The position numbers and the translations under genes were made by a program. A stretch of DNA of 64,000 bases from Eunapius fragilis (Eukaryota; Porifera; Demospongiae; Spongillida; Spongillidae), in contig OY811976.1 of the NCBI GenBank assembly GCA_963681505.1, positions 5,198,003 through 5,262,002 on the forward strand, given 5' to 3'. Below the pieces are notes generated by a model. The model saw only the letters and a program-made list of their open reading frames with translations. It did not search any database and had not been told where the DNA came from. Within the stretch, counting starts at the first letter, position 1; the number at the start of each line of letters is the position of its first letter. Shown here piece by piece: positions 1 to 64,000 of this stretch.

Positions 1-796
1 AGAGGATGTGGGCCACACCTCCTGGAAAAAACCCTTAAAAAGGGACAAACCAAGTTCAAACTGCTTAAATTGTTCATGAAGTGCAGCAGACTTTCTTGCC
101 ACCACATGCCGCCATATCATGATCAGTCTTGTACTGTTGCACATCAACTTGTTTAAGCCACATTTCTAGCAGCACTCTCACATTTATGCATCAGACCTTC
201 TGCCCAGTCATAAAGCTGCAGACCCTGTCCACAGATATTACCTCACCTGAGAACATATCCTTATCAATCTACATGCTGCCATGTAGTTTACTTATAGATC
301 TACACTGAGCCATGTAGTTCACTTCCTGAGTTCCCACACTATCCATCTATACAACTTAACTGCATATAGGCTACACCTTAATGTTTAGATGGGAGTATTT
401 TTACTGGATCAAATTTGACCAATAGATTTTTAGCAAAACTAACACACATACACCTCTTCCCTCCCTGTCATTGATATGATGAAATTGGACCAATAGAATT
501 ATAGCACAGTCTACACACGTGTTAAGGCTTTGCAAGGTATAAGGTCGTGCGGGTGAGGACACATCACCATACATTCTTATAATTATAATTATTACCGACA
601 AGTTAGTGCATGATGGCCCAAGCTTAAAGGATCTAGGGACAGAGTAAGACAACGAGGGCATTTCTCCCCACTGAATAGGTCAATCCCAAGCCACCATTTT
701 ATTGCTCTTCGGAACTCTGCAGATTCTAATTATTATTAAAGGTAATTATGAATTATTGCATACATTTGATTATTGACTAAGATGGGCGAAAAAAAA

Positions 797-1102
797 CTTA
801 TGAAACAAGTAAATAAAAACATTCTCTAACGAGAGAGTTGTTGGTATATAGGATTGACCAATGGTGGTGTAAAAAGCACGGAAACAAGAGTGACAGAAAT
901 TTTACTGGAATATTGAAATAGGCCTATATTTAGCACACTCACAATATAACAGCGCATGCCTGAGTAATGGGCTAAATATAGGCCTACATGTAAATATTTC
1001 AATTTTCTTGTCACTCTTGTTTCTGTGCTTTTTACACCACCATTAGTCAATCCTATATACCAACAACTCTCTCGTTAGAGATTTCATTTACTTGTATAAG
1101 TT
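797..1102. mobile_element. Palindromic MITE of the 'CTCTAACGAGAGAG' TIR family
   Basis: Nearly the whole element is an inverted repeat. The left arm starts near 797 (ACTTATGAAACAAGTAAATA, then TCTCTAACGAGAGAGTTG) and the right arm is its reverse complement ending near 1102. Both arms carry TTTACACCACCATT-type sequence and TATAGGCCTA. The same family recurs at 49998-50297, at both ends of 50296-60100, and as a single left end at 43763. It has no coding capacity. Confidence 0.8.
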
Positions 1103-1759
1103 TATAACGATTTCCGCTCGAAGTCGGATAGTTTTTCACTGAGAGATAAGTGCTAATTTTTCATTATGGCAGCATTGCTATATTGCTCAAAGCTTCCGCG
1201 CCTTCGCACGGGAGGGCCCCCTCCCGCACCCACCCCCTTCCTGTGCCCAATCCCCCACCCCCCCTTTTCCCCAAAATTCCTGGATCCGCCCTGGTAAGAC
1301 TTCCATTTTAAGCCGCTCGAACCCCCCCCCCCCCCCCAACACCACCACCCTGTCTACGCACCTGTTACGACATATTGTACGTATTACTATATCCAGGTTA
1401 GAATATGCTCCCCGCGCCTAGGCCTATATCGAACCCGTGACGCACCTCAGAAATAATGACTTGATGTACTCCATCGCCTGCTTCATACGCATTCCATTGT
1501 CTTGGGTGCTTGCCTTCGAATTACCAGCATCTTCCTCGGCAGCTGTTGTGGTAGAGCTCTGTAAGAGTGACTGTTGTTGGTCTCTATGATCGGCCATCGA
1601 TCGATGACCGTAAATTTCCCGTTCCCAGTCCCTTTTAATAAGCTCGCCATAGCATATTAGATTAATAATTGGCTATTCCACTCAATGACCGTACAGGGGT
1701 TGTTTGTGGTTGGAAGCTAGGTTTATTACAGACCCCTTACACGGCCAATTTCCTACGTA

Positions 1760-1910
1760 TTTGAATCAGGTCCGCTACCCAAAGGAGGTGATTCGGTCGT
1801 GGGGCGGGCTTAATTTCCTAAAATTTACAGACCTTGTTCCGGATGCCATTGGATTTCGTGTCCGCCTCGCGGCTGAATCACCTTTTTTTGGGTAGCAAAC
1901 CTGATTCAAA
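1760..1910. mobile_element. Short MITE
   Basis: Terminal inverted repeats begin TTTGAATCAGGT and continue through GCTACCCAAA and AGGTGATTC on the left, mirrored at 1875-1910. The paralogous copy at about 61200 lacks the insertion, which supports mobility. I could not find a clear target duplication. The 63-codon open frame across it is not taken as a gene. Confidence 0.6.
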
Positions 1911-1995
1911 CATGTAGAAAATTCGCCGTGTATGTTTCATACCTCATAACTTCTCAGAACAGCTGTAAAAGTATATACTTATTAAAGTAGAATAC

Positions 1996-2333
1996 TAGTC
2001 GGGCGGGCCCTACCACCGCGTTTGGTCGGGTGGTAGGGCGTCAAGCCTATACCAAGATTTGTGCAGAACAGTTATGCAATATATGCTGTGAATATCATTA
2101 TGTTATAATATACACATTTATGTGGTTTACCACCACCGTACCAAAATGGCAGAAGCGGCCACAAGCCATACATGTAGGGCTATCTCACATCAACCGCTAA
2201 TTGGGTGATAATGAACCCACTTGAACGCTGCAATTCGATTGGAGCTGCAATGCCCATTGCAGCAGCACAAATCTTGGTATAGGCTTGACGCCCTACCACC
2301 CGACCAAACGCGGTGGTAGGGCCCGCCCGACTA
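1996..2333. mobile_element. 338-bp MITE with 9-bp target duplication and TAGTC termini
   Basis: Perfect inverted repeats of about 69 bp start TAGTCGGGCGGGCCC. Each arm can itself fold, because CCCTACCACC and GGTGGTAGGG both lie inside it. The flanks are the 9-bp direct repeat GTAGAATAC (1987-1995 and 2334-2342). The first five bases and the 9-bp target duplication match the 10651-15808 element, so it may belong to the same superfamily, although the rest of the TIR differs. It is absent from the paralogous copy near 61380. Confidence 0.8.
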
Positions 2334-3494
2334 GTAGAATACAACACAACACTTCAACCTCTTATTTATAATGAACACTCATTCTTTAAATTGCGCAGCA
2401 AGTTTATGCGCAAGCGCCAAGAGCCCGGGGCAAATTTTTAGCCTAATGAATCTCATTAAATCTTTAAACGCTATCACTTACATCAAACCCATGGTATTCT
2501 GCACTTTGACCCCTTCAGCACGCATTGCCTTTTCCCTTCTTTTCTGGACGCCTGATTTTGATGGTAGCTCATCCCCCCCCCCCCCCCCCCCCCTCTCATT
2601 CGGGCTGGCAAGCAGTGTTTTATATCGCTATGCAGCACTTAACTGGAATGGCGGGTACAAGATCCGATATTGCAGCCCTCCTGCACAAAGGCTGGAGGCT
2701 TTTCGTAGCCCAAGGCATGCCAAAAATAGAATTGATGAACATGAAAAAGTTAAAACCCAAGTGTATCTTATGAATAATCGATGCGCGTTGTGGTCATTGC
2801 GTGATGAACAATTACATGTGTACATAATAGGTCACAGGAATGGAAAGTTGAAACAACTGCTGCTGAGCGTGATAAAAAGGAAAAAGGAGAGCATTAGCAG
2901 CTGATCAGCAAATTGCATTTTCCATCAACACCCTTACTAATAATGCTCAAGTGCACCCTGAACATTTCTGCCATTGCTGTCATCATTCAATGCAGTAGAG
3001 CAGGAGGAGTGCACCATAGGTGTTCACAGACACCATTTGTATGGGAAGTACAAGGGTGTAGGGTACATAGTATATATGCTTTTATGCAACATCATAAATA
3101 TACAAAATCATATTACAGGTGTGTGAGCAGTGCAAGAGGCCATGTCAGGAAGCATACAGTTGGCAGAGGTCGTCAATCGGCAGGTTCATTGCACACCTTT
3201 TAAAGATAACCTTCCTCCAATCTTCTCATGTGAGCCATACCGACCATTGGCAAGCCAAAACAGTGTCACGTACTGTCTTGTACGAGTTAAGGAGTGTGGT
3301 GTGTTCAAACAGTCTGACACAGCCCTAGATCTGCCATGTAGTAAGCTGGCCTATACTAGATGTGGTGTGAAGTGGGTAACAGCATAGTCCCCAGCGTATT
3401 CTTGCTGCTCAGAGGACAGCTCTTTGATAACCACAGAAATAAGACCAGCACTAAACGCTATAGTAATCTATATAGTACTGATGGGAGAGGTCAG

Positions 3495-3851
3495 GAGCAA
3501 CTCAGTTCCAGATATCCCGGTAGTGCTGATAGGCAACAAGTCGGACCAGAACGCCCAGAGAGCTGTCAGAGCTGAAGAGGGCCAGCAGTATGCAGGTGCT
3601 GGGTTATGCCCTCCATCGTGTTCCTCCTCTATCCCTATCATGCAGCCATTGGTCACCTTCCCTCTTCCACATACATACATGTAGCAAATACTTTTAACTG
3701 CGTTGCCATGCGACACCATCGTGGTGTGTTTTGAAGGAAGGTGTGTTTCCCCTCTGCAGATCAACACAAGTTGTATTTCATGGAAGCATCAGCAATGGAC
3801 TCATCCAATGTGACTGCGGCATTTGAGTGGATCATGAACAGTGAGAAATAA
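3495..3851 (+). pseudogene. Rab-type small GTPase, two C-terminal exons
   Basis: Exon 3495-3595 encodes DIPVVLIGNKSDQ, the G4 guanine-binding motif (NKxD), followed by RAVRAEEGQQYA. A GT-AG intron (3596-3759) joins in phase to 3760-3840, which encodes a segment with the G5 motif EASAMDSSNV and then AAFEWIM, typical of Rab proteins and closest in feel to Rab11. After that comes either a donor (GTGAGA at 3841) or a stop at 3849-3851. No P-loop, switch regions or prenylated cysteine tail were found nearby, and the paralogous copy diverges just before the first exon. This is probably a gene fragment; a gene with distant exons is possible. Confidence 0.65.
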
Positions 3852-4929
3852 AATGAGTGTATATTAGTCTATGAAATTGCTATTATATTCTGGGCGGGAG
3901 GGTGGTGATGCCATGCAGGTGTGCTTATTTGGTGCTGCTACTGTTTTGTATATATATTTGTTATTAATTAACTGGCAATTAGAGATCTATTACTTGGGAT
4001 ACATTTACCAACGTTTGTGAGATGACATTATCTTAACTGCTCTGTGATACCTTATTGTATTCATCACATTAAAGCTCACATTTTTGATTGATCAAGGATT
4101 TGTTTGGAGCTATCAATACAATGCTATTAATCATACATTTTTATTATTGAGAATAAGTCAAATTTTGCTTGAATGCCAAATGCACTATACTCATATATGC
4201 CTGTACATGTATGGCCTTACCACTGTATTTTGCATACTATACATGGTGTCCACAATCATATGCGGGGTATTGCATGCCAAGCGTACGCACGTTTCTGCAC
4301 ATCTGTCTCCGATTTCTTCCAAACTTATTTTATGGGCAGGAGGTCATGAGACATTATTAAATACAAAAGGTCACCTCCTAGAGGTCAGCCATTGTAGAGA
4401 TATTATAGGCCATCTTTTTGACCTTTTCCCTGCATTTGATGCAGTGTATTTGGTGTATCCTTCAACTGTCTTGAATAAATTTAGCTGTACATGTAAGCTA
4501 CATCATGATGTTATTATGATTGATGTTTAAAAGTCTATGGGTAAATAATTTCGGCCTTTTGTTTTCTGTGTAATTAGATCACAGCTGATCTGCCATACCC
4601 AACAAAAGGAGTTCCATATAGAGAGTTTTAATGCAAAATTAGGAGTTGGGCTGACATCGGGTAGGGGGTGTAAAAAATTGGGATATACTGACATGACATA
4701 TTTCATCCTGCCTCCAACTAAAACCACATTTGACTGCCTATCAAAACATCTTACCTAACAAAACTGTCATGACCATTGTGCCTGAGGGTTGCATGGAAAC
4801 AGAATGCCAGGCATACAAGACTTTTCCAACAGCTACAACATTACATACCCGTACACACAGTACAACTTCCTCCCATTCCTGCATTTAACTCCTTACATAC
4901 ACATAGGTAAGTGATCAGGTGCTCTGTAA

Positions 4930-5165
4930 CTACTTGTGATCCTCAAGTGCTTGCGTTGCACTATCCATTTCATTGTCAGTTAGTGCGTAAGTTCGACCGG
5001 TATAGGTTGTAGGCTCAACAAAATTCAGTATGTCACTGATGTGAATTGTTAATATGTCTGCTTTCTGTGGATAGTAGAATGACCTGCTAGGCCCACGTGG
5101 ATGCAGGAACGATAGTGATACTTCATGCATTTCAGGATCAGTTCCTGTTGCATAGGCAGCTCACC
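4930..5165 (-). pseudogene. Transposon-associated C-terminal domain, left arm
   Basis: The minus strand encodes a segment with HPRGPSRSFYYPQKADIL followed by TGRTYALTDNEMD. I recognise this style of domain (HPxGPxxSFxWPxxxDI followed by a GRxYxL segment) from transposon-linked predicted proteins of sponges and cnidarians, but I know no function for it. The open frame starts at the internal methionine at 5130, and homology to the right arm continues upstream of it. No full-length gene is present. Confidence 0.55.
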
Positions 5166-5198
5166 ATGACATAACTAACCAGGCCACCTTGCACCCAT

Positions 5199-5724
5199 TT
5201 GTTTATTACTATTGGCAGCCAGTGCCAGTTTGCAGCTGTATACAGTGGCCAAACCACAACACCCCTTGGAGTATTCACTTACTGCCAGACACAGTTACAA
5301 GGGATTACCTTTAAATTTATAACCACAGAGGAATGGTGCAACAAACGAACTCTGTTGGAAGACAGGTTGTCAAAAGCTAAAACCATAGCTGGTACGCAAC
5401 AGTTGCACATCCTTGTGCCTGTTGATTCTACCACACTAATAGTGCAAGAATACAGCGCAAGCAGTGATTTTTTGCATCGAAGATGTGCAAGTGATGGTGT
5501 CACATCACATCAACATCAGTGATGTAAAAGGATATGCATATGATGGAGCATGGTGGGTTGCCTATACAACAGGAACTGATCCTGAAATGCATGAAGCATC
5601 ACTATCGTTCCTGCATCCACGTGGGCCTAGCAGGTCATTCTACTATCCACAAAAAGCAGACATATTAACAGTTCACATCAGTGACATACTGACTTTTATT
5701 GAGCCTACAACTCATACCTGTTGA
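5199..5724 (+). pseudogene. Transposon-associated domain protein, right arm, one frameshift
   Basis: Frame 5199-5522 encodes a segment ending around GTQQLHILVPVDSTTLIVQE. A shift near 5465 moves to the frame that runs to 5724 and encodes YDGAWWVAYTTGTDPEMHE, then HPRGPSRSFYYPQKADIL. Compared with the left-arm copy the downstream GRxYxL segment is lost to a stop at about 5722. The order (a basic segment, a 'hhxVP' segment, a WW segment, then HPxGP) matches uncharacterised transposon-linked proteins I have seen in early animals. It is probably a dead copy. Confidence 0.5.
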
Positions 5725-5879
5725 ACTTACACACTCACTGACGATGAAATGGATAGTGTAACGCAAGCACTTTAGGATCACAAGTAGTTACAGAGCACCT
5801 GATCACTTACCTATGTGTATGTAAGGAGTTGCATGCGGGAAGGGAAGGAAGCTGTACTGTGTGTACAGGTATGCAGGAT

Positions 5880-6082
5880 AGGAAGGAAATTGACTTCCCA
5901 TACCCAGTAGGAAACCAAGTGAACACTCTTGACCATTGTACAGATTGTACAGATGGAAAAGTGCTTCCTCCTGCTTGGTCTCCCGCTTGGCCTTGCTTGG
6001 CCTTGTGTATTAGGCTTTCCTGGTGAACACACCTTAGAGAATAAGCTATCGCATCATGGAACTCAGCTAAATCCGCCATCAC
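5880..6082 (-). pseudogene. RecQ-like helicase, N-terminal fragment
   Basis: From a methionine at 6082 the minus strand reads MADLAEFHDAIAY, then CVHQESLIHKAKQ, and after an unrelated-looking stretch FTWFPTGYGKSISF. The last piece is a Walker A motif of the RecQ type (compare LPTGYGKT in the intact helicase at 15636-14289). Homology stops soon after and none of motifs II-VI follows. The fragment lies in the sequence unique to the right arm of the palindrome. It looks like the remnant of a second helicase-bearing transposon rather than a copy of the intact one. Confidence 0.5.
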
Positions 6083-6799
6083 TCAATCAGTCTAGTATAT
6101 GGAAAGGATTAAAAACCAGATTACAACAGTGCACGATTCACCAGTTTCTGGTGAAGGCTAGTGCATGCACACTAAGACCTTGTCCATCGCTACTAGGCCC
6201 TATTTTTTGTCCTGCTAACTTTAAATAAGGTCTGGGGACGAGGCAACCCTCAGGCGCAATGGTCATGACAGTTATGTTAGGTAAGACGTTTTGATAGGCA
6301 GTCAAATGTGGCTTTAGTTGGAGGCATGGTGAAATATGTCATGTCAGTACATGTATATTCCAATTTTTTTACACCCCCTACCAACGTTAAAACTCTCTAT
6401 ATGGGACACTTAGGTATGGCAGATCAACTGTGATCTAACTATGCAGAAGACAAAAGGCCGAAATTATTTACCCATAGACTCAGTCATAATAACATCATGA
6501 TGTAACTTACATGTACAGCTAAATTTATTTAAGACAGTTGAATGATACACCAAATACACAGCATCAAACGCAGTGTGTGCAGGGAAAAGGTCAAAAAGAT
6601 GGCCTATAATATCTCCACAATGGCTGACCTCTAGGAGATGACCTTTTGTATTTAATAATGTCTCATGACCCCCTGCCCATAAAATAAAATAAGTTTGGAA
6701 GAAATCGGAGACAGATGTGCAGAAACTTGCATACGCTTAGCATGGAATACTCCATCATATGAGAATAGCTTTTGATATGATTAAGGAACAAAAAATCTA

Positions 6800-7680
6800 A
6801 GATTTTGAAACTAAGTTTCGGAGTTTCACAAATATGTTTTCATTAAAGGTACAAATTTGTATACTATGTGGGGTTAGAGCAGAGAGAAGGGCAGCTTGTA
6901 GTGAGATCAATTTTAATTTCCCAATATAGCTAGAGCAAGGAATTTTCATGCCTATGTGAAGAGAAACAGGTTGTGAAATTAGTGTTCAAATCAGTTAATT
7001 TTTTAATCGCTTGTAATTGGCTTGATTTATAATTTAAACCTACATGCAGAAACCCAGCAACTTTGTTTCAAAATCTTAGATATTTTTCTTAATCCTATCA
7101 AAAAGGTTATTCCTGTTCAAAAGGGTTGTGGACATATGCGTGCATATCTTATGCAGTGTGTGAAGCCCTTGATTTCAATGTTTCTATATCACAGAGGTCC
7201 ACAGCTATTCCGAGGCTATGAAGGTAAACGATGGCATTATGTTGGATGATACTTCTTCACACCAGAAAAGTGGCCGTTGTTGTAAGAACACTTGAAGGAG
7301 TGTTCTAAATATCACTATCCTGGTGCGATAAACTCATTTGTGCTTGTGTATGTATGTGTTCAGATCTAACTTCTTATTCACCTATCTGACATATATTCAG
7401 TGGAAAACAAATTTGTTGCCATCTGATTGGAACCATTTTTAGTGCGACTATTTCTATGTGTGGTTATGTCTGTGGGTGTACTACTCCTAGAGTCGAGGTA
7501 GCTGTGAGTGGCATTGAGCATGCACACAAGGTATTATTCTCCATATCAATCAAGTGGCCAAAGAATGTCCACTCCAGTACCCTATGAAGTGTTTCTCCCT
7601 GAACGAAGAACTGCCGCGCAAAAGCAAACATGCGAAGGAAAATCCATCCATTGAGGAGGAGGGGTCACCAGCAACCCCCC
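6800..7680. other. Intergenic, nothing recognised
   Basis: AT-rich sequence between the palindrome and the sulfatase region. A 75-codon open frame at 7022-7249 has no recognisable motif. I see no repeat of note. Confidence 0.5.
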
Positions 7681-7749
7681 CCCGGCGAGCTTGGTCATGG
7701 ATATTCCGTATAATATCTATGGCGTGATGATGGTAGGCATGACTCCTGC

Positions 7750-7832
7750 TTGTCCGGCCGTTATTAGAAACACGAAGCCTACGTTGGGCGGTCTCGTGAT
7801 GCGGTTAATTGTTGGTGGACCCGCGTACCGGT
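7750..7832 (-). pseudogene. Inverted fragment of a sulfatase N-terminal exon
   Basis: Read on the minus strand, this stretch matches the sulfatase exon around 8413-8480 (coding for NRITR, then FVFLIT) with several substitutions and a 3-base insertion. The conserved aspartates that follow FLIT in the intact gene are lost. It is a diverged piece lying head to head with the sulfatase, evidence of an old inverted duplication. Confidence 0.5.
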
Positions 7833-8290
7833 GTAGTTCTAGACCTAGTTGTGATGTAAGGAGTCGTCCATATTTGTTGGTAGCATGCAAGCGTTAAGCT
7901 GACAAGTAGCTATAGCAGGCATAAAAGGAATGGACGTCAACACGCGCACGAAGTCTGGTGCATACAAGGCTGAGCTGGTGTCATAGGGGTTAATAACGTT
8001 GCATTGGAGTGTTTATCCCCCAATAATGTCAACTTACGTAATTTATCCGTGAGGTGGCAGTCGCCCCTATCTGTTTGGAAAGCGTTCAGCTTGAAGAACT
8101 ATCTCTTACTATGTGTGTTAGTAACTATCTCATAGCAACATTCATAATGGTAGATTATAGGTTCAAGGACCATTTTACGGTATCATTTTAACAATAACCT
8201 TATCGTATACATGTACTATTTATATATATCTTTATTAAAATACTGTTAACAATTAATCAGTGCGCTGTTCTTTATTACAGTACTTTATAA

Positions 8291-9926
8291 ATGCACGGTA
8301 CTGCTGCAACACGAGACTTGTGCGCGTTTCGATGTCCATTCCCTCTGTGGATGCTACTTGTCTGCTTAACGCTTGCATCCTGCCAGCAAACATGGACGAC
8401 TCCTAACGAACACAACTACGGGTCCACCGACAACCGCATTACGAGACTGCCCAACTTCGTGTTTCTAATAACGGATGACCAGGAGCTGGTACCGGACGGG
8501 GCTAACCACGGCATGAGGTACACCGTCCCCATGATGCGAGAGCACGGTACCACCCTGCAAAACTTCTTCGCCAACGTTCCCATCTGCTGTCCCTCCCGGG
8601 CTACTTTGCTCACTGGGAGGTACGCCCACCATTGGTTCGTCCCCCGTGACGACGCCTGCATATACATGGACGTGGCCAGCCAGTCCTTTGCCAAGGCCAG
8701 TATGGGGGTGATCATGCAGGGCCACGGTTATACCACGGGTTGCTTCGGGAAGACGTTGAACCTAGAGATAGGGACCCCGTACTGCAACGAAACTACGGCG
8801 TCCGCGGTTCCGGGCTGGGACTCGTCCTTTGCTCTTTGCAACGAGTTCGAGTTCGTAGAAAACGTTTGGAACGTCAATGGAAGTATACGGAATACGACGG
8901 AATACTAGTCTCGTACCCAGACCCGCAGCTGTGGGAACCAGGGTCTGGGTACGAGACTAACGGAATACATGACATCAGTGATCGGCAACCAAAGTCTGAT
9001 GTTCATAGAGAGCAGCCTTCAAGCGGACAGGCCGTTCTTCGCATACATAGGGGTCCACGCCCCTCATTTACCCTCCTCACCTGCCCCGTGGTACAAGGAT
9101 GAGTTTCCCCACCTCATTGCTCCTCGTACCCCAAACTTCAACTTTGGTGGGTGTACACACCACTTCCTGGTAAGGAGCCAGCCTCCGCTTTCCAATGACA
9201 CCCAGGTAGCCATAGATGACCTATACAGAGACAGGCAACGCAGCCTGCTCTCAGTGGACGACATCATGGCTGAGGTCATCAAACTGTTAGAACGCTACGA
9301 CCAACTAGCCACCACCTACGTGATATGGACCAGCGACCATGGCTACCAGCTCGGTCAGTTCAGGCTCCCCCTAGAGAAGGAACAGCCCTACGAGCATATC
9401 ATACGGGTCCCCTTCTTCATCAGGGGGCCAGGCATCATGGAGGGTGCCAACCTGCCCTTTATGGCTAGTATGGTGGACGTCCTGCCCACTATCGCTGAGC
9501 TAGCTGGGATGGGTGGGGCTGGTGGCCCCTCCTACTCAATGGATGGACACTCCTTTGCAGGTGTCCTCTTAGGAGGCAGTTCTTCATTCAGGGAGAAACA
9601 CCTCAGAGTACTGGAGTGTACCCAGGAAGCCTTTCTTTGGCCACTTGATTGATATGGAGAATAATACCTTTGTGGGCGTTCGACTGCTCAATGCCACCCA
9701 TAGCTACCTCTATGTGGAGTACTATGCCCACAGACATGAACATCTCTTTGTGCATCCCGTAGAATGCGAACTGTTTGACCTGAACCTTGACCCATGGCAG
9801 ATGTGGAACCTTTGTGGTGCGCCCGAGGCCCAGGAGGAAGGAACCCTCAATACAGTCCTGAGGGAGCTCAGGGACTACCTCCACAGCCAGGTGAAGTGCT
9901 CTGGACAGCTGGAGTGTGTGTTGTGA
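8291..9926 (+). pseudogene. N-acetylglucosamine-6-sulfatase-like sulfatase, doubly disrupted
   Basis: The start at 8291 lies 10 bases after a splice-acceptor-like TTTATTACAG and opens a protein with an N-terminal hydrophobic signal segment. Motifs in order are FLITDDQ (metal-binding aspartates), CCPSRATLLTGRY (the CxPSR site whose cysteine becomes formylglycine), GKTLN and TSDHGYQLGQF. Motif order and the CCPSR context resemble animal GNS, which removes 6-sulfate from heparan/keratan sulfate in lysosomes. A 54-bp micro-transposon at 8906-8959 puts a TAG stop after residue 205. With its 9-bp duplication it adds exactly 63 nt, so the frame resumes. A second break, a frameshift near 9600-9615, separates the main domain from the C-terminal part (frame of 9645-9926, stop at 9924). 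The rest is well preserved, so inactivation looks recent, or the frameshift is an assembly error. Confidence 0.8.
8906..8959. mobile_element. 54-bp micro-MITE of the 10651-15808 transposon family
   Basis: The insert consists of TAGTCTCGTACCCAGACCC, a 16-bp centre containing CAGCTG, and the exact inverted copy of the 19-bp end. The same 19 bp end the large element at 10651-15808. It is flanked by the 9-bp direct repeat ACGGAATAC (8897-8905 and 8960-8968), the same duplication length as the large element. It lies in the coding exon of the sulfatase. It can only move by using a transposase supplied in trans. Confidence 0.95.
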
Positions 9927-10002
9927 CCCAGCTGGATATTACTGCATGCACATATTCATTTTTAATTGCACCCATTAAAAAATATATATAATATAATTAT
10001 AT

Positions 10003-10242
10003 GGGACAGTGTCCAGCAGAATCACCCTTCTGGCTAGTTTTTCAAGTTTTCAAATTTTTTGATTTTCCCTGAACACCCATGAGCTTCTGTCAAATGGTCC
10101 CTACGCATCCTAAACATCACAAAGTTATTAGGCACTGAATTTATAATTAGCCATACATTTCAATGCGAACGTTACTTTTCTTTTGCTTGTCCTGGAAATT
10201 TTGATAAAGTACCATAAGGGTGATTTAGCTGGACACTGTCCC
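10003..10242. mobile_element. 240-bp MITE
   Basis: Inverted ends GGGACAGTGTCCAGC...AATCACCCTT (left) and AAGGGTGATTTAGCTGGACACTGTCCC (right, given here as two blocks: AAGGGTGATTTAGC and TGGACACTGTCCC) are bordered by AT/TA runs, consistent with a TA-type target. It lies just downstream of the sulfatase stop. It is non-coding. Confidence 0.75.
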
Positions 10243-10650
10243 ATATATATATACATATGGGGTCACGGTAGGTAGTTGGATAAATCACGTAACTACCGTA
10301 AAAAATTGTCTCCCAAAAAATTGTAACGTAATTTTTGACTGCCAGAGAGGATTGATTTGAGGCGATCGTTCGTTTGCGCTGGTTTTGAGTTTTGTTGTGC
10401 TTGCTATATATATTCTATAAAGTTAGCCCATAGCTTCTTTTAGCATTTGCTATTCGTTGTATACGGTGAAACGATTCGCATTAGTAAGTTGTGGGCGTGT
10501 CAAAAAGGGTACGGTTTGATGGTTATAGAATTTTGTAGCGCATTGAATGGGTTACATGAAATACATATGAAGGCATTAAGGACACCTAGATGCATTACTC
10601 ATTTAAATATGAGGCAATGCGCAGGGTGTTGTCTCGAAGCCTCCACGAAC

Positions 10651-10801
10651 TAGTCTCGTACCCAGACCCATGACGTCACAGCTGCGGATGGATTACATCA
10701 CCGCTACGCTCGGCAAGGCTCGTACCCAGACCCATGACGTCACAGCTGCGGATGGATTACATCACCGCTACGCTCGGCAAGGGTCTGGCAAACCGTACGG
10801 G
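10651..10801 (+). repeat. Left TIR with 64-bp tandem duplication
   Basis: The 64-bp unit 10655-10718 is repeated exactly at 10719-10782, followed by GGGTCTGGCAAACCGTACGGG split as GGGTCTGGCAA and ACCGTACGGG. Each unit contains the palindrome TGACGTCA (10671-10678, 10735-10742) followed by CAGCTG. The right TIR has a single copy. Duplication within one end may change transposase binding or promoter strength for the transposase gene that starts at 10907. Confidence 0.95.
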
Positions 10802-10906
10802 AAAAATCTGTGTTCGTGTTTATCATGAATTTAATTTAACGTAGCCTATTCACTAACCACTTCCGACCGTGAATTAACGCAATTTCTTTTTACTCGAAAT
10901 TTCAAC

Positions 10907-13900
10907 ATGTGGAGTCCATATCAATGTCGGTGCTGCGGGACGGTGGTTACCAACCATAGGAACCGAAGGGTGCTGCACTGTTACGCTGATGGCAACGAGG
11001 GTTCTTCCATTTATGGATATATGTTGCGTTTGGTTAGTACAGGAAACTTAAGTGCCAGAAATCGCGAACGCTTTGGAGAACTGGATATATCAGTAAAAGG
11101 TCTGGATAAGGTATACATATGTAAAGCCTGCTTCGTAGCTGTCGATAAAGCTATGAAACTTAATGAACAGCTTCGCAATTTGACTGTTACCGTGCAGACA
11201 GCAGAGAATGTCATACTTTCAATGTTGACAAACCTTTACGTTGGAGGAGATGAGACATTAAGTATTGAAGATCCACACGCTAATTCGCCTTGCACATCAA
11301 CAAGTGTTCCAAGACTTCTATATCCATTGCTTCATGAGAAAACCAAAAAGAAATCTCCAGATGTTGTTGTAAGTTCAATAATAGCTATCAAATATCTGGT
11401 AATGTTAGCAAATAATTTATTTTTAAGGTCACTGTCAAGTACAGAAAGGAAAGATCATATTCACTGAAAGGCACCCCACAGAGAGTCACCAAAAGCATTG
11501 TTCGTGGTAATAGGCAAAGTGCGCTAAAGCAATTACTTGGCACATGTTCTATGCAAAAGTTTGCTGCACATTATATTAGCAAATTCATTCAGAAAGAATT
11601 AAAGTTCATGTGTTCTAACCAATTAAAATCTATGCTGAGGGATCATTCTAAATTAGCATTGGCAAATTTTTCATGGGATTCAATTCTACTTGAACTGGAA
11701 AAGAGGTGCCCTTTGCTATTCACTGTTTTACGCAATTGTATACCTATATCTTCAAACCATTTACTGTGTGTAATCTTTTCAATTTTACTTAAAGGTTGTA
11801 ACTCACATGTGAATCTTATGCAGTTTATAGTTTCAATTTTGATGTACACTGGACATACAGGAAAACTGGTAAGTAAATTATGTTATGATCATGTATAATT
11901 GAACTCTATTGTTCATAACCTACTAGGCATTTACTAGGCTAAATAAGTTAGGATTGTGTATGTCACGGCAATCAACAGTAACACTGCTAGATGACATTGG
12001 CTATGAACATGATGAACTGGTTATTCAGTGGAGAAATTTCTTGTTTTCAAGAATCAATGTGCAAGCAGCACAGGTAAGTTACTTTGTCATGTGCATGTGC
12101 AAGAATACCACAATTTCATTTTTTGCAGTATGCAAAAACACACTGGATACAGCAGATTTGCGAAGATGATGATGAAACATCATCTGAAAGTTGCATGGAA
12201 ATTCCTTCACCAGTTACTTCACCTTCTCCACCACCTTTTTCTCCTTTATTACTGAACTGTGGTGAGTATGACACAGAAGAAACAGTTAGTTGTTCAACGG
12301 ATCATCAGTCAAGTATTGACAGTGAAGATGAACATGTTAATGCTGATCAAATGCCTGGACATGTGTCTGAAATAGATGAAACATTTGATGATTCAACAGA
12401 AGTACAATCACCTAACATAATGGAAGTTAAGGAATGTAGTCAGTCAGTGGATTGGAAGGGTTTCAAGATTGTAGGTGACAATTTGGATAAAAATTACAAA
12501 CCCAGGCATCAGACATTAACTCACCAAAATCAGTCTATGCATTTTTTTCAATCATTTGCAGTTATGGATCGCGTTAATCTATCAGAATACTCTGATATTC
12601 CACCAGTTCAACATATTTCTGAACAAATAATCAAGAGCACCTTCATTCCTTCTGATGACGAACAAATCATTCTCAGATCACATTTTGTTGTACTTATTGC
12701 TCGCGTATTAGTTGAATGTATCCCATGCTTCGCAAAGTTTAAAGACATAGTCCCTAAACATATAACTCATCAGCACTACTCAGAAATGTGCACAAAGTCA
12801 AAAGTGGTATGTAATATAATAAATACATATCTCAATGATTATACAAAGTTCCTTCTACCAGGTGCCACTTGGAGTACTACTAAAAAACGAAAACTTCTTG
12901 GATGAAATGTCTGACATTTTGGACCATCATAGTACCTATGTGCCCATGAAAGAAATTGTGGAAGAACAAGATGGAGATCATTTAAAAATGCACTATTTCC
13001 ATCATATTCTGTTTGGTGGGGATCAAGTAACAGCATCTCGTACAAGATCTGCAAAGAGAATGCGCCAAAATGCTGAACTTGGGAAAGCAAAACTGCAGGG
13101 CTTCATACCAATCATAGAGGATTGGCATGCCAAAGTAGTTCTATTAGAGGTGAAGACTTTGTTATGCAAGAGCATGATCATCTTAATGCCTGCAAATGTA
13201 CTTATCTAACACTCTTATTTTTATAGGTGATATGGAGCAGACTTTACACCAAAAGTACCAGCATGGAAAAAGGAACTTTGCTGCAGTTGAAAAATCTAAT
13301 TCATAGGACAAGTGTTCCAAGAGTCCCGAAAAACAATGTTCATGCTGCAGAAGATTTTTTGAATGTTGTTTTGAAAAGCCACATAATAGTTGCAGCTATG
13401 AAGCATTTTAGGTTGTGCACCCTTCAAGACTGTCCAGACCAAACATTTATTCCAGAAGACATATTGTTGCACACTGATGAGGAGAAATGGCAGATATTGT
13501 CATCAGAAATTGAAGGCATTATAGATAAGCATGTTGATTTCTCACTACTATCTACCAACAAAACAAGTAATATTGATGGAGTGCTAAACTATGCACGTCA
13601 TGTTCTTTCCCTAGGACTTCTCCACGCTGAATTCGATGATGCAATTCATGAAGGAGATGGTGTAAGAGTACTTCAGTGTTGGAAAATTTTCTTACCTTTA
13701 TTTAAATGTGCCAATCGTAAAAATTACGCTATTGAGTCCCTCAATTTACTATGGCAATTCCATATAGCACTTTCACCTAGGCAAGCCATGCAACTTATGT
13801 GGTCCAGGTTTATTAATACTCAAGGAAAGCCTGGTTGCAATTTACCTTGTGATTTACATATGGAACACTTAAATAAAGCTTGTAAAAGTGCCATTTCAAG

Positions 13901-14207
13901 TCTAGGTGCAAATCCTACTAAGGAGTCCATCAGTCGAGTGGGGAAGTGTATTGGACCATTGGTTGCAATTACAAGTCATTTTGATAGTGAGAGTAATATT
14001 GTTAATCTACATGGAAAGCATTCAGAAGCAGCAACACAGAAGGATATAGAAGTGATCGTAAAAGCTTTATTGCATGAAGATGTTTTTGGACAAAATGATG
14101 ATCGAAAACACAAATCTTTTCAGAAATTGCCCACCAGTGTCTATATGAATATGACTCCTGAAGCATTGCTGGTGTACATCAAGTCACAACTTGGTATTAG
14201 CTCATAG
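10907..14207 (+). CDS. Putative transposase with N-terminal zinc finger and DUF6589-like core
   Basis: Six exons (10907-11368, 11428-11868, 11927-12073, 12129-12806, 12862-13149, 13227-14207), all introns phase 0, GT-AG and 53-77 bp, give 998 aa without a break. Residues 5-70 hold a zinc-finger-like pair, CRCC and CKAC, like a ZAD-type finger. Residues ~360-450 are acidic and Ser/Pro-rich, probably disordered. From ~570 the core resembles proteins annotated DUF6589: FGGDQVTASRTRSA, IIEDWHAKVV, a GTLLQL segment and DLHMEHLNKACK. D630 (GGDQ), D663 (EDWH) and E885 (HMEH) are my candidates for a DD..E catalytic triad; this is inference. It is the only gene in the element besides the helicase, so it is the likely transposase acting on the TIRs. 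The start is the first ATG, 106 bp inside the left TIR. Confidence 0.8.
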
Positions 14208-14288
14208 GTTTGGAGTTTGTTGTACTGTACTGGATTACAATACATTGAGTTCATTCACTTTTATGTATCATGATGAAAGTAAAAAATA

Positions 14289-15636
14289 TTATGCACAACT
14301 TCCACACTTACAAACACGCTTACATACATCACAACATTTGCATCCATCAGCAGTTATGTTTAGCAATGATGCATCACAAAATTCAGAAAAAAGCACTTTT
14401 CTTCTGCACAAAGTTGTATTAGAACAATAATCTATCATAGCCTTTGAGGTGTGATGATTATCAGAAGGCGAGTAGTAGACAACTGACCAAGATTGATGGC
14501 CATCACGTCCTGCTCTACCAGTTTGTTGAACCTGGCTCTCAATATCCTCTGCAGGACCCCAGTGAATAATGTGTCTTACATTTGGGCAGTCAATTCCCAT
14601 ACCAAAAGCAGTTGTGGCCACAACTACTCTTAAAGTGCTGTCTGGGTCTGCAAATGACGATACAATGTGCTGCTTAACATAAGCATCAGTGCATCGTGTG
14701 TACATGTCAACAAGCCTGTATTTTGCTAAGTTTGGTTTCCCAGTAGGGTATGTGAAAGAAGTACCCAGAGCCTTTTCAAAGTGTTCATAAAAGGAAGCAA
14801 CATCCAACAGTTTACGACAGTACACCAAAACCCGTTCAGCTTTATTCTTGTATTGAAGAAGCTCACATGCAATTTTCTGAACAATGGCACTTATTTGTGG
14901 CTTCTCTTTAACTTCATAATATATATTACTTTTGAGTGGAGGTTCATAAATAATGGCAGGATCATCCATGCACAGCCGAGAAATGACTTGCTGCCTCGTA
15001 TCAGCTGTAGCTGTTGCTGTCAGTGCCATTATCCTTACATGGGAAGGCAGCAAACTTCTTATCATTCCTATATGCCTAAAATCCTTTCGAAACATATCAC
15101 CCCTGAAAAAAGAAGGTATAATCCGGCGTTATTGAAAAGCCTAATACTCACCATGTTTTCACGCAGTGAGCTTCATCCACAACCAGTGCTACTAAATCTT
15201 CTTGGTACTTAGAGGAGAGAAGCGCATCATGCCACTGTCTGCTTCGAAACAGTGCCTCTGGAGTTACAAACACCAATTGATATTCACCATCTGCGATTCT
15301 GCGCCTATCACTACTGGATACTTCCTCTTGATGGTTTCCAACATACTGTGTCAACAAGCCCAGTGCAGAATACTTGCTCACCTGATCCATCATCAGTGAT
15401 ACTAAAGGGGACACGCAGAGTACGATACATGTCCTCTCTTTCTTGCGCAAGCGGTCAAACACGTATGGCAGTAGAACATAGCACAACGTCTTCCCATATC
15501 CGGTTGGTAGTATTACGAAACAGTCGCGACCCTTCACAAACGTTTTTATTGCCTCCTCTTGTTTTTCCTTGAGCCTCTCCACTCCCAGCGCAAGCTTAGC
15601 GTACGTTATGGCATCCTCAACTATATCGCCGTCCAT
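14289..15636 (-). CDS. RecQ-family superfamily 2 DNA helicase of the transposon
   Basis: Two exons on the minus strand (15636-15152 and 15102-14289) flank a 49-bp GT-AG intron and give 432 aa. Motifs are complete: PTGYGKT (44-50, Walker A), DEAH (154-157, followed by CVKTWGDMFR as in RecQ), TATAT (190-194), ATTAFGMGID (324-333) and QQTGRAGRD (354-362). A cysteine-rich tail with CKCC, CKRVCKC and CGSC resembles the RecQ zinc-binding region. At 432 aa it lacks HRDC and other host C-terminal modules, as expected of a compact transposon enzyme. It would unwind DNA 3'-5' during excision, strand processing or repair of the donor site. It is convergent with the transposase gene. A TGACGTCA palindrome lies at 15670-15677, 34 bp upstream of the start. 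Confidence 0.9.
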
Positions 15637-15669
15637 TGTTATGATAACGTGACCCTATGTTTTGGGAAG

Positions 15670-15677
15670 TGACGTCA
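15670..15677. promoter_or_regulatory. CRE-like palindrome upstream of the helicase
   Basis: TGACGTCA, the consensus for CREB/ATF bZIP factors, lies 34 bp upstream of the helicase ATG. The same 8-mer is present in the right TIR (15781-15788) and twice in the left TIR. The repetition suggests transcription of both transposon genes could respond to a host bZIP factor; there is no direct evidence. Confidence 0.4.
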
Positions 15678-15721
15678 TAATTAAAAGCGCGCCTGCATTC
15701 CATCGAGTCACACACGTAAGA

Positions 15722-15808
15722 CCCGTACGGTTTGCCAGACCCTTGCCGAGCGTAGCGGTGATGTAATCCATCCGCAGCTGTGACGTCATGGGTCTGGGTA
15801 CGAGACTA
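15722..15808 (-). repeat. Right TIR, 87 bp
   Basis: Reverse complement of the left end, starting TAGTCTCGTACCCAGACCC. It is identical over 87 bp to the left TIR apart from the extra 64-bp unit there. It contains one TGACGTCA (15781-15788) next to a CAGCTG. Confidence 0.95.
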
Positions 15809-16207
15809 TCCACGAACGGCTTCACATGTTTTAAAGTACGCGATTATCGTGAAAGCTAATAGCTTTTATGACAGTGGGACGTCATACCTATTGGCCCTAA
15901 TGTTACTAAGATATCTGACCTTCTTTTACGTAGGTAGAGAGTGTTAGCGAGGTGTTCTATTTAAATCGCACCTTTTCGTTGCCGTGAGTTCTTTAGCTAG
16001 ATAATTTTCAGACTCTACTGCTTATGTAGTAACAGCGCCTTGCATATCACGAGATTCTGATTTAGCGCAGTGCTCTTATCAATCAAACCAATTTAATCAA
16101 AATTTGTCATGGCAACATGCAATGTTAGTTTATTATTCATGTTTTAATACTATGTTTATTAAACTCTATATTTTTATTCAACAGTTCTGTGTGTAGTTGC
16201 TTGGATA

Positions 16208-16501
16208 ATGAAGACTGTTGGTGATTTGAAGAGTTTTAAAAATGACATTAAGGAACGTAATGAACTGCAAGCACCCATGATACAAAAGGGGCTAGTGTTT
16301 TACATCCACACCAATATAGCATCTCAACGTTTAGAAAATACAAAAAGTATCATTGAATCAATTCTTGCGCACTCTGCTGGAAGCAGTGTCGCCACTACAC
16401 CTGATGCGTTGCGGTGGGCAATACATCATATTGTCAAAATTTTAAAAACAAGATGTTGGGCTGAAGTAGAGGTGTTTCTCAATGAGCAGTTTATAGTGTA
16501 G
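16208..16501 (+). CDS. Hypothetical protein of 97 aa
   Basis: An acceptor-like TTTATTCAACAG precedes the ATG by about 25 bases. The protein begins MKTVGDLKSFKNDIKERNE and is mainly helical by composition, with one WAEVEVFLNEQ segment. I recognise no family. The stop lies exactly where a minisatellite begins, so the 3' end may be truncated or replaced by the repeat. It may be a fragment of a larger gene. Confidence 0.3.
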   Translation: MKTVGDLKSFKNDIKERNELQAPMIQKGLVFYIHTNIASQRLENTKSIIESILAHSAGSSVATTPDALRWAIHHIVKILKTRCWAEVEVFLNEQFIV

Positions 16502-17035
16502 AGGGATACCTATTCCTCTGGTAGTGGGATAACCATGGTAGTGGTAGTGGGGTACCAATTGCTCTGGTAGTGATAGCTATTGCACTGGTAGTGGGGTACC
16601 TATTCCTCTGGTAGTAGGATAGCTATGGTACTGGTAGTGGGGTACCTATTGCTCTGGTAGTGGGGTAGCTACAGCACATGTAGTGGGTACCTATTGCTCT
16701 GGTAGTGGGAGCTACAGCACTGGTAGTGGGGTACCTATTTCTCTGGTAGTGGGATAGCTATGGTACTGGTAGTGGGGTACCTATTGCTCTGGTAGTGGGG
16801 TAGCTACAGCACATGTAGTGGGTACCTATTGCTCTGGTAGTGGGAGCTACAGCACTGGTAGTGGGGTACCTATTTCTCTGGTAGTGGGATAGCTATGGTA
16901 CATGGGGTACCTATTGCACTGGTAGTGCGATAGCTATGGCTCTGGTAGTGGGGTACCTATTGGACTGGTAGTGGGGTACCTATTCCTCTGGTAGCGGGAT
17001 AGCTATGGTACTGGTAGTGGGGTCTATTGACACAG
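16500..17035. repeat. Minisatellite of CTGGTAGTGGGGTACC units
   Basis: About a dozen degenerate units of roughly 45-50 bp alternate GGTAGTGGGGTACCTATT with GGTAGTGGGATAGCTATG or GCTACAGCAC. An internal block (about 16625-16745) is repeated almost exactly at 16750-16880, showing higher-order duplication. No convincing open frame crosses it. Confidence 0.85.
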
Positions 17036-18870
17036 CTGAGGATGTAGCTGTTCCTTTACCAGTTTGAATTGTAATGTGCAATCCACCTTTACCTATTCCA
17101 CTTCATGTAAGAACTGATTGTAAGAATTGTGCTAAAAAGGAAGGATGAGTTGCAGAGAATGGCTAATTCAGTGAAGCTCGGGTGAAGTACTTGCAAAGTT
17201 CCAAAAGCTACCATCTGATACTGGACACAGGAAGACATCAAGAAAGAAGGGAAGATGAAAATATATGCATATTACAGCTGCTTACTGACTATATTACTGG
17301 AGATATGATTTTTGCTGATTTTCCTGACATGTGAAATGCCTTGTTTCCGAGAACATGATATATACACACTTGGCTATATATTTCTATATCGCTACCATGA
17401 GCAGCCTGCATATTTGGCATGATTTTATGCAAAATATCTGCTGTAGTACCTTCTAAAAACTATTTTTATATGCAGGTATGTGTGGCAGTTACTCCTTATA
17501 TATTTAGCTGCAGTAGCATGTTTAGTAGGATCAGTGTAGCGAATATAAGTTAAACCGGCACAGTTTTTTTTAGCGCGGTTATTCAATTCCATGCATACAT
17601 TCAAAAGTACCGCTTTATGCTGCCGTATTGACCGAATGAAAAAAGATGATATGATAATTAATATACCGTTGGAATGCACATTTCCCCCTCTTTTTAGAAC
17701 CATGCGAATTGTTGCAAAAATATCAATTTGAAAAAAATATCTAAGTACCTAGTCACGGCAGCGAAAAAAGACCTATAGCTAGCGCATGATAGAAATATTT
17801 TCCAGCAAGGAACTTCAAAGTTGATGCTTGCAATTCAGGCCACCGTAACTAAATCCCTGACGGACAGACAGTACATAAAAAAAGTTGTAGACGACATAGG
17901 TGTCTCATGAAATAATTTGAAAATATGAATATGCGCTAGGTCCCTTTTCGCTGCCACGATTCCATGCATATATAATTAAGCTGATTTCCAATTAATTGCT
18001 TTGCTAAAGAACTTCGAAAAATCATTGCGTACGTACATTGGCCAGGTTGTACCATAGCAGGATTCAGATATACTTATCTTAGCATCCTTGATGCAAGCAT
18101 GTGACCAGCGCTACACACAGTGACACAGGCATATACATCATACCGGCGTACATGTATAAATGCAATTTGATTGGACTGAGGTCAAAATTGAAGTAGTATA
18201 TATTCAAGTTTCATCCCAAATTTATGAGTTCAGTATAGAATGGGTGTGATGATTTGGGCTGAGATTTATATGGTTGCATGTGGTTCGTAGAATAAATATT
18301 TTATCGCGGCACCTTGGCTATATTCCATTAGGCCATTCCAAACTGGACTTTAGTTTCTCCTCACCCGTCGTTGGAAGTATAATGCGGGCGGTGGTGTATT
18401 TTATTGTGAATATGATTATTTTCGGTGCCGAAATCTTGCATCATAGCATGCACCGGGAAGAAATCAAGCGCTCCGAAATGTTGAATTCTAATCAAAACGC
18501 ATAACAACGAAGTTAAGTTTTCTTTCTTTTCTTAAATTGCTCGTTCTCAATTGGCAATTGACTGCCAACTGAAGACAGAATTGTATTAAGCGGTAGACGA
18601 TTTATTAAAGACGACATATAATAATGCAAAAATATGGTCATATATTATATTATAAGTTTTAGACGGACGTTTCAACCGGGACAAAAAGGATATAATCATT
18701 AAAATGTAACGGAATGTGGTATCTTTTTATTATCCAACCGTTCAGTATCGTACTGTCTTGTGCAGAACGGGAGCTCTATACGAGGTGTATGTAGTGCGTA
18801 AACATACACAGATCCTTTCTGCACCTATCTATGCCCAACGTATGTGTAAAATATCTTTTCTCTGACCGTC
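17035..18870. other. Gene-poor stretch with one MITE
   Basis: AT-rich sequence. The open frames at 17425-17703 (minus) and 18274-18504 (plus) show no recognised motif. The only structured feature I see is the inverted repeat listed at 17754-17958. Confidence 0.5.
17754..17958. mobile_element. 205-bp MITE with CACGGCAGCGAAAA ends
   Basis: CACGGCAGCGAAAA...GACCTA on the left is mirrored by TAGGTC...TTTTCGCTGCCACG on the right. There is no open frame and I could not settle a target duplication. Confidence 0.65.
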
Positions 18871-20668
18871 GGTAGGTACTGGGGAATTTTTTAAAAAATG
18901 CTCAGAGGATAATAATATTACCATCATTAGAAAGAGCAAAAAAAGGTGAGTTTAACAGTATTTCTTGCGTCACCCTAGCATATTCGATACCAGAGATACA
19001 TATCCTCAAAGTGACAACTTCTTTAGTACAGCGGTTAATGCGTAATCGCAATAAAAACTGTGACGGTTGTGTTATAACGAGGCGTAACCCGGAGATTTTA
19101 ATTTCAAGCATTGCACATAAGTGATTCTGATATAGGGAAGACTTTTAAAAGGCTCATCATTTAGTTTCCTCACTTTTATCTTTTCAAATTGTTAACATAA
19201 AAATTGACAAACAATGAAACATGCACAAAATCAAACACAATAATATTATTATTCAATATTGAGGTACATCATTTCCATCCTCAACAAAGACTAAATCACC
19301 ATTTAAATAGACCACGAGCATTTCAAAAACTGTAATTGTGTTATCAATTCCTTCTTCTTCTGATTCATCTACAGTCCAGTATGTAATTGTTAGTTTTGGT
19401 AACTTTGCTTTATGGTTTAGTTTTACAACATGCCCATTGTATAATACATTGATGAAATTCTCATACTACCTGTGATTTAAGTATATACCTAGCAGAGAAT
19501 TTCAGATCTCGAGTTCATTGGAGGCAAAGCAACTTCCACTAATAAAGCCGTCATATCGCGCCTGCGGATCGGTCTCTTGACTCCTGTTCCACTAGAGCTT
19601 GGTTCATCAGCGAAAGGGTTCATTTGGGATGCCACGCTGCAATGGTTCTGAAAAGAACCCGTGGCGTTCGAAACGAAAAACTCGCCGTACATAGCTATCT
19701 CTAGCACGCATACCAACTCTGACGTCACGCGTGTATCGTATACATTTACTGAAGAATCCAAACATTGAATGCAATTCTTAAATTTTTTTCACTTTTCTGC
19801 TTTTGTTGCAATTTTTATCAATGTTAGCAAGTGTCCAATAAATTATTAAAAATTATATGGCTACTTTAGGGACCTCTGAGTAGTGTGACATGATTTTCAT
19901 CTCTTAAGTCGAATTAAATCGGCCATAATGATGCTAAGCAGCGGTCATATCAAAATCCTTATAAAAACAAGCCTATCTTCAAAACGAATTGGACTTAAGA
20001 GTTCAAGCATCCATATTATATAGCTTTTATAATGAGTTATCTATGCATCAAAAAATGAGCTCTTAAGTCGAACTATTTGTTGAGTTGTAAGCCAAAAACC
20101 TAATCCTGATGATGCATTAATGTTTTGACCCTGAAAGTTCTGTCTCAAATTGGAATTCTGATATTTTTAGTGATGATAATTCAAAAGGTATTATTGAAGA
20201 TATAAACCATGATATTTTTTTAAGATCCTAGTGTAAAGTACCATTTGATGTATTGGTTCAATGATGTTCAGTAACTGGCGCATCGTACAAGGACCACGGC
20301 GCTAGGACTCATCTATACAAAACTTCGTAAAAGGATGGATGGATGAAGTATCTAGAGGGGAGAATGCTTACCTTGGAGGGGACACAGCGTTTAAGAGTCG
20401 AAAATCGTGGGTAGAAAATTGTATTCGATTTGAGCAACACTTACGAAATACGATGCGTGTTTTAAAGCTTAAAAACTAGTCTGGCCTATTGCTGACGCAT
20501 TCAGCAGTCGTTCTGAATGCATGATAAGACATAATCAAGCTGAATGAAGCTACCAGATCGTTTTTACCAAATGGTGTCAACAGAAAATTTTAAAATTGCG
20601 AACAGAAATTTTTTCATTTCACGTCTAGGATTTTACGGTCTAAAATTATAGATTCCCCAGTGCCTACC
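18871..20668. mobile_element. 1.8-kb TIR element, non-autonomous or decayed
   Basis: The ends GGTAGGTACTGGGGAAT and ATTCCCCAGTGCCTACC match at 16 of 17 positions as inverted repeats. GTC borders both ends and may be a 3-bp target duplication. The interior holds a 90-codon minus-strand frame at 19489-19761 without a recognised domain, and several short inverted CTCTTAAGTCGAA blocks at 19900-20070. I cannot name the superfamily. Confidence 0.55.
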
Positions 20669-20852
20669 GTCGGGAAGTATATCTATTGGGGTCTCGTGCG
20701 CACGTACGGGTGGTCCAATTGATGCAGTGGGCTTCGTGAAAATTTTCTTAAGTGTCTAAACACTTTGGACCTTGATTAGGGACGTCATTCTATGTAAAAA
20801 GGTAGATTACAGAGTGGCTCTCGAGCTCTCTTGGTAGTTTAGCGATCGCAAA

Positions 20853-21128
20853 TTGAAAAAGTATGATATTGATCCCTATGATTCAAGTGAGATTACAATG
20901 GACTTCCACTTATGCCAGCTCAAATTGCATTGTCGCTTGTGTGGATTCTTGTTGGCTCAAGAAAGGAAGGAAACAGTTAAAGACCAGTCACCCAAGGGTT
21001 TACTTACAGGGGCGGCGGAACATCTTTTAAAGCACAGTATACTAATAGCTATCCAATGTTTGGGGGAAAATGTGGCAAACAGAACACATACAGTACCCGC
21101 TCGGTCATCAAGAAAATTCACATTTTAA
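20853..21128 (+). CDS. Possible zinc-finger N-terminus, 91 aa
   Basis: A frame with LHCRLCGFLL has one CxxC pair after a short acidic N-terminus. CxxC after a 'lhCRlCG' sequence is seen at the start of some transposon proteins, but no second metal-binding pair follows here. It is probably a fragment. Confidence 0.2.
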   Translation: MKKYDIDPYDSSEITMDFHLCQLKLHCRLCGFLLAQERKETVKDQSPKGLLTGAAEHLLKHSILIAIQCLGENVANRTHTVPARSSRKFTF

Positions 21129-21630
21129 ATGAAAATAAATGGCATCGCAACGTACGTTCGTCGGGGCATGTGTGTTTAACCTGCAGAAACGCTGCTGCGA
21201 TGAATTCGCGCCTGCAAGTTATTTAAACATTCAACCGCAGAGTCAAAAGTTAATCAGCTTATAAATAAATGTATTATAATAACGTCCTAGATCTAGGACA
21301 CCTGGAGATTAAAGATTAACTCTTACATGCTGACGGAGATGACGTCACAGTTCTTTTTTTTTTTTTCTTCTTCCAATTTCAATACTTAACCCCTGGCCTT
21401 ATTAAAGTTGCTCAGTTCCATCCTTATTTGAAGGAGGAAGCGGAACTCTGGGGCTATGCGGAGGGATAGCTGGAGGGGGAACACCTGGATCGCTTCTCAG
21501 AGGATCGGGGGGCAGGTTAAACTTCAGTGCAGCCTTTTTGGTTCCCCGGGGATGATGGGGGAGGGCCAACATGAGGTTTTGTCTGTGGTTGCTCCTTTTG
21601 ATCACCGGCCTTTTCCTTTTCCCTGTCACC

Positions 21631-22449
21631 CTAACTACCCAGCAGGGCCCCCTTGGAGCCTCTATGGGGGTCGGCGTTCCCCCAGGCGCCCCCCACTTCC
21701 ATAGCGCTCCCCGGGTTCTTGGTGTCCTCTGGGGTGCTCAGCGACAACTTGGTTTCAATCTCCACTTCTGCAATCGTCTCCAACACACAGTCCTTAGGTT
21801 TCATTGGCGGGTCGTTGGGGACGCTTGCGGCGACACAATGTACACCCTTGATGGATCTGGCGTCATAGTACTCCTGTGCGTTATCCTCCTTGAACTGGTT
21901 AAGGTTGTTCTGGGGTTGGCTTTTGTTGATGTCCTTGAGTGGTATTGACTCCTTGGTGTTGTTCAACTGAAATGGAACTCTCCTGTTCCGCCCCTGTACA
22001 AAGAAGAAAAAAAATCCCTGATGCTGGCTACTGGTGGTTGCTTCATTTATAATACAGTCATGATCTACATGTATAATCTGTATACTGAATAAAAAGACTG
22101 AAAGCATTGATGTAATTATCAAGTGCCAAGGCCTATGAGTGGATTGCTCACATACTCTGCCAAATCTGACTTTTCATTTTAAAAGCCATTATTGCCAATT
22201 TAAGGCACCCAACAAACATCTGGATTGTGCTCACGGTGAGTACCTCCTTGTTCGTCATTGGCAGGTCCACAATCCTCATCTCTCTATACTTGCAGAGTTT
22301 TATCTCTCACGACCTTTCAAAATCTTTCCCATGGGGAAAAAAACCACCACATTACCTTCTTGTCAGGATGAAGAGGATGATGATGATGATGGCCACAAGC
22401 ACAACCACCATCAGTAGGCCCATCACTATGCTCACACCAACAACCATGA
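21631..22449 (-). CDS. Last two exons of a single-pass membrane protein
   Basis: Exon 22449-22356 encodes a hydrophobic helix with VVVLVAIIIIILFIL, stopped by a basic TRR. A GT donor at 22355 can be joined in frame to an acceptor before 21982, giving RVPFQLNNTKESIPLKDINK and a 116-residue polar tail rich in Pro, Asn and acidic residues, with a stop at 21631. An alternative acceptor at 21993 would force a different, less plausible frame in the helix exon. The tail has the look of a receptor cytoplasmic region (it contains QEYYDARS), but I recognise no family. Extracellular exons would lie upstream (higher coordinates) and were not found before the iRhom gene. Confidence 0.45.
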
Positions 22450-24540
22450 CTGGGTGCAGGTGGGGTGCAGGTGGGGTGTGGGGTGGGGAGAAATGGTAAT
22501 AATTAGCAATGATCACATGGCACCATTGTTAGGTTTGTGAACCGACTGTTATGTGTATTCTATATGCCTGTACCGTAATGTGTCATGATTTTCCATTAGT
22601 TTTTTTTTTTGCAATATTAGATAATGTACATTTCAGTGTACTGTTCAATCCCCTCCCTCCCTCCCCACCCCGCCCCATTGCTACATGGCTTCACTGATTT
22701 CATTAAGAAATATAGCATAATATATTTCATTAAGAAATATAGCATAATATATTTCATTAAGAAATATAGCATAATATATTTCATTAAGAAATATAGCATA
22801 ATATATTTCATTAAGAAATATAGCATAATATATTGCACCAAGAAATATAGCATAATACATTTCATTAAGAAATATAACATAATACATTTCATTAAGAAAT
22901 ATATTTCATTAATTAAGAAATATAGCCATACTCATCAAAATCCCAGATACATTTTCAAGAATGGCCCAGGTGGAGTGAATGCAAAGCACTCACGGTTGAA
23001 TGAATCATCGTTATTGCTACGAGAAATGAGATCAAAAGGTATCAAACACTCCACTCTCTCTATCAAGCAAAATATAGTCTCTATTAGCACCAAACTTGGA
23101 ACACGTGTGTATACTTTACTCCATAACTTTCTCATCATGTTATTCCCCTCAAGGAAGACCAGATCAAGTTGTGGTTCATAAATAACATACCCAAATGTGA
23201 TCTTGATTTATAATCTTAGCCTTTCTTGACAGAAGAAAAGCACACCAACAATGGCCAGAAGTGGACTGAGCTCAACTGGATGTGTCCCAATGGCAGTGGA
23301 GCTATATGAAGTTTGGGGTGAAGAAGCTCAACATACTTTTTCACGTTTGGCCACCAGACTATATTAGCTGTGAAGTCTTCAGTACCTAAACCAGATGCAC
23401 TGTCTGCATTATATATACTAGACTAATCATGACTCTGATCAGAACTAATTAATGCAAGGCCTTGCTAACAGAATTACTCTAGGTTAATTGTAGTACTAGG
23501 ACTTTGTATTATTATTTCATTATATGCTGCAGTATGGTAGTATATGTTTATTTGTGTTACTATTTCAATAATTTATAACAGAAGCATTAATTATATGAGG
23601 CTTAAGTTAAGTGTGAACATGTGTTCATATTTTACTTTTTTTTGCACTTTTAACGATGAAGCTCCGTCTACCTCATCTTAGGTCATCTTAGCACTGATGT
23701 AGGCAGCACAGGTGCTTTATTACAGTGTGCACATTGTACCAGTATATATGTTCAATGCTATGACATAGTACATGTATATTATTGACTATGACATCAATGT
23801 CGATCTAGAGAATATACACATGTCATCAGAAATATGCATCCTTTTCACATTATTCTTACATTGTGAAAAAAAAAACCCTCATACTTTTGAATGCATCCTC
23901 CCTTTGTGGCTAACGCATGCGCACCCCTTCAAATTCATCGTCCTCATCTGTGTCTAGTTACTTATGTAAACAAAATGTGCAAACTTTGTTAAGCTGTCCA
24001 ACAATTTTTTCCATTTTCACTGGCTTGACACATCATCACTGCTAGGACACTGCATTCTTCTGCACAGTCCTTAGCATTTAATGATTTCATTATTCAACTC
24101 ATGCTGCAATATCTGGGTTATTTCACATACCCACCATCATGTCCTATACCTTTCCTTGCTAGTTTGATATGTTGTCTCTGTAAAGTCAATGTTACATAAT
24201 CTCTTATCCTCGTGTACAGAGCAATGCAATGTATATAATTACATGGTTAAAATCAATTTGGTATGCGGAACACAATATGTGAATTCGTTACTATAGACTA
24301 AGAAACCAGTCTGCCACTAATCACACGCGTATTCACGACACTTCAAGCACTACATAGAGAGTGCTATATAATGTTGCTCTTTTGAACCTGGAAGTGGAAA
24401 TTACGGACAATAAAAGCCGGACTTAAGGTATGTAGCACAAGGAGAAAGCTACATGTAAATAGACATCAAAGTGGGGTACATGTTACACGTACATGTATGC
24501 ACAAGTCTACCACCTAACAATGACGCACAACTATAAATGA
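22450..24540. other. Intergenic with a short minisatellite
   Basis: No confident exons. A minus-strand stretch around 23250-23395 stays open for about 60 codons but has no recognised motif or clear splice sites. The region includes the 27-bp repeat listed separately and is otherwise AT-rich. Confidence 0.5.
22697..22925. repeat. 27-bp minisatellite
   Basis: About eight units of ATTTCATTAAGAAATATAGC plus AATAATAT-like sequence. The period of 27 (nine codons) keeps frames open on both strands, so the repetitive frames of 91-185 aa over it are by-products of the repeat. Confidence 0.9.
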
Positions 24541-24551
24541 AAGTCAATCCA

Positions 24552-27500
24552 TCAGTACTGATTCCTTGACTGCAGTGTCTGTCCATAGTCCAGACAGAAT
24601 GTTGGTGTATAAGGAATACAGTTCAAATAAATGAAATCAAACCAGTTCAGTTGACCAACATAAAACAATAAAAGGGATGAAGCAAACAGACAGATGGATA
24701 GCGGTATAGAGATTATCAACATTACTATTTTTAATGTGTGAGCGCACTCTTGCTTGCTATGAAGTTGCTCAAGTAGTTCTTTACTGTGGTGATAATTTTT
24801 GAAGAGGTCCATAGTAGGCTTCTCCACATATTTGTATTGAACTACAATCCAGCTAAGAAAGATGCCAAAAACTAGCCCTCCAAAGAGTGTGTAGTTACCA
24901 AGAAAGGGTAACAATAAACCCATCACAAAGGTGACCACGATGACTAGTAGCACTGCTAGTAGATTAACCAGTGGCTTCTCTAAGTAGCGACATTCCATAA
25001 ACAGGAACACTAAAACATAAGCCATAATTCCAAGCATAGATGCTCCTGGGCCTACCTATGGACATGAAGAAAAAAAAAGGTTGCAATTAGTTTTCAAACA
25101 ACATAATACAAGTAAATGCACACAATCCCTAAACAAGAAAGCCAAATGGATATATGGTATAAAAAGGAAGGGAATTGCAGGTTCAGTGTAAGTGAAACAG
25201 AGGAAGACAGAGGTGTGTGTGTGTGCGGGGGGGGGGGGGGGGGGGGGATTGTGCAAAGAGAGATGCAAAGGGCACTATTGGAATGCTCAAGGCAGAGAAT
25301 GGGAATTAATCACCTTACTCACAGCAATTCAGGCGTCTGATCGCGTATGACTACGTATCACGTATTTTATGAGACCAACGGGGAGTTCATGTAATGAATG
25401 TTTACGGGCATCGCAAACCAAAATGGGCCTCGTACTCAGACTCAAATGTATGTAACGCCCATTCAATATCCTCTAATTGTTCTAAATGCTCACAAAGTGC
25501 CCTGGTGATTCTGTTATATTTTCATTTCCGCCAGTAGATGACCTTTTTGGCAAAATGGCTGTTTCGAGACATGTTTCGTTAATCCCGTGTTCTTACAAAA
25601 CTATGGTGAGATAGAAAACCCATCGTACATATTCTGCCTTTTTACATTTTTTTGCAGCCCTCAGGAGAGGCACGTTTTACACGCGTACGTTTGCTGCTGG
25701 TAGCCATTCATTCTACGACGTACTGGTGAGTGGCACACTTCGTTTAAAGGGTGCATGTTGCGCTGCGTGCTGATAAATATTGTGCTCGACATAGGTATGT
25801 GTTTTCTAGTAAGGTTCTGAAACAAACAAGTCAAACAAGATATGACACCTACACGATGAGGTTTTTTGTTTTACCCCGCATGTCATATGCCTTGCAGGTC
25901 AATCGGTTGCCTATAGTTGTGTCACCCCAGTTGAGGAAAACTGCACTGATCCGTGAAGGTTAGCAACTTCTTCACAGGCAGATTTTTACAGCGCCCCTCT
26001 GCAGTGGATTGCTTTTTCTTTCACACCTAGCGTCTCTTAGCAGGATTGAATAGAAGAACATCGATAAAGAGGTTTGTATAAAAGGTAGTGCTGTTGGTGA
26101 ATTTTAAAATTTAACCCTGTATCGACCCTAATAGGTGGCGATTCAGCTAGGCGTGCCAAGCAATCCCTACGTATACAAAAGTTAAGGCCTCTCTAGCTGC
26201 GTGTATGCAGGAGTCGGGATCAAGCACATCATGAAGGAATATTCATTATACCAGGTAGAGCAGATCGTTCAGCATGCGTGTGTTTTATTAATGCTCTATT
26301 TGGTTAGGCATATGTAGCCTGGGTGGAAGAGGCTTCTGCCCTGATCTCTTCAATTGGCTCTTCTTGTAACATTGCTACATGTATATTCCCCTCTGTACAT
26401 GCATATTTAAATTATATTTGAATTTTATTTGAAGAAATTGCTGGGTAATTTATTAATGCATGTTACTACTGGGAACGAGTCATTATTGTGGGGACGGGGA
26501 TGAAATCAGGGAGTAATAACGTAGTCTTGCGGATGTTGCTCACGTACTCACGCGCAAACACACGGTTGAAGATTACGACCGTAATCCTATTCCCGTGAGT
26601 AATCGGTCTGAACGCGGGTACGTAAGCCTGATGACAACATACATGTAATCCGTAACATCAGGGTTACAAATGAATTTACGTGACGTTACGGGCCCGCGGC
26701 ATTGCAATCGAATCGCTATGACTGTTGACCCTTTAGTCAAAAGTTACTGAACTCATGTGGAATTACAACCCCTGTACTCTGCAAGGTGAGTACTTATGTT
26801 TTGTATGCACATCCATTCCTTCTATTTTGGATCATACCAACATCGACCTCCTAAGCTAAACACTCATTTGCAGGCTATGAGAACACATTCATTTTGGGAG
26901 CTTCGGGCCATTACCCAGTACAATACTTAAAAAACTTTACAGAAAGCAGCATCAAAGTTGACACATGCAATTCAAGTGTATGATTAAAAATTCAACTCAG
27001 TGTAAATCCATGATAGACAGACCAATTTCCAGAGTTTTACAGGACCTTGGTACAAGCATGTATTAGAATATCAAATTATTCAAAACCTTGTGAAAAAAAA
27101 GCTGCATTATGTCGCATTTCACTGTGACCATCCATATAGTATTGTACACGTCCCTTAGGACTGGGCCAAGATAAGTAAGGGTTAAAATAAGCTGAACTAG
27201 TAGAACTACATGTATCACATGTGGATGGATAGTTCCACTAGCAGAGTAAGCTTTAAAGATTTAAGTTGGACGAATTCTAGAAAAATTCTAGTAGGTGCCA
27301 ATACCATAAAATATAACTAGGTCCCATAAACATCAAAACGATTAAAACATATTGTTTAGCAGAAATAAAGAGGGTACAAACATTTACAAAAACACAATTA
27401 AATAAGTGTAAGGCCCTTGTCTCTCTAGTTCAACTCGAACTTGATGGCTTAACTCAGTCAAGAATATACCCACACAGTACATGCATCGATACACACAATC

Positions 27501-30500
27501 ACTGTTTAAATAGTCTTAAAAGTTGTGTTCTGGATGGATCCGTCCAATAGTATTGTTTTGCTATAATTACGAAGAGGTCCGGAACACGGATCAGTCTTTC
27601 AAACCGAGTAGTTGTCCCGCCAAGCACATATATTTAGAACATAATTATTGACGTCAGCTACAAGTCCCCAGACTAGATTTACGTGACATTACATTCGTCC
27701 CACCATTCTTTTAAGCTTGACCCCAAGCTTAGTTTCTCAATACTGGGTGCCGAACACGTTGAGGGTAGCGCCTTCCTACTTCAGCTTGCTGCTCTTGTTG
27801 AGGTGGAAGGATGAAGTGTTCGATGTGAGGTGCTTCCCAGTCAGCTACCGGTACACCATGTTGATCATGATCTTCACCATGCGTCTCTACCTCTCCTCTT
27901 ACAATACGTTGCTGGAGTCTGTTAACATGCACCACACGAGTCCTTGCTGTCGTGTTGTATTCAACTGCAACGTTTACTAGGGACAGCACCTCCTTCACAG
28001 TACATCCTCCTTCCCATCTCGCATCCAGCTTGCCAGCTGTTGGCACATGTAGCCAGACAGCATCTCCAACATTGAAGGTTCTGCTTTTAGTTGTGCTGTC
28101 ATAGAACGCTTTCTGCCGTTGTGCTTCCTGTGTGATATGGCACTCCACCAGGTCCCTCATCTCTGCTAATCTGACTGTCAGGGTATGTTCATAACTGTGT
28201 GGATCGTGACCCTTCCCATCATCTTCTGCTAGTGATGGCATGATTGGTAGCACAGGTTCTCTTCCTATTAGCAGTAAAAACGGGCTCAGGTGGGTTGATG
28301 TGTGACGAGCTGTACGATAGGCATAGAGCAGGAGTGGAAGCTGGCATTCCCAATCAGACTGCTGTTGGACATAGGCTCTTAACAGCTGCAACAGAGTTCT
28401 GTTAAGACGTTCCACCATACCATCTCCTTGTGGATGGTATGAAGTAGTTCGTGACTTGACAATGCCAAATGCTGCACAGGTTTTCTTCAAGATTGTGCTC
28501 TCAAAATTCCTTCCCTTGATCAGAGTGAAGGATCTCAGGGATACCAAAGCGAGAGAATATATCAATCAGTGCTTGAACTATCCTTTCCGCTGTTTGGTCA
28601 GGCATAGGTACTGCTTCAGCCCACTTGGTGAAATAATCTTGAAGTACCAGCAGATATTGATTGGAACTTCCAAAACATCAACAGCTAACATTTGCCAAGG
28701 TCGACCTATTGGAACATTTGTCATAGGTACTGCTAGTGGTATTGGAAGTTTCGATTGCTGACACACCTTACAACTCCGACAGTACAGCTCTGTTGCCTTT
28801 GCCATTCCAACCCAGTAGGCCATCCGCTTCAATATGTCTAGGGTCTTTTCAGTGCCTTGATGACCTGCACTTATGATGTCATGGCAGCTGTGAAGGGCCA
28901 CTTCCTGAAGTGAAGTGGGCATCACCGGAACAGTGATAGTTTCTTCTAATGGACCTGGAACAAATCTGCGACACAGGACACCATCAACCAGATGTAACTG
29001 CTTCAGTAGCTGAGAGTAACGCTTTAGTGGAAACTGCTTCCAGTTTGGCTTGGATGTACTGCTCCGTGATGTAAGGTGTTGGATTACTTGCTGCAGTACA
29101 GCATCCCTCTGTTGTTCTTCTTGGATCCTGCGCGTGGTTAGTTCTGGGGTTATGAGTGTAGCAGAGCACATTTCACTTGTTTCTACTTGTATTGCAGGTA
29201 CACGGGAGAGAGCGTCTGCATTGGCATTTGATGATCCTTGCCTGTATTTGTCCTCGAAATCAAACTCTTGAAGAGCAAGAGCCCATCTGCACAACCTGCC
29301 CTCCATCTTCTGAGCAGAAAGCCACTGTAGTGGCTGATGATCAGTGTGTAGGCTGAATGGTTGTCCCAGTAAGTAGTGCCTGAAGTGTTTGACTGCAAAG
29401 ACAACAGCCAGGCATTCCCTTTTGATGACACTGTACTGTCTTTCCGGTGGGGTTAGACTGCGGCTGGCATAAGCAATCACGTGGCCATCCTGCTCCAGCA
29501 CTGCTCCTATCCCCACTGCACTGGCATCTGTCTGTAGGGTGAATCCTATCTTGAAACAGGGATAGCATAAGACAGGCGCTTGAGTCAATGCATCTTTCAG
29601 CACCTGAAACGATTGCTGGCAGTTTTCCTCCCTATTGAACTCCACTGCTTTTTGTGTGAGATGATGAAGAGGAGCTGCAATATCTGCAAAGTTTTTAACA
29701 TATCGTCGATAGTATGATGCCAACCCCAGGAACTGCGGAACCTCTGTGACGTCTGTTGGTGTTGGCCAGTTCTGCACCACAGCGATATTGACTGTATCTG
29801 GAGCCATACCATTTTTGGAGAAGCTATGACCCAAGTATTGCACCTTGTCAAGGCCAATTTTACACTTTGAACCCCTCAATGTCAGGCCTGCCTCCGCTAA
29901 GCGATTGAACACAAGACGTAGATGGGATTGGTTAAGTTCCATATAACTGGAGTAAATGAGAACATCGTCTATGTAGCTGGTGACAAAAGAAAGGCCATGA
30001 AGCACTTTATCCATTAGCCGCTGAAAAGAACTCAGTCCACCGGTAACACCAAAGGGCATCCTACAAAACTCATACAGTCCCATGCCTGGGCCTGGACAAA
30101 ATGCTGTTTTCAAACGATATTCTTCTTGCACTGGAAACTGCCAGTAACCTGATTGCAGATCCAGTTTTGAGACTATGGAGGCCCCCGCAAGCCTGTCTTG
30201 TACTTCATCAGGTAGTGGAAGTGGATATGCATCTTTCATTGTCCTCTTGTTCAGCTCCCTGTAGTCGATGCAAAATATAAGTTCACCACTTTTCTTGGGC
30301 ATGTACACTGCGGGTGCTAGCCATGGACTGCTGCTCACTCTGATGATGTTGCGATCTAGCATCTCCTGCAATTGACGTTCTATTTCCTCTCTGTACTGGG
30401 CTGGTATGCGACGCGGAGGAACACGGACTGGAGGGTTGTTAGCTGCAGGAATGGTATGGTGAGCAAGATCTGTGAAACCAGGAACTGTTGAAAATAGTTG

Positions 30501-32203
30501 CCTGTACTTGTCAACCACGGCCTGCAGTTCTGCTGGGCATGATGGGATGTCATATGATGGCGTTTCACCAAATCTTGGTACAGCACATTCATCCACCCCG
30601 TCATTTTCCTCTGGGTTGCTCCTGGTAGAAACGGCATAGCACATATTGGCCTTGTCCTGCCTGCCAACTGTATGGATGACTTCCTTTCCAATTCGTAAGT
30701 ATACTAGGCTCTGATCAAAAACCACTGTGACAGCGTGCTTAGAAAGGAAGTCCACTCCCAGAATAACAGGCATTAACAAGTGTTCAGCTACCAAGAGTTC
30801 TTGTTCAGTTGTATAAGACCCCAATTGCACCATAAGCCTGACCATTCCAACTATACTCATCCCGTGTCCATCTGCTGTATGAAGTGACTTCTGATTAAAC
30901 ACGCCAAAGGAAGGTACGCCTTGTCTACTAAGGAAACGGATGAACCTGAATCTACCATAATTTTTACGTTGCTAGCATCCAGCTTTCCTTCAATGATGGG
31001 TACATGCTCACTCGAAACGGCAGTGATAAATTCTTGGGCCCCTAGACACGAGCGGAATGACCTGTGGCCCTTGAAGTGGTCATTCCCAGTCCATTTCCCT
31101 GATGCTGACAATCTCTTGCAACATGTCCAGGTTGATTGCAGCTGTAGCACACTGGCTGACGTCTTGGCTGTCTGCAGTTCCGCGATAGGTGTCCAGGGCG
31201 GTTACAATTATAGTATCTGACAGAAACAGAAGTCGGGGGCTGAACGGCAGCAGTAAATGTGTGTTCTTGAAGTTTCTCCATCAAGGTTGACATTTGCTCT
31301 GTGAGATACTGGACGCTGTCTTGCAAGGCTCGTACTTCAGGACACGTATCTGTGTCTGTGCCTGCGGCAACCGACACGCGGACTTCTCCACTGATACGGT
31401 TAATAGGAGCTTGGCTCCCGTAACTGCGGCATCGATGGTCGTGATGTCAGGATTTGTTCGCAAAACGCGACTGCATTCTTCAGGAACACCCGCTAAGAAT
31501 TGCTGGAACAGTATTTTGTTCTTGCTATCTTCTTCCAGTTCTGGCATAGCTGCATCTAGGAGTCGCTTGAGATGATGTAGATACATGTGAACCGTCTCGC
31601 CAGGGTGTAGTTTGCGCGATTGAAATTCAGCGAAAGCTGAGAACTCCGTCGACTTTAACGCGTTCGTGAGGGCTTGCTTCGTATTACGTATTTACGTGAC
31701 ATTACATAAGCTTACACCCTATTTCTAAGAATAACTGTATGTACGAACTAATTTTATGAATAAAAAGTAATGTTACAATTTGAATCAAAGATGTAATCAA
31801 ACTGCAATAAACAGGAGTGTGTTTCAATAGAAATATTATGTAAACCTCGCAGCTTTACTTATCCAAACATTCACGCACACTCTCTGGCATAGCCAAGTCC
31901 TGTACACAATATGTTAAATATAAGTACCCACCCGCTACATGATACTATCATAATGTTAAGGGTAGAGTAATTTCCTATTTAGTCCACCCACCTCTGGGTA
32001 GTATGGCACAAATACAGCACTGACAATGTTTCCTCCAACACCACTCAGAATGTAAATAAAACACGTTCTGCACCATCCAAGCCTCTTCTCAACGATGCGA
32101 AGAACAAAATAAGTGAACAGCATTGTGGGGATAATGTGCAAAATCCTAAACAAAGACGGAGTGGTATTATAAAAAGTGGGAGCCTTTATCCAATGCACTG
32201 TAG

Positions 32204-32239
<36 letters not shown>

Positions 32240-35200
32240 GAAAATAAACATTGAAATGATTACAATCCTGCACCATCTAAAATATGGCTCAGGACAATTG
32301 TTCAATGACACAATACATCACAGCAAACAAACAAACCATGGTACCAGTGTTCAAACATAGTGGTAATTTAATTCTTAACTAACAGTGAACCAACATGATG
32401 TATTATGGATGTAATAAAACACCTACATGTACAGTAATGAATGTTATTATAAACATCTTGTAAAAATCAGTTAATCCCAACCTGTGATGATCTGGTGAAA
32501 GGGGCAATCCATAACTACTTCTGTGGAAGCTACATGTACATGTACATGTAACTAGAAACAATTTCTTGTACATGTACATGTAACTAGAAACAATTTCTTG
32601 TACATGTACAATCAATAGCACTCACCCAGCATGAAGAAACAGGGAGAGCCATAACCTGTACACCTGGTCAGGATGGTCCTGCTCTGCAAATGGTATGAGG
32701 CCACAAACACCACTTAGGCAGTCCACCTATAGCGGGACACAGCCATGGTTACCATGACAATAACCGGCAACACTACAATAATGTACCTGTGAACACAGGA
32801 ATGCATCAGAGTGGTAGTGGCCTCCCAGGAAGTTACAGAGCTCAAAGGTAGTGATCAGGCACACAGCTTGCAGTCCAACACAACATGGACGTCCTGTCAG
32901 CTCACAGGACAAGTGGGGGTAAGAGGAAACAGCATCCTGTAGACATATCTACAAAAATAAACGTGCAGATAAAGTGGTACAAATAGACCAACAAGGATAA
33001 AGAAAATTACAGGCCAATTTGATATGTTGGTATTCCAAGCTGGATTATGGAACCTGTCAGGGTTAATGCAGTTACTGTAGGAAAGGTTAGATGGTCAGTA
33101 CAGGGAGTGCGTCCATGCTAATATAACTCACTAAGGTGAGGTTCCACAGACTGATCTAACAGGTGCAGAGCTTTCAGAGTCATTGTACTGGTAGTAGAAG
33201 TCAGCATACGTGGACTGATAGTGGATATGCATATGTGCAGGCAATGATAGCAATCAGATGTCGAATATATGTACATGCATTTAAACAACCATGGCTGTAT
33301 CACATAATGTAATGGCAGGTATAAATGCATATGACAATATGTATAAGAATGTACAAAATTAATAAGCAGTTACTTGTAAAACCTATACCCCAATAGTTCA
33401 AAAAGGCTATATCTTCATTTTTATTTCGCTAATATTGTATTTCCTTTCCCTAATTACTTTGAGACTGTCATTAACACAGAACCACATAATCATTTTACTC
33501 AGAAAATTCCCTAAAGCTAACACATTCATGTCCAACTATGTGTATACAAGATACAATGTACACGTACATGTATATGCATAAATCGATGCCTGTTTGACAG
33601 AGAATCATTGGGAGTTAAAATGTATGAAAGTGGTCAGTATTTGAATATTAATATTTACATTGTACAGGCTGTAAAAACATCCATCAGTTGCATGTACATA
33701 CACATGTATAAACCTGCATACAGTTGCAATATACAGGGCATCCACAAATAAACACTATACTTTCAAAGTGAATCAATTTAAGTGTGTGTTCATTCAAGGA
33801 CACCTTGTGTACATCGATTACCCCATGCTGAAATTGATAACACTATTACTCATTCACAGTATATAGTACATGTATGCACTACACCTTTTTCATCAGCTGA
33901 CCTTTTGAACATGATATATATGTGCTAGATGTTCGTGATATGACAATTTAATTGGGATGTTGGATGTACATGTACATGTAATTATACATGACATTTAGCA
34001 AGTAAAATAAATTATGCTCTATAAACATTAGTTGTTTAATGTAGGTCTGTATACAATATTTGCATAAATACTGAAAATCCAGGATTGTTTCCCCTGTCCC
34101 AAGCCTTCTCTCCTGCATACACAGCCAGAAAACAAGACCCCAAATGTATTTTACCACAGAGAAATGGTGTTATGTGCAGACTTGAAAATAGGATAGTGTT
34201 TACCATTCGGAAGTTATGACAATTCAAATGGATTCGTACAATATTTGGGTCATGAAATTTTGTCTTGAACTATCCCATATTATATTATCCCGTTTCCAGT
34301 CTAGATCTAAGCTAGGCAGATGGTGGTACCTAAAAGTGGTTGTATGGTTCCTGGCCAGTGATATTATCTCCAATTGATAACATCTCTTGCGAATTTTATT
34401 ACATAAAGTTGTCAAAATTTGGGTTTGACATAACATTAGCTCAGAAAGTCTTTTTTTTTTTTTGATTCCTGCAAATAAAGTACTAAAAAATTTAGAAAGT
34501 GAATTTTGAGGACTGAGTAAATGGACAAAAAGTGGGAGGGTCAGTTGGTTTCGGCATGGTCTGAAAGAGAAACGGAAGCTTTGTATCTTAATATGCATTA
34601 TGGCAGCGATTCAGCAGCAGCAGGAAGCACTACCGTCTATACTGAATACTAGGCTGGAAGGAACTGCTTTTTCTACCTTCTAATGAGGTTGCACCTCCAG
34701 GGAGAATCAAGTACCTGTAGCTGTGCTCGTTGTCCTTCGTGCCATCTTCTTCTGACAAAGCATTAGGGGTTGTACGCAGGACAACCAGGCTTGATACCAA
34801 AAAATAATCAAGTGCCCAAGGAACAAATACCCAAGGCTGATACTTTCGAGTGCAGTGCAGCAGTCCATTGGCAGGAGGCAGAGAAAGGGAAGATCCCAAT
34901 GTGTACATGTAAGTTGTGTCCAACCAAGAACAGCAGCTAATGTCTCTAATTAACCATAACTGCCCTACCAGCAATCAAGAGGGTACCTCATATCCCTCCA
35001 GTCTAATGAGAGCTGCTGATTCCATGCCAATTACATTTGCAAGAGTGCTTACTGTTCAATTGCAAAGCACACAAAGACTTGGCAATATGTTGCCAATCTA
35101 ATTGCAGACAACTCTTTCCCAAAGCATCCTAGAACTTCAGATGAAGTGAATATTCACAACAAAAAGCTGTCTGATGGATATGAGGTGAAAAAAAGAATAA

Positions 35201-36574
35201 TGAAAAAAGGAAACCACTTGTTAACATTGCCTGCCCGGGCCAAACACAATTACAAACCTAAGCATGAGGTACAATGTATTTACTCAGCCAGCCTGTCAGA
35301 GCAATCAAATGGCATTATCCCCTGCATTATCACTAACATTACACTTTCAAGTGTGACACAGAAATAATGGGATAAACCTCTTATCTGGTCAAATCATATC
35401 TGTGATCAGATTAATCTTATCAGATCCAGAACAAGGAGAAGAATATTTTTCTGGGCTTGAATGTGCATACCTGAGCTTTGCAATATTCAGCTCTATCCAA
35501 ATACAAATATGTACGCTTGTTGAAGTCCAATATAAAGTTATCATGTTTTTGCTAATATTCACAACAATCCAAATCAAATCCTACACAGGAATAACGTACT
35601 CGCTAATATGCACACACGACATGTACTCACAGATATACATGTACTCACAAATTAAGACTCAAAGCATGGATCATGCTAAACCTCACCGGACAACCAGATG
35701 CAGCGATGACTTGCACACATCCAGACTTATCCCTGCGAACACAGCAACCAGAGCCTTCTGCTTCACGCTTCCTGTCTGCCTCAATGGCCGCATACAGCTG
35801 TCGGTCTCTCCTCATGCAAGGGGCATACTTGGCCCCCAAGCGAACGAGGGATTCCAAATCAGGCCCACCCCACACACTGCCTGTCACGCTCTTCCTGGCA
35901 ACTTCCAACGTCAGACTACTTGTCTGAACGAATGCCGTCGAAGTCGTGATATCCCATTGGTATGGGGCAAAGCCTTCCACAGACAACGTGATGATCATGA
36001 TGACAATGTGCATGAACATGAGCCAATAGGTGAAGTATGGCCTGGGCACGAGGGAAAAAGGAAACAACCTTTGGTGGCCGATCATAACGCAGTTACATGT
36101 ATTTACCTTCGCTTGGTTGCTTGGTGAAGGTATTGGCTATCCTTGGGATCCACAGATTTATTCAAATACCGCAAGCTCAAATACCGCAGGCACAAGAGCC
36201 CCTCGATGCTCTGTCGCTGTAGCCAGCCTTTCTTCGCTTTTGTGATCACTTCCCCTACTGCAGAGTCTGGCTCATCCTTCTTGTGTGTGCACAGGGGACA
36301 CACACAGGGTATCTGAATGAAGCACAGCATAATGTGAGAACCTTTCAGTACACTTGCAAAAAAAAAAATTATTCGTCATTGTCACGCTGCACAAGTACAT
36401 GTATGTGCAGTACAACACAATGCTACGCATGTCCCCAGGTAACTATTAGTAATCCGCACATTACTAACGGTTATCCCCAGGTAATCATCATCATCATCAT
36501 CCGGCACACCTTGCTGCACACTTTCTTCATCAAAATCCACACCAGCTTCCACACAGGTGGCTTCAGAACCCGCT
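24552..36574 (-). CDS. Inactive rhomboid (iRhom, RHBDF family), incomplete at 5' end
   Basis: Minus-strand exons found: 36574-36469 (tentative, acidic run DDDDDD), 36312-36107, 36041-35687, 33074-33011 (tentative micro-exon), 32936-32787, 32726-32626, 32145-31992 and 25055-24552 (stop). Most junctions agree in phase. Order of features: [12 protein letters not shown] (first membrane segment), [31 protein letters not shown] and HSDAFLCSQ (cysteine-rich iRhom loop), [24 protein letters not shown], then VGPGASMLG and further membrane helices. The serine-protease GxSG is replaced by GPGAS and the expected catalytic His by Thr (NYTLFGG), so it should be a pseudoprotease. In mammals iRhoms escort ADAM17 from the ER; that role here is inference. 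At least one exon between 35687 and 33074 and the N-terminal exons are missing from my model. The 6.9-kb last intron holds a gypsy element. Confidence 0.85.
25060..27187. other. Intronic sequence of the iRhom gene
   Basis: No open frame of note. It includes a G-run at 25225-25247 and sequence with several CpG-containing motifs. Nothing else stands out. Confidence 0.5.
27193..27693 (-). repeat. 3' LTR of the gypsy element
   Basis: About 501 bp starting TGTAATGTCACGTAAAT and ending CTAGTTCA on the minus strand, with TG...CA termini. A purine-rich GGTGGGACGAA lies just upstream at 27705-27695 as the likely polypurine tract. The partner LTR is reduced to its first 17 bp. Confidence 0.7.
27729..30902 (-). 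pseudogene. Gypsy pol: protease end, RT, RNase H, integrase
   Basis: Frame 30902-28578 (774 aa) carries the end of protease ([10 protein letters not shown]), RT with [23 protein letters not shown] and the catalytic YIDDVLIYS, RNase H with [14 protein letters not shown] and [10 protein letters not shown], and the integrase zinc region ending [11 protein letters not shown] and AVDVLEVP. A frameshift at about 28570 separates the rest of integrase (frame 28565-27729; [15 protein letters not shown] supplies the catalytic glutamate) and the C-terminal region. The protease active site (VDSGSS, about 30955) is in yet another frame. Such breaks mean the element is dead. Confidence 0.85.
31042..31690 (-). 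pseudogene. Gypsy gag remnant with one intact and one damaged zinc knuckle
   Basis: The gag region starts without a methionine, right at the LTR remnant, and shifts frame near 31380. The zinc-knuckle region reads [13 protein letters not shown] (first cysteine of the CCHC set replaced by tyrosine) followed by the complete [14 protein letters not shown]. The upstream part has [17 protein letters not shown], typical of gypsy capsids. Confidence 0.75.
32203..32236. repeat. (CA)n microsatellite
   Basis: About 17 CA dinucleotides in the iRhom intron next to the exon at 32145-31992. Confidence 0.95.
32531..32612. repeat. TACATGTA palindrome cluster
   Basis: Overlapping TACATGTACATGTA palindromes separated by the 25-bp phrase AACTAGAAACAATTTCTTG, itself duplicated. 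The same octamer is frequent throughout the window. Confidence 0.8.
33080..35680. other. iRhom intron sequence with unresolved exon(s)
   Basis: By analogy with animal iRhoms, at least one exon is expected here to restore phase between 35687 and 33074. I could not identify it. The minus-strand frame at 34974-34630 is open for 114 codons but does not resemble iRhom. Confidence 0.4.
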
Positions 36575-37035
36575 CTGATGGAGCATCACCAGAAGCACCA
36601 TCAGGTTCCACCGAAGTAGATGTAGGTGGTGCTGTCTTGGTAAATGCTAAAATACCTGTGGCAAAGTCCAAGGTGTTAGTTAGACCCTTGGTTTGGTCAT
36701 TCCATCCCAATGCAAGAAGGTAATTGCACCTACATGTATCCTTTCCAATTTTGGGTTAAAATTTCATATATGTTCGTCTACATATGAGTCAACATTTTAA
36801 TCATTTTGTATGCAAATAATCTTAATGGTTAACAGTGTGCGAGATTTCACAGAACATTGTTTAGGTTTAAATTGCGTGCCTATTGTGCATTATTAATTGT
36901 AGTTAAGTGCATTGTTATTGAAATATTGCAACTCCCAATCGTCTACTCAATAATCGACTGCCTCGTGATAAAGAGTGAAAGAATCTCTAACATCGGTTCT
37001 TTGAGCCGGGAATCCGAGACTAGAAGCAAGTCAGT

Positions 37036-38427
37036 ATGTCGGAAGACGAAAATTTGACCAGAAAGAGAAGAGTCTGTAGTGGACATAAGACGATGGTAAG
37101 CCGAACCTTGATGCTTGTCAAGGAGGCATTAAAAACACCTGAGGCTAGTGTGTTAAAGCTCAAGCAGTATTTAAAGCTCCTTCATGACAAACTGTCCATC
37201 GCTGAAACCCTCAATTCAGAAATCCTTGACCTCATGGCAGTAGAAGACGAGATTACGGAGGAAATCGGACAGTCAGACATTTTTGAGAAACCGTTGAAGT
37301 ACATGTAGCTATTATCGACATCAAAGCAGCGCTAGCGATCGATGAACAAGCAAATGGACCAACATGTACATCACCAGTATCCCACGAGAGAGTGTCCGAG
37401 ACACAGAGGGAAACTGAACGTGATCCAGAACAACATTGAAGGATCCGTATGGGAGAATCCATCATCCTGATCTGCTACACCATCTCCATTGCTTGTTCCA
37501 TCTATCGCACAGTCTCAGAACCTGGAGCAGACTTCATCAAGACAAGATCAGACTGCTGTTAGCCAAGACTTCCCAAGATAACGCTTGAGAAGTTCAATGG
37601 TGACATAACCTCATGGACATCGCTCTGGGACTCCTTTGAGTCATCCATTCATCTCAATTCCAAGCTTACAGACATGTACTGGCGATATCAAGAAAGCATC
37701 CCTTATGATACATGTATCTGTAGCCACAGAAGACATAGATGTGTTCCGGTTCTTATGGGTAGATGATATCCACAGAGACCTGCCCCAGATGGTCGTGCTC
37801 CGATTCACAAGAGTTCTGTTTGGAGTCTCGCGTCCATTTCTCCTGAATGCAACGATAAGATATCACATCAATCCAGGATTTGCAGAGAAAATTTTACAGT
37901 CAATCTATGTTGATGACATTGTCAGCAAAGTGGACAACGTAAATCAAGCATACAATTGTACACCAAGGCAAAAGCATATACTACGGGGTGGTGGATTTAA
38001 CCTGAGCAAGCTAATATCAATTTCTAAACAGATCCAATGAACAATCTTTGAGGGAGACAATGGGACATATGCTGACAATATCCTAGGGGACAAGCAGACA
38101 ACTGTTGTACAAGACTACCAAAGGGTGCCAGGGGTAAACTAGAACCTAACTGAAGACCACTTGTACATGTATTTGACATCACACCACTGTTTTAACTCAT
38201 GAGACAATCTGAGCCAACCAAGAGAAAACATTATCAGCTTGGAATCCCGATGACCCTTTAGGAATAATCTCACCCGTGACTGTACAACTGAAGATATTTG
38301 CCCAAAAGCTCTGTGAAGCAAGGCTTGATTGGGATGAAACTGTATCAGGTGAGGTATTGCAGAGATGGATAAATTACAGAAGCAACCTTCTTGACCTAAA
38401 GTCAATTACTATTCCTAGATGTTACTT
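37036..38427 (+). pseudogene. BEL/Pao retrotransposon, internally deleted
   Basis: 37036-37308 encodes an N-terminal gag-like helix region starting MSEDENLTRKRR. 37570-37660 encodes LPKITLEKFNGDITSWTSL followed by WDSFESSIH, the BEL/Pao gag hallmark. It then jumps at about 37665 straight into RT: GDIKKASLMIHV, DVFRFLWVDD, RFTRVLFGVS and the catalytic IYVDDIV (37900-37920). 38250-38427 adds ISPVTVQLKIFAQKL and WDETVSGEVLQRW from the RT/RNase H connection. The protease and the RT N-terminus are missing, and frameshifts separate the parts. At about 38428 the sequence changes to the DIRS-like element. Confidence 0.8.
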
Positions 38428-38914
38428 CCAGCGCATTTGCAGAGATTTTGCCAGCTACATGTTGTTCAGGCAGCAGGCCGCCACGTCTAACACAGTAGAC
38501 TGGTCCCAACTGAACTCAACTTTGTATGCGGTGACGTTCCTGGCGCAGCAGGGGAATAGAACTCGGCCCTGCACCCTGTGTATGGAGTCGGACCATAGAG
38601 AGGATGAGTGTTCTCTCGGGTCAGATGACCACCCGATGTCGGTGAAGCGGGATGGTGCGGGTCATTTGAAGGAGTTTAACGGGCTGCGGCAGCAACAAGT
38701 GTGTTTTACTTGGAATGAAGGTAGGTGTTTTTGCAACGGCTGTCGTTTCCGTCATGTTTGTGCTCGTTGCCAAGGTGAACATCGGTTAATAGATTGTCGT
38801 CAGTTTCCGCTTAAGTATAGCGGTCGTGGGAGCGCCGTTGGTGGTTATCAGCGCGACAATGATGCTGGCTCCATGAGGGGATCGACGTCTCAAGGTCAAG
38901 TTCGTCGTCAGTAG
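38276..38914 (+). pseudogene. Chimeric frame: BEL/Pao RT tail fused to DIRS-like gag
   Basis: One open frame of 212 codons joins two elements. Residues 1-50 are BEL/Pao (WDETVSGEVLQRW, then ITIPRCYF) and the rest is a DIRS-type gag end with a cysteine/histidine array: CTLCMESDHREDEC, CFTWNEGRCFCNGCRFRHVC and CARCQGEHRLIDC. The junction is near 38428. It is a chance fusion created by insertion, not evidence of a functional protein. Confidence 0.7.
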
Positions 38915-39064
38915 AGGACATGCAGCAGGCAGGCAGGGTATTTATCTATTATTTATAACTCTTCAGTGCATGCATGTCGTATATAGTCGAACTACGATCA
39001 TGTGTGGTGTATATGCTTATATATATATAGGCGACTGATCATCTGCTTATTATAGTTATATATA

Positions 39065-39900
39065 CAGGGTCTTTGCAAAAGAGCGCAACGCTTTAAAATG
39101 AATATAATTCATTAATAGGATTGTCAATCTAAATGAATTTATGAACCTACAATAACCACGTTTAGTTAAATACGAACCGCATTGTTACAATTCGTTTATC
39201 TTTAGCCATTCAAAAGATAAAATCAAATAGCTTGCAATTAACTAGACTGACAAAACAATGTACGACAACTTTTAATTAATAACGTGATTTATAAACTGCA
39301 GAATAGAATTGATGAGACTTTGAAAAAGTATGAAATTTGATTGGCGTTTTACTAGTTAATATTCAAAACAACAAATCAAACTTGAAAAAGCTATATGACC
39401 ACTACGTTTTTATTAACTTTGAGTTTTAATAACGCACCATTAAATAATCCATAACCAAATCAAGTAGTGTTTTGTACTTCATTTTATACTGGAATAATAT
39501 ATGATGGTTATTAAAAATATATACCACATAACAGCTTCAACCTTAATAACTTTAAAGCAAATGATGGTCTTAAATGTGAATAACTCACTATTGAACCTAG
39601 GAACTTGAAATCAGTACTGTTCCACCATATATCCAGATCGTGTGTTACTTATTATTAGTTATTAAAATCAATTATCGCAAACTACAATCTTGAATAACTT
39701 TGTTAATAGAGGGCTTTGAATATTTTGATTTATAAGGGATTTGATACAGTTACTTAACCGCTTATAATAATTGAAATCTAATTGGATTATTTGTATTTGC
39801 CTAACTACTGCAACATTTGCTAAAGAAATCAAGCAGTTAATTAATTTCAATCCTGAGTTATAGTAGTTTTAAAGCGTTGCGTTCTTTCGCAAACACCCTG
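39065..39900. mobile_element. 836-bp non-autonomous TIR element inside DIRS
   Basis: CAGGGTCTTTGCAAAAGAGC and GCAACGCTTTAAAA on the left mirror TTTTAAAGCGTTGC and GTTCTTTCGCAAACACCCTG on the right, bordered by TATATA on both sides (TA target). The interior is AT-rich with many AATAACTTT-like phrases and no coding capacity. Confidence 0.85.
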
Positions 39901-39944
39901 TATATATATTTCTGTTTTACTTATAGTCTTGGATTAAATAGTGC

Positions 39945-41551
39945 ATGTCATGTGATGTTGCCTTGCATTGCTCTGTTGCAGTGATGGCATGTGTGGAGCG
40001 TGTTCAGGTTCTCACAGTGGGAGGAGAGTATGTTTATATGTCGGATCTCAACAGTATAGTGAGTTGTAAAGGCGACTCTGTTGGTCATGTTCCACGCGAC
40101 ATTTCATCCCCTCTGCGAGTGGATGCTTGGACAGAGGAGTTGCGCACTTTTCCGGACAAGGTTTTTGTCGACTTTATTGTGCACGGCATCATGAAGGGTT
40201 TCAGGATTGGTTACAAACGAGGTAGTGTACGTCTGGTTAGCGCGAATCGTAATATGTTGTCGGCAGAGTCGAACCCGATGGTGGTCGAGGATTATTTGAC
40301 GAAAGAGGTGCAAGCAGGCCGTATAGTGCCAGTGGTGGGAGAGGAGGGTATTCAGATTAGTCGGTTTGGTGTCATTCCTAAGTCAGGACAACTGGGAAAG
40401 TGGAGGCTTATCGTCGATTTGTCGTCACCAGAGGGAGGCAGTGTCAACGATGGTATCTCAAGTAACTGGTGTTCTCTTTCGTATGCGTCCATTGATGATG
40501 CCGCTAAGCTAGTCGTAGCTGTTAGTCGTGGTGCATTGTTGGCTAAGTTGGATATCGAGAGTGCTTACAGGATTGTGCCGGTACACCCGGACGATAGGCA
40601 CTTGCTGGGGATGCGGTGGAAGGGAACAATTTATGTCGACAAGGCCCTACCTTTTGGTTTGCGTTCGGCTCCCAAGTTATTTACTGCAGTGGCAGATGCA
40701 TTGGCTTGGATGATGCAGGGGTGTGGAGCATGTAAGGTAATTCACTACCTTGACGACTTTTTGTTTGTGGGCGAACTGGTATCTTCGTTATGTGCGAAAG
40801 CTCTTCAGGCATTTTTGCGGTTGTGCAGGCGCCTTGGGGTTCCGGTGGCGATGGGCAAATTGCAAGGCCCAGCTACGTCGTTGACTTTCTTGGGAATCGA
40901 AATTGACACTGAGGCGATGGAGTTGAGGTTACCGCGAGAAAAGTTGTCGAAACTAAAGGAGATGGTTAGTGCCTGGAAGGGGCGAAAGTAATGTACGAAG
41001 CGTGAATTACAGTCGTTGATTGGTCATCTTCAGCATGCATGTCGGGTCGTTCAATCAGGTAGGACGTTTCTGCGCAGAATGATCAATCTGTCGATGGTGG
41101 CAAAAGAGCTGCATCATCACCTTAGGTTGAATAAGGGTTTTCAATCTGATTTGCAGTGGTGGTGGATGTTTCTAGAGATATGGAATGGTGTATCCATGCT
41201 CAATAGTACCGCACAGCTGTAATGCTTACATCCGATGCATCAGGTTCGTGGGGTTGTGGTGAGTAGTTTATGTGTCCGTGGCCACCTAAGTGGGCTAAGG
41301 TGCATATCTCGGTGAAGGAGTTGTTTCCTTTAGTATTGGCATGCGCATTGTGGGGGCATCAGTGGAGAGGAAAAGTGGTGAGCTGCCTGTCGGATAACAC
41401 AGCAGAGGTGGCCATTCTCAGATCAGGTATTAGTCGGCAGGAGAGTGCGATGCACAGTATTACACAATATGGTAGATTGATTGCCCATTGTTGGTATGAA
41501 CCTGGACCAGATAAAGTTCACAAGCAACAGGTACTGTGGCAAGGAAGATAA
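39945..41551 (+). pseudogene. DIRS-type reverse transcriptase and RNase H
   Basis: Frame 39945-40991 reads PLRVDAWTEELRTFPD, GFRIGYKRGS, SRFGVIPKSGQLGKWRLIVD, LAKLDIESAYRIVPVHPDD, LPFGLRSAPKLF and the catalytic HYLDDFL, all typical of DIRS-group RT. After a TAA at 40989-40991 the frame continues as CTKRELQSLIGHLQHACRVV and DLQWWWMFLEIWNG. A second stop (41220) and third (about 41263) interrupt the RNase H, where LTSDASGSWGCG and LSDNTAEVAIL hold the acidic residues. At least three stops make it non-functional. Confidence 0.85.
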
Positions 41552-41639
41552 AAGAAAAAAAAATCAGGGAACAAAAAAATGAAAAGTTTTATCTTATACT
41601 GCACTGCCAGTTGAACCATGGTCGAGGCCAAGACACATC

Positions 41640-42260
41640 CAAAACCAGGGTGGAGTGATTGCTACACACAACCTTCATATTCCCCAATCTCAGATTGTGC
41701 AGGCATACTTCTCGAAGGCAAATGCTATTGATATCCACAATCAGTATGGGCAGTATAATCTTGGAATTGAGACAGTCTGGAAGACGACTGACTGGTGGAA
41801 ACGTTTGTTTCAGTTCATCATTCGTATCTCACTTGTCAATGCATATCTGGCCTATTGCTACTTTGAGAAGATCGAAACAAACTATATTGTATTCAGGCAG
41901 GTTGTCAATCAAGTTGCTGTGCAGTTATGCTGGGCAAGAAAGGCACCTGTCAGTGTTACAAGTCGTGGAGGAAGATTTCCAAGTATTTGTTCAATGGAAA
42001 GTGTTAAGGAGGTTTTTCCAAACCTGAACCATAAAGGGTCTGGTAGATGTAAGGTTGAAACTACTGGTGGTGAAAATGTGGTGCAGAAGCATATTACTTT
42101 TGCCGAAAACGTTCCTACTTTCCTGGTAGCAAAAAGCCCAAAGTAGTTTTTATGTGTGGTGCTCGAACAAAACAACAGTGTGGATGTAAACACCTTCAGT
42201 TGGCAGCTTCATCACAATAAACATTTGGATACATGTTGTGATTCCTTCAAGTGTAAAAGA
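41640..42260 (+). pseudogene. piggyBac-like (PGBD4-type) transposase C-terminus
   Basis: Frame 41655-42146 contains ANAIDIHNQYGQYNLGIE, then VWKTTDWWKRLFQFII and VNAYLAYCYFEK, the end of a piggyBac-type transposase domain. A shift near 42130 leads to FMCGARTKQQCGCKH, the remnant of the C-terminal cysteine-rich finger. The catalytic N-terminal two thirds are absent. Confidence 0.65.
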
Positions 42261-42678
42261 ACAATATTTGTTTTTCGCGTTAGAAGCATTATCGCAAATT
42301 GCGCATGCACAGTAATGACATGCTATTATCTCGCGAATAAATTAACATCTTTACTACTCATTGAATTTGACACTACATTCAGTATACACGGATGCATGTT
42401 TCCATTGCTGGAGTTTGGTGAAGGCCTTTCTAAAATTTGTCGCGGTACTGCTACTTTGTTGTCGCGGTAACGCGACAAACCGCCCGGTGTCGGGGGATTA
42501 AAAAGAAGATGACTATCAATCTTCTTGAACCAGTAATTATTGTCCTATTGAACAATTCCTTTTGTTTCCACCAAAATGCAGAATATACTATCAATGGATT
42601 AATTCTAGGCATTGTGGCGTCCGATATAATACCCAACATGTAACTGTACTCTTATAGTGCAGTGTGAATCAAGATATA

Positions 42679-43240
42679 ACATTTCAAAAAAGCAAACTAA
42701 ATTATTCATGACTGCATATCAGTTTACGATTAAGATTATTCACATATATATGTCAATGCATATGACGACAAACAAATATGAAAAATTTGAACCAGTGGGG
42801 CACAATTTCCTTCTTGTATTGATATACATGCAGAATGACCCCCCCCCCCCCCCCCCCCGAACAAACTTTGTATCCGCTTTGCAGCATCTGTTTCTGTTTC
42901 TGATTTGCAGCCATCGCCTTTGCACATAAGACAACAGTGGGCTATGCAGAGTTATAACATTTCAAAAAAGCAAACTAAATTATTCATCACTGCCTATCCA
43001 GTTTACGATTAAGATTATTCACATATATATGTCAATGCATATGACGACAAACATATATGAAAAATTTGAACCAGTGGGGCACAATTGCCTTCTTGCATTG
43101 ATATACATGTAGAATGACCACCACCCCGCCCCCCCCCCAACCCGGGAACAAACTTTGTTTCAGCTCTGCAGCATCTGTTTCTGTTTGTGATTTGCAGCCA
43201 TCGCCTTTGCTCATATGACAACAGTGGGCTATGCAGAGTT
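42679..43240. repeat. Tandem duplication of a ~280-bp unit
   Basis: The unit from ACATTTCAAAAAAGCAAAC to GGGCTATGCAGAGTT occurs at 42679-42957 and again at 42958-43240, with a C-run (lengths differ) in each. A minus-strand frame through the second unit continues into LELSEEEQAAWACQQLC (43290-43240), preceded by an acceptor-like TTGCACAG, so a host exon may end here. I do not recognise it. Confidence 0.7.
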
Positions 43241-43298
43241 GCTGACACGCCCACGCAGCCTGCTCTTCCTCACTTAGCTCCAGCCCTAAGAATCTGTG

Positions 43299-43430
43299 CA
43301 AGAAACAGTACATGAGTGACATGGAACAATATATGGGGTGACAAGAAACAGTACATGAGGTGACAAGAAACAGTACATGAGGTGACAAGGAACAGTACAT
43401 GAGGTAACAGGAACAGTACATGAGGAGTAC
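43299..43430. repeat. 22-bp minisatellite
   Basis: Five or six units of GAAACAGTACATGAGGTGACA, degenerating at the right end. Confidence 0.8.
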
Positions 43431-43762
43431 ATGAGACGATATCATACAATTAGAAATGCAATAGAAAAAGATTCTTTGTGATGTGAACAATGTGATTGAC
43501 TGAACCAGGTAACCTCACTGGATTCTATTTCATACATGGAATATTAATTACATGTAATGTATGAAGGATTAGTGGACTGCAGATAATTGGAGTGAATATG
43601 TCATGCCAATATACAGCAAAGGGGCTTAAGTGCCCCATCCCATCCCCAGTTATTTTGGTTATGATGTACACTGACATAGATGGTATGTAAGCAGGGGGGG
43701 GGGGTCACCAGGGGCAGGTCCACCCCCCCCCCCCCCCCCCCCCCTTCCGTTGATCTAATTAT

Positions 43763-43920
43763 ACAAGTAAATAAAAAACCTTCTCAATGAGAAAGTTGGT
43801 GGGATATAAGATTTGAAGGCAATGGTGGTGTAAAAAGCAAGGAAACAAGGGTATGTAATAGTAAGGGAAAATGTCATAGTCCTATATTTAGCAGCCCATT
43901 TGTAGAGGAGAACCGCGCTG
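43763..43920 (+). mobile_element. Lone left end of the 'TCTCTAACGAGA' TIR family
   Basis: TACAAGTAAATAAAAAACC, TTCTCAATGAGAAAGTTGG and GGTGGTGTAAAAAGCA match, with divergence, the left end at 50296. It is followed within 60 bp by the 41-bp satellite. No matching right end was seen before 49236, so the element is truncated or the array has replaced it. Confidence 0.6.
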
Positions 43921-43979
43921 CTAAAAGGCGGCGATGGACCTTGAGGTCCTCAATATTAATTGGTGCTGTGTCCATTGTA

Positions 43980-46900
43980 CACACCACCAGCACTAACCCA
44001 TCACATCCATACATTCAGTACACACCACCAGCACTAGCCCATCACATCCATACATTCAGTACACACCACCAGCACTAGCCCATCACATCCATACATTCAG
44101 TACACACCACCAGCACTAGCCCATCACATCCATACATTCAGTACACACCACCCGCACTAGCCCATCACATCCATACATTCAGTACACACCACCAGCACTA
44201 GCCCATCACATCCATACATTCAGTACACACCACCAGCACTAGCCCATCACATCCATGCATTCAGTACACACCACCAGCACTAGCCCATCACATCCATACA
44301 TTCAGTACACACCACCAGCACTAGCCCATCACATCCATACATTCAGTACACACCACCAGCACTAGCCCATCACATCCATACATTCAGTACACACCACCAG
44401 CACTAGCCCATCACATCCATACATTCAGTACACACCACCAGCACTAACCCATCACATCCATACATTCAGTACACACCACCAGCACTAGCCCATCACATCC
44501 ATAGATTCAGTACACACCACCAGCACTAGCCCATCACATCCATACATTCAGTACACACCACCAGCACTAGCCCATCGCATCCATACATTCAGTACACACC
44601 ACCAGCACTAGCCCATCACATCCATACATTCAGTACACACCACCAGCACTAGCCCATCACATCCATACATTCAGTACACACCACCAGCACTAGCCCATCA
44701 CATCCATACATTCAGTACACACCACCAGCACTAACCCATCACATCCATACATTCAGTACACACCACCAGCACTAACCCATCACATCCATACATTCAGTAC
44801 ACACCACCAGCACTAGCCCATCACATCTATACATTCAGTACACACCACCAGTACTAACCCATCACATCCATACATTCAGTACACGCCACCAGCACTAACC
44901 CATCACATCCATACATTCAGTACACGCCACCAGCACTAACCCATCACATCCATACATTCAGTACACACCACCAGCACTAGCCCATCACATCCATACATTC
45001 AGTACACACCACCAGCACTAACCCATCACATCCATACATTCAGTACACACCACCAGCACTAGCCCATCACATCCATACATTCAGTACACACCACCAGCAC
45101 TAGCCCATCACATCCATACATTCAGTACACACCACCAGCACTAGCCCATCACATCCATACATTCAGTACACACCACCAGCACTAACCCATTACATCCATA
45201 CATTCAGTACACGCCACCAGCACTAACCCATCACATCCATACATTCAGTACACGCCACCAGCACTAACCCATCACATCCATACATTCAGTACACACCACC
45301 AGCACTAACCCATCACATCCATACATTCAGTACACGCCACCAGCACTAACCCATCACATCCATACATTCAGTACACGCCACCAGCACTAACCCATCACAT
45401 CCATACATTCAGTACACGCCACCAGCACTAGCCCATCACATCCATACATTCAGTACACACCACCAGCACTAACCCATCACATCCATACATTCAGTACACA
45501 CCACCAGCACTAACCCATCACATCCATACATTCAGTACACACCACCAGCACTAGCCCATCACATCCATACATTCAGTACACACCACCAGCACTAGCCCAT
45601 CACATCCATACATTCAGTACACACCACCAGCACTAACCCATCACATCCATACATTCAGTACACACCACCAGCACTAGCCCATCACATCCATACATTCAGT
45701 ACACACCACCAGCACTAACCCATCACATCCATACATTCAGTACACACCACCAGCACTAGCCCATCACATCCATACATTCAGTACACACCACCAGCACTAG
45801 CCCATCACATCCATACATACAGTACACGCCACCAGCACTAACCCATCACATCCATACATTCAGTACACGCCACCAGCACTAACCCATCACATCCATACAT
45901 TCAGTACACGCCACCAGCACTAACCCATCACATCCATACATTCAGTACACACCACCAGCACTAGCCCATCACATCTATACATTCAGTACACACCACCAGT
46001 ACTAACCCATCACATCCATACATTCAGTACACACCACCAGCACTAGCCCATCACATCCATACATTCAGTACACACCACCAGCACTAACCCATCACATCCA
46101 TACATTCAGTACACACCACCAGCACTAACCCATCACATCCATACATTCAGTACACACCACCAGCACTAGCCCATCACATCCATACATTCAGTACACACCA
46201 CCAGCACTAGCCCATCACATCCATACATTCAGTACACACCACCAGCACTAGCCCATCACATCCATACATTCAGTACACACCACCAGCACTAGCCCATCAC
46301 ATCCATACATTCAGTACACACCACCAGCACTAACCCATCACATCCATACATTCAGTACACACCACCAGCACTAGCCCATCACATCCATACATTCAGTACA
46401 CACCACCAGCACTAGCCCATCACATCCATACATTCAGTACACGCCACCAGCACTAACCCATCACATCCATACATTCAGTACACGCCACCAGCACTAACCC
46501 ATCACATCCATACATTCAGTACACGCCATCAGCACTAACCCATCACATCCATACATTCAGTACACACCACCAGCACTAGCCCATCACATCCATACATTCA
46601 GTACACACCACCAGCACTAACCCATCACATCCATACATTCAGTACACACCACCAGCACTAGCCCATCACATCCATACATTCAGTACACACCACCAGCACT
46701 AACCCATCACATCCATACATTCAGTACACGCCACCAGCACTAACCCATCACATCCATACATTCAGTACACGCCACCAGCACTAACCCATCACATCCATAC
46801 ATTCAGTACACACCACCAGTAATAACCCATCACATCCATACATTCAGTACACACCACCAGCACTAACCCATCACATCCATACATTCAGTACACACCACCA

Positions 46901-49188
46901 GCACTAGCCCATCACATCCATACATTCAGTACACGCCACCAGCACTAACCCATCACATCCATACATTCAGTACACACCACCAGTAATAACCCATCACATC
47001 CATACATTCAGTACACACCACCAGCACTAACCCATCACATCCATACATTCAGTACACACCACCAGCACTAGCCCATCACATCCATACATTCAGTACACGC
47101 CACCAGCACTAACCCATCACATCCATACATTCAGTACACACCACCAGCACTAACCCATCACATCCATACATTCAGTACACACCACCAGCACTAACCCATC
47201 ACATCCATACATTCAGTACACACCACCAGCACTAGCCCATCACATCCATACATTCAGTACACACCACCAGCACTAGCCCATCACATCCATACATTCAGTA
47301 CACACCACCAGCACTAGACCATCACATCCATACATTCAGTACACACCACCAGCACTAACCCATCACATCCATACATTCAGTACACGCCACCAGCACTAAC
47401 CCATCACATCCATACATTCAGTACACGCCACCAGCACTAACCCATCACATCCATACATTCAGTACACACCACCAGCACTAACCCATCACATCCATACATT
47501 CAGTACACGCCACCAGCACTAACCCATCACATCCATACATTCAGTACACGCCACCAGCACTAACCCATCACATCCATACATTCAGTACACACCACCAGCA
47601 CTAGCCCATCACATCCATACATTCAGTACACACCACCAGCACTAACCCATCACATCCATACATTCAGTACACACCACCAGCACTAACCCATCACATCCAT
47701 ACATTCAGTACACACCACCAGCACTAGCCCATCACATCCATACATTCAGTACACACCACCAGCACTAGCCCATCACATCCATACATTCAGTACACACCAC
47801 CAGCACTAGCCCATCACATCCATACATTCAGTACACACCACCAGCACTAGCCCATCACATCCATACATTCAGTACACACCACCAGCACTAACCCATCACA
47901 TCCATACATTCAGTACACACCACCAGCACTAGCCCATCACATCCATACATTCAGTACACACCACCAGCACTAACCCATCACATCTATACATTCAGTACAC
48001 GCCACCAGCACTAACCCATCACATCCATACATTCAGTACACGCCACCAGCACTAACCCATCACATCCATACATTCAGTACACGCCACCAGCACTAACCCA
48101 TCACATCCATACATTCAGTACACGCCACCAGCACTAACCCATCACATCCATACATTCAGTACACGCCACCAGCACTAACCCATCACATCCATACATTCAG
48201 TACACACCACCAGCACTAACCCATCACATCCATACATTCAGTACACGCCACCAGCACTAACCCATCACATCCATACATTCAGTACACGCCACCAGCACTA
48301 GCCCATCACATCCATACATTCAGTACACACCACCAGCACTAACCCATCACATCCATACATTCAGTACACGCCACCAGCACTAACCCATCACATCCATACA
48401 TTCAGTACACACCACCAGCACTAACCCATCACATCCATACATTCAGTACACACCACCAGCACTAGCCCATCACATCCATACATTCAGTACACACCACCAG
48501 CACTAGCCCATCACATCCATACATTCAGTACACACCACCAGCACTAGCCCATCACATCCATACATTCAGTACACACCACCAGCACTAACCCATCACATCC
48601 ATACATTCAGTACACACCACCAGCACTAACCCATCACATCCATACATTCAGTACACACCACCAGCACTAGCCTCATCCATCCATACATTCAGTACACACC
48701 ACCAGCACTAGCCCATCACATCCATACATTCAGTACACACCACCAGCACTAGCCCATCACATCCATACATTCAGTACACACCACCAGCACTAGCCCATCA
48801 CATCCATACATTCAGTACACACCACCAGCACTAACCCATCACATCCATACATTCAGTACACACCACCAGCACTAGCCCATCACATCCATACATTCAGTAC
48901 ACACCACCAGCACTAACCCATCACATCCATACATTCAGTACACACCACCAGCACTAACCCATCACATCCATACATTCAGTACACACCACCAGCACTAGCC
49001 CATCACATCCATACATTCAGTACATACCACCAGCACTAGCCCATCACATCCATACATTCAGTACACACCACCAGCACTAACCCATCACATCCATACATTC
49101 AGTACACACCACCAGCACTAACCCATCACATCTATACATTCAGTACACGCCACCAGCACTAACCCATCACATCCATACATTCAGTACA
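43980..49188. repeat. 41-bp satellite array, about 127 units
   Basis: Monomer ACACCACCAGCACTAGCCCA followed by TCACATCCATACATTCAGTAC, period exactly 41. Two positions vary repeatedly: ACACACC versus ACACGCC and CACTAGCCC versus CACTAACCC. The CG form is nearly always followed by the AACCC form, so variants are linked into subtypes. A few units carry AGTAATAACCC or AGTACTAACCC. There is no spacer diversity, so this is not a CRISPR array. The period is not a multiple of three and frames close quickly. Confidence 0.98.
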
Positions 49189-49997
49189 TAATGTACTACA
49201 CATACTGTCAACTCATGAGCAAGTGGCCAATTATTTAGAGGATGTGGGCCACACCTCCTGGAAAAAACCCTTAAAAAGGGACAAACCAAGTTCAAACTGC
49301 TTAAATTGTTCATGAAGTGCAGCAGACTTTCTTGCCACCACATGCTGCCATATCATGATCATATCACTGTTGCACATCAACTTGTTTAAGCCACATTTCT
49401 AGCCACACATTTATGCATCAGACCTTCTGCCCAGTCATAAAGCTGCAGACCCTGTCCACAGATATTACCTCACCTGAGAACATATCCTTATCAATCAACA
49501 TGCTGCCATGTAGTTTACTTATTGATCTACACTGAGCCATGTAGTTCACTTCCTGAGTTCCCATCCATCTATACAACTTAGCTGCATGTAGGCTACACCT
49601 TAATGTTTAGATGGGAGTATTTTTACTGGATCAAATTTGACCAATAGATTTTTAGCACAATTAACACACATACACCCTGTCATTTATATGATGAAATTGG
49701 ACCAATAGAATTATAGCAGTCTACATACGTGTTAAGGCTTTGCAAGGTATAAGGTCGTGCGGGTGAGGACACATCATCATACATTCTACTAATTCTTATA
49801 ATTATAATTATTACCGACAAGTTAGTGCATGATGGCCCAAGCTTAAAGGATCTAGGGACAGAGTAAGACAACGAGGGCATTTCTCCCCACTGAATAGGTC
49901 AATCCCAAGCCACCATTTTATTGCTCTTCGGAACTCTGAGATTCTAATTATTATAATTATGAATTATTGCATACATTTGATTATTGACTAAGATGGG

Positions 49998-50297
49998 CGA
50001 AAAAAAACTTATGAAACAAGTAAATAAAAACATTCTCTAACGAGAGAGTTGTTGGTATATAGCATTGACCAATGGTGGTGTAAAAAGCACGGAAACAAGA
50101 GTGACAGAAATTTTAATTGAAATAGGCCTATATTTAGCACACTCACAATATAACAGCGCATGCCTGAGTAATGGGCTAAATATAGGCCTATTTCAATTTT
50201 CCAGTAAAATTTCTGTCACCCTTGTTTCTGTGCTTTTTACACCACCATTGGTCAATCCTATATACCCACAACTCTCTCGTTAGAGAATGTTTTTATA
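49998..50297. mobile_element. Palindromic MITE, second copy
   Basis: Counterpart of 797-1102, inherited with the duplication. Its right end (TTTTTATACAAGTAAATAAA) overlaps the left end of the large element at 50296. Confidence 0.8.
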
Positions 50298-50589
50298 CAA
50301 GTAAATAAAAACATTCTCTAACGAGAAAGTTGGTGGGCATATAGGATTGACAATGTTGGTGTAAAAAGCACGGAAACAAGTGTGACAGAAATGTTACTGG
50401 AAAATTGAAATAGGCCTATATTTAGCCCATTTTCTCAGGCGTGCGCTGCCTAAATGTGACTGGGCTAAATATAGGCCTATTGGGCTATTGCATTATTTAA
50501 TCGTACACCCCCACAGAAGACAAGAATTAGTGTCCTGGGGGGCATGTCCAATGTTTGTCCAGGGGGGCTTGTGCCTCTCAATTTGTGTC

Positions 50590-52760
50590 CTGGGGTGAGC
50601 GTCCGGGGTACTGTAGAGGAACAGGTATGTGTCCTGGGGGGAGCGACGTTAGACGTCCGGGGTACTGTAGGGGAACAGGTGTGTGTCCTGGGGGTCCTGG
50701 AGGGAGCGACGTGAGCCGTCCGAGGTACTGTAGGGGTACAAGTGTGTGTCCTGGGGGGAGCGATGTGAGCCGTCCATAGGGGAACAGGTGTGTGTCCTGG
50801 GGGGAGTGACGTGAGCCATCCGGGGTACTGTAGGGGAACAGGTTTGTGTCCTGGGGGGAGTGACGTGAGCCGTCCGGGGTACTGTAGGGGAACAGGTGTG
50901 TGTCCTGGGGGGAGTGACGTGAGCCATCCGGGGTACTGTAGGGGAACAGGTTTGTGTCCTGGGGGGAGTGACGTGAGCCGTCCAGGGTACTGTAGGGGTA
51001 CAGGTGTTAGTCCTGGGGGGAGCGACGTGAGCCGTCCGGGGTACTGTAGGGGAACAGGTTTGTGTCCTGGGGGGAGTGACGTGAGCCGTCCAGGGTACTG
51101 TAGGGGAACAGGTGTGTGTCCTGGGGGGAGCGACGTGAGCCATCCGGGGTACTGTAGGGGAACAGGTTTGTGTCCTGGGGGGAGTGACGTGAGCCGTCCA
51201 GGGTACTGTAGGGGTACAGGTGTTAGTCCTGGGGGGAGCGACGTGAGCCGTCCGGGGTACTGTAGGGGAACAGGTTTGTGTCCTGGGGGGAGTGACGTGA
51301 GCCGTCCGGGGTACTGTAGGGGTACAGGTGTTAGTCCTGGGGGGAGCGACGTGAGCCGTCCGGGGTACTGTAGGGGAACAGGTTTGTGTCCTGGGGGGAG
51401 TGACGTGAGCCGTCCAGGGTACTGTAGGGGAACAGGTGTGTGTCCTGGGGGGAGCGACGTGAGCCGTCCGGGGTACTTTAGGGGTGTGTGTCCTGGGGGG
51501 AGAGACGTGAGCCATCCGGGGTACTGTAGAGGAACAGGTGTGTGTCCTGGGACGTGAGCCATCCGGGGTACTGTAGGGGAACAGGTGTGTGTCCTTTAAG
51601 GAGAGACGTGAGCCGTCCGGGGTACTGTAGGGGAACAGGTGTGTGTCCTGGGGGGAGCGACATGAGCCATCCGGGGTACTGTAGGGGAACAGGTTTGTGT
51701 CCTGGGGGGAGTGACGTGAGCCGTCCGGGGTACTGTAGGGGTACAGGTGTTAGTCCTGGGGGGAGTGATGTGAGCCGTCTGGGGTACTGTAGGGGAACAG
51801 GTGTGTGTCCTGGGGGGAGAGACGTGAGTCGTCCGGGGTACTGTAGAGGAACAGGTGTGTGTCCTGGGGGGAGAGACGTGAGCCATTCGGGGTACTGTAG
51901 AGGAACAGGTGTGTGTCCTGGGACGTGAGCCGTCCGGGGTACTGTAGGGGAACAGGTGTGTGTCCTTTAAGGAGAGACGTGAGCCGTCCGGGGTACTGTA
52001 GGGGAACAGGTGTGTGTCCTGGGGGGAGCGACGTGAGCCATCCGGGGTACTGTAGGGGTACAGGTGTTAGTCAGGGGGGGAGTGATGTGAGCCGTCTGGG
52101 GTACTGTAGGGGAACAGGTGTGTGTCCTGGGGGGAGAGACATGAGTCGTCCGGGGTACTGTAGAGGAACAGGTGTGTGTCCTGGGACGTGAGCCGTCCGG
52201 GGTACTGTAGAGGAACAGGTGTGTGTCCTTTTAGGAGAGACGTGAGCCGTCCGGGGTACTGTAGGGGTACAGGTGTGTGTCCTGTGGGGAGCGATGTGAG
52301 CTCTCCAGGGTACTGTAGGGGAACAGGTGTGTATCCTGGGGGGAGCGACGTGAACCGTCCGGGGTACTGTAGGGGAACAGGTGTGTGTCCTGGGACATGA
52401 GCAGTGGGGGGTACTGTAGGGGAACAGGTGTGTGTCCTGGGGGGAGCAACATGAGCTGTCCAGGGTATTGTAGGGTAACAGGTATGTGTCTTTTAAGGAG
52501 AGACGTGAGCCGTCCGGGGTACTGTATACATGTAGGTACAGGTGTGTGTCCTGGGGGGAGCAACATGAGCCGTCCGGGGTACTGTAGGGAAACAGGTGTG
52601 TGTCCTAGGGGGAGAGACGTGAGCTATACTGGGTACTGTAGGGTAACACGTTTTTGTCCTGGAGGGAGAGATGTGAGCAGTCCAGGTACTGTAGGGGAAT
52701 AGGTTTTGTCCTGGGGTGGGAGACGTGAGCCGTCCGGGGTACTGTATGGGAATAGGTATG
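50590..52760. repeat. 54-bp minisatellite
   Basis: About 40 units of GGGGTACTGTAGGGGAACAG, GTGTGTGTCCTGGGGGGAGC and GACGTGAGCCGTCC. Sub-types (GGTTTGTG, GGTGTTAG, CTTTAAGGAGAG) alternate in patterns, suggesting higher-order units. The period of 18 codons leaves long frames on both strands, which are by-products. Confidence 0.97.
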
Positions 52761-52769
52761 TTTCCCACG

Positions 52770-55038
52770 TCGTGTGTAAGTACTCAAAGGGATAGGAATT
52801 ATCTTCAGGGTGAAGTGATAGTTCAACTCCATCTGAGCAAAGAGTAGCTGCATGCTGAAAAGACACCAATCTCTGTGTGGTGCTGGCCTTGTATGTACAA
52901 GCCATCAATCAATAACATGTTATTATAACAAGACTTGCTTAATAAACACAGGCATGATGGGTTTTTTGTCACAGCCAGCTACAAATAAATAAAAATTGCA
53001 GAATTTATATGCAAAATAAATACTGTCCTCAGTGCAGAACCTTATTCAAATGCACACAACAATTTGGAAGGAATATGAATAATAATAATATGACCAAACT
53101 GTCTTGTCCAGCTGAATCTCCAGCTAGCCTGTTCCAATGCTTTTTACTTGACATTGCTTCGTCTGTGTTGTACCTTTCCCTATAATAATTGATGATAATA
53201 AATTAGGACTATTTTAATGAGTACAAGGGAATATATTATTTAAACACAAAGGCAATGCACACACCCTAACTAGCAGTTAAACTTTAAGAAGGGATCCACC
53301 TGGAAAGGATTGGCCCTCACCAAATGCAAGGTTGAGCCTATGCAGCTCAAACAGCATCACTGAGTTTGTTTTAACCTATATTATGGCAATATGTTTGGAG
53401 GGAGATTGGGATAGACTGGTGATCACATGTTGATCCTGCCAATGTCTATGAACAGATGGAGATCATCTTTGCCCAGGGCACCATTGGCCATTGGAACAAA
53501 CTAATTGGACAGCACACATCTCCTTCCCTTCAGCTACGCTCTTCCCTTCTCCCATGGGCATTTATACTCTTTCTTGTTGGCAGTGTAATACTTACTGAAT
53601 GCGCATGCTTGGTTGGCAGCAGCATATGTATTATTAAATAACACACAATAGCAAAACATGACACCCAAGGACGCCACTACAAATGATCCGGCAGCTGATG
53701 GAAGTTACAGTTCTGATTGTCCAGCTATCCTGAACTTCTGGGGTGCACCATGTGCTTCAGCACTTAAAAGGATGCATTAGCTCCTGGGGATTGCGTTCTC
53801 AATAATTCCATTAATGCAGCCAGACTGTCTATGTTAATATTCAATTACTACAGGCAGTGCCTACTATGTGTTAGTGTATAATGGTGTCACCAGCACATAT
53901 AAAAACAAATCAAAATGGTAGACGACTGAAAATTTCTTGGATTGCTGTCCCATTTGGTACATATCAAAATCCTCATTTACCTTGCCAAAGCTAAAATACT
54001 GGACCATACACAAGCAGCCTCTATGCTTGCAATATGCCATGAAACACAACATAAGAGTTGGTGCACCACACCCCCTATTAAATGGTTTAGGTAGGACCAA
54101 GGCGCTAAGGATTTAGGGTTTGCCTGGTCCCAACATTAATGGATGCCCAATCTTAGTGCAATTGATCTGCTGGTTACTAGTCTCTACTTTGATTCCATCT
54201 CTTGCTTCACTACCATTTTGATAGGCCAGCTTTGGGTGGGCATCTTCTGGCCACACAAAAAATCCCCTTTAAAATATTGGGCAGATCTAATTTTGATACC
54301 AAGCTTAGTATAACTTTCTAAGGCCTGGAACACACTAGGTGATATCACTGGCAACTAGTCAGCAGGAAAAGTTGCCAGCAATATAACCTAATATGTGTGT
54401 GTGTGTAGGTCGCTGGCAACATGTCGTCCAAAGTCAAACACTGCTCTAACTACTTCCAAGTGACTACTTCAAACAAACCATAACCACCACCAAATAAATG
54501 GTTAATAAAAGTGTCTAAAATGGCATCTAGAACTAAACTACCCAAGAACTGCAACACTGATGCCAACCATTTCAATCTTTTCCGCCATCTTTTGCTTAAT
54601 TCTCATCAAAATAGCTACCACAACAGCACAAGCTCTAACAATTTCAGCCATTTTATTAGGCTTATCTGATCATAACCAGTTAATGTTGCTGGTGACTATC
54701 CTAATTGTGCTGGTGACTGTACCCCTCCCTCCAAAAAACTACAGCTATATATTGCTGGCACCTTGTGTGCTGAAATAAAGAAGCCATGGTGTAGTTGAAC
54801 ATGGTGTTAGCATTCAGCTGGCTGTCTATATAAACTTCCCAGCCACAATCTATAGTGATAGGGTAGCAGCAACATTCACTTCACTGCAAGTATCCATAAC
54901 AGCAGAAGTTTTCAAAATGTAAGACCACTGTTGCTCTTACATATCAACAAAGCACTGCCTTCTAAATGAAAAGGGGGGGCCACATATTAAGGTAATATTA
55001 GAGGGTGATTCAGAGGTGGAAAGCCCATGTTCGCACGC

Positions 55039-55103
<65 letters not shown>

Positions 55104-55390
55104 AAAAGCCATCCAAAAATATCAGATTAGTAATCCTGGTAAGGACAGCTGTTGAGTTTGCCAGGACCATATGCAAATCTCCCATTAAAGTCATGGAGTA
55201 TGTATTCAATAAAAGCAGAGAGCCAGCTGTTACTCAGGTCTAGAACATTCAGCCTTCCCATTACCAGCTTATATTGTTTAAAGATATTTAATGGCAAATG
55301 GTTTTTTTTTTTTCAATTGCAGAACATCTGTAATTGACTGAACTGTATTGCAATGAAGCAAGATGAACCATTTTGAACTCCGAGGCAACG
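52770..55390. other. Unique spacer inside the large TIR element
   Basis: AT-rich sequence with no recognised gene. Frames at 53456-53641 and 54560-54778 have no known motif. A (CA)n tract lies at 55041-55102. Confidence 0.5.
55041..55102. repeat. (CA)n microsatellite
   Basis: About 31 CA dinucleotides. It generates short antisense frames of alternating Cys-Val. Confidence 0.95.
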
Positions 55391-55419
55391 AAATGTGGAG
55401 GTCATGGGACATGAGATTG

Positions 55420-57215
55420 TACTGGAGGTGGTCATGTACTAGAGGTGGTGGTCATGTACTGGAGGTGGTCATGAGCATGTACTGGAGTTGGTCATGAACC
55501 TCACAAGATTCTATATCTATACATCTCAATCCCCAGAGATTTCATACATAGGGCTTCTAGTGTGGTTTTACTTAATTAAACACCTCCAGATCAGATTAAA
55601 GGTTGAATGTGTCTGTTGATGCTATCAGCTAAGGTCTCCTCTGGCTTATCAACACCTGGGCTGTGTACACAACCACATACAACATGTATGTGCTGCATTC
55701 CATTTCACTGGCCTCTCCTACATGCTCTCATGTCTCCACCAGGACATGCTCATGACCACCTCCAGTACATGCTCATGGCCACCTCCAGTAGATGACCATG
55801 ACCACCTCCAGTACATGCCCATGACCACCGCCAGTACATGACCATAACCACCTCCAGTACATGACCATGACCACCTCCAGTACATGACCACCTCCAGTAC
55901 ATGACCATGACCACCTCCAGTACATGACCATGACCACCTCCAGTACATGACCATGACCACCTCCAGTACATGCTCATGGCCACCTCCAGTAGATGACCAT
56001 GACCACCTCCAGTACATGCCCATGACCACCTCCAGTACATGCCCATGACCACCGCCAGTACATGACCATAACCACCTCCAGTACATGACCATGACCACCT
56101 CCAGTACATGACCATGACCACCTCCAGTACATGACCACCTCCAGTACATGACCATGACCACCTCCAGTACATGACCATGACCACCTCCAGTACATGACCA
56201 TGACCACCTCCAGTACATGCTCATGGCCACCTCCAGTAGATGACCATGACCACCTCCAGTACATGCCCATGACCACCTCCAGTACATGCCCATGACCACC
56301 GCCAGTACATGACCATGACCACCTCCAGTACATGACCATGACCACCTCCAGTAAATGCCCATGACCACCTCCAGTACATGACCATGACCACCTCCAGTAC
56401 ATGACCACCTCTAGTACATGACCACCTCCAGTACATGACCACCTCCAGTACATGCTCATGACCACCTCCAGTACATGACCATGACCACCTCCAGTACATG
56501 ACCATCTTCAGTTCATGCTCATGACCACCTCCAGTACATGCTCATGACCACCTCCAGTACATGACCATGACCACCTCCAGTACATGACCATGACCACCGC
56601 CAGTACATGACCATCTTCAGTTCATGCTCATGACCACCTCCAGTACATGCCCATGACCACCTCCAGTACATGACCATGACCACCTCCAGTGCATGACCAT
56701 AACCACCTCCAGTACATGCTCATGGCCACCTCCAGGACATGACCACCTCCAGTACATACTCATGACCACCTCCAGTACATGCCCATGACCACCTCCAGTA
56801 CACGCCCATGACCACCTCCAGTACATGACCATGACCACCTCCAGTACATGACCATGACCACCTCCAGTAAATGCCCATGACCACCTCCAGTACATGACCA
56901 CCTCCAGTACATGACCACATGACCACCTCCAGTACATGCCCATGACCACCTCCAGTACATGCTCATGACCACCTCCAGTAGATGACCACCTCCAGTACAT
57001 GACCACCTCCAGTACATACTCATGACCACCTCCAGTGCATGACCATGACCACCTCCAGTACATGACCATGACCACCTCCAGTACATGACCATGACCACCT
57101 CCAGTAAATGCCCATGACCACCTCCAGTACATGACCACCTCCAGTACATGACCACCTCCAGTACATGATCACCTCCAGTACATGCTCATGACCACCTCCA
57201 GTAAATGCCCATGAC
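55420..57215. repeat. 17/23-bp minisatellite
   Basis: Units CCACCTCCAGTACATGA (17 bp) and the same with CCATGA added (23 bp), inverted at 55420-55490 (GTACTGGAGGTGGTCATG) relative to 55740-57215. Blocks of about 190-240 bp recur (for example 55775-55990 and 55995-56235), showing higher-order duplication. The repetitive Trp/Gly/His frames on the minus strand are by-products. Confidence 0.95.
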
Positions 57216-57229
57216 CACCTCATAAAACC

Positions 57230-58520
57230 CACTTATTTCTAAATTTTATTTACTGAGTTCATCGTCAAAACACACTAGTACGAGGCGAAGACACACACAA
57301 AAAATCACTTTTTGCAGCAACAATTTTAGAAAACCAAGCACTCTTTAAAGTCCCTCACTGCTCACTCAGGATTTGAAAATAACATCATTAAAAACACTAA
57401 GGATTGCACCCAAGACAGGTACATGCATGAAGTACATCTCGTTTTGCTCTTCCTTACATATGAGTGTAACTCAGAATCCGATGCCAATAAAACAAACCTT
57501 CCTTGCAAAATGGTCTCTTTATACAGAGAACACTTAATGTACGTTTGGAGAATCACCCACTTTTCAAAACAGGTACACAAGCACATGCAAGCTCAGAAAA
57601 CGATGAAACTAAAATTCCTACACGTCTAGTGCAAAACAAGTCCATTTTTTTAGAACCAACACACTATACCTTCCAAAATGAGGATGAGAAATGCCTAACA
57701 TAGTTAGTGTGACCACGTTCTGAGCGGTACGTGTGCATAACCTACCTCACACTAACAAATCCTGAAAAACGGATGAACTCTTGACAAAGGCTTGTGCCGG
57801 TGCACGTCCATCTTCTAAGATACGCAGCTAGGCCACCATGTTTCTAGTATAGGAGAAGTAACTGAACCTGTTATGTCTGAAGGCAAAGACACAGAAGAAA
57901 TTATACAACAAAAAGATCGCGTGTTTTCATGTATCTTTATTTAACGCCCTTCGCCGCGTCTAAATTTATGCTTTGATTTGCACGTGATTACTAATCTGAA
58001 GCATTTAATACCTGTAATTAGTCGTAAAATTCCTCTGGCACGACATTTGACGTCACAGTCGCCATCTTGACAGAGCGTGCAAATTATATAAACGGTTGTA
58101 CGACAATCAGGGCCGTACCCAGAGGGGGTTCGTAACCAGGGAAACCCGTAAAATTTGTAGTAAAATCAGATTTTACTTTTTACTAGCAATTTTACGGGTT
58201 TCCCAGGTTACGAACCCCCTCTGGGTATGGCCGTGCAAAAAACACAAAGGTCATTAATTATCCACTACGCATGATTTTATTTTATAGAGATACATTGGGG
58301 AGGCATCCAAGGGCCTCTTTATTTAATAGGAGTGTCCCTGGGGAAGGGAGGGAGGGAAGGAAAGGTTATAAGTAATTGTCCAGGAAAACACAAAGGTGTA
58401 AAACGTGGTTGACAGTAAGTCCAAGGAGAACCAGTGTTTAAGCAATCGTGTCCTATGGTGTGGGGAGAAGTATTGATTAGTCAAAGAACTATAATGAATT
58501 AATTAGTTGAAATAATAATA
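57230..58520. other. Unique spacer with one MITE
   Basis: No recognised gene. Overlapping frames at 57362-57703 show no motif. It contains the MITE at 58108-58235. Confidence 0.5.
58108..58235. mobile_element. 128-bp MITE, near-perfect hairpin
   Basis: GGCCGTACCCAGAGGGGGTT, CGTAACC and AAACCCGTAAAATT on the left mirror AATTTTACGGGTTT and GGTTACGAACCCCCTCTGGG plus TATGGCC on the right, with a loop of about 30 bp. The CAGGG start is hAT-like, but I found no 8-bp duplication. Confidence 0.75.
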
Positions 58521-58850
58521 ATGTTTGTGTCCTGGGAGGGGGATGGTACAATAGGTGATCACTATGCTTGTGGGGGGAGGGGGATGGTACAATAGGTGAT
58601 CACTATGCTTGTGGGGGGAGGGGGTACAGTAGGTGATCACTATGCTTGTGGGGGGAGGGGGTACAGTAGGTGATCACTATGCTTGTGGGGGGAGGGGGTA
58701 CAGTAGGTGATCACTATGCTTGTGGGGGGAGGGGGTACAGTAGGTGATCACTATGCTTGTGGGGGGAGGGGGTACAGTAGGTGATCACTATGCTTGTGGG
58801 GGAGGGGGTACAGTAGGTGATTACTATGCTTTTGTCCTGGGGGGATTCAC
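58520..58850. repeat. 37-bp minisatellite
   Basis: About eight units of GTGATCACTATGCTTGTGGG followed by GGGAGGGGGTACAGTAG. Confidence 0.95.
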
Positions 58851-58989
58851 GACCATGGAGTTTTCCAAAGGGTGAGCAGTGTCTACTACGTCTGTGTCCT
58901 GAGGGGGGGGGGGGGGGGGGGGGGGGATGTTTCAAAACAATTGTCCAGGAGGTCTCCATATAAAGCTATTAAACAAGTGTCCTGGGGGG

Positions 58990-59860
58990 GGGGGGGGGGG
59001 GGGGGGGTGTTAATTTGTCCAGGGACAAATTGTTAAAGATACTGTATGTCCAGTGGGGGTAATGGTAAGTTGTCCAAGGGGTGACCAGTGTCTACTATGT
59101 CTGTGTCCTGGGGGGGTTCAAGACAATTGTCCAGAGGGCCTCCATAATAAGTAGTAAAACATGTGTCCAGAGGGAGTAGTGTTAATTTGTCCAGGGACAA
59201 AGATATGTCCAGTGGGGGCAATGATAAGTTGTCCAAGGGTGACCAGTGTCCACGACGTCTGTGTCCTGGGAGGGGTTCAATACAAATGTCCAGGGGGCCT
59301 CCATAAAAAGTAGTAAAACATGTGTCCAGGGGGGAGTAGTGTTAATTTGTCCAGGGACAAATATATGTCCAGTGGGGGCAATGATAAGTTGTCCAAGGGG
59401 TGACCAGTGTCCACTACATCTGTGTCCTGGGGGGGTTCAATACAAATGTCCAGGGGGCCTCCATAATAAGTAGTAAAACATGTGTCCAGGGGGGAGTAGT
59501 GTTAATTTGTCCAGGGACAAAGATATGTCCAGTGGGGGCAATGATAAGTTGTCCAAGGGGTGACCAGTGTCCACTACGTCTGTGTCCTGGGGGGGTTCAA
59601 TACAAATGTCCAGGGGGCCTCCATAATAAGTAGTAAAACATGTGTCCAGGGGGGAGTAGTGTTAATTTGTCCAGGGACAAATATATGTCCAGTGGGGGCA
59701 ATGATAAGTTGTCCAAGGGGTGACCAGTGTCCACTACGTCTATGTCCTGAGGGGGTTCAAGACAATTGTCCAGGGGGCATCCATATGAAGGTGTTAAACA
59801 TGTGTCCAGGGGGAGTAGTGTGAATTTGTCCAGGGGACAAATTTTTAATCAAAGCTGTCC
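58990..59860. repeat. 154-160-bp tandem repeat
   Basis: About five units, each containing GTCCAGGGGGCCTCCATA, AGTAGTAAAACATGTGTCCA, TTAATTTGTCCAGGGACAA and GACCAGTGTCCACTACGTCT. The last three units are almost identical (starts near 59246, 59400, 59560). The CTGTGTCCTGGGGGG phrase is shared with the 54-bp and 37-bp arrays, so the arrays may share an ancestor. Confidence 0.95.
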
Positions 59861-60159
59861 TAGGGGGGGTACAACGTACTGTCCAGGGGGTTGTGTGCTC
59901 ACATGAGCTGTCCAGGGTAGATGTATTTTTAAACTTGTCTTCCGTGGGGGTGTACGATTATAAAATGGAATAGCCCATTTCAATTTTCCAGTAACATTTC
60001 TGTCACACTTGTTTCCGTGTTTTTTACACCAACATTGTCAATCCTATATGCCCACCAACTTTCTCGTTAGAGAATGTTTTTATTTACTTGTTTCATAAGT
60101 TTTTTTTTCTTTTTTTTTTTATTAAGATCTTGCTAGAACTTGCTAGATGGCCATAGAAC

Positions 60160-60187
60160 TTGAAGACGACGACGACGACGACGACGA
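60160..60187. repeat. (GAC)n microsatellite
   Basis: About eight GAC units, in the ~310-bp segment that only copy 2 of the duplication has. That segment also has a small hairpin, GAACCTGCTGACGCAGGTTC, at 60397-60416. Confidence 0.85.
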
Positions 60188-60953
60188 ACAATTTTTTTGG
60201 GAATGGGCACGAGAAGTAGGTTCTTTGTTTGTCTGGAAGCGCATAGTTTAATGACATGAAACTAGCATGAAAACGTAGATCTTGGTGTTGTCGTTCGATT
60301 GCTGCAACGAGATAAGTGATCCGTTTCTCCGTTGTCCCTCCCGACGCGATTTAAATTTTTTAATGACATTCATCATTCCTCAATCAATCCTATATTGAAC
60401 CTGCTGACGCAGGTTCAGATACTTGTATAAGATTTCCGCTCGAAGTCGGATAGTTTTTCACTGAGAGATAAGTGCTAATTTTTCATTATTATATATGGCA
60501 GCATTGCTATATGCGCCTTCGCACGGGAGGGCCCCCTCCCGCACCCACCCCCTTCCTGTGCCCAACCCCACCCCCAAAATTCCTGGATCCGCCCTCGTAA
60601 GACTTCCATTTTAAGCCGCTCGACTCCCCCCCCCCCCCCCCCCCCCAACCCTGTCTACGCACCTGTTACGACATATATCCAGGTTAGAATATGCTCCCTG
60701 CGCCTACACCGAACCCGTGACGCACCTCAGAAATAATGACTTGATGTACTTCATCGCCTGCTTCATACGCATTCCATTGTCTTGGGTGCTTGGCTTCGAA
60801 TTATCAGCATCTTCCGCGGCAGCTGTTGTGGTAGAGCTCTGTAAGTGTGACTGTTGTTGGTCTATATGATCAGCCATCGATCGATGACCGTAAATTTCCC
60901 GTTCCCAGTCCCTTTTAATAAGTTTGCCATAGCATAGATTAATAATTGGCTAT

Positions 60954-61106
60954 AGACCTTATTCGATGAACGATGAATTGCATTTATTTACTTTTGATTG
61001 GAATAGGATCCCTCCAGTACTTGTATATTGAAGGAATGGTATTGGAGGAATACCGTTAATCCAATTGAACGCATTACAATGAGTTCATCGTTCATCGAAT
61101 ACAGTG
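60954..61106. mobile_element. 153-bp MITE with ATTCGATGAACGATGAA ends
   Basis: Inverted repeats ATTCGATGAACGATGAA and TTCATCGTTCATCGAAT. The other duplication copy (near 1673) lacks it and reads straight across, so this is an insertion at a TAT-type target (TAT on both sides). Confidence 0.8.
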
Positions 61107-61789
61107 TATTCCATTCAATGACCGTACAGGGCTGTTAGTGGTTGGAATCTAGGTTTATATTACGGTACCTGTCTATGTGAAGAAACTCCTTATTACAGAC
61201 CCCTTACACGCCCAAATTTTGGTCGAGCATATTATTTATAAAAGGATACACGTCGGCGGCGGTCCCACAAATTGAACACATTCCGATATTGCAAGCCACC
61301 CGTAAATTTAGAACGAGTCAATCAGCGATGTTTTGCCAAGATCATGAATATTAATTATAGCCCCCCCCCCCCCCCAAATTTTTGTGATTGACTACAACCT
61401 CTTATTTATAATGAACACTCATTCTTTAAATTGCGCAGCATGTTTATGCGCAAGCAGTGTTTATATCGCTACGCAGCACTTAACTGGAATGGCGGGTAAG
61501 ATCCGATATTGCAGCCCTCCTGCACAAAGGCTGGAGGTAAGATTAGTCTTTTCGTACGCCAAAGGCATGCCAAAAATAGAATTGATGAACCACTTTTGTC
61601 GCCGAATTTTCTGAGTGTGGTGTGATCAAACAGTCTCACACAGTCCTAGCTATAGATCTGCCATGCTGGCCTATACTAGATGTGGTGTGAAGTGGGTAAC
61701 AACATCGCCCCCAGCGTGTTCTTGCTGCTCAGAGGACAGCTCTTTGATAACCACAGAATAAGACCAGCACCAAACGCTATAGTAATCTT

Positions 61790-63540
61790 GTGGGGATGCC
61801 AAAGAGATGTGAAGGCTGGTTGCTATGAAGGGCATGAGTGCACACCATCTCTTACTGGTGGGAGGATAGAGAAGCCAACACTGCTGAAGAGGGCCCCTGA
61901 GCAAGGCATAATGCAACTGCCTACAGGAGGAAATTAAGTGTATTCAGTATCACATATATTGTTATACCATACTAACAGGAGCGTAGGAATATAAACATGA
62001 TTGGGGGAACCCAGAGGATGTTTCCAATATAAATTCACTGTACCTTATATATATATATATAGCTCAAGGTCCCCCCCCCCAAGTTCCTACACCTATGACC
62101 TTGTACCAATGACATTCATGCATGTAACAAAAGCATGGCATCCAACCTCAGACAGCAAGGAAGGAGCATTGTCAGTGAGAGGGAAACCATCTGCCCTGAT
62201 GGAGAAGGAGGTGCTCACTCTGAGTGATGAAGTCTCTATTGGCATCACAAACATTGCAATTGAAAGTATTGGCGTATAAAAGCCGACCTGGCTATTTGCT
62301 GAAACAGAATAAGATAAAGCATTATACAAAACTATCAAAAAATGTTACTTGTCAAGGTGGCCCAAAGCATCAGGAGTTTCTCTAGCTGGGGAGGAGAGGA
62401 TGTGCAAACAAATTGTGAGCAGCAACCTGAAAGGAGAGATGGCTCTGTTTTGATTTCCTCACACTTCGAGTGGTGCTGAGCTTAAGGGGAGGTCCACTGG
62501 TTTATATTCCTGATCTGGTTCAAAGGTTGCTGACCTCTTGGTAGGGAATGATTGGTTAAGAGGTCAAGGCATAAGTCTTTTACAATAATTTTAACCAATG
62601 CAGGACAGGAGGGTTTACCTGGCATGATGTAGTCATTCCTGCTAGTGAGGTATAGTTAAAAATTGGAGGGAACAAAGAGAAGGCGGCTCATTCAAGATGA
62701 ACTCAGATAGTGAATGTTGCAGCTCCTAACTCTGTCCACAACACATGCATTGGTTTTTGGCGACGGGGGGCTGTGTCATTCATGCCAAGTTTACACGACT
62801 TGGCTTGGCAAAACACAGAAGTTACTGACAATGTACAGCATCTGCTGTGTATTGTCAAGGAACACCTGATCACTATAGCCCCACAAGGTGTAGCTGCCAT
62901 GCCCCCACCACATAAGAGGAAAAGATTATTTAGTCCTCACTCACATACGTCTTCAAACCCTTGTGCTCTGTGCACATAATTTATTATATAGAAGCCTGTA
63001 TGCCATGCAGGCAATCGACATGCAGCTATAGCTGTAGCTCTAAACCCTTCAGAGAAAAGAAAAACATGATGCATGATATATAAACATAACTTTTTTACCT
63101 TATCATATGCTTTTGTCTCACAAATAAGTATGTGCGGAATCACAGTGCATATGTTTATAGATATAAAACATGTTCTCATTGTGTTGCATTGCTGTGATTC
63201 TTAGACCATAAATTATGTCACTCTTTTTTGATGGTTAAATATATACATATGTTAATGTTGCCATATATGTCACAAACCCATTTTAAATTGACATTACTTT
63301 CATTAAACCATACCCCCTCCCCCCCCCCCCCCCCCCCCAACCCACAAAAATGAAATATTTTACACTACTGGGATGGCTGATTCTATCAAGTTTTGACCCA
63401 CACATAGTGATTATGTATATATGTTATATTTTTATGTGGGGAAAATGGTATTATTTTTCACTGTTATGGCACTGCAACGTCATAGTCTGGAGTCCCAGCA
63501 AGGTGATCCCATTAGACACTCCTCTTCTCCCTTGTTCTAA
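61790..63540. other. Unrecognised sequence
   Basis: Short frames (62001-62279, 62710-62979) have no motif I can name. 62041-62060 is a TA run and 63310-63337 a C-run. Confidence 0.4.
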
Positions 63541-63541
63541 A

Positions 63542-64000
63542 CATACTTGTCGCAGCAATAGCTAAAGACAATGATTGCTATACTATAGACTCCAGCTTCA
63601 GGTACCTAGATGATGGCATCCTAGCTGGCCCAAGGTCTGCTCTGCAGAGGGTTGTTCTAACAGGAAGGACCTTCCTTAGGGCTCTGCATCGACCTTCACG
63701 AGTGTGAGATATTCAGTCACAGCAATTGGAGGGATTTCCAGAGCTGATAAAAAGTCAAACAACCCCAGTTTTGAAGTCCTGGGAATCACAATTGGGGATA
63801 TAGAGTTCTGCACCACTATTATTTATACCAAGTGTGCAGAGTCCAGAACTCTTCTTGATAAACTGAGGAAGTTGGGGCAATTGACCCATGTGTGGCACTA
63901 ACTCTCATCCATCTTTGTAGAGGATTTTGCCATCTCAACCACTTAGCTCGTGGAACCCCTCCATCCCTTTCTGCAAAGGCCCTGGAGATGTTTGATGAGG
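63542..64000 (+). pseudogene. Reverse transcriptase fragment, runs off the window
   Basis: RYLDDGILAGP (about 63597-63630) is the catalytic YLDD box, followed after frameshifts by NNPSFEVLGITIGDIEFC, LLDKLRKLGQL and then CHLNHLARGTPPSLSAKALE near the right edge. The order is that of a degenerate RT of the kind common in sponge and coral genomes; I cannot assign its clade. Two frameshifts and a stop make it non-functional. Confidence 0.55.

What the first reader, a model, noticed from the sequence alone, without database searches (positions are those of the whole stretch)
10651..15808. Apparently intact transposon encoding a spliced putative transposase and a RecQ-family helicase
Seen: identical 87-bp TIRs, perfect 9-bp target duplication TCCACGAAC, two convergent genes that splice without a single stop or frameshift (998 and 432 aa), complete helicase motifs I-VI that I could check, and candidate D630/D663/E885 in a DUF6589-like core. 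Known, from memory: a helicase-bearing Academ lineage (AcademH) exists. Inferred: this copy moved recently and may still be active, and the helicase aids excision or repair. How a RecQ helicase serves a cut-and-paste element is, as far as I know, not worked out.
Basis: partly seen in the sequence, partly recalled or inferred. Interest (0 to 1): 0.9.

Follow-up and report, generated by a model that had tools for sequence, protein, structure and literature searches.

The report
Recently moved jumping gene carrying helicase
This is a young, apparently intact copy of what looks like a known kind of animal jumping gene (AcademH type) that carries its own DNA-unwinding enzyme; its ends can fold into hairpins, which suggests a testable idea of what that enzyme may be for.

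Summary
The element at 10651-15808 is real: an insertion with an exact 9-bp duplication (TCCACGAAC), and 29 pattern matches in the same genome look like the site without it. It has two convergent spliced genes: 998 aa (DUF6589, E 3.5e-55) and 432 aa (RecQ family, over the NCBIfam cut-off). Five other full-length copies differ by 1, 2, 2, 1 and 9 substitutions over about 5,094 bp, so it moved recently. Correction: the left end is not a plain 87-bp TIR; its outer 64 bp are tandemly duplicated, unlike the five other copies. Testable features fit AcademH; the AcademH paper and Repbase were not available. Beyond the finding: 21 of 21 other DUF6589 loci examined carry the helicase, convergent. Most readable ends fold as hairpins just inside the tip (80-nt ends with z < -2: 31 of 36; internal windows 7 of 166), also where TIR sequences are unrelated. 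Best guess, not shown: the helicase acts on this structured DNA during transposition or donor repair. Rivals: inverted transposase-binding sites, gap-repair help. A new member of a known kind; the end structure is the interesting part.

The parts
10642..10650 (.). left copy of 9-bp target-site duplication TCCACGAAC
   Evidence: sequence; single copy in 29 pattern matches to the joined flanks
10651..10801 (+). left terminal region: 11-nt tip, outer 64-bp unit, tandem second unit joined to the rest of the TIR
   Evidence: repeats D1, I1, I2; the other five full-length copies lack the extra 64 bp
10662..10669 (+). outer motif CCAGACCC, 5' arm of the possible end hairpin (second copy at 10726-10733)
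10781..10788 (+). inner inverted motif GGGTCTGG, 3' arm of the possible left end hairpin
10907..11368 (+). transposase exon 1
11428..11868 (+). transposase exon 2
11927..12073 (+). transposase exon 3
12129..12806 (+). transposase exon 4 (holds the start of the DUF6589 match)
12862..13149 (+). transposase exon 5 (conserved GGD630 and D663-W-H)
13227..14207 (+). transposase exon 6 (rest of the DUF6589 match, E885, stop)
15152..15636 (-). RecQ-family helicase exon 1 (motifs I to II)
14289..15102 (-). RecQ-family helicase exon 2 (motifs III to VI, zinc-binding cysteines)
15722..15808 (-). right TIR, 87 bp; tip 15798-15808, hairpin arms 15790-15797 and 15735-15742
   Evidence: fold dG -16.5, z -3.7
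15809..15817 (.). right copy of 9-bp target-site duplication TCCACGAAC

Best explanation
An autonomous DNA transposon of AcademH type that inserted recently. Shown: the element holds a DUF6589 gene and a RecQ-family helicase gene, insertion duplicated 9 bp of target, and near-identical copies lie elsewhere in the genome. Inferred from family knowledge: the DUF6589 protein is a DDE-type transposase that joins the ends to a 9-bp staggered target cut. Inferred, most likely but unproven (about 0.4): the helicase works on the element's own structured DNA. The typical end is an 11-nt tip followed by an inverted motif (CCAGACCC...GGGTCTGG in this family) that can fold as a hairpin. A 3'-to-5' RecQ enzyme (polarity recalled) could open such ends for the transposase, or clear them during repair synthesis at the donor gap.
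For: Apparent empty sites. TSD of exactly 9 bp in 35 of 35 element pairs found in 60 loci; 11 of the 35 rows are one host repeat, leaving 24 others. Copies 1, 2, 2, 1 and 9 substitutions away. Helicase convergent with DUF6589 at 21 of 21 loci examined, though transposases fall to 27% identity between loci. Both genes constrained in the one deep pair measured (L082/L086, dN/dS 0.15 transposase, 0.13 helicase, dS 1.7 and 1.5). Distance matrices of 13 loci correlate (Mantel r 0.82, 0 of 9,999 permutations, on noisy alignments). Hairpin ends: 31 of 36 ends z < -2 against 7 of 166 internal windows; own half-hairpins pair better than swapped ones across 8 TIR classes (the true pairing alone of 40,320).
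Against: No activity was measured. Within 12 alignable TIRs covariation is not significant (36 of 500 shuffles reach the score). Without the 8-bp core, 4 of 14 ends show no further folding and 4 more are weak, the window's among them, so two inverted protein-binding sites would also fit. In the fixed 80-nt folds pairing starts at nt 12 in only 19 of 36 ends; in most others part of the tip pairs too. The window copy's own left end lost the tip-proximal hairpin through its tandem duplication (z +0.2), yet the copy has a good TSD; when the duplication arose is unknown. The classes and the trimmed ends were chosen after the motif was seen. L082/L086 carry 2 and 1 stops at counted codons.
Confidence: 0.6

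Rival explanations
1. The inverted motifs are paired transposase-binding sites that co-evolve with the protein; the DNA never needs to fold, and the hairpin says nothing about the helicase.
For: The 8-bp core carries all or most of the signal in 8 of 14 ends; alignable TIRs show almost no covariation.
Against: Spacing between the arms varies widely while the stem starts at nt 12 in 10 of 12 trimmed TIRs. Folding beyond the core is clear in 6 of 14 ends (z below -2; L073, L059, L077R strongest), and by the fold the stem of L084 runs 15 bp, though its inner part alone is not significant.
Confidence: 0.35
2. The helicase helps templated repair of the gap left at the donor site (BLM-like, synthesis-dependent strand annealing), so that a cut-and-paste element gains copies.
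For: Loss of BLM impairs gap repair after P-element excision in flies (PMC8951532, abstract and passages seen). Three TIR-only derivatives of this family with 9-bp TSDs (126, 122, 110 bp) end inside the TIRs on both sides, as aborted repair could give. No short doubled-TSD footprint (0-14 bp, exact) was found for a host repeat with 191 filled and 126 empty sites. L088 is unevenly diverged from L083, L084 and L085 (about 89-97% in the middle, 97-100% over most of the rest), which conversion could give; not pursued.
Against: Identity runs evenly along L070/L071 and L073/L074/L080. Empty and filled host repeats are probably descended from few originals, so missing footprints are weak evidence. 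Plain internal deletion explains the short elements too.
Confidence: 0.3
3. Transposition is replicative (copy-out or nick-and-copy) and the helicase drives the copying, as proposed for Helitrons (recalled).
For: No excision footprint found; helicase present at all 21 loci examined.
Against: A DDE-type core (by family knowledge), long TIRs and a fixed 9-bp TSD are usual for cut-and-paste; nothing here shows a copying intermediate.
Confidence: 0.15
4. The helicase is a passenger gene with no role in transposition.
For: Young copies show weaker constraint on the helicase (dN/dS 0.45-0.69 in five overlapping comparisons, and one of 2.55 on only 1 synonymous change) than on the transposase (0.26-0.43).
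Against: Present at 21 of 21 loci and constrained at depth in the one pair measured (0.13).
Confidence: 0.05
5. KolobokH-type element rather than AcademH.
For: KolobokH also encodes a RecQ helicase, and one rhodophyte Kolobok encodes it on the complementary strand (PMC9587614, passages seen).
Against: [quoted passage not shown] here there is a separate convergent gene, a DUF6589 match and a 9-bp TSD.
Confidence: 0.02

Closest known systems
AcademH DNA transposons (Kojima 2020, Mob DNA 11:15; paper not held, known here through passages of PMC10045372 and PMC10799480)
   Same: Transposase plus helicase in one element, 9-bp TSD, TIRs
   Different: Not compared by sequence with named AcademH families; hairpin ends and the large number of short relatives could not be checked against that paper. 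PMC10799480 (passages) says AcademH was found as low-copy in fungi.
Amphimedon queenslandica LOC109589693 (DUF6589 protein)
   Same: 40% identity over 98% of the region searched, residues 500-998
   Different: Its DNA, ends and any helicase neighbour were not available
KolobokH and other Kolobok lineages
   Same: DDE transposase with a RecQ helicase in some lineages (PMC9587614, passages)
   Different: Gene arrangement differs
KolobokP (PMC9587614, abstract and passages)
   Same: Terminal repeats that themselves carry inverted ends; short solo terminal elements occur (compare the 88-bp L055)
   Different: KolobokP has long direct repeats of about 450 or 660 bp and a His-Me finger nuclease; here the terminal repeats are inverted and the accessory gene is a helicase
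RecQ/BLM family helicases
   Same: RecQ family cut-off met (TIGR00614, 250.7 against 219.8 bits); best PDB match 1oyw, E 1.7e-46 (that it is E. coli RecQ is recalled)
   Different: 432 aa; Pfam shows no domain after the zinc-binding part, so no winged-helix or HRDC domain was seen

Membership tests
AcademH | Helicase gene inside the element | tested here: met
   RecQ family
AcademH | 9- or 10-bp TSD (PMC10045372, passage) | tested here: met
   TCCACGAAC exact; apparent empty sites; 4 of the 5 other full-length copies have 9-bp TSDs, L009 has none
AcademH | Academ-type transposase | not testable with these tools
   DUF6589 matched; that DUF6589 covers Academ transposases is recalled; no paper in the library names DUF6589; Repbase not available
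AcademH | Terminal inverted repeats | tested here: met
   left end modified by tandem duplication
AcademX | 3- or 4-bp TSD and nuclease (PMC10045372, passage) | tested here: not met
   9-bp TSD; no nuclease domain listed by Pfam at E up to 1, ResIII overlapping the helicase core
[quoted passage not shown]
   separate convergent gene on the other strand
RecQ helicase family | Curated family score | tested here: met
   TIGR00614 250.7 bits, cut-off 219.8
RecQ helicase family | Zinc-binding domain with four cysteines | tested here: met
   PF16124 27.4 bits, cut-off 25; C394, C416, C419, C422, matched to E. coli RecQ by recall

The most novel reading that the evidence does not exclude
AcademH ends are structured DNA: an 11-nt tip followed by a hairpin whose arms change together between lineages. 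The element keeps a RecQ helicase because these hairpins must be extruded or opened for the transposase to act. This would make AcademH a DDE transposon working on folded ends.
Probability: 0.25. Interest if true: 0.8.

Novelty: new member of a known kind. Interest (0 to 1): 0.5.

Why it matters
Why some transposons with a DDE transposase carry a RecQ helicase is, as far as I know, open; the passage I saw in PMC10045372 only relates the helicase to TSD length. This genome offers a young family with near-identical copies, apparent empty sites, and diverged families that keep the same gene pair (21 of 21 loci examined) and mostly foldable ends (31 of 36). If the hairpin reading holds, the helicase has an obvious substrate and the idea can be tested with short oligonucleotides.

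Tried and rejected
Query-anchored dN/dS suggested that L070 and L071 had swapped helicases; the DNA profile is even and I take the signal to be intron read-through, so those ratios were dropped and redone. The Mantel test used the same alignments and carries that noise. Structure prediction of P0001 with 8 sequences gave pLDDT 42 and was not used; no fold search was made. No DUF6589 relative was confirmed in IMG/VR (35 stretches matched a pattern, none by tblastn). A target-site motif is weak at best (69 of 2,000 shuffles as strong). An early alignment included L014, which holds an assembly gap and an internal deletion, and was redone without it. One search compared L010, L011 and L014 in the wrong orientation; their figures there were dropped. 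A first pair count used a mistyped structure and was repeated. A regex hint that each TIR of L015 is a full palindrome was wrong: the second hit is the inner inverted motif. Ends of L072 and L078 were not found.
Full report
What was checked. The window lies in a 219-Mb genome of 24 contigs. The element spans 10651-15808, flanked by TCCACGAAC on both sides. Splicing at GT..AG sites gives 998 and 432 aa without stops. The first protein matches DUF6589 (E 3.5e-55, residues 518-937); the second matches DEAD, Helicase_C, ResIII and RecQ_Zn_bind, passes the RecQ family cut-off and matches RecQ, RecQ5, BLM and WRN structures by sequence. The left end differs from the first report: its outer 64 bp are duplicated in tandem.

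Copies and age. Five further full-length copies were found: L009, L010, L011, L012, L013. Against the window copy they have 1, 2, 2, 1 and 9 substitutions, counted from the 14 variable gap-free columns (about 5,094 aligned bases; one search gives the same for L009, L012 and L013). All five lack the 64-bp duplication. L011 has a 20-bp deletion in the helicase; L013 has an 861-bp insertion in the transposase and a 4-bp insertion in the helicase. L009, L010 and L012 show no indel apart from the missing duplication; I did not translate each. Four of the five have exact 9-bp TSDs; L009 has none. L014 is an internally deleted copy next to an assembly gap. The DNA search scored only 40 of 947 candidates, so its count of relatives is a lower bound; the DUF6589 search lists the same six full-length loci (102 of 215 candidates scored).

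Insertion. A 30-letter pattern made from the two flanks with one TSD copy matches 29 places with up to 3 mismatches, none for the reversed control; 23 of the 29 hold the 9-mer unchanged, 6 with a change. I read this as the element sitting in a repeat with empty relatives, which supports insertion with a 9-bp duplication; the places were not fetched. For a short relative in another repeat, 126 empty and 191 filled places were counted with up to 2 mismatches, and no doubled TSD with 0-14 bp between was found, exact matches only. In 60 loci (L009-L068) a scan for duplications of 7-12 bp found 35 element pairs, all 35 with 9 bp; 11 of these rows belong to one host repeat, one of them a pairing across two neighbouring copies. 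Among the 21 larger loci scanned, 8 have a 9-bp TSD, L082 has 8 bp, the hits for L080 (poly-C) and L081 look spurious, and 10 gave none; some of those loci are cut by the fetched stretch.

Wider population. The 17-bp end pattern has 2,070 places with up to one mismatch (1,056 and 1,014; control 1 and 0); of the 100 listed nearly all read AGTCTCGTACCCAGACC. About 380 of these ends would belong to the 191 filled host repeats, if each has two intact ends (inference). DUF6589 gives 116 exon-level matches, all over the cut-off. I fetched 20 loci at 10 kb each: of the best 27 rows, those left out are five of the window family, one equal-scoring neighbour (C17:3214344) and one row with six stops (C1:12823873). 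With L015 this makes 21; all 21 encode the helicase convergent with the transposase. The remaining DUF6589 loci could not be fetched. L082 and L086, the only deep pair with usable dS, give dN/dS 0.15 for the transposase and 0.13 for the helicase, dS being 1.7 and 1.5, with 2 and 1 stops at counted codons. Young pairs give 0.26-0.43 for the transposase and 0.45-0.69 for the helicase, with one helicase outlier of 2.55 on a single synonymous change; the comparisons overlap.

End structure. In the helicase-bearing families whose ends I could read, an outer motif from about nt 12 is answered by an inner inverted motif: CCAGACCC with GGGTCTGG in most, CCAGGCCCTATTTTT with AAAAATAGGGCCTGG in L083/L084/L088, weaker or different pairs in L086, L075 and L077 left. 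Ends of L072 and L078 were not found. A non-autonomous end in L040 has CCAGGCCGTC with GACGGCCTGG. Twelve TIRs cut at the inner motif fold better than the mean of their dinucleotide shuffles (z -1.8 to -7.8; 11 of 12 at -3.1 or below), with the stem starting at nt 12 in 10 of 12; these were trimmed with the motif known. With fixed 80-nt ends, 31 of 36 have z below -2 (mean -3.9), against 7 of 166 internal windows of nine elements (mean 0.0); there pairing starts at nt 12 in 19 of 36, and part of the tip pairs in most others. The five exceptions are the window's left end, L077 left, both ends of L086 and L075 right. Many of the 36 ends are related, about a dozen families. Joining 5' and 3' halves of 8 unlike classes, the true pairing is the only one of 40,320 permutations to reach its score (mean -11.9 against -5.5 for swapped; own partner best in 5 of 8 rows and 6 of 8 columns); I picked these classes after seeing the motif. 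Among 113 distinct 90-nt ends in loci held, 49 have the complement of nt 12-19 further in, against a mean of 4.2 and maximum of 9 for shuffled cores. Of the 64 without it many are short palindromic elements without an inner part, but some longer non-autonomous ones (L037, L066) also lack it.

Limits of that result. In an alignment of 12 alignable TIRs covariation is not significant (36 of 500 shuffles reach it; one double change). With the core removed, 14 ends differ: 6 have z below -2 (L073, L059, L077R, L079, L081, L015), 4 are weak at -1.1 to -1.6 (WIN, L087, L071, L077L), and 4 show nothing (L084, L082, L040, L075). Paired binding sites remain a full rival. So does correction of near-palindromes by template switching, a mutational process that would also make arms match without function (recalled).

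Reading. I take the element as an AcademH-type transposon on gene content and TSD length; the superfamily assignment of its transposase rests on recall. The helicase looks like a long-term partner of the transposase, not a passenger. What it does is inference: it may open structured ends, or help repair of the donor gap as BLM does in flies (PMC8951532, abstract and passages). Three minimal derivatives made only of this family's TIRs (126, 122 and 110 bp, arms of 68/59, 62/62 and 62/49 bp identical to the TIR, all with 9-bp TSDs) fit aborted repair but also plain deletion. L088 is unevenly diverged from its relatives while two other groups are even; I did not follow that.

Host. The best named matches of the transposase are Amphimedon, Halichondria and Ephydatia, then oyster and mussel (8 matches in all), so the host is probably a demosponge; this is inference from a mobile gene and was not tested with host genes.

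Literature. AcademH appears in 7 papers of the library (listing), some unrelated; a search for Academ with sponge, transposon and superfamily found none, none names DUF6589, and a search on subterminal hairpins of DDE elements listed nothing on Academ by title (listing only). I found no description of hairpin ends in AcademH, but the defining paper could not be read, so I do not claim it is new in print.

Noticed in passing
window 10652-10779; L020 (C7:4722563-4722678); L019: Tandem duplication of the outer TIR unit with the same breakpoints (TAGT|CTCG and AGG|GTCTGG) in the window copy and in a copy of another family, L020 (86% alike over the end); L019 has a similar, more diverged one. Cause unknown.
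   Followed up: partly
L016, L017, L018: Elements made only of this family's TIRs (126, 122 and 110 bp; one a perfect palindrome), each with a 9-bp TSD.
   Followed up: yes
L055 (C1, 88 bp): An 88-bp element that looks like one TIR whose inner motif has become a second end, with 9-bp TSD.
   Followed up: no
L013, L031, L035, L040, L041, L044, L047, L048, L054, L065: A host repeat with a short palindromic element at one fixed site (TSD ACAAGACAT); flanks nearly identical, but the palindrome's centre differs between copies, some looking like mirror images by eye.
   Followed up: partly
L009 (C14:5646014-5651107): Near-identical full-length copy without a TSD, perhaps after recombination between copies.
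   Followed up: no
L088 against L083, L084, L085: Uneven divergence along the element (about 89-97% in the middle, mostly 97-100% elsewhere), as if mosaic.
   Followed up: no
window 28578-30971 (-) and 27729-28565 (-): Retroelement frame with reverse transcriptase, RNase H and integrase zinc-binding domains; the smaller frame next to it had no Pfam match.
   Followed up: partly
window 38213-38914 and 39942-40991 (+): Frames matching Pao retrotransposon peptidase and reverse transcriptase.
   Followed up: partly
window 8291-9652 (+): Two sulfatase-matching frames in the same phase separated by one stop; intron or broken gene not resolved.
   Followed up: no
window 50477-51749 and 55718-57168: Long repetitive frames that look like tandem repeat arrays; not analysed.
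   Followed up: no
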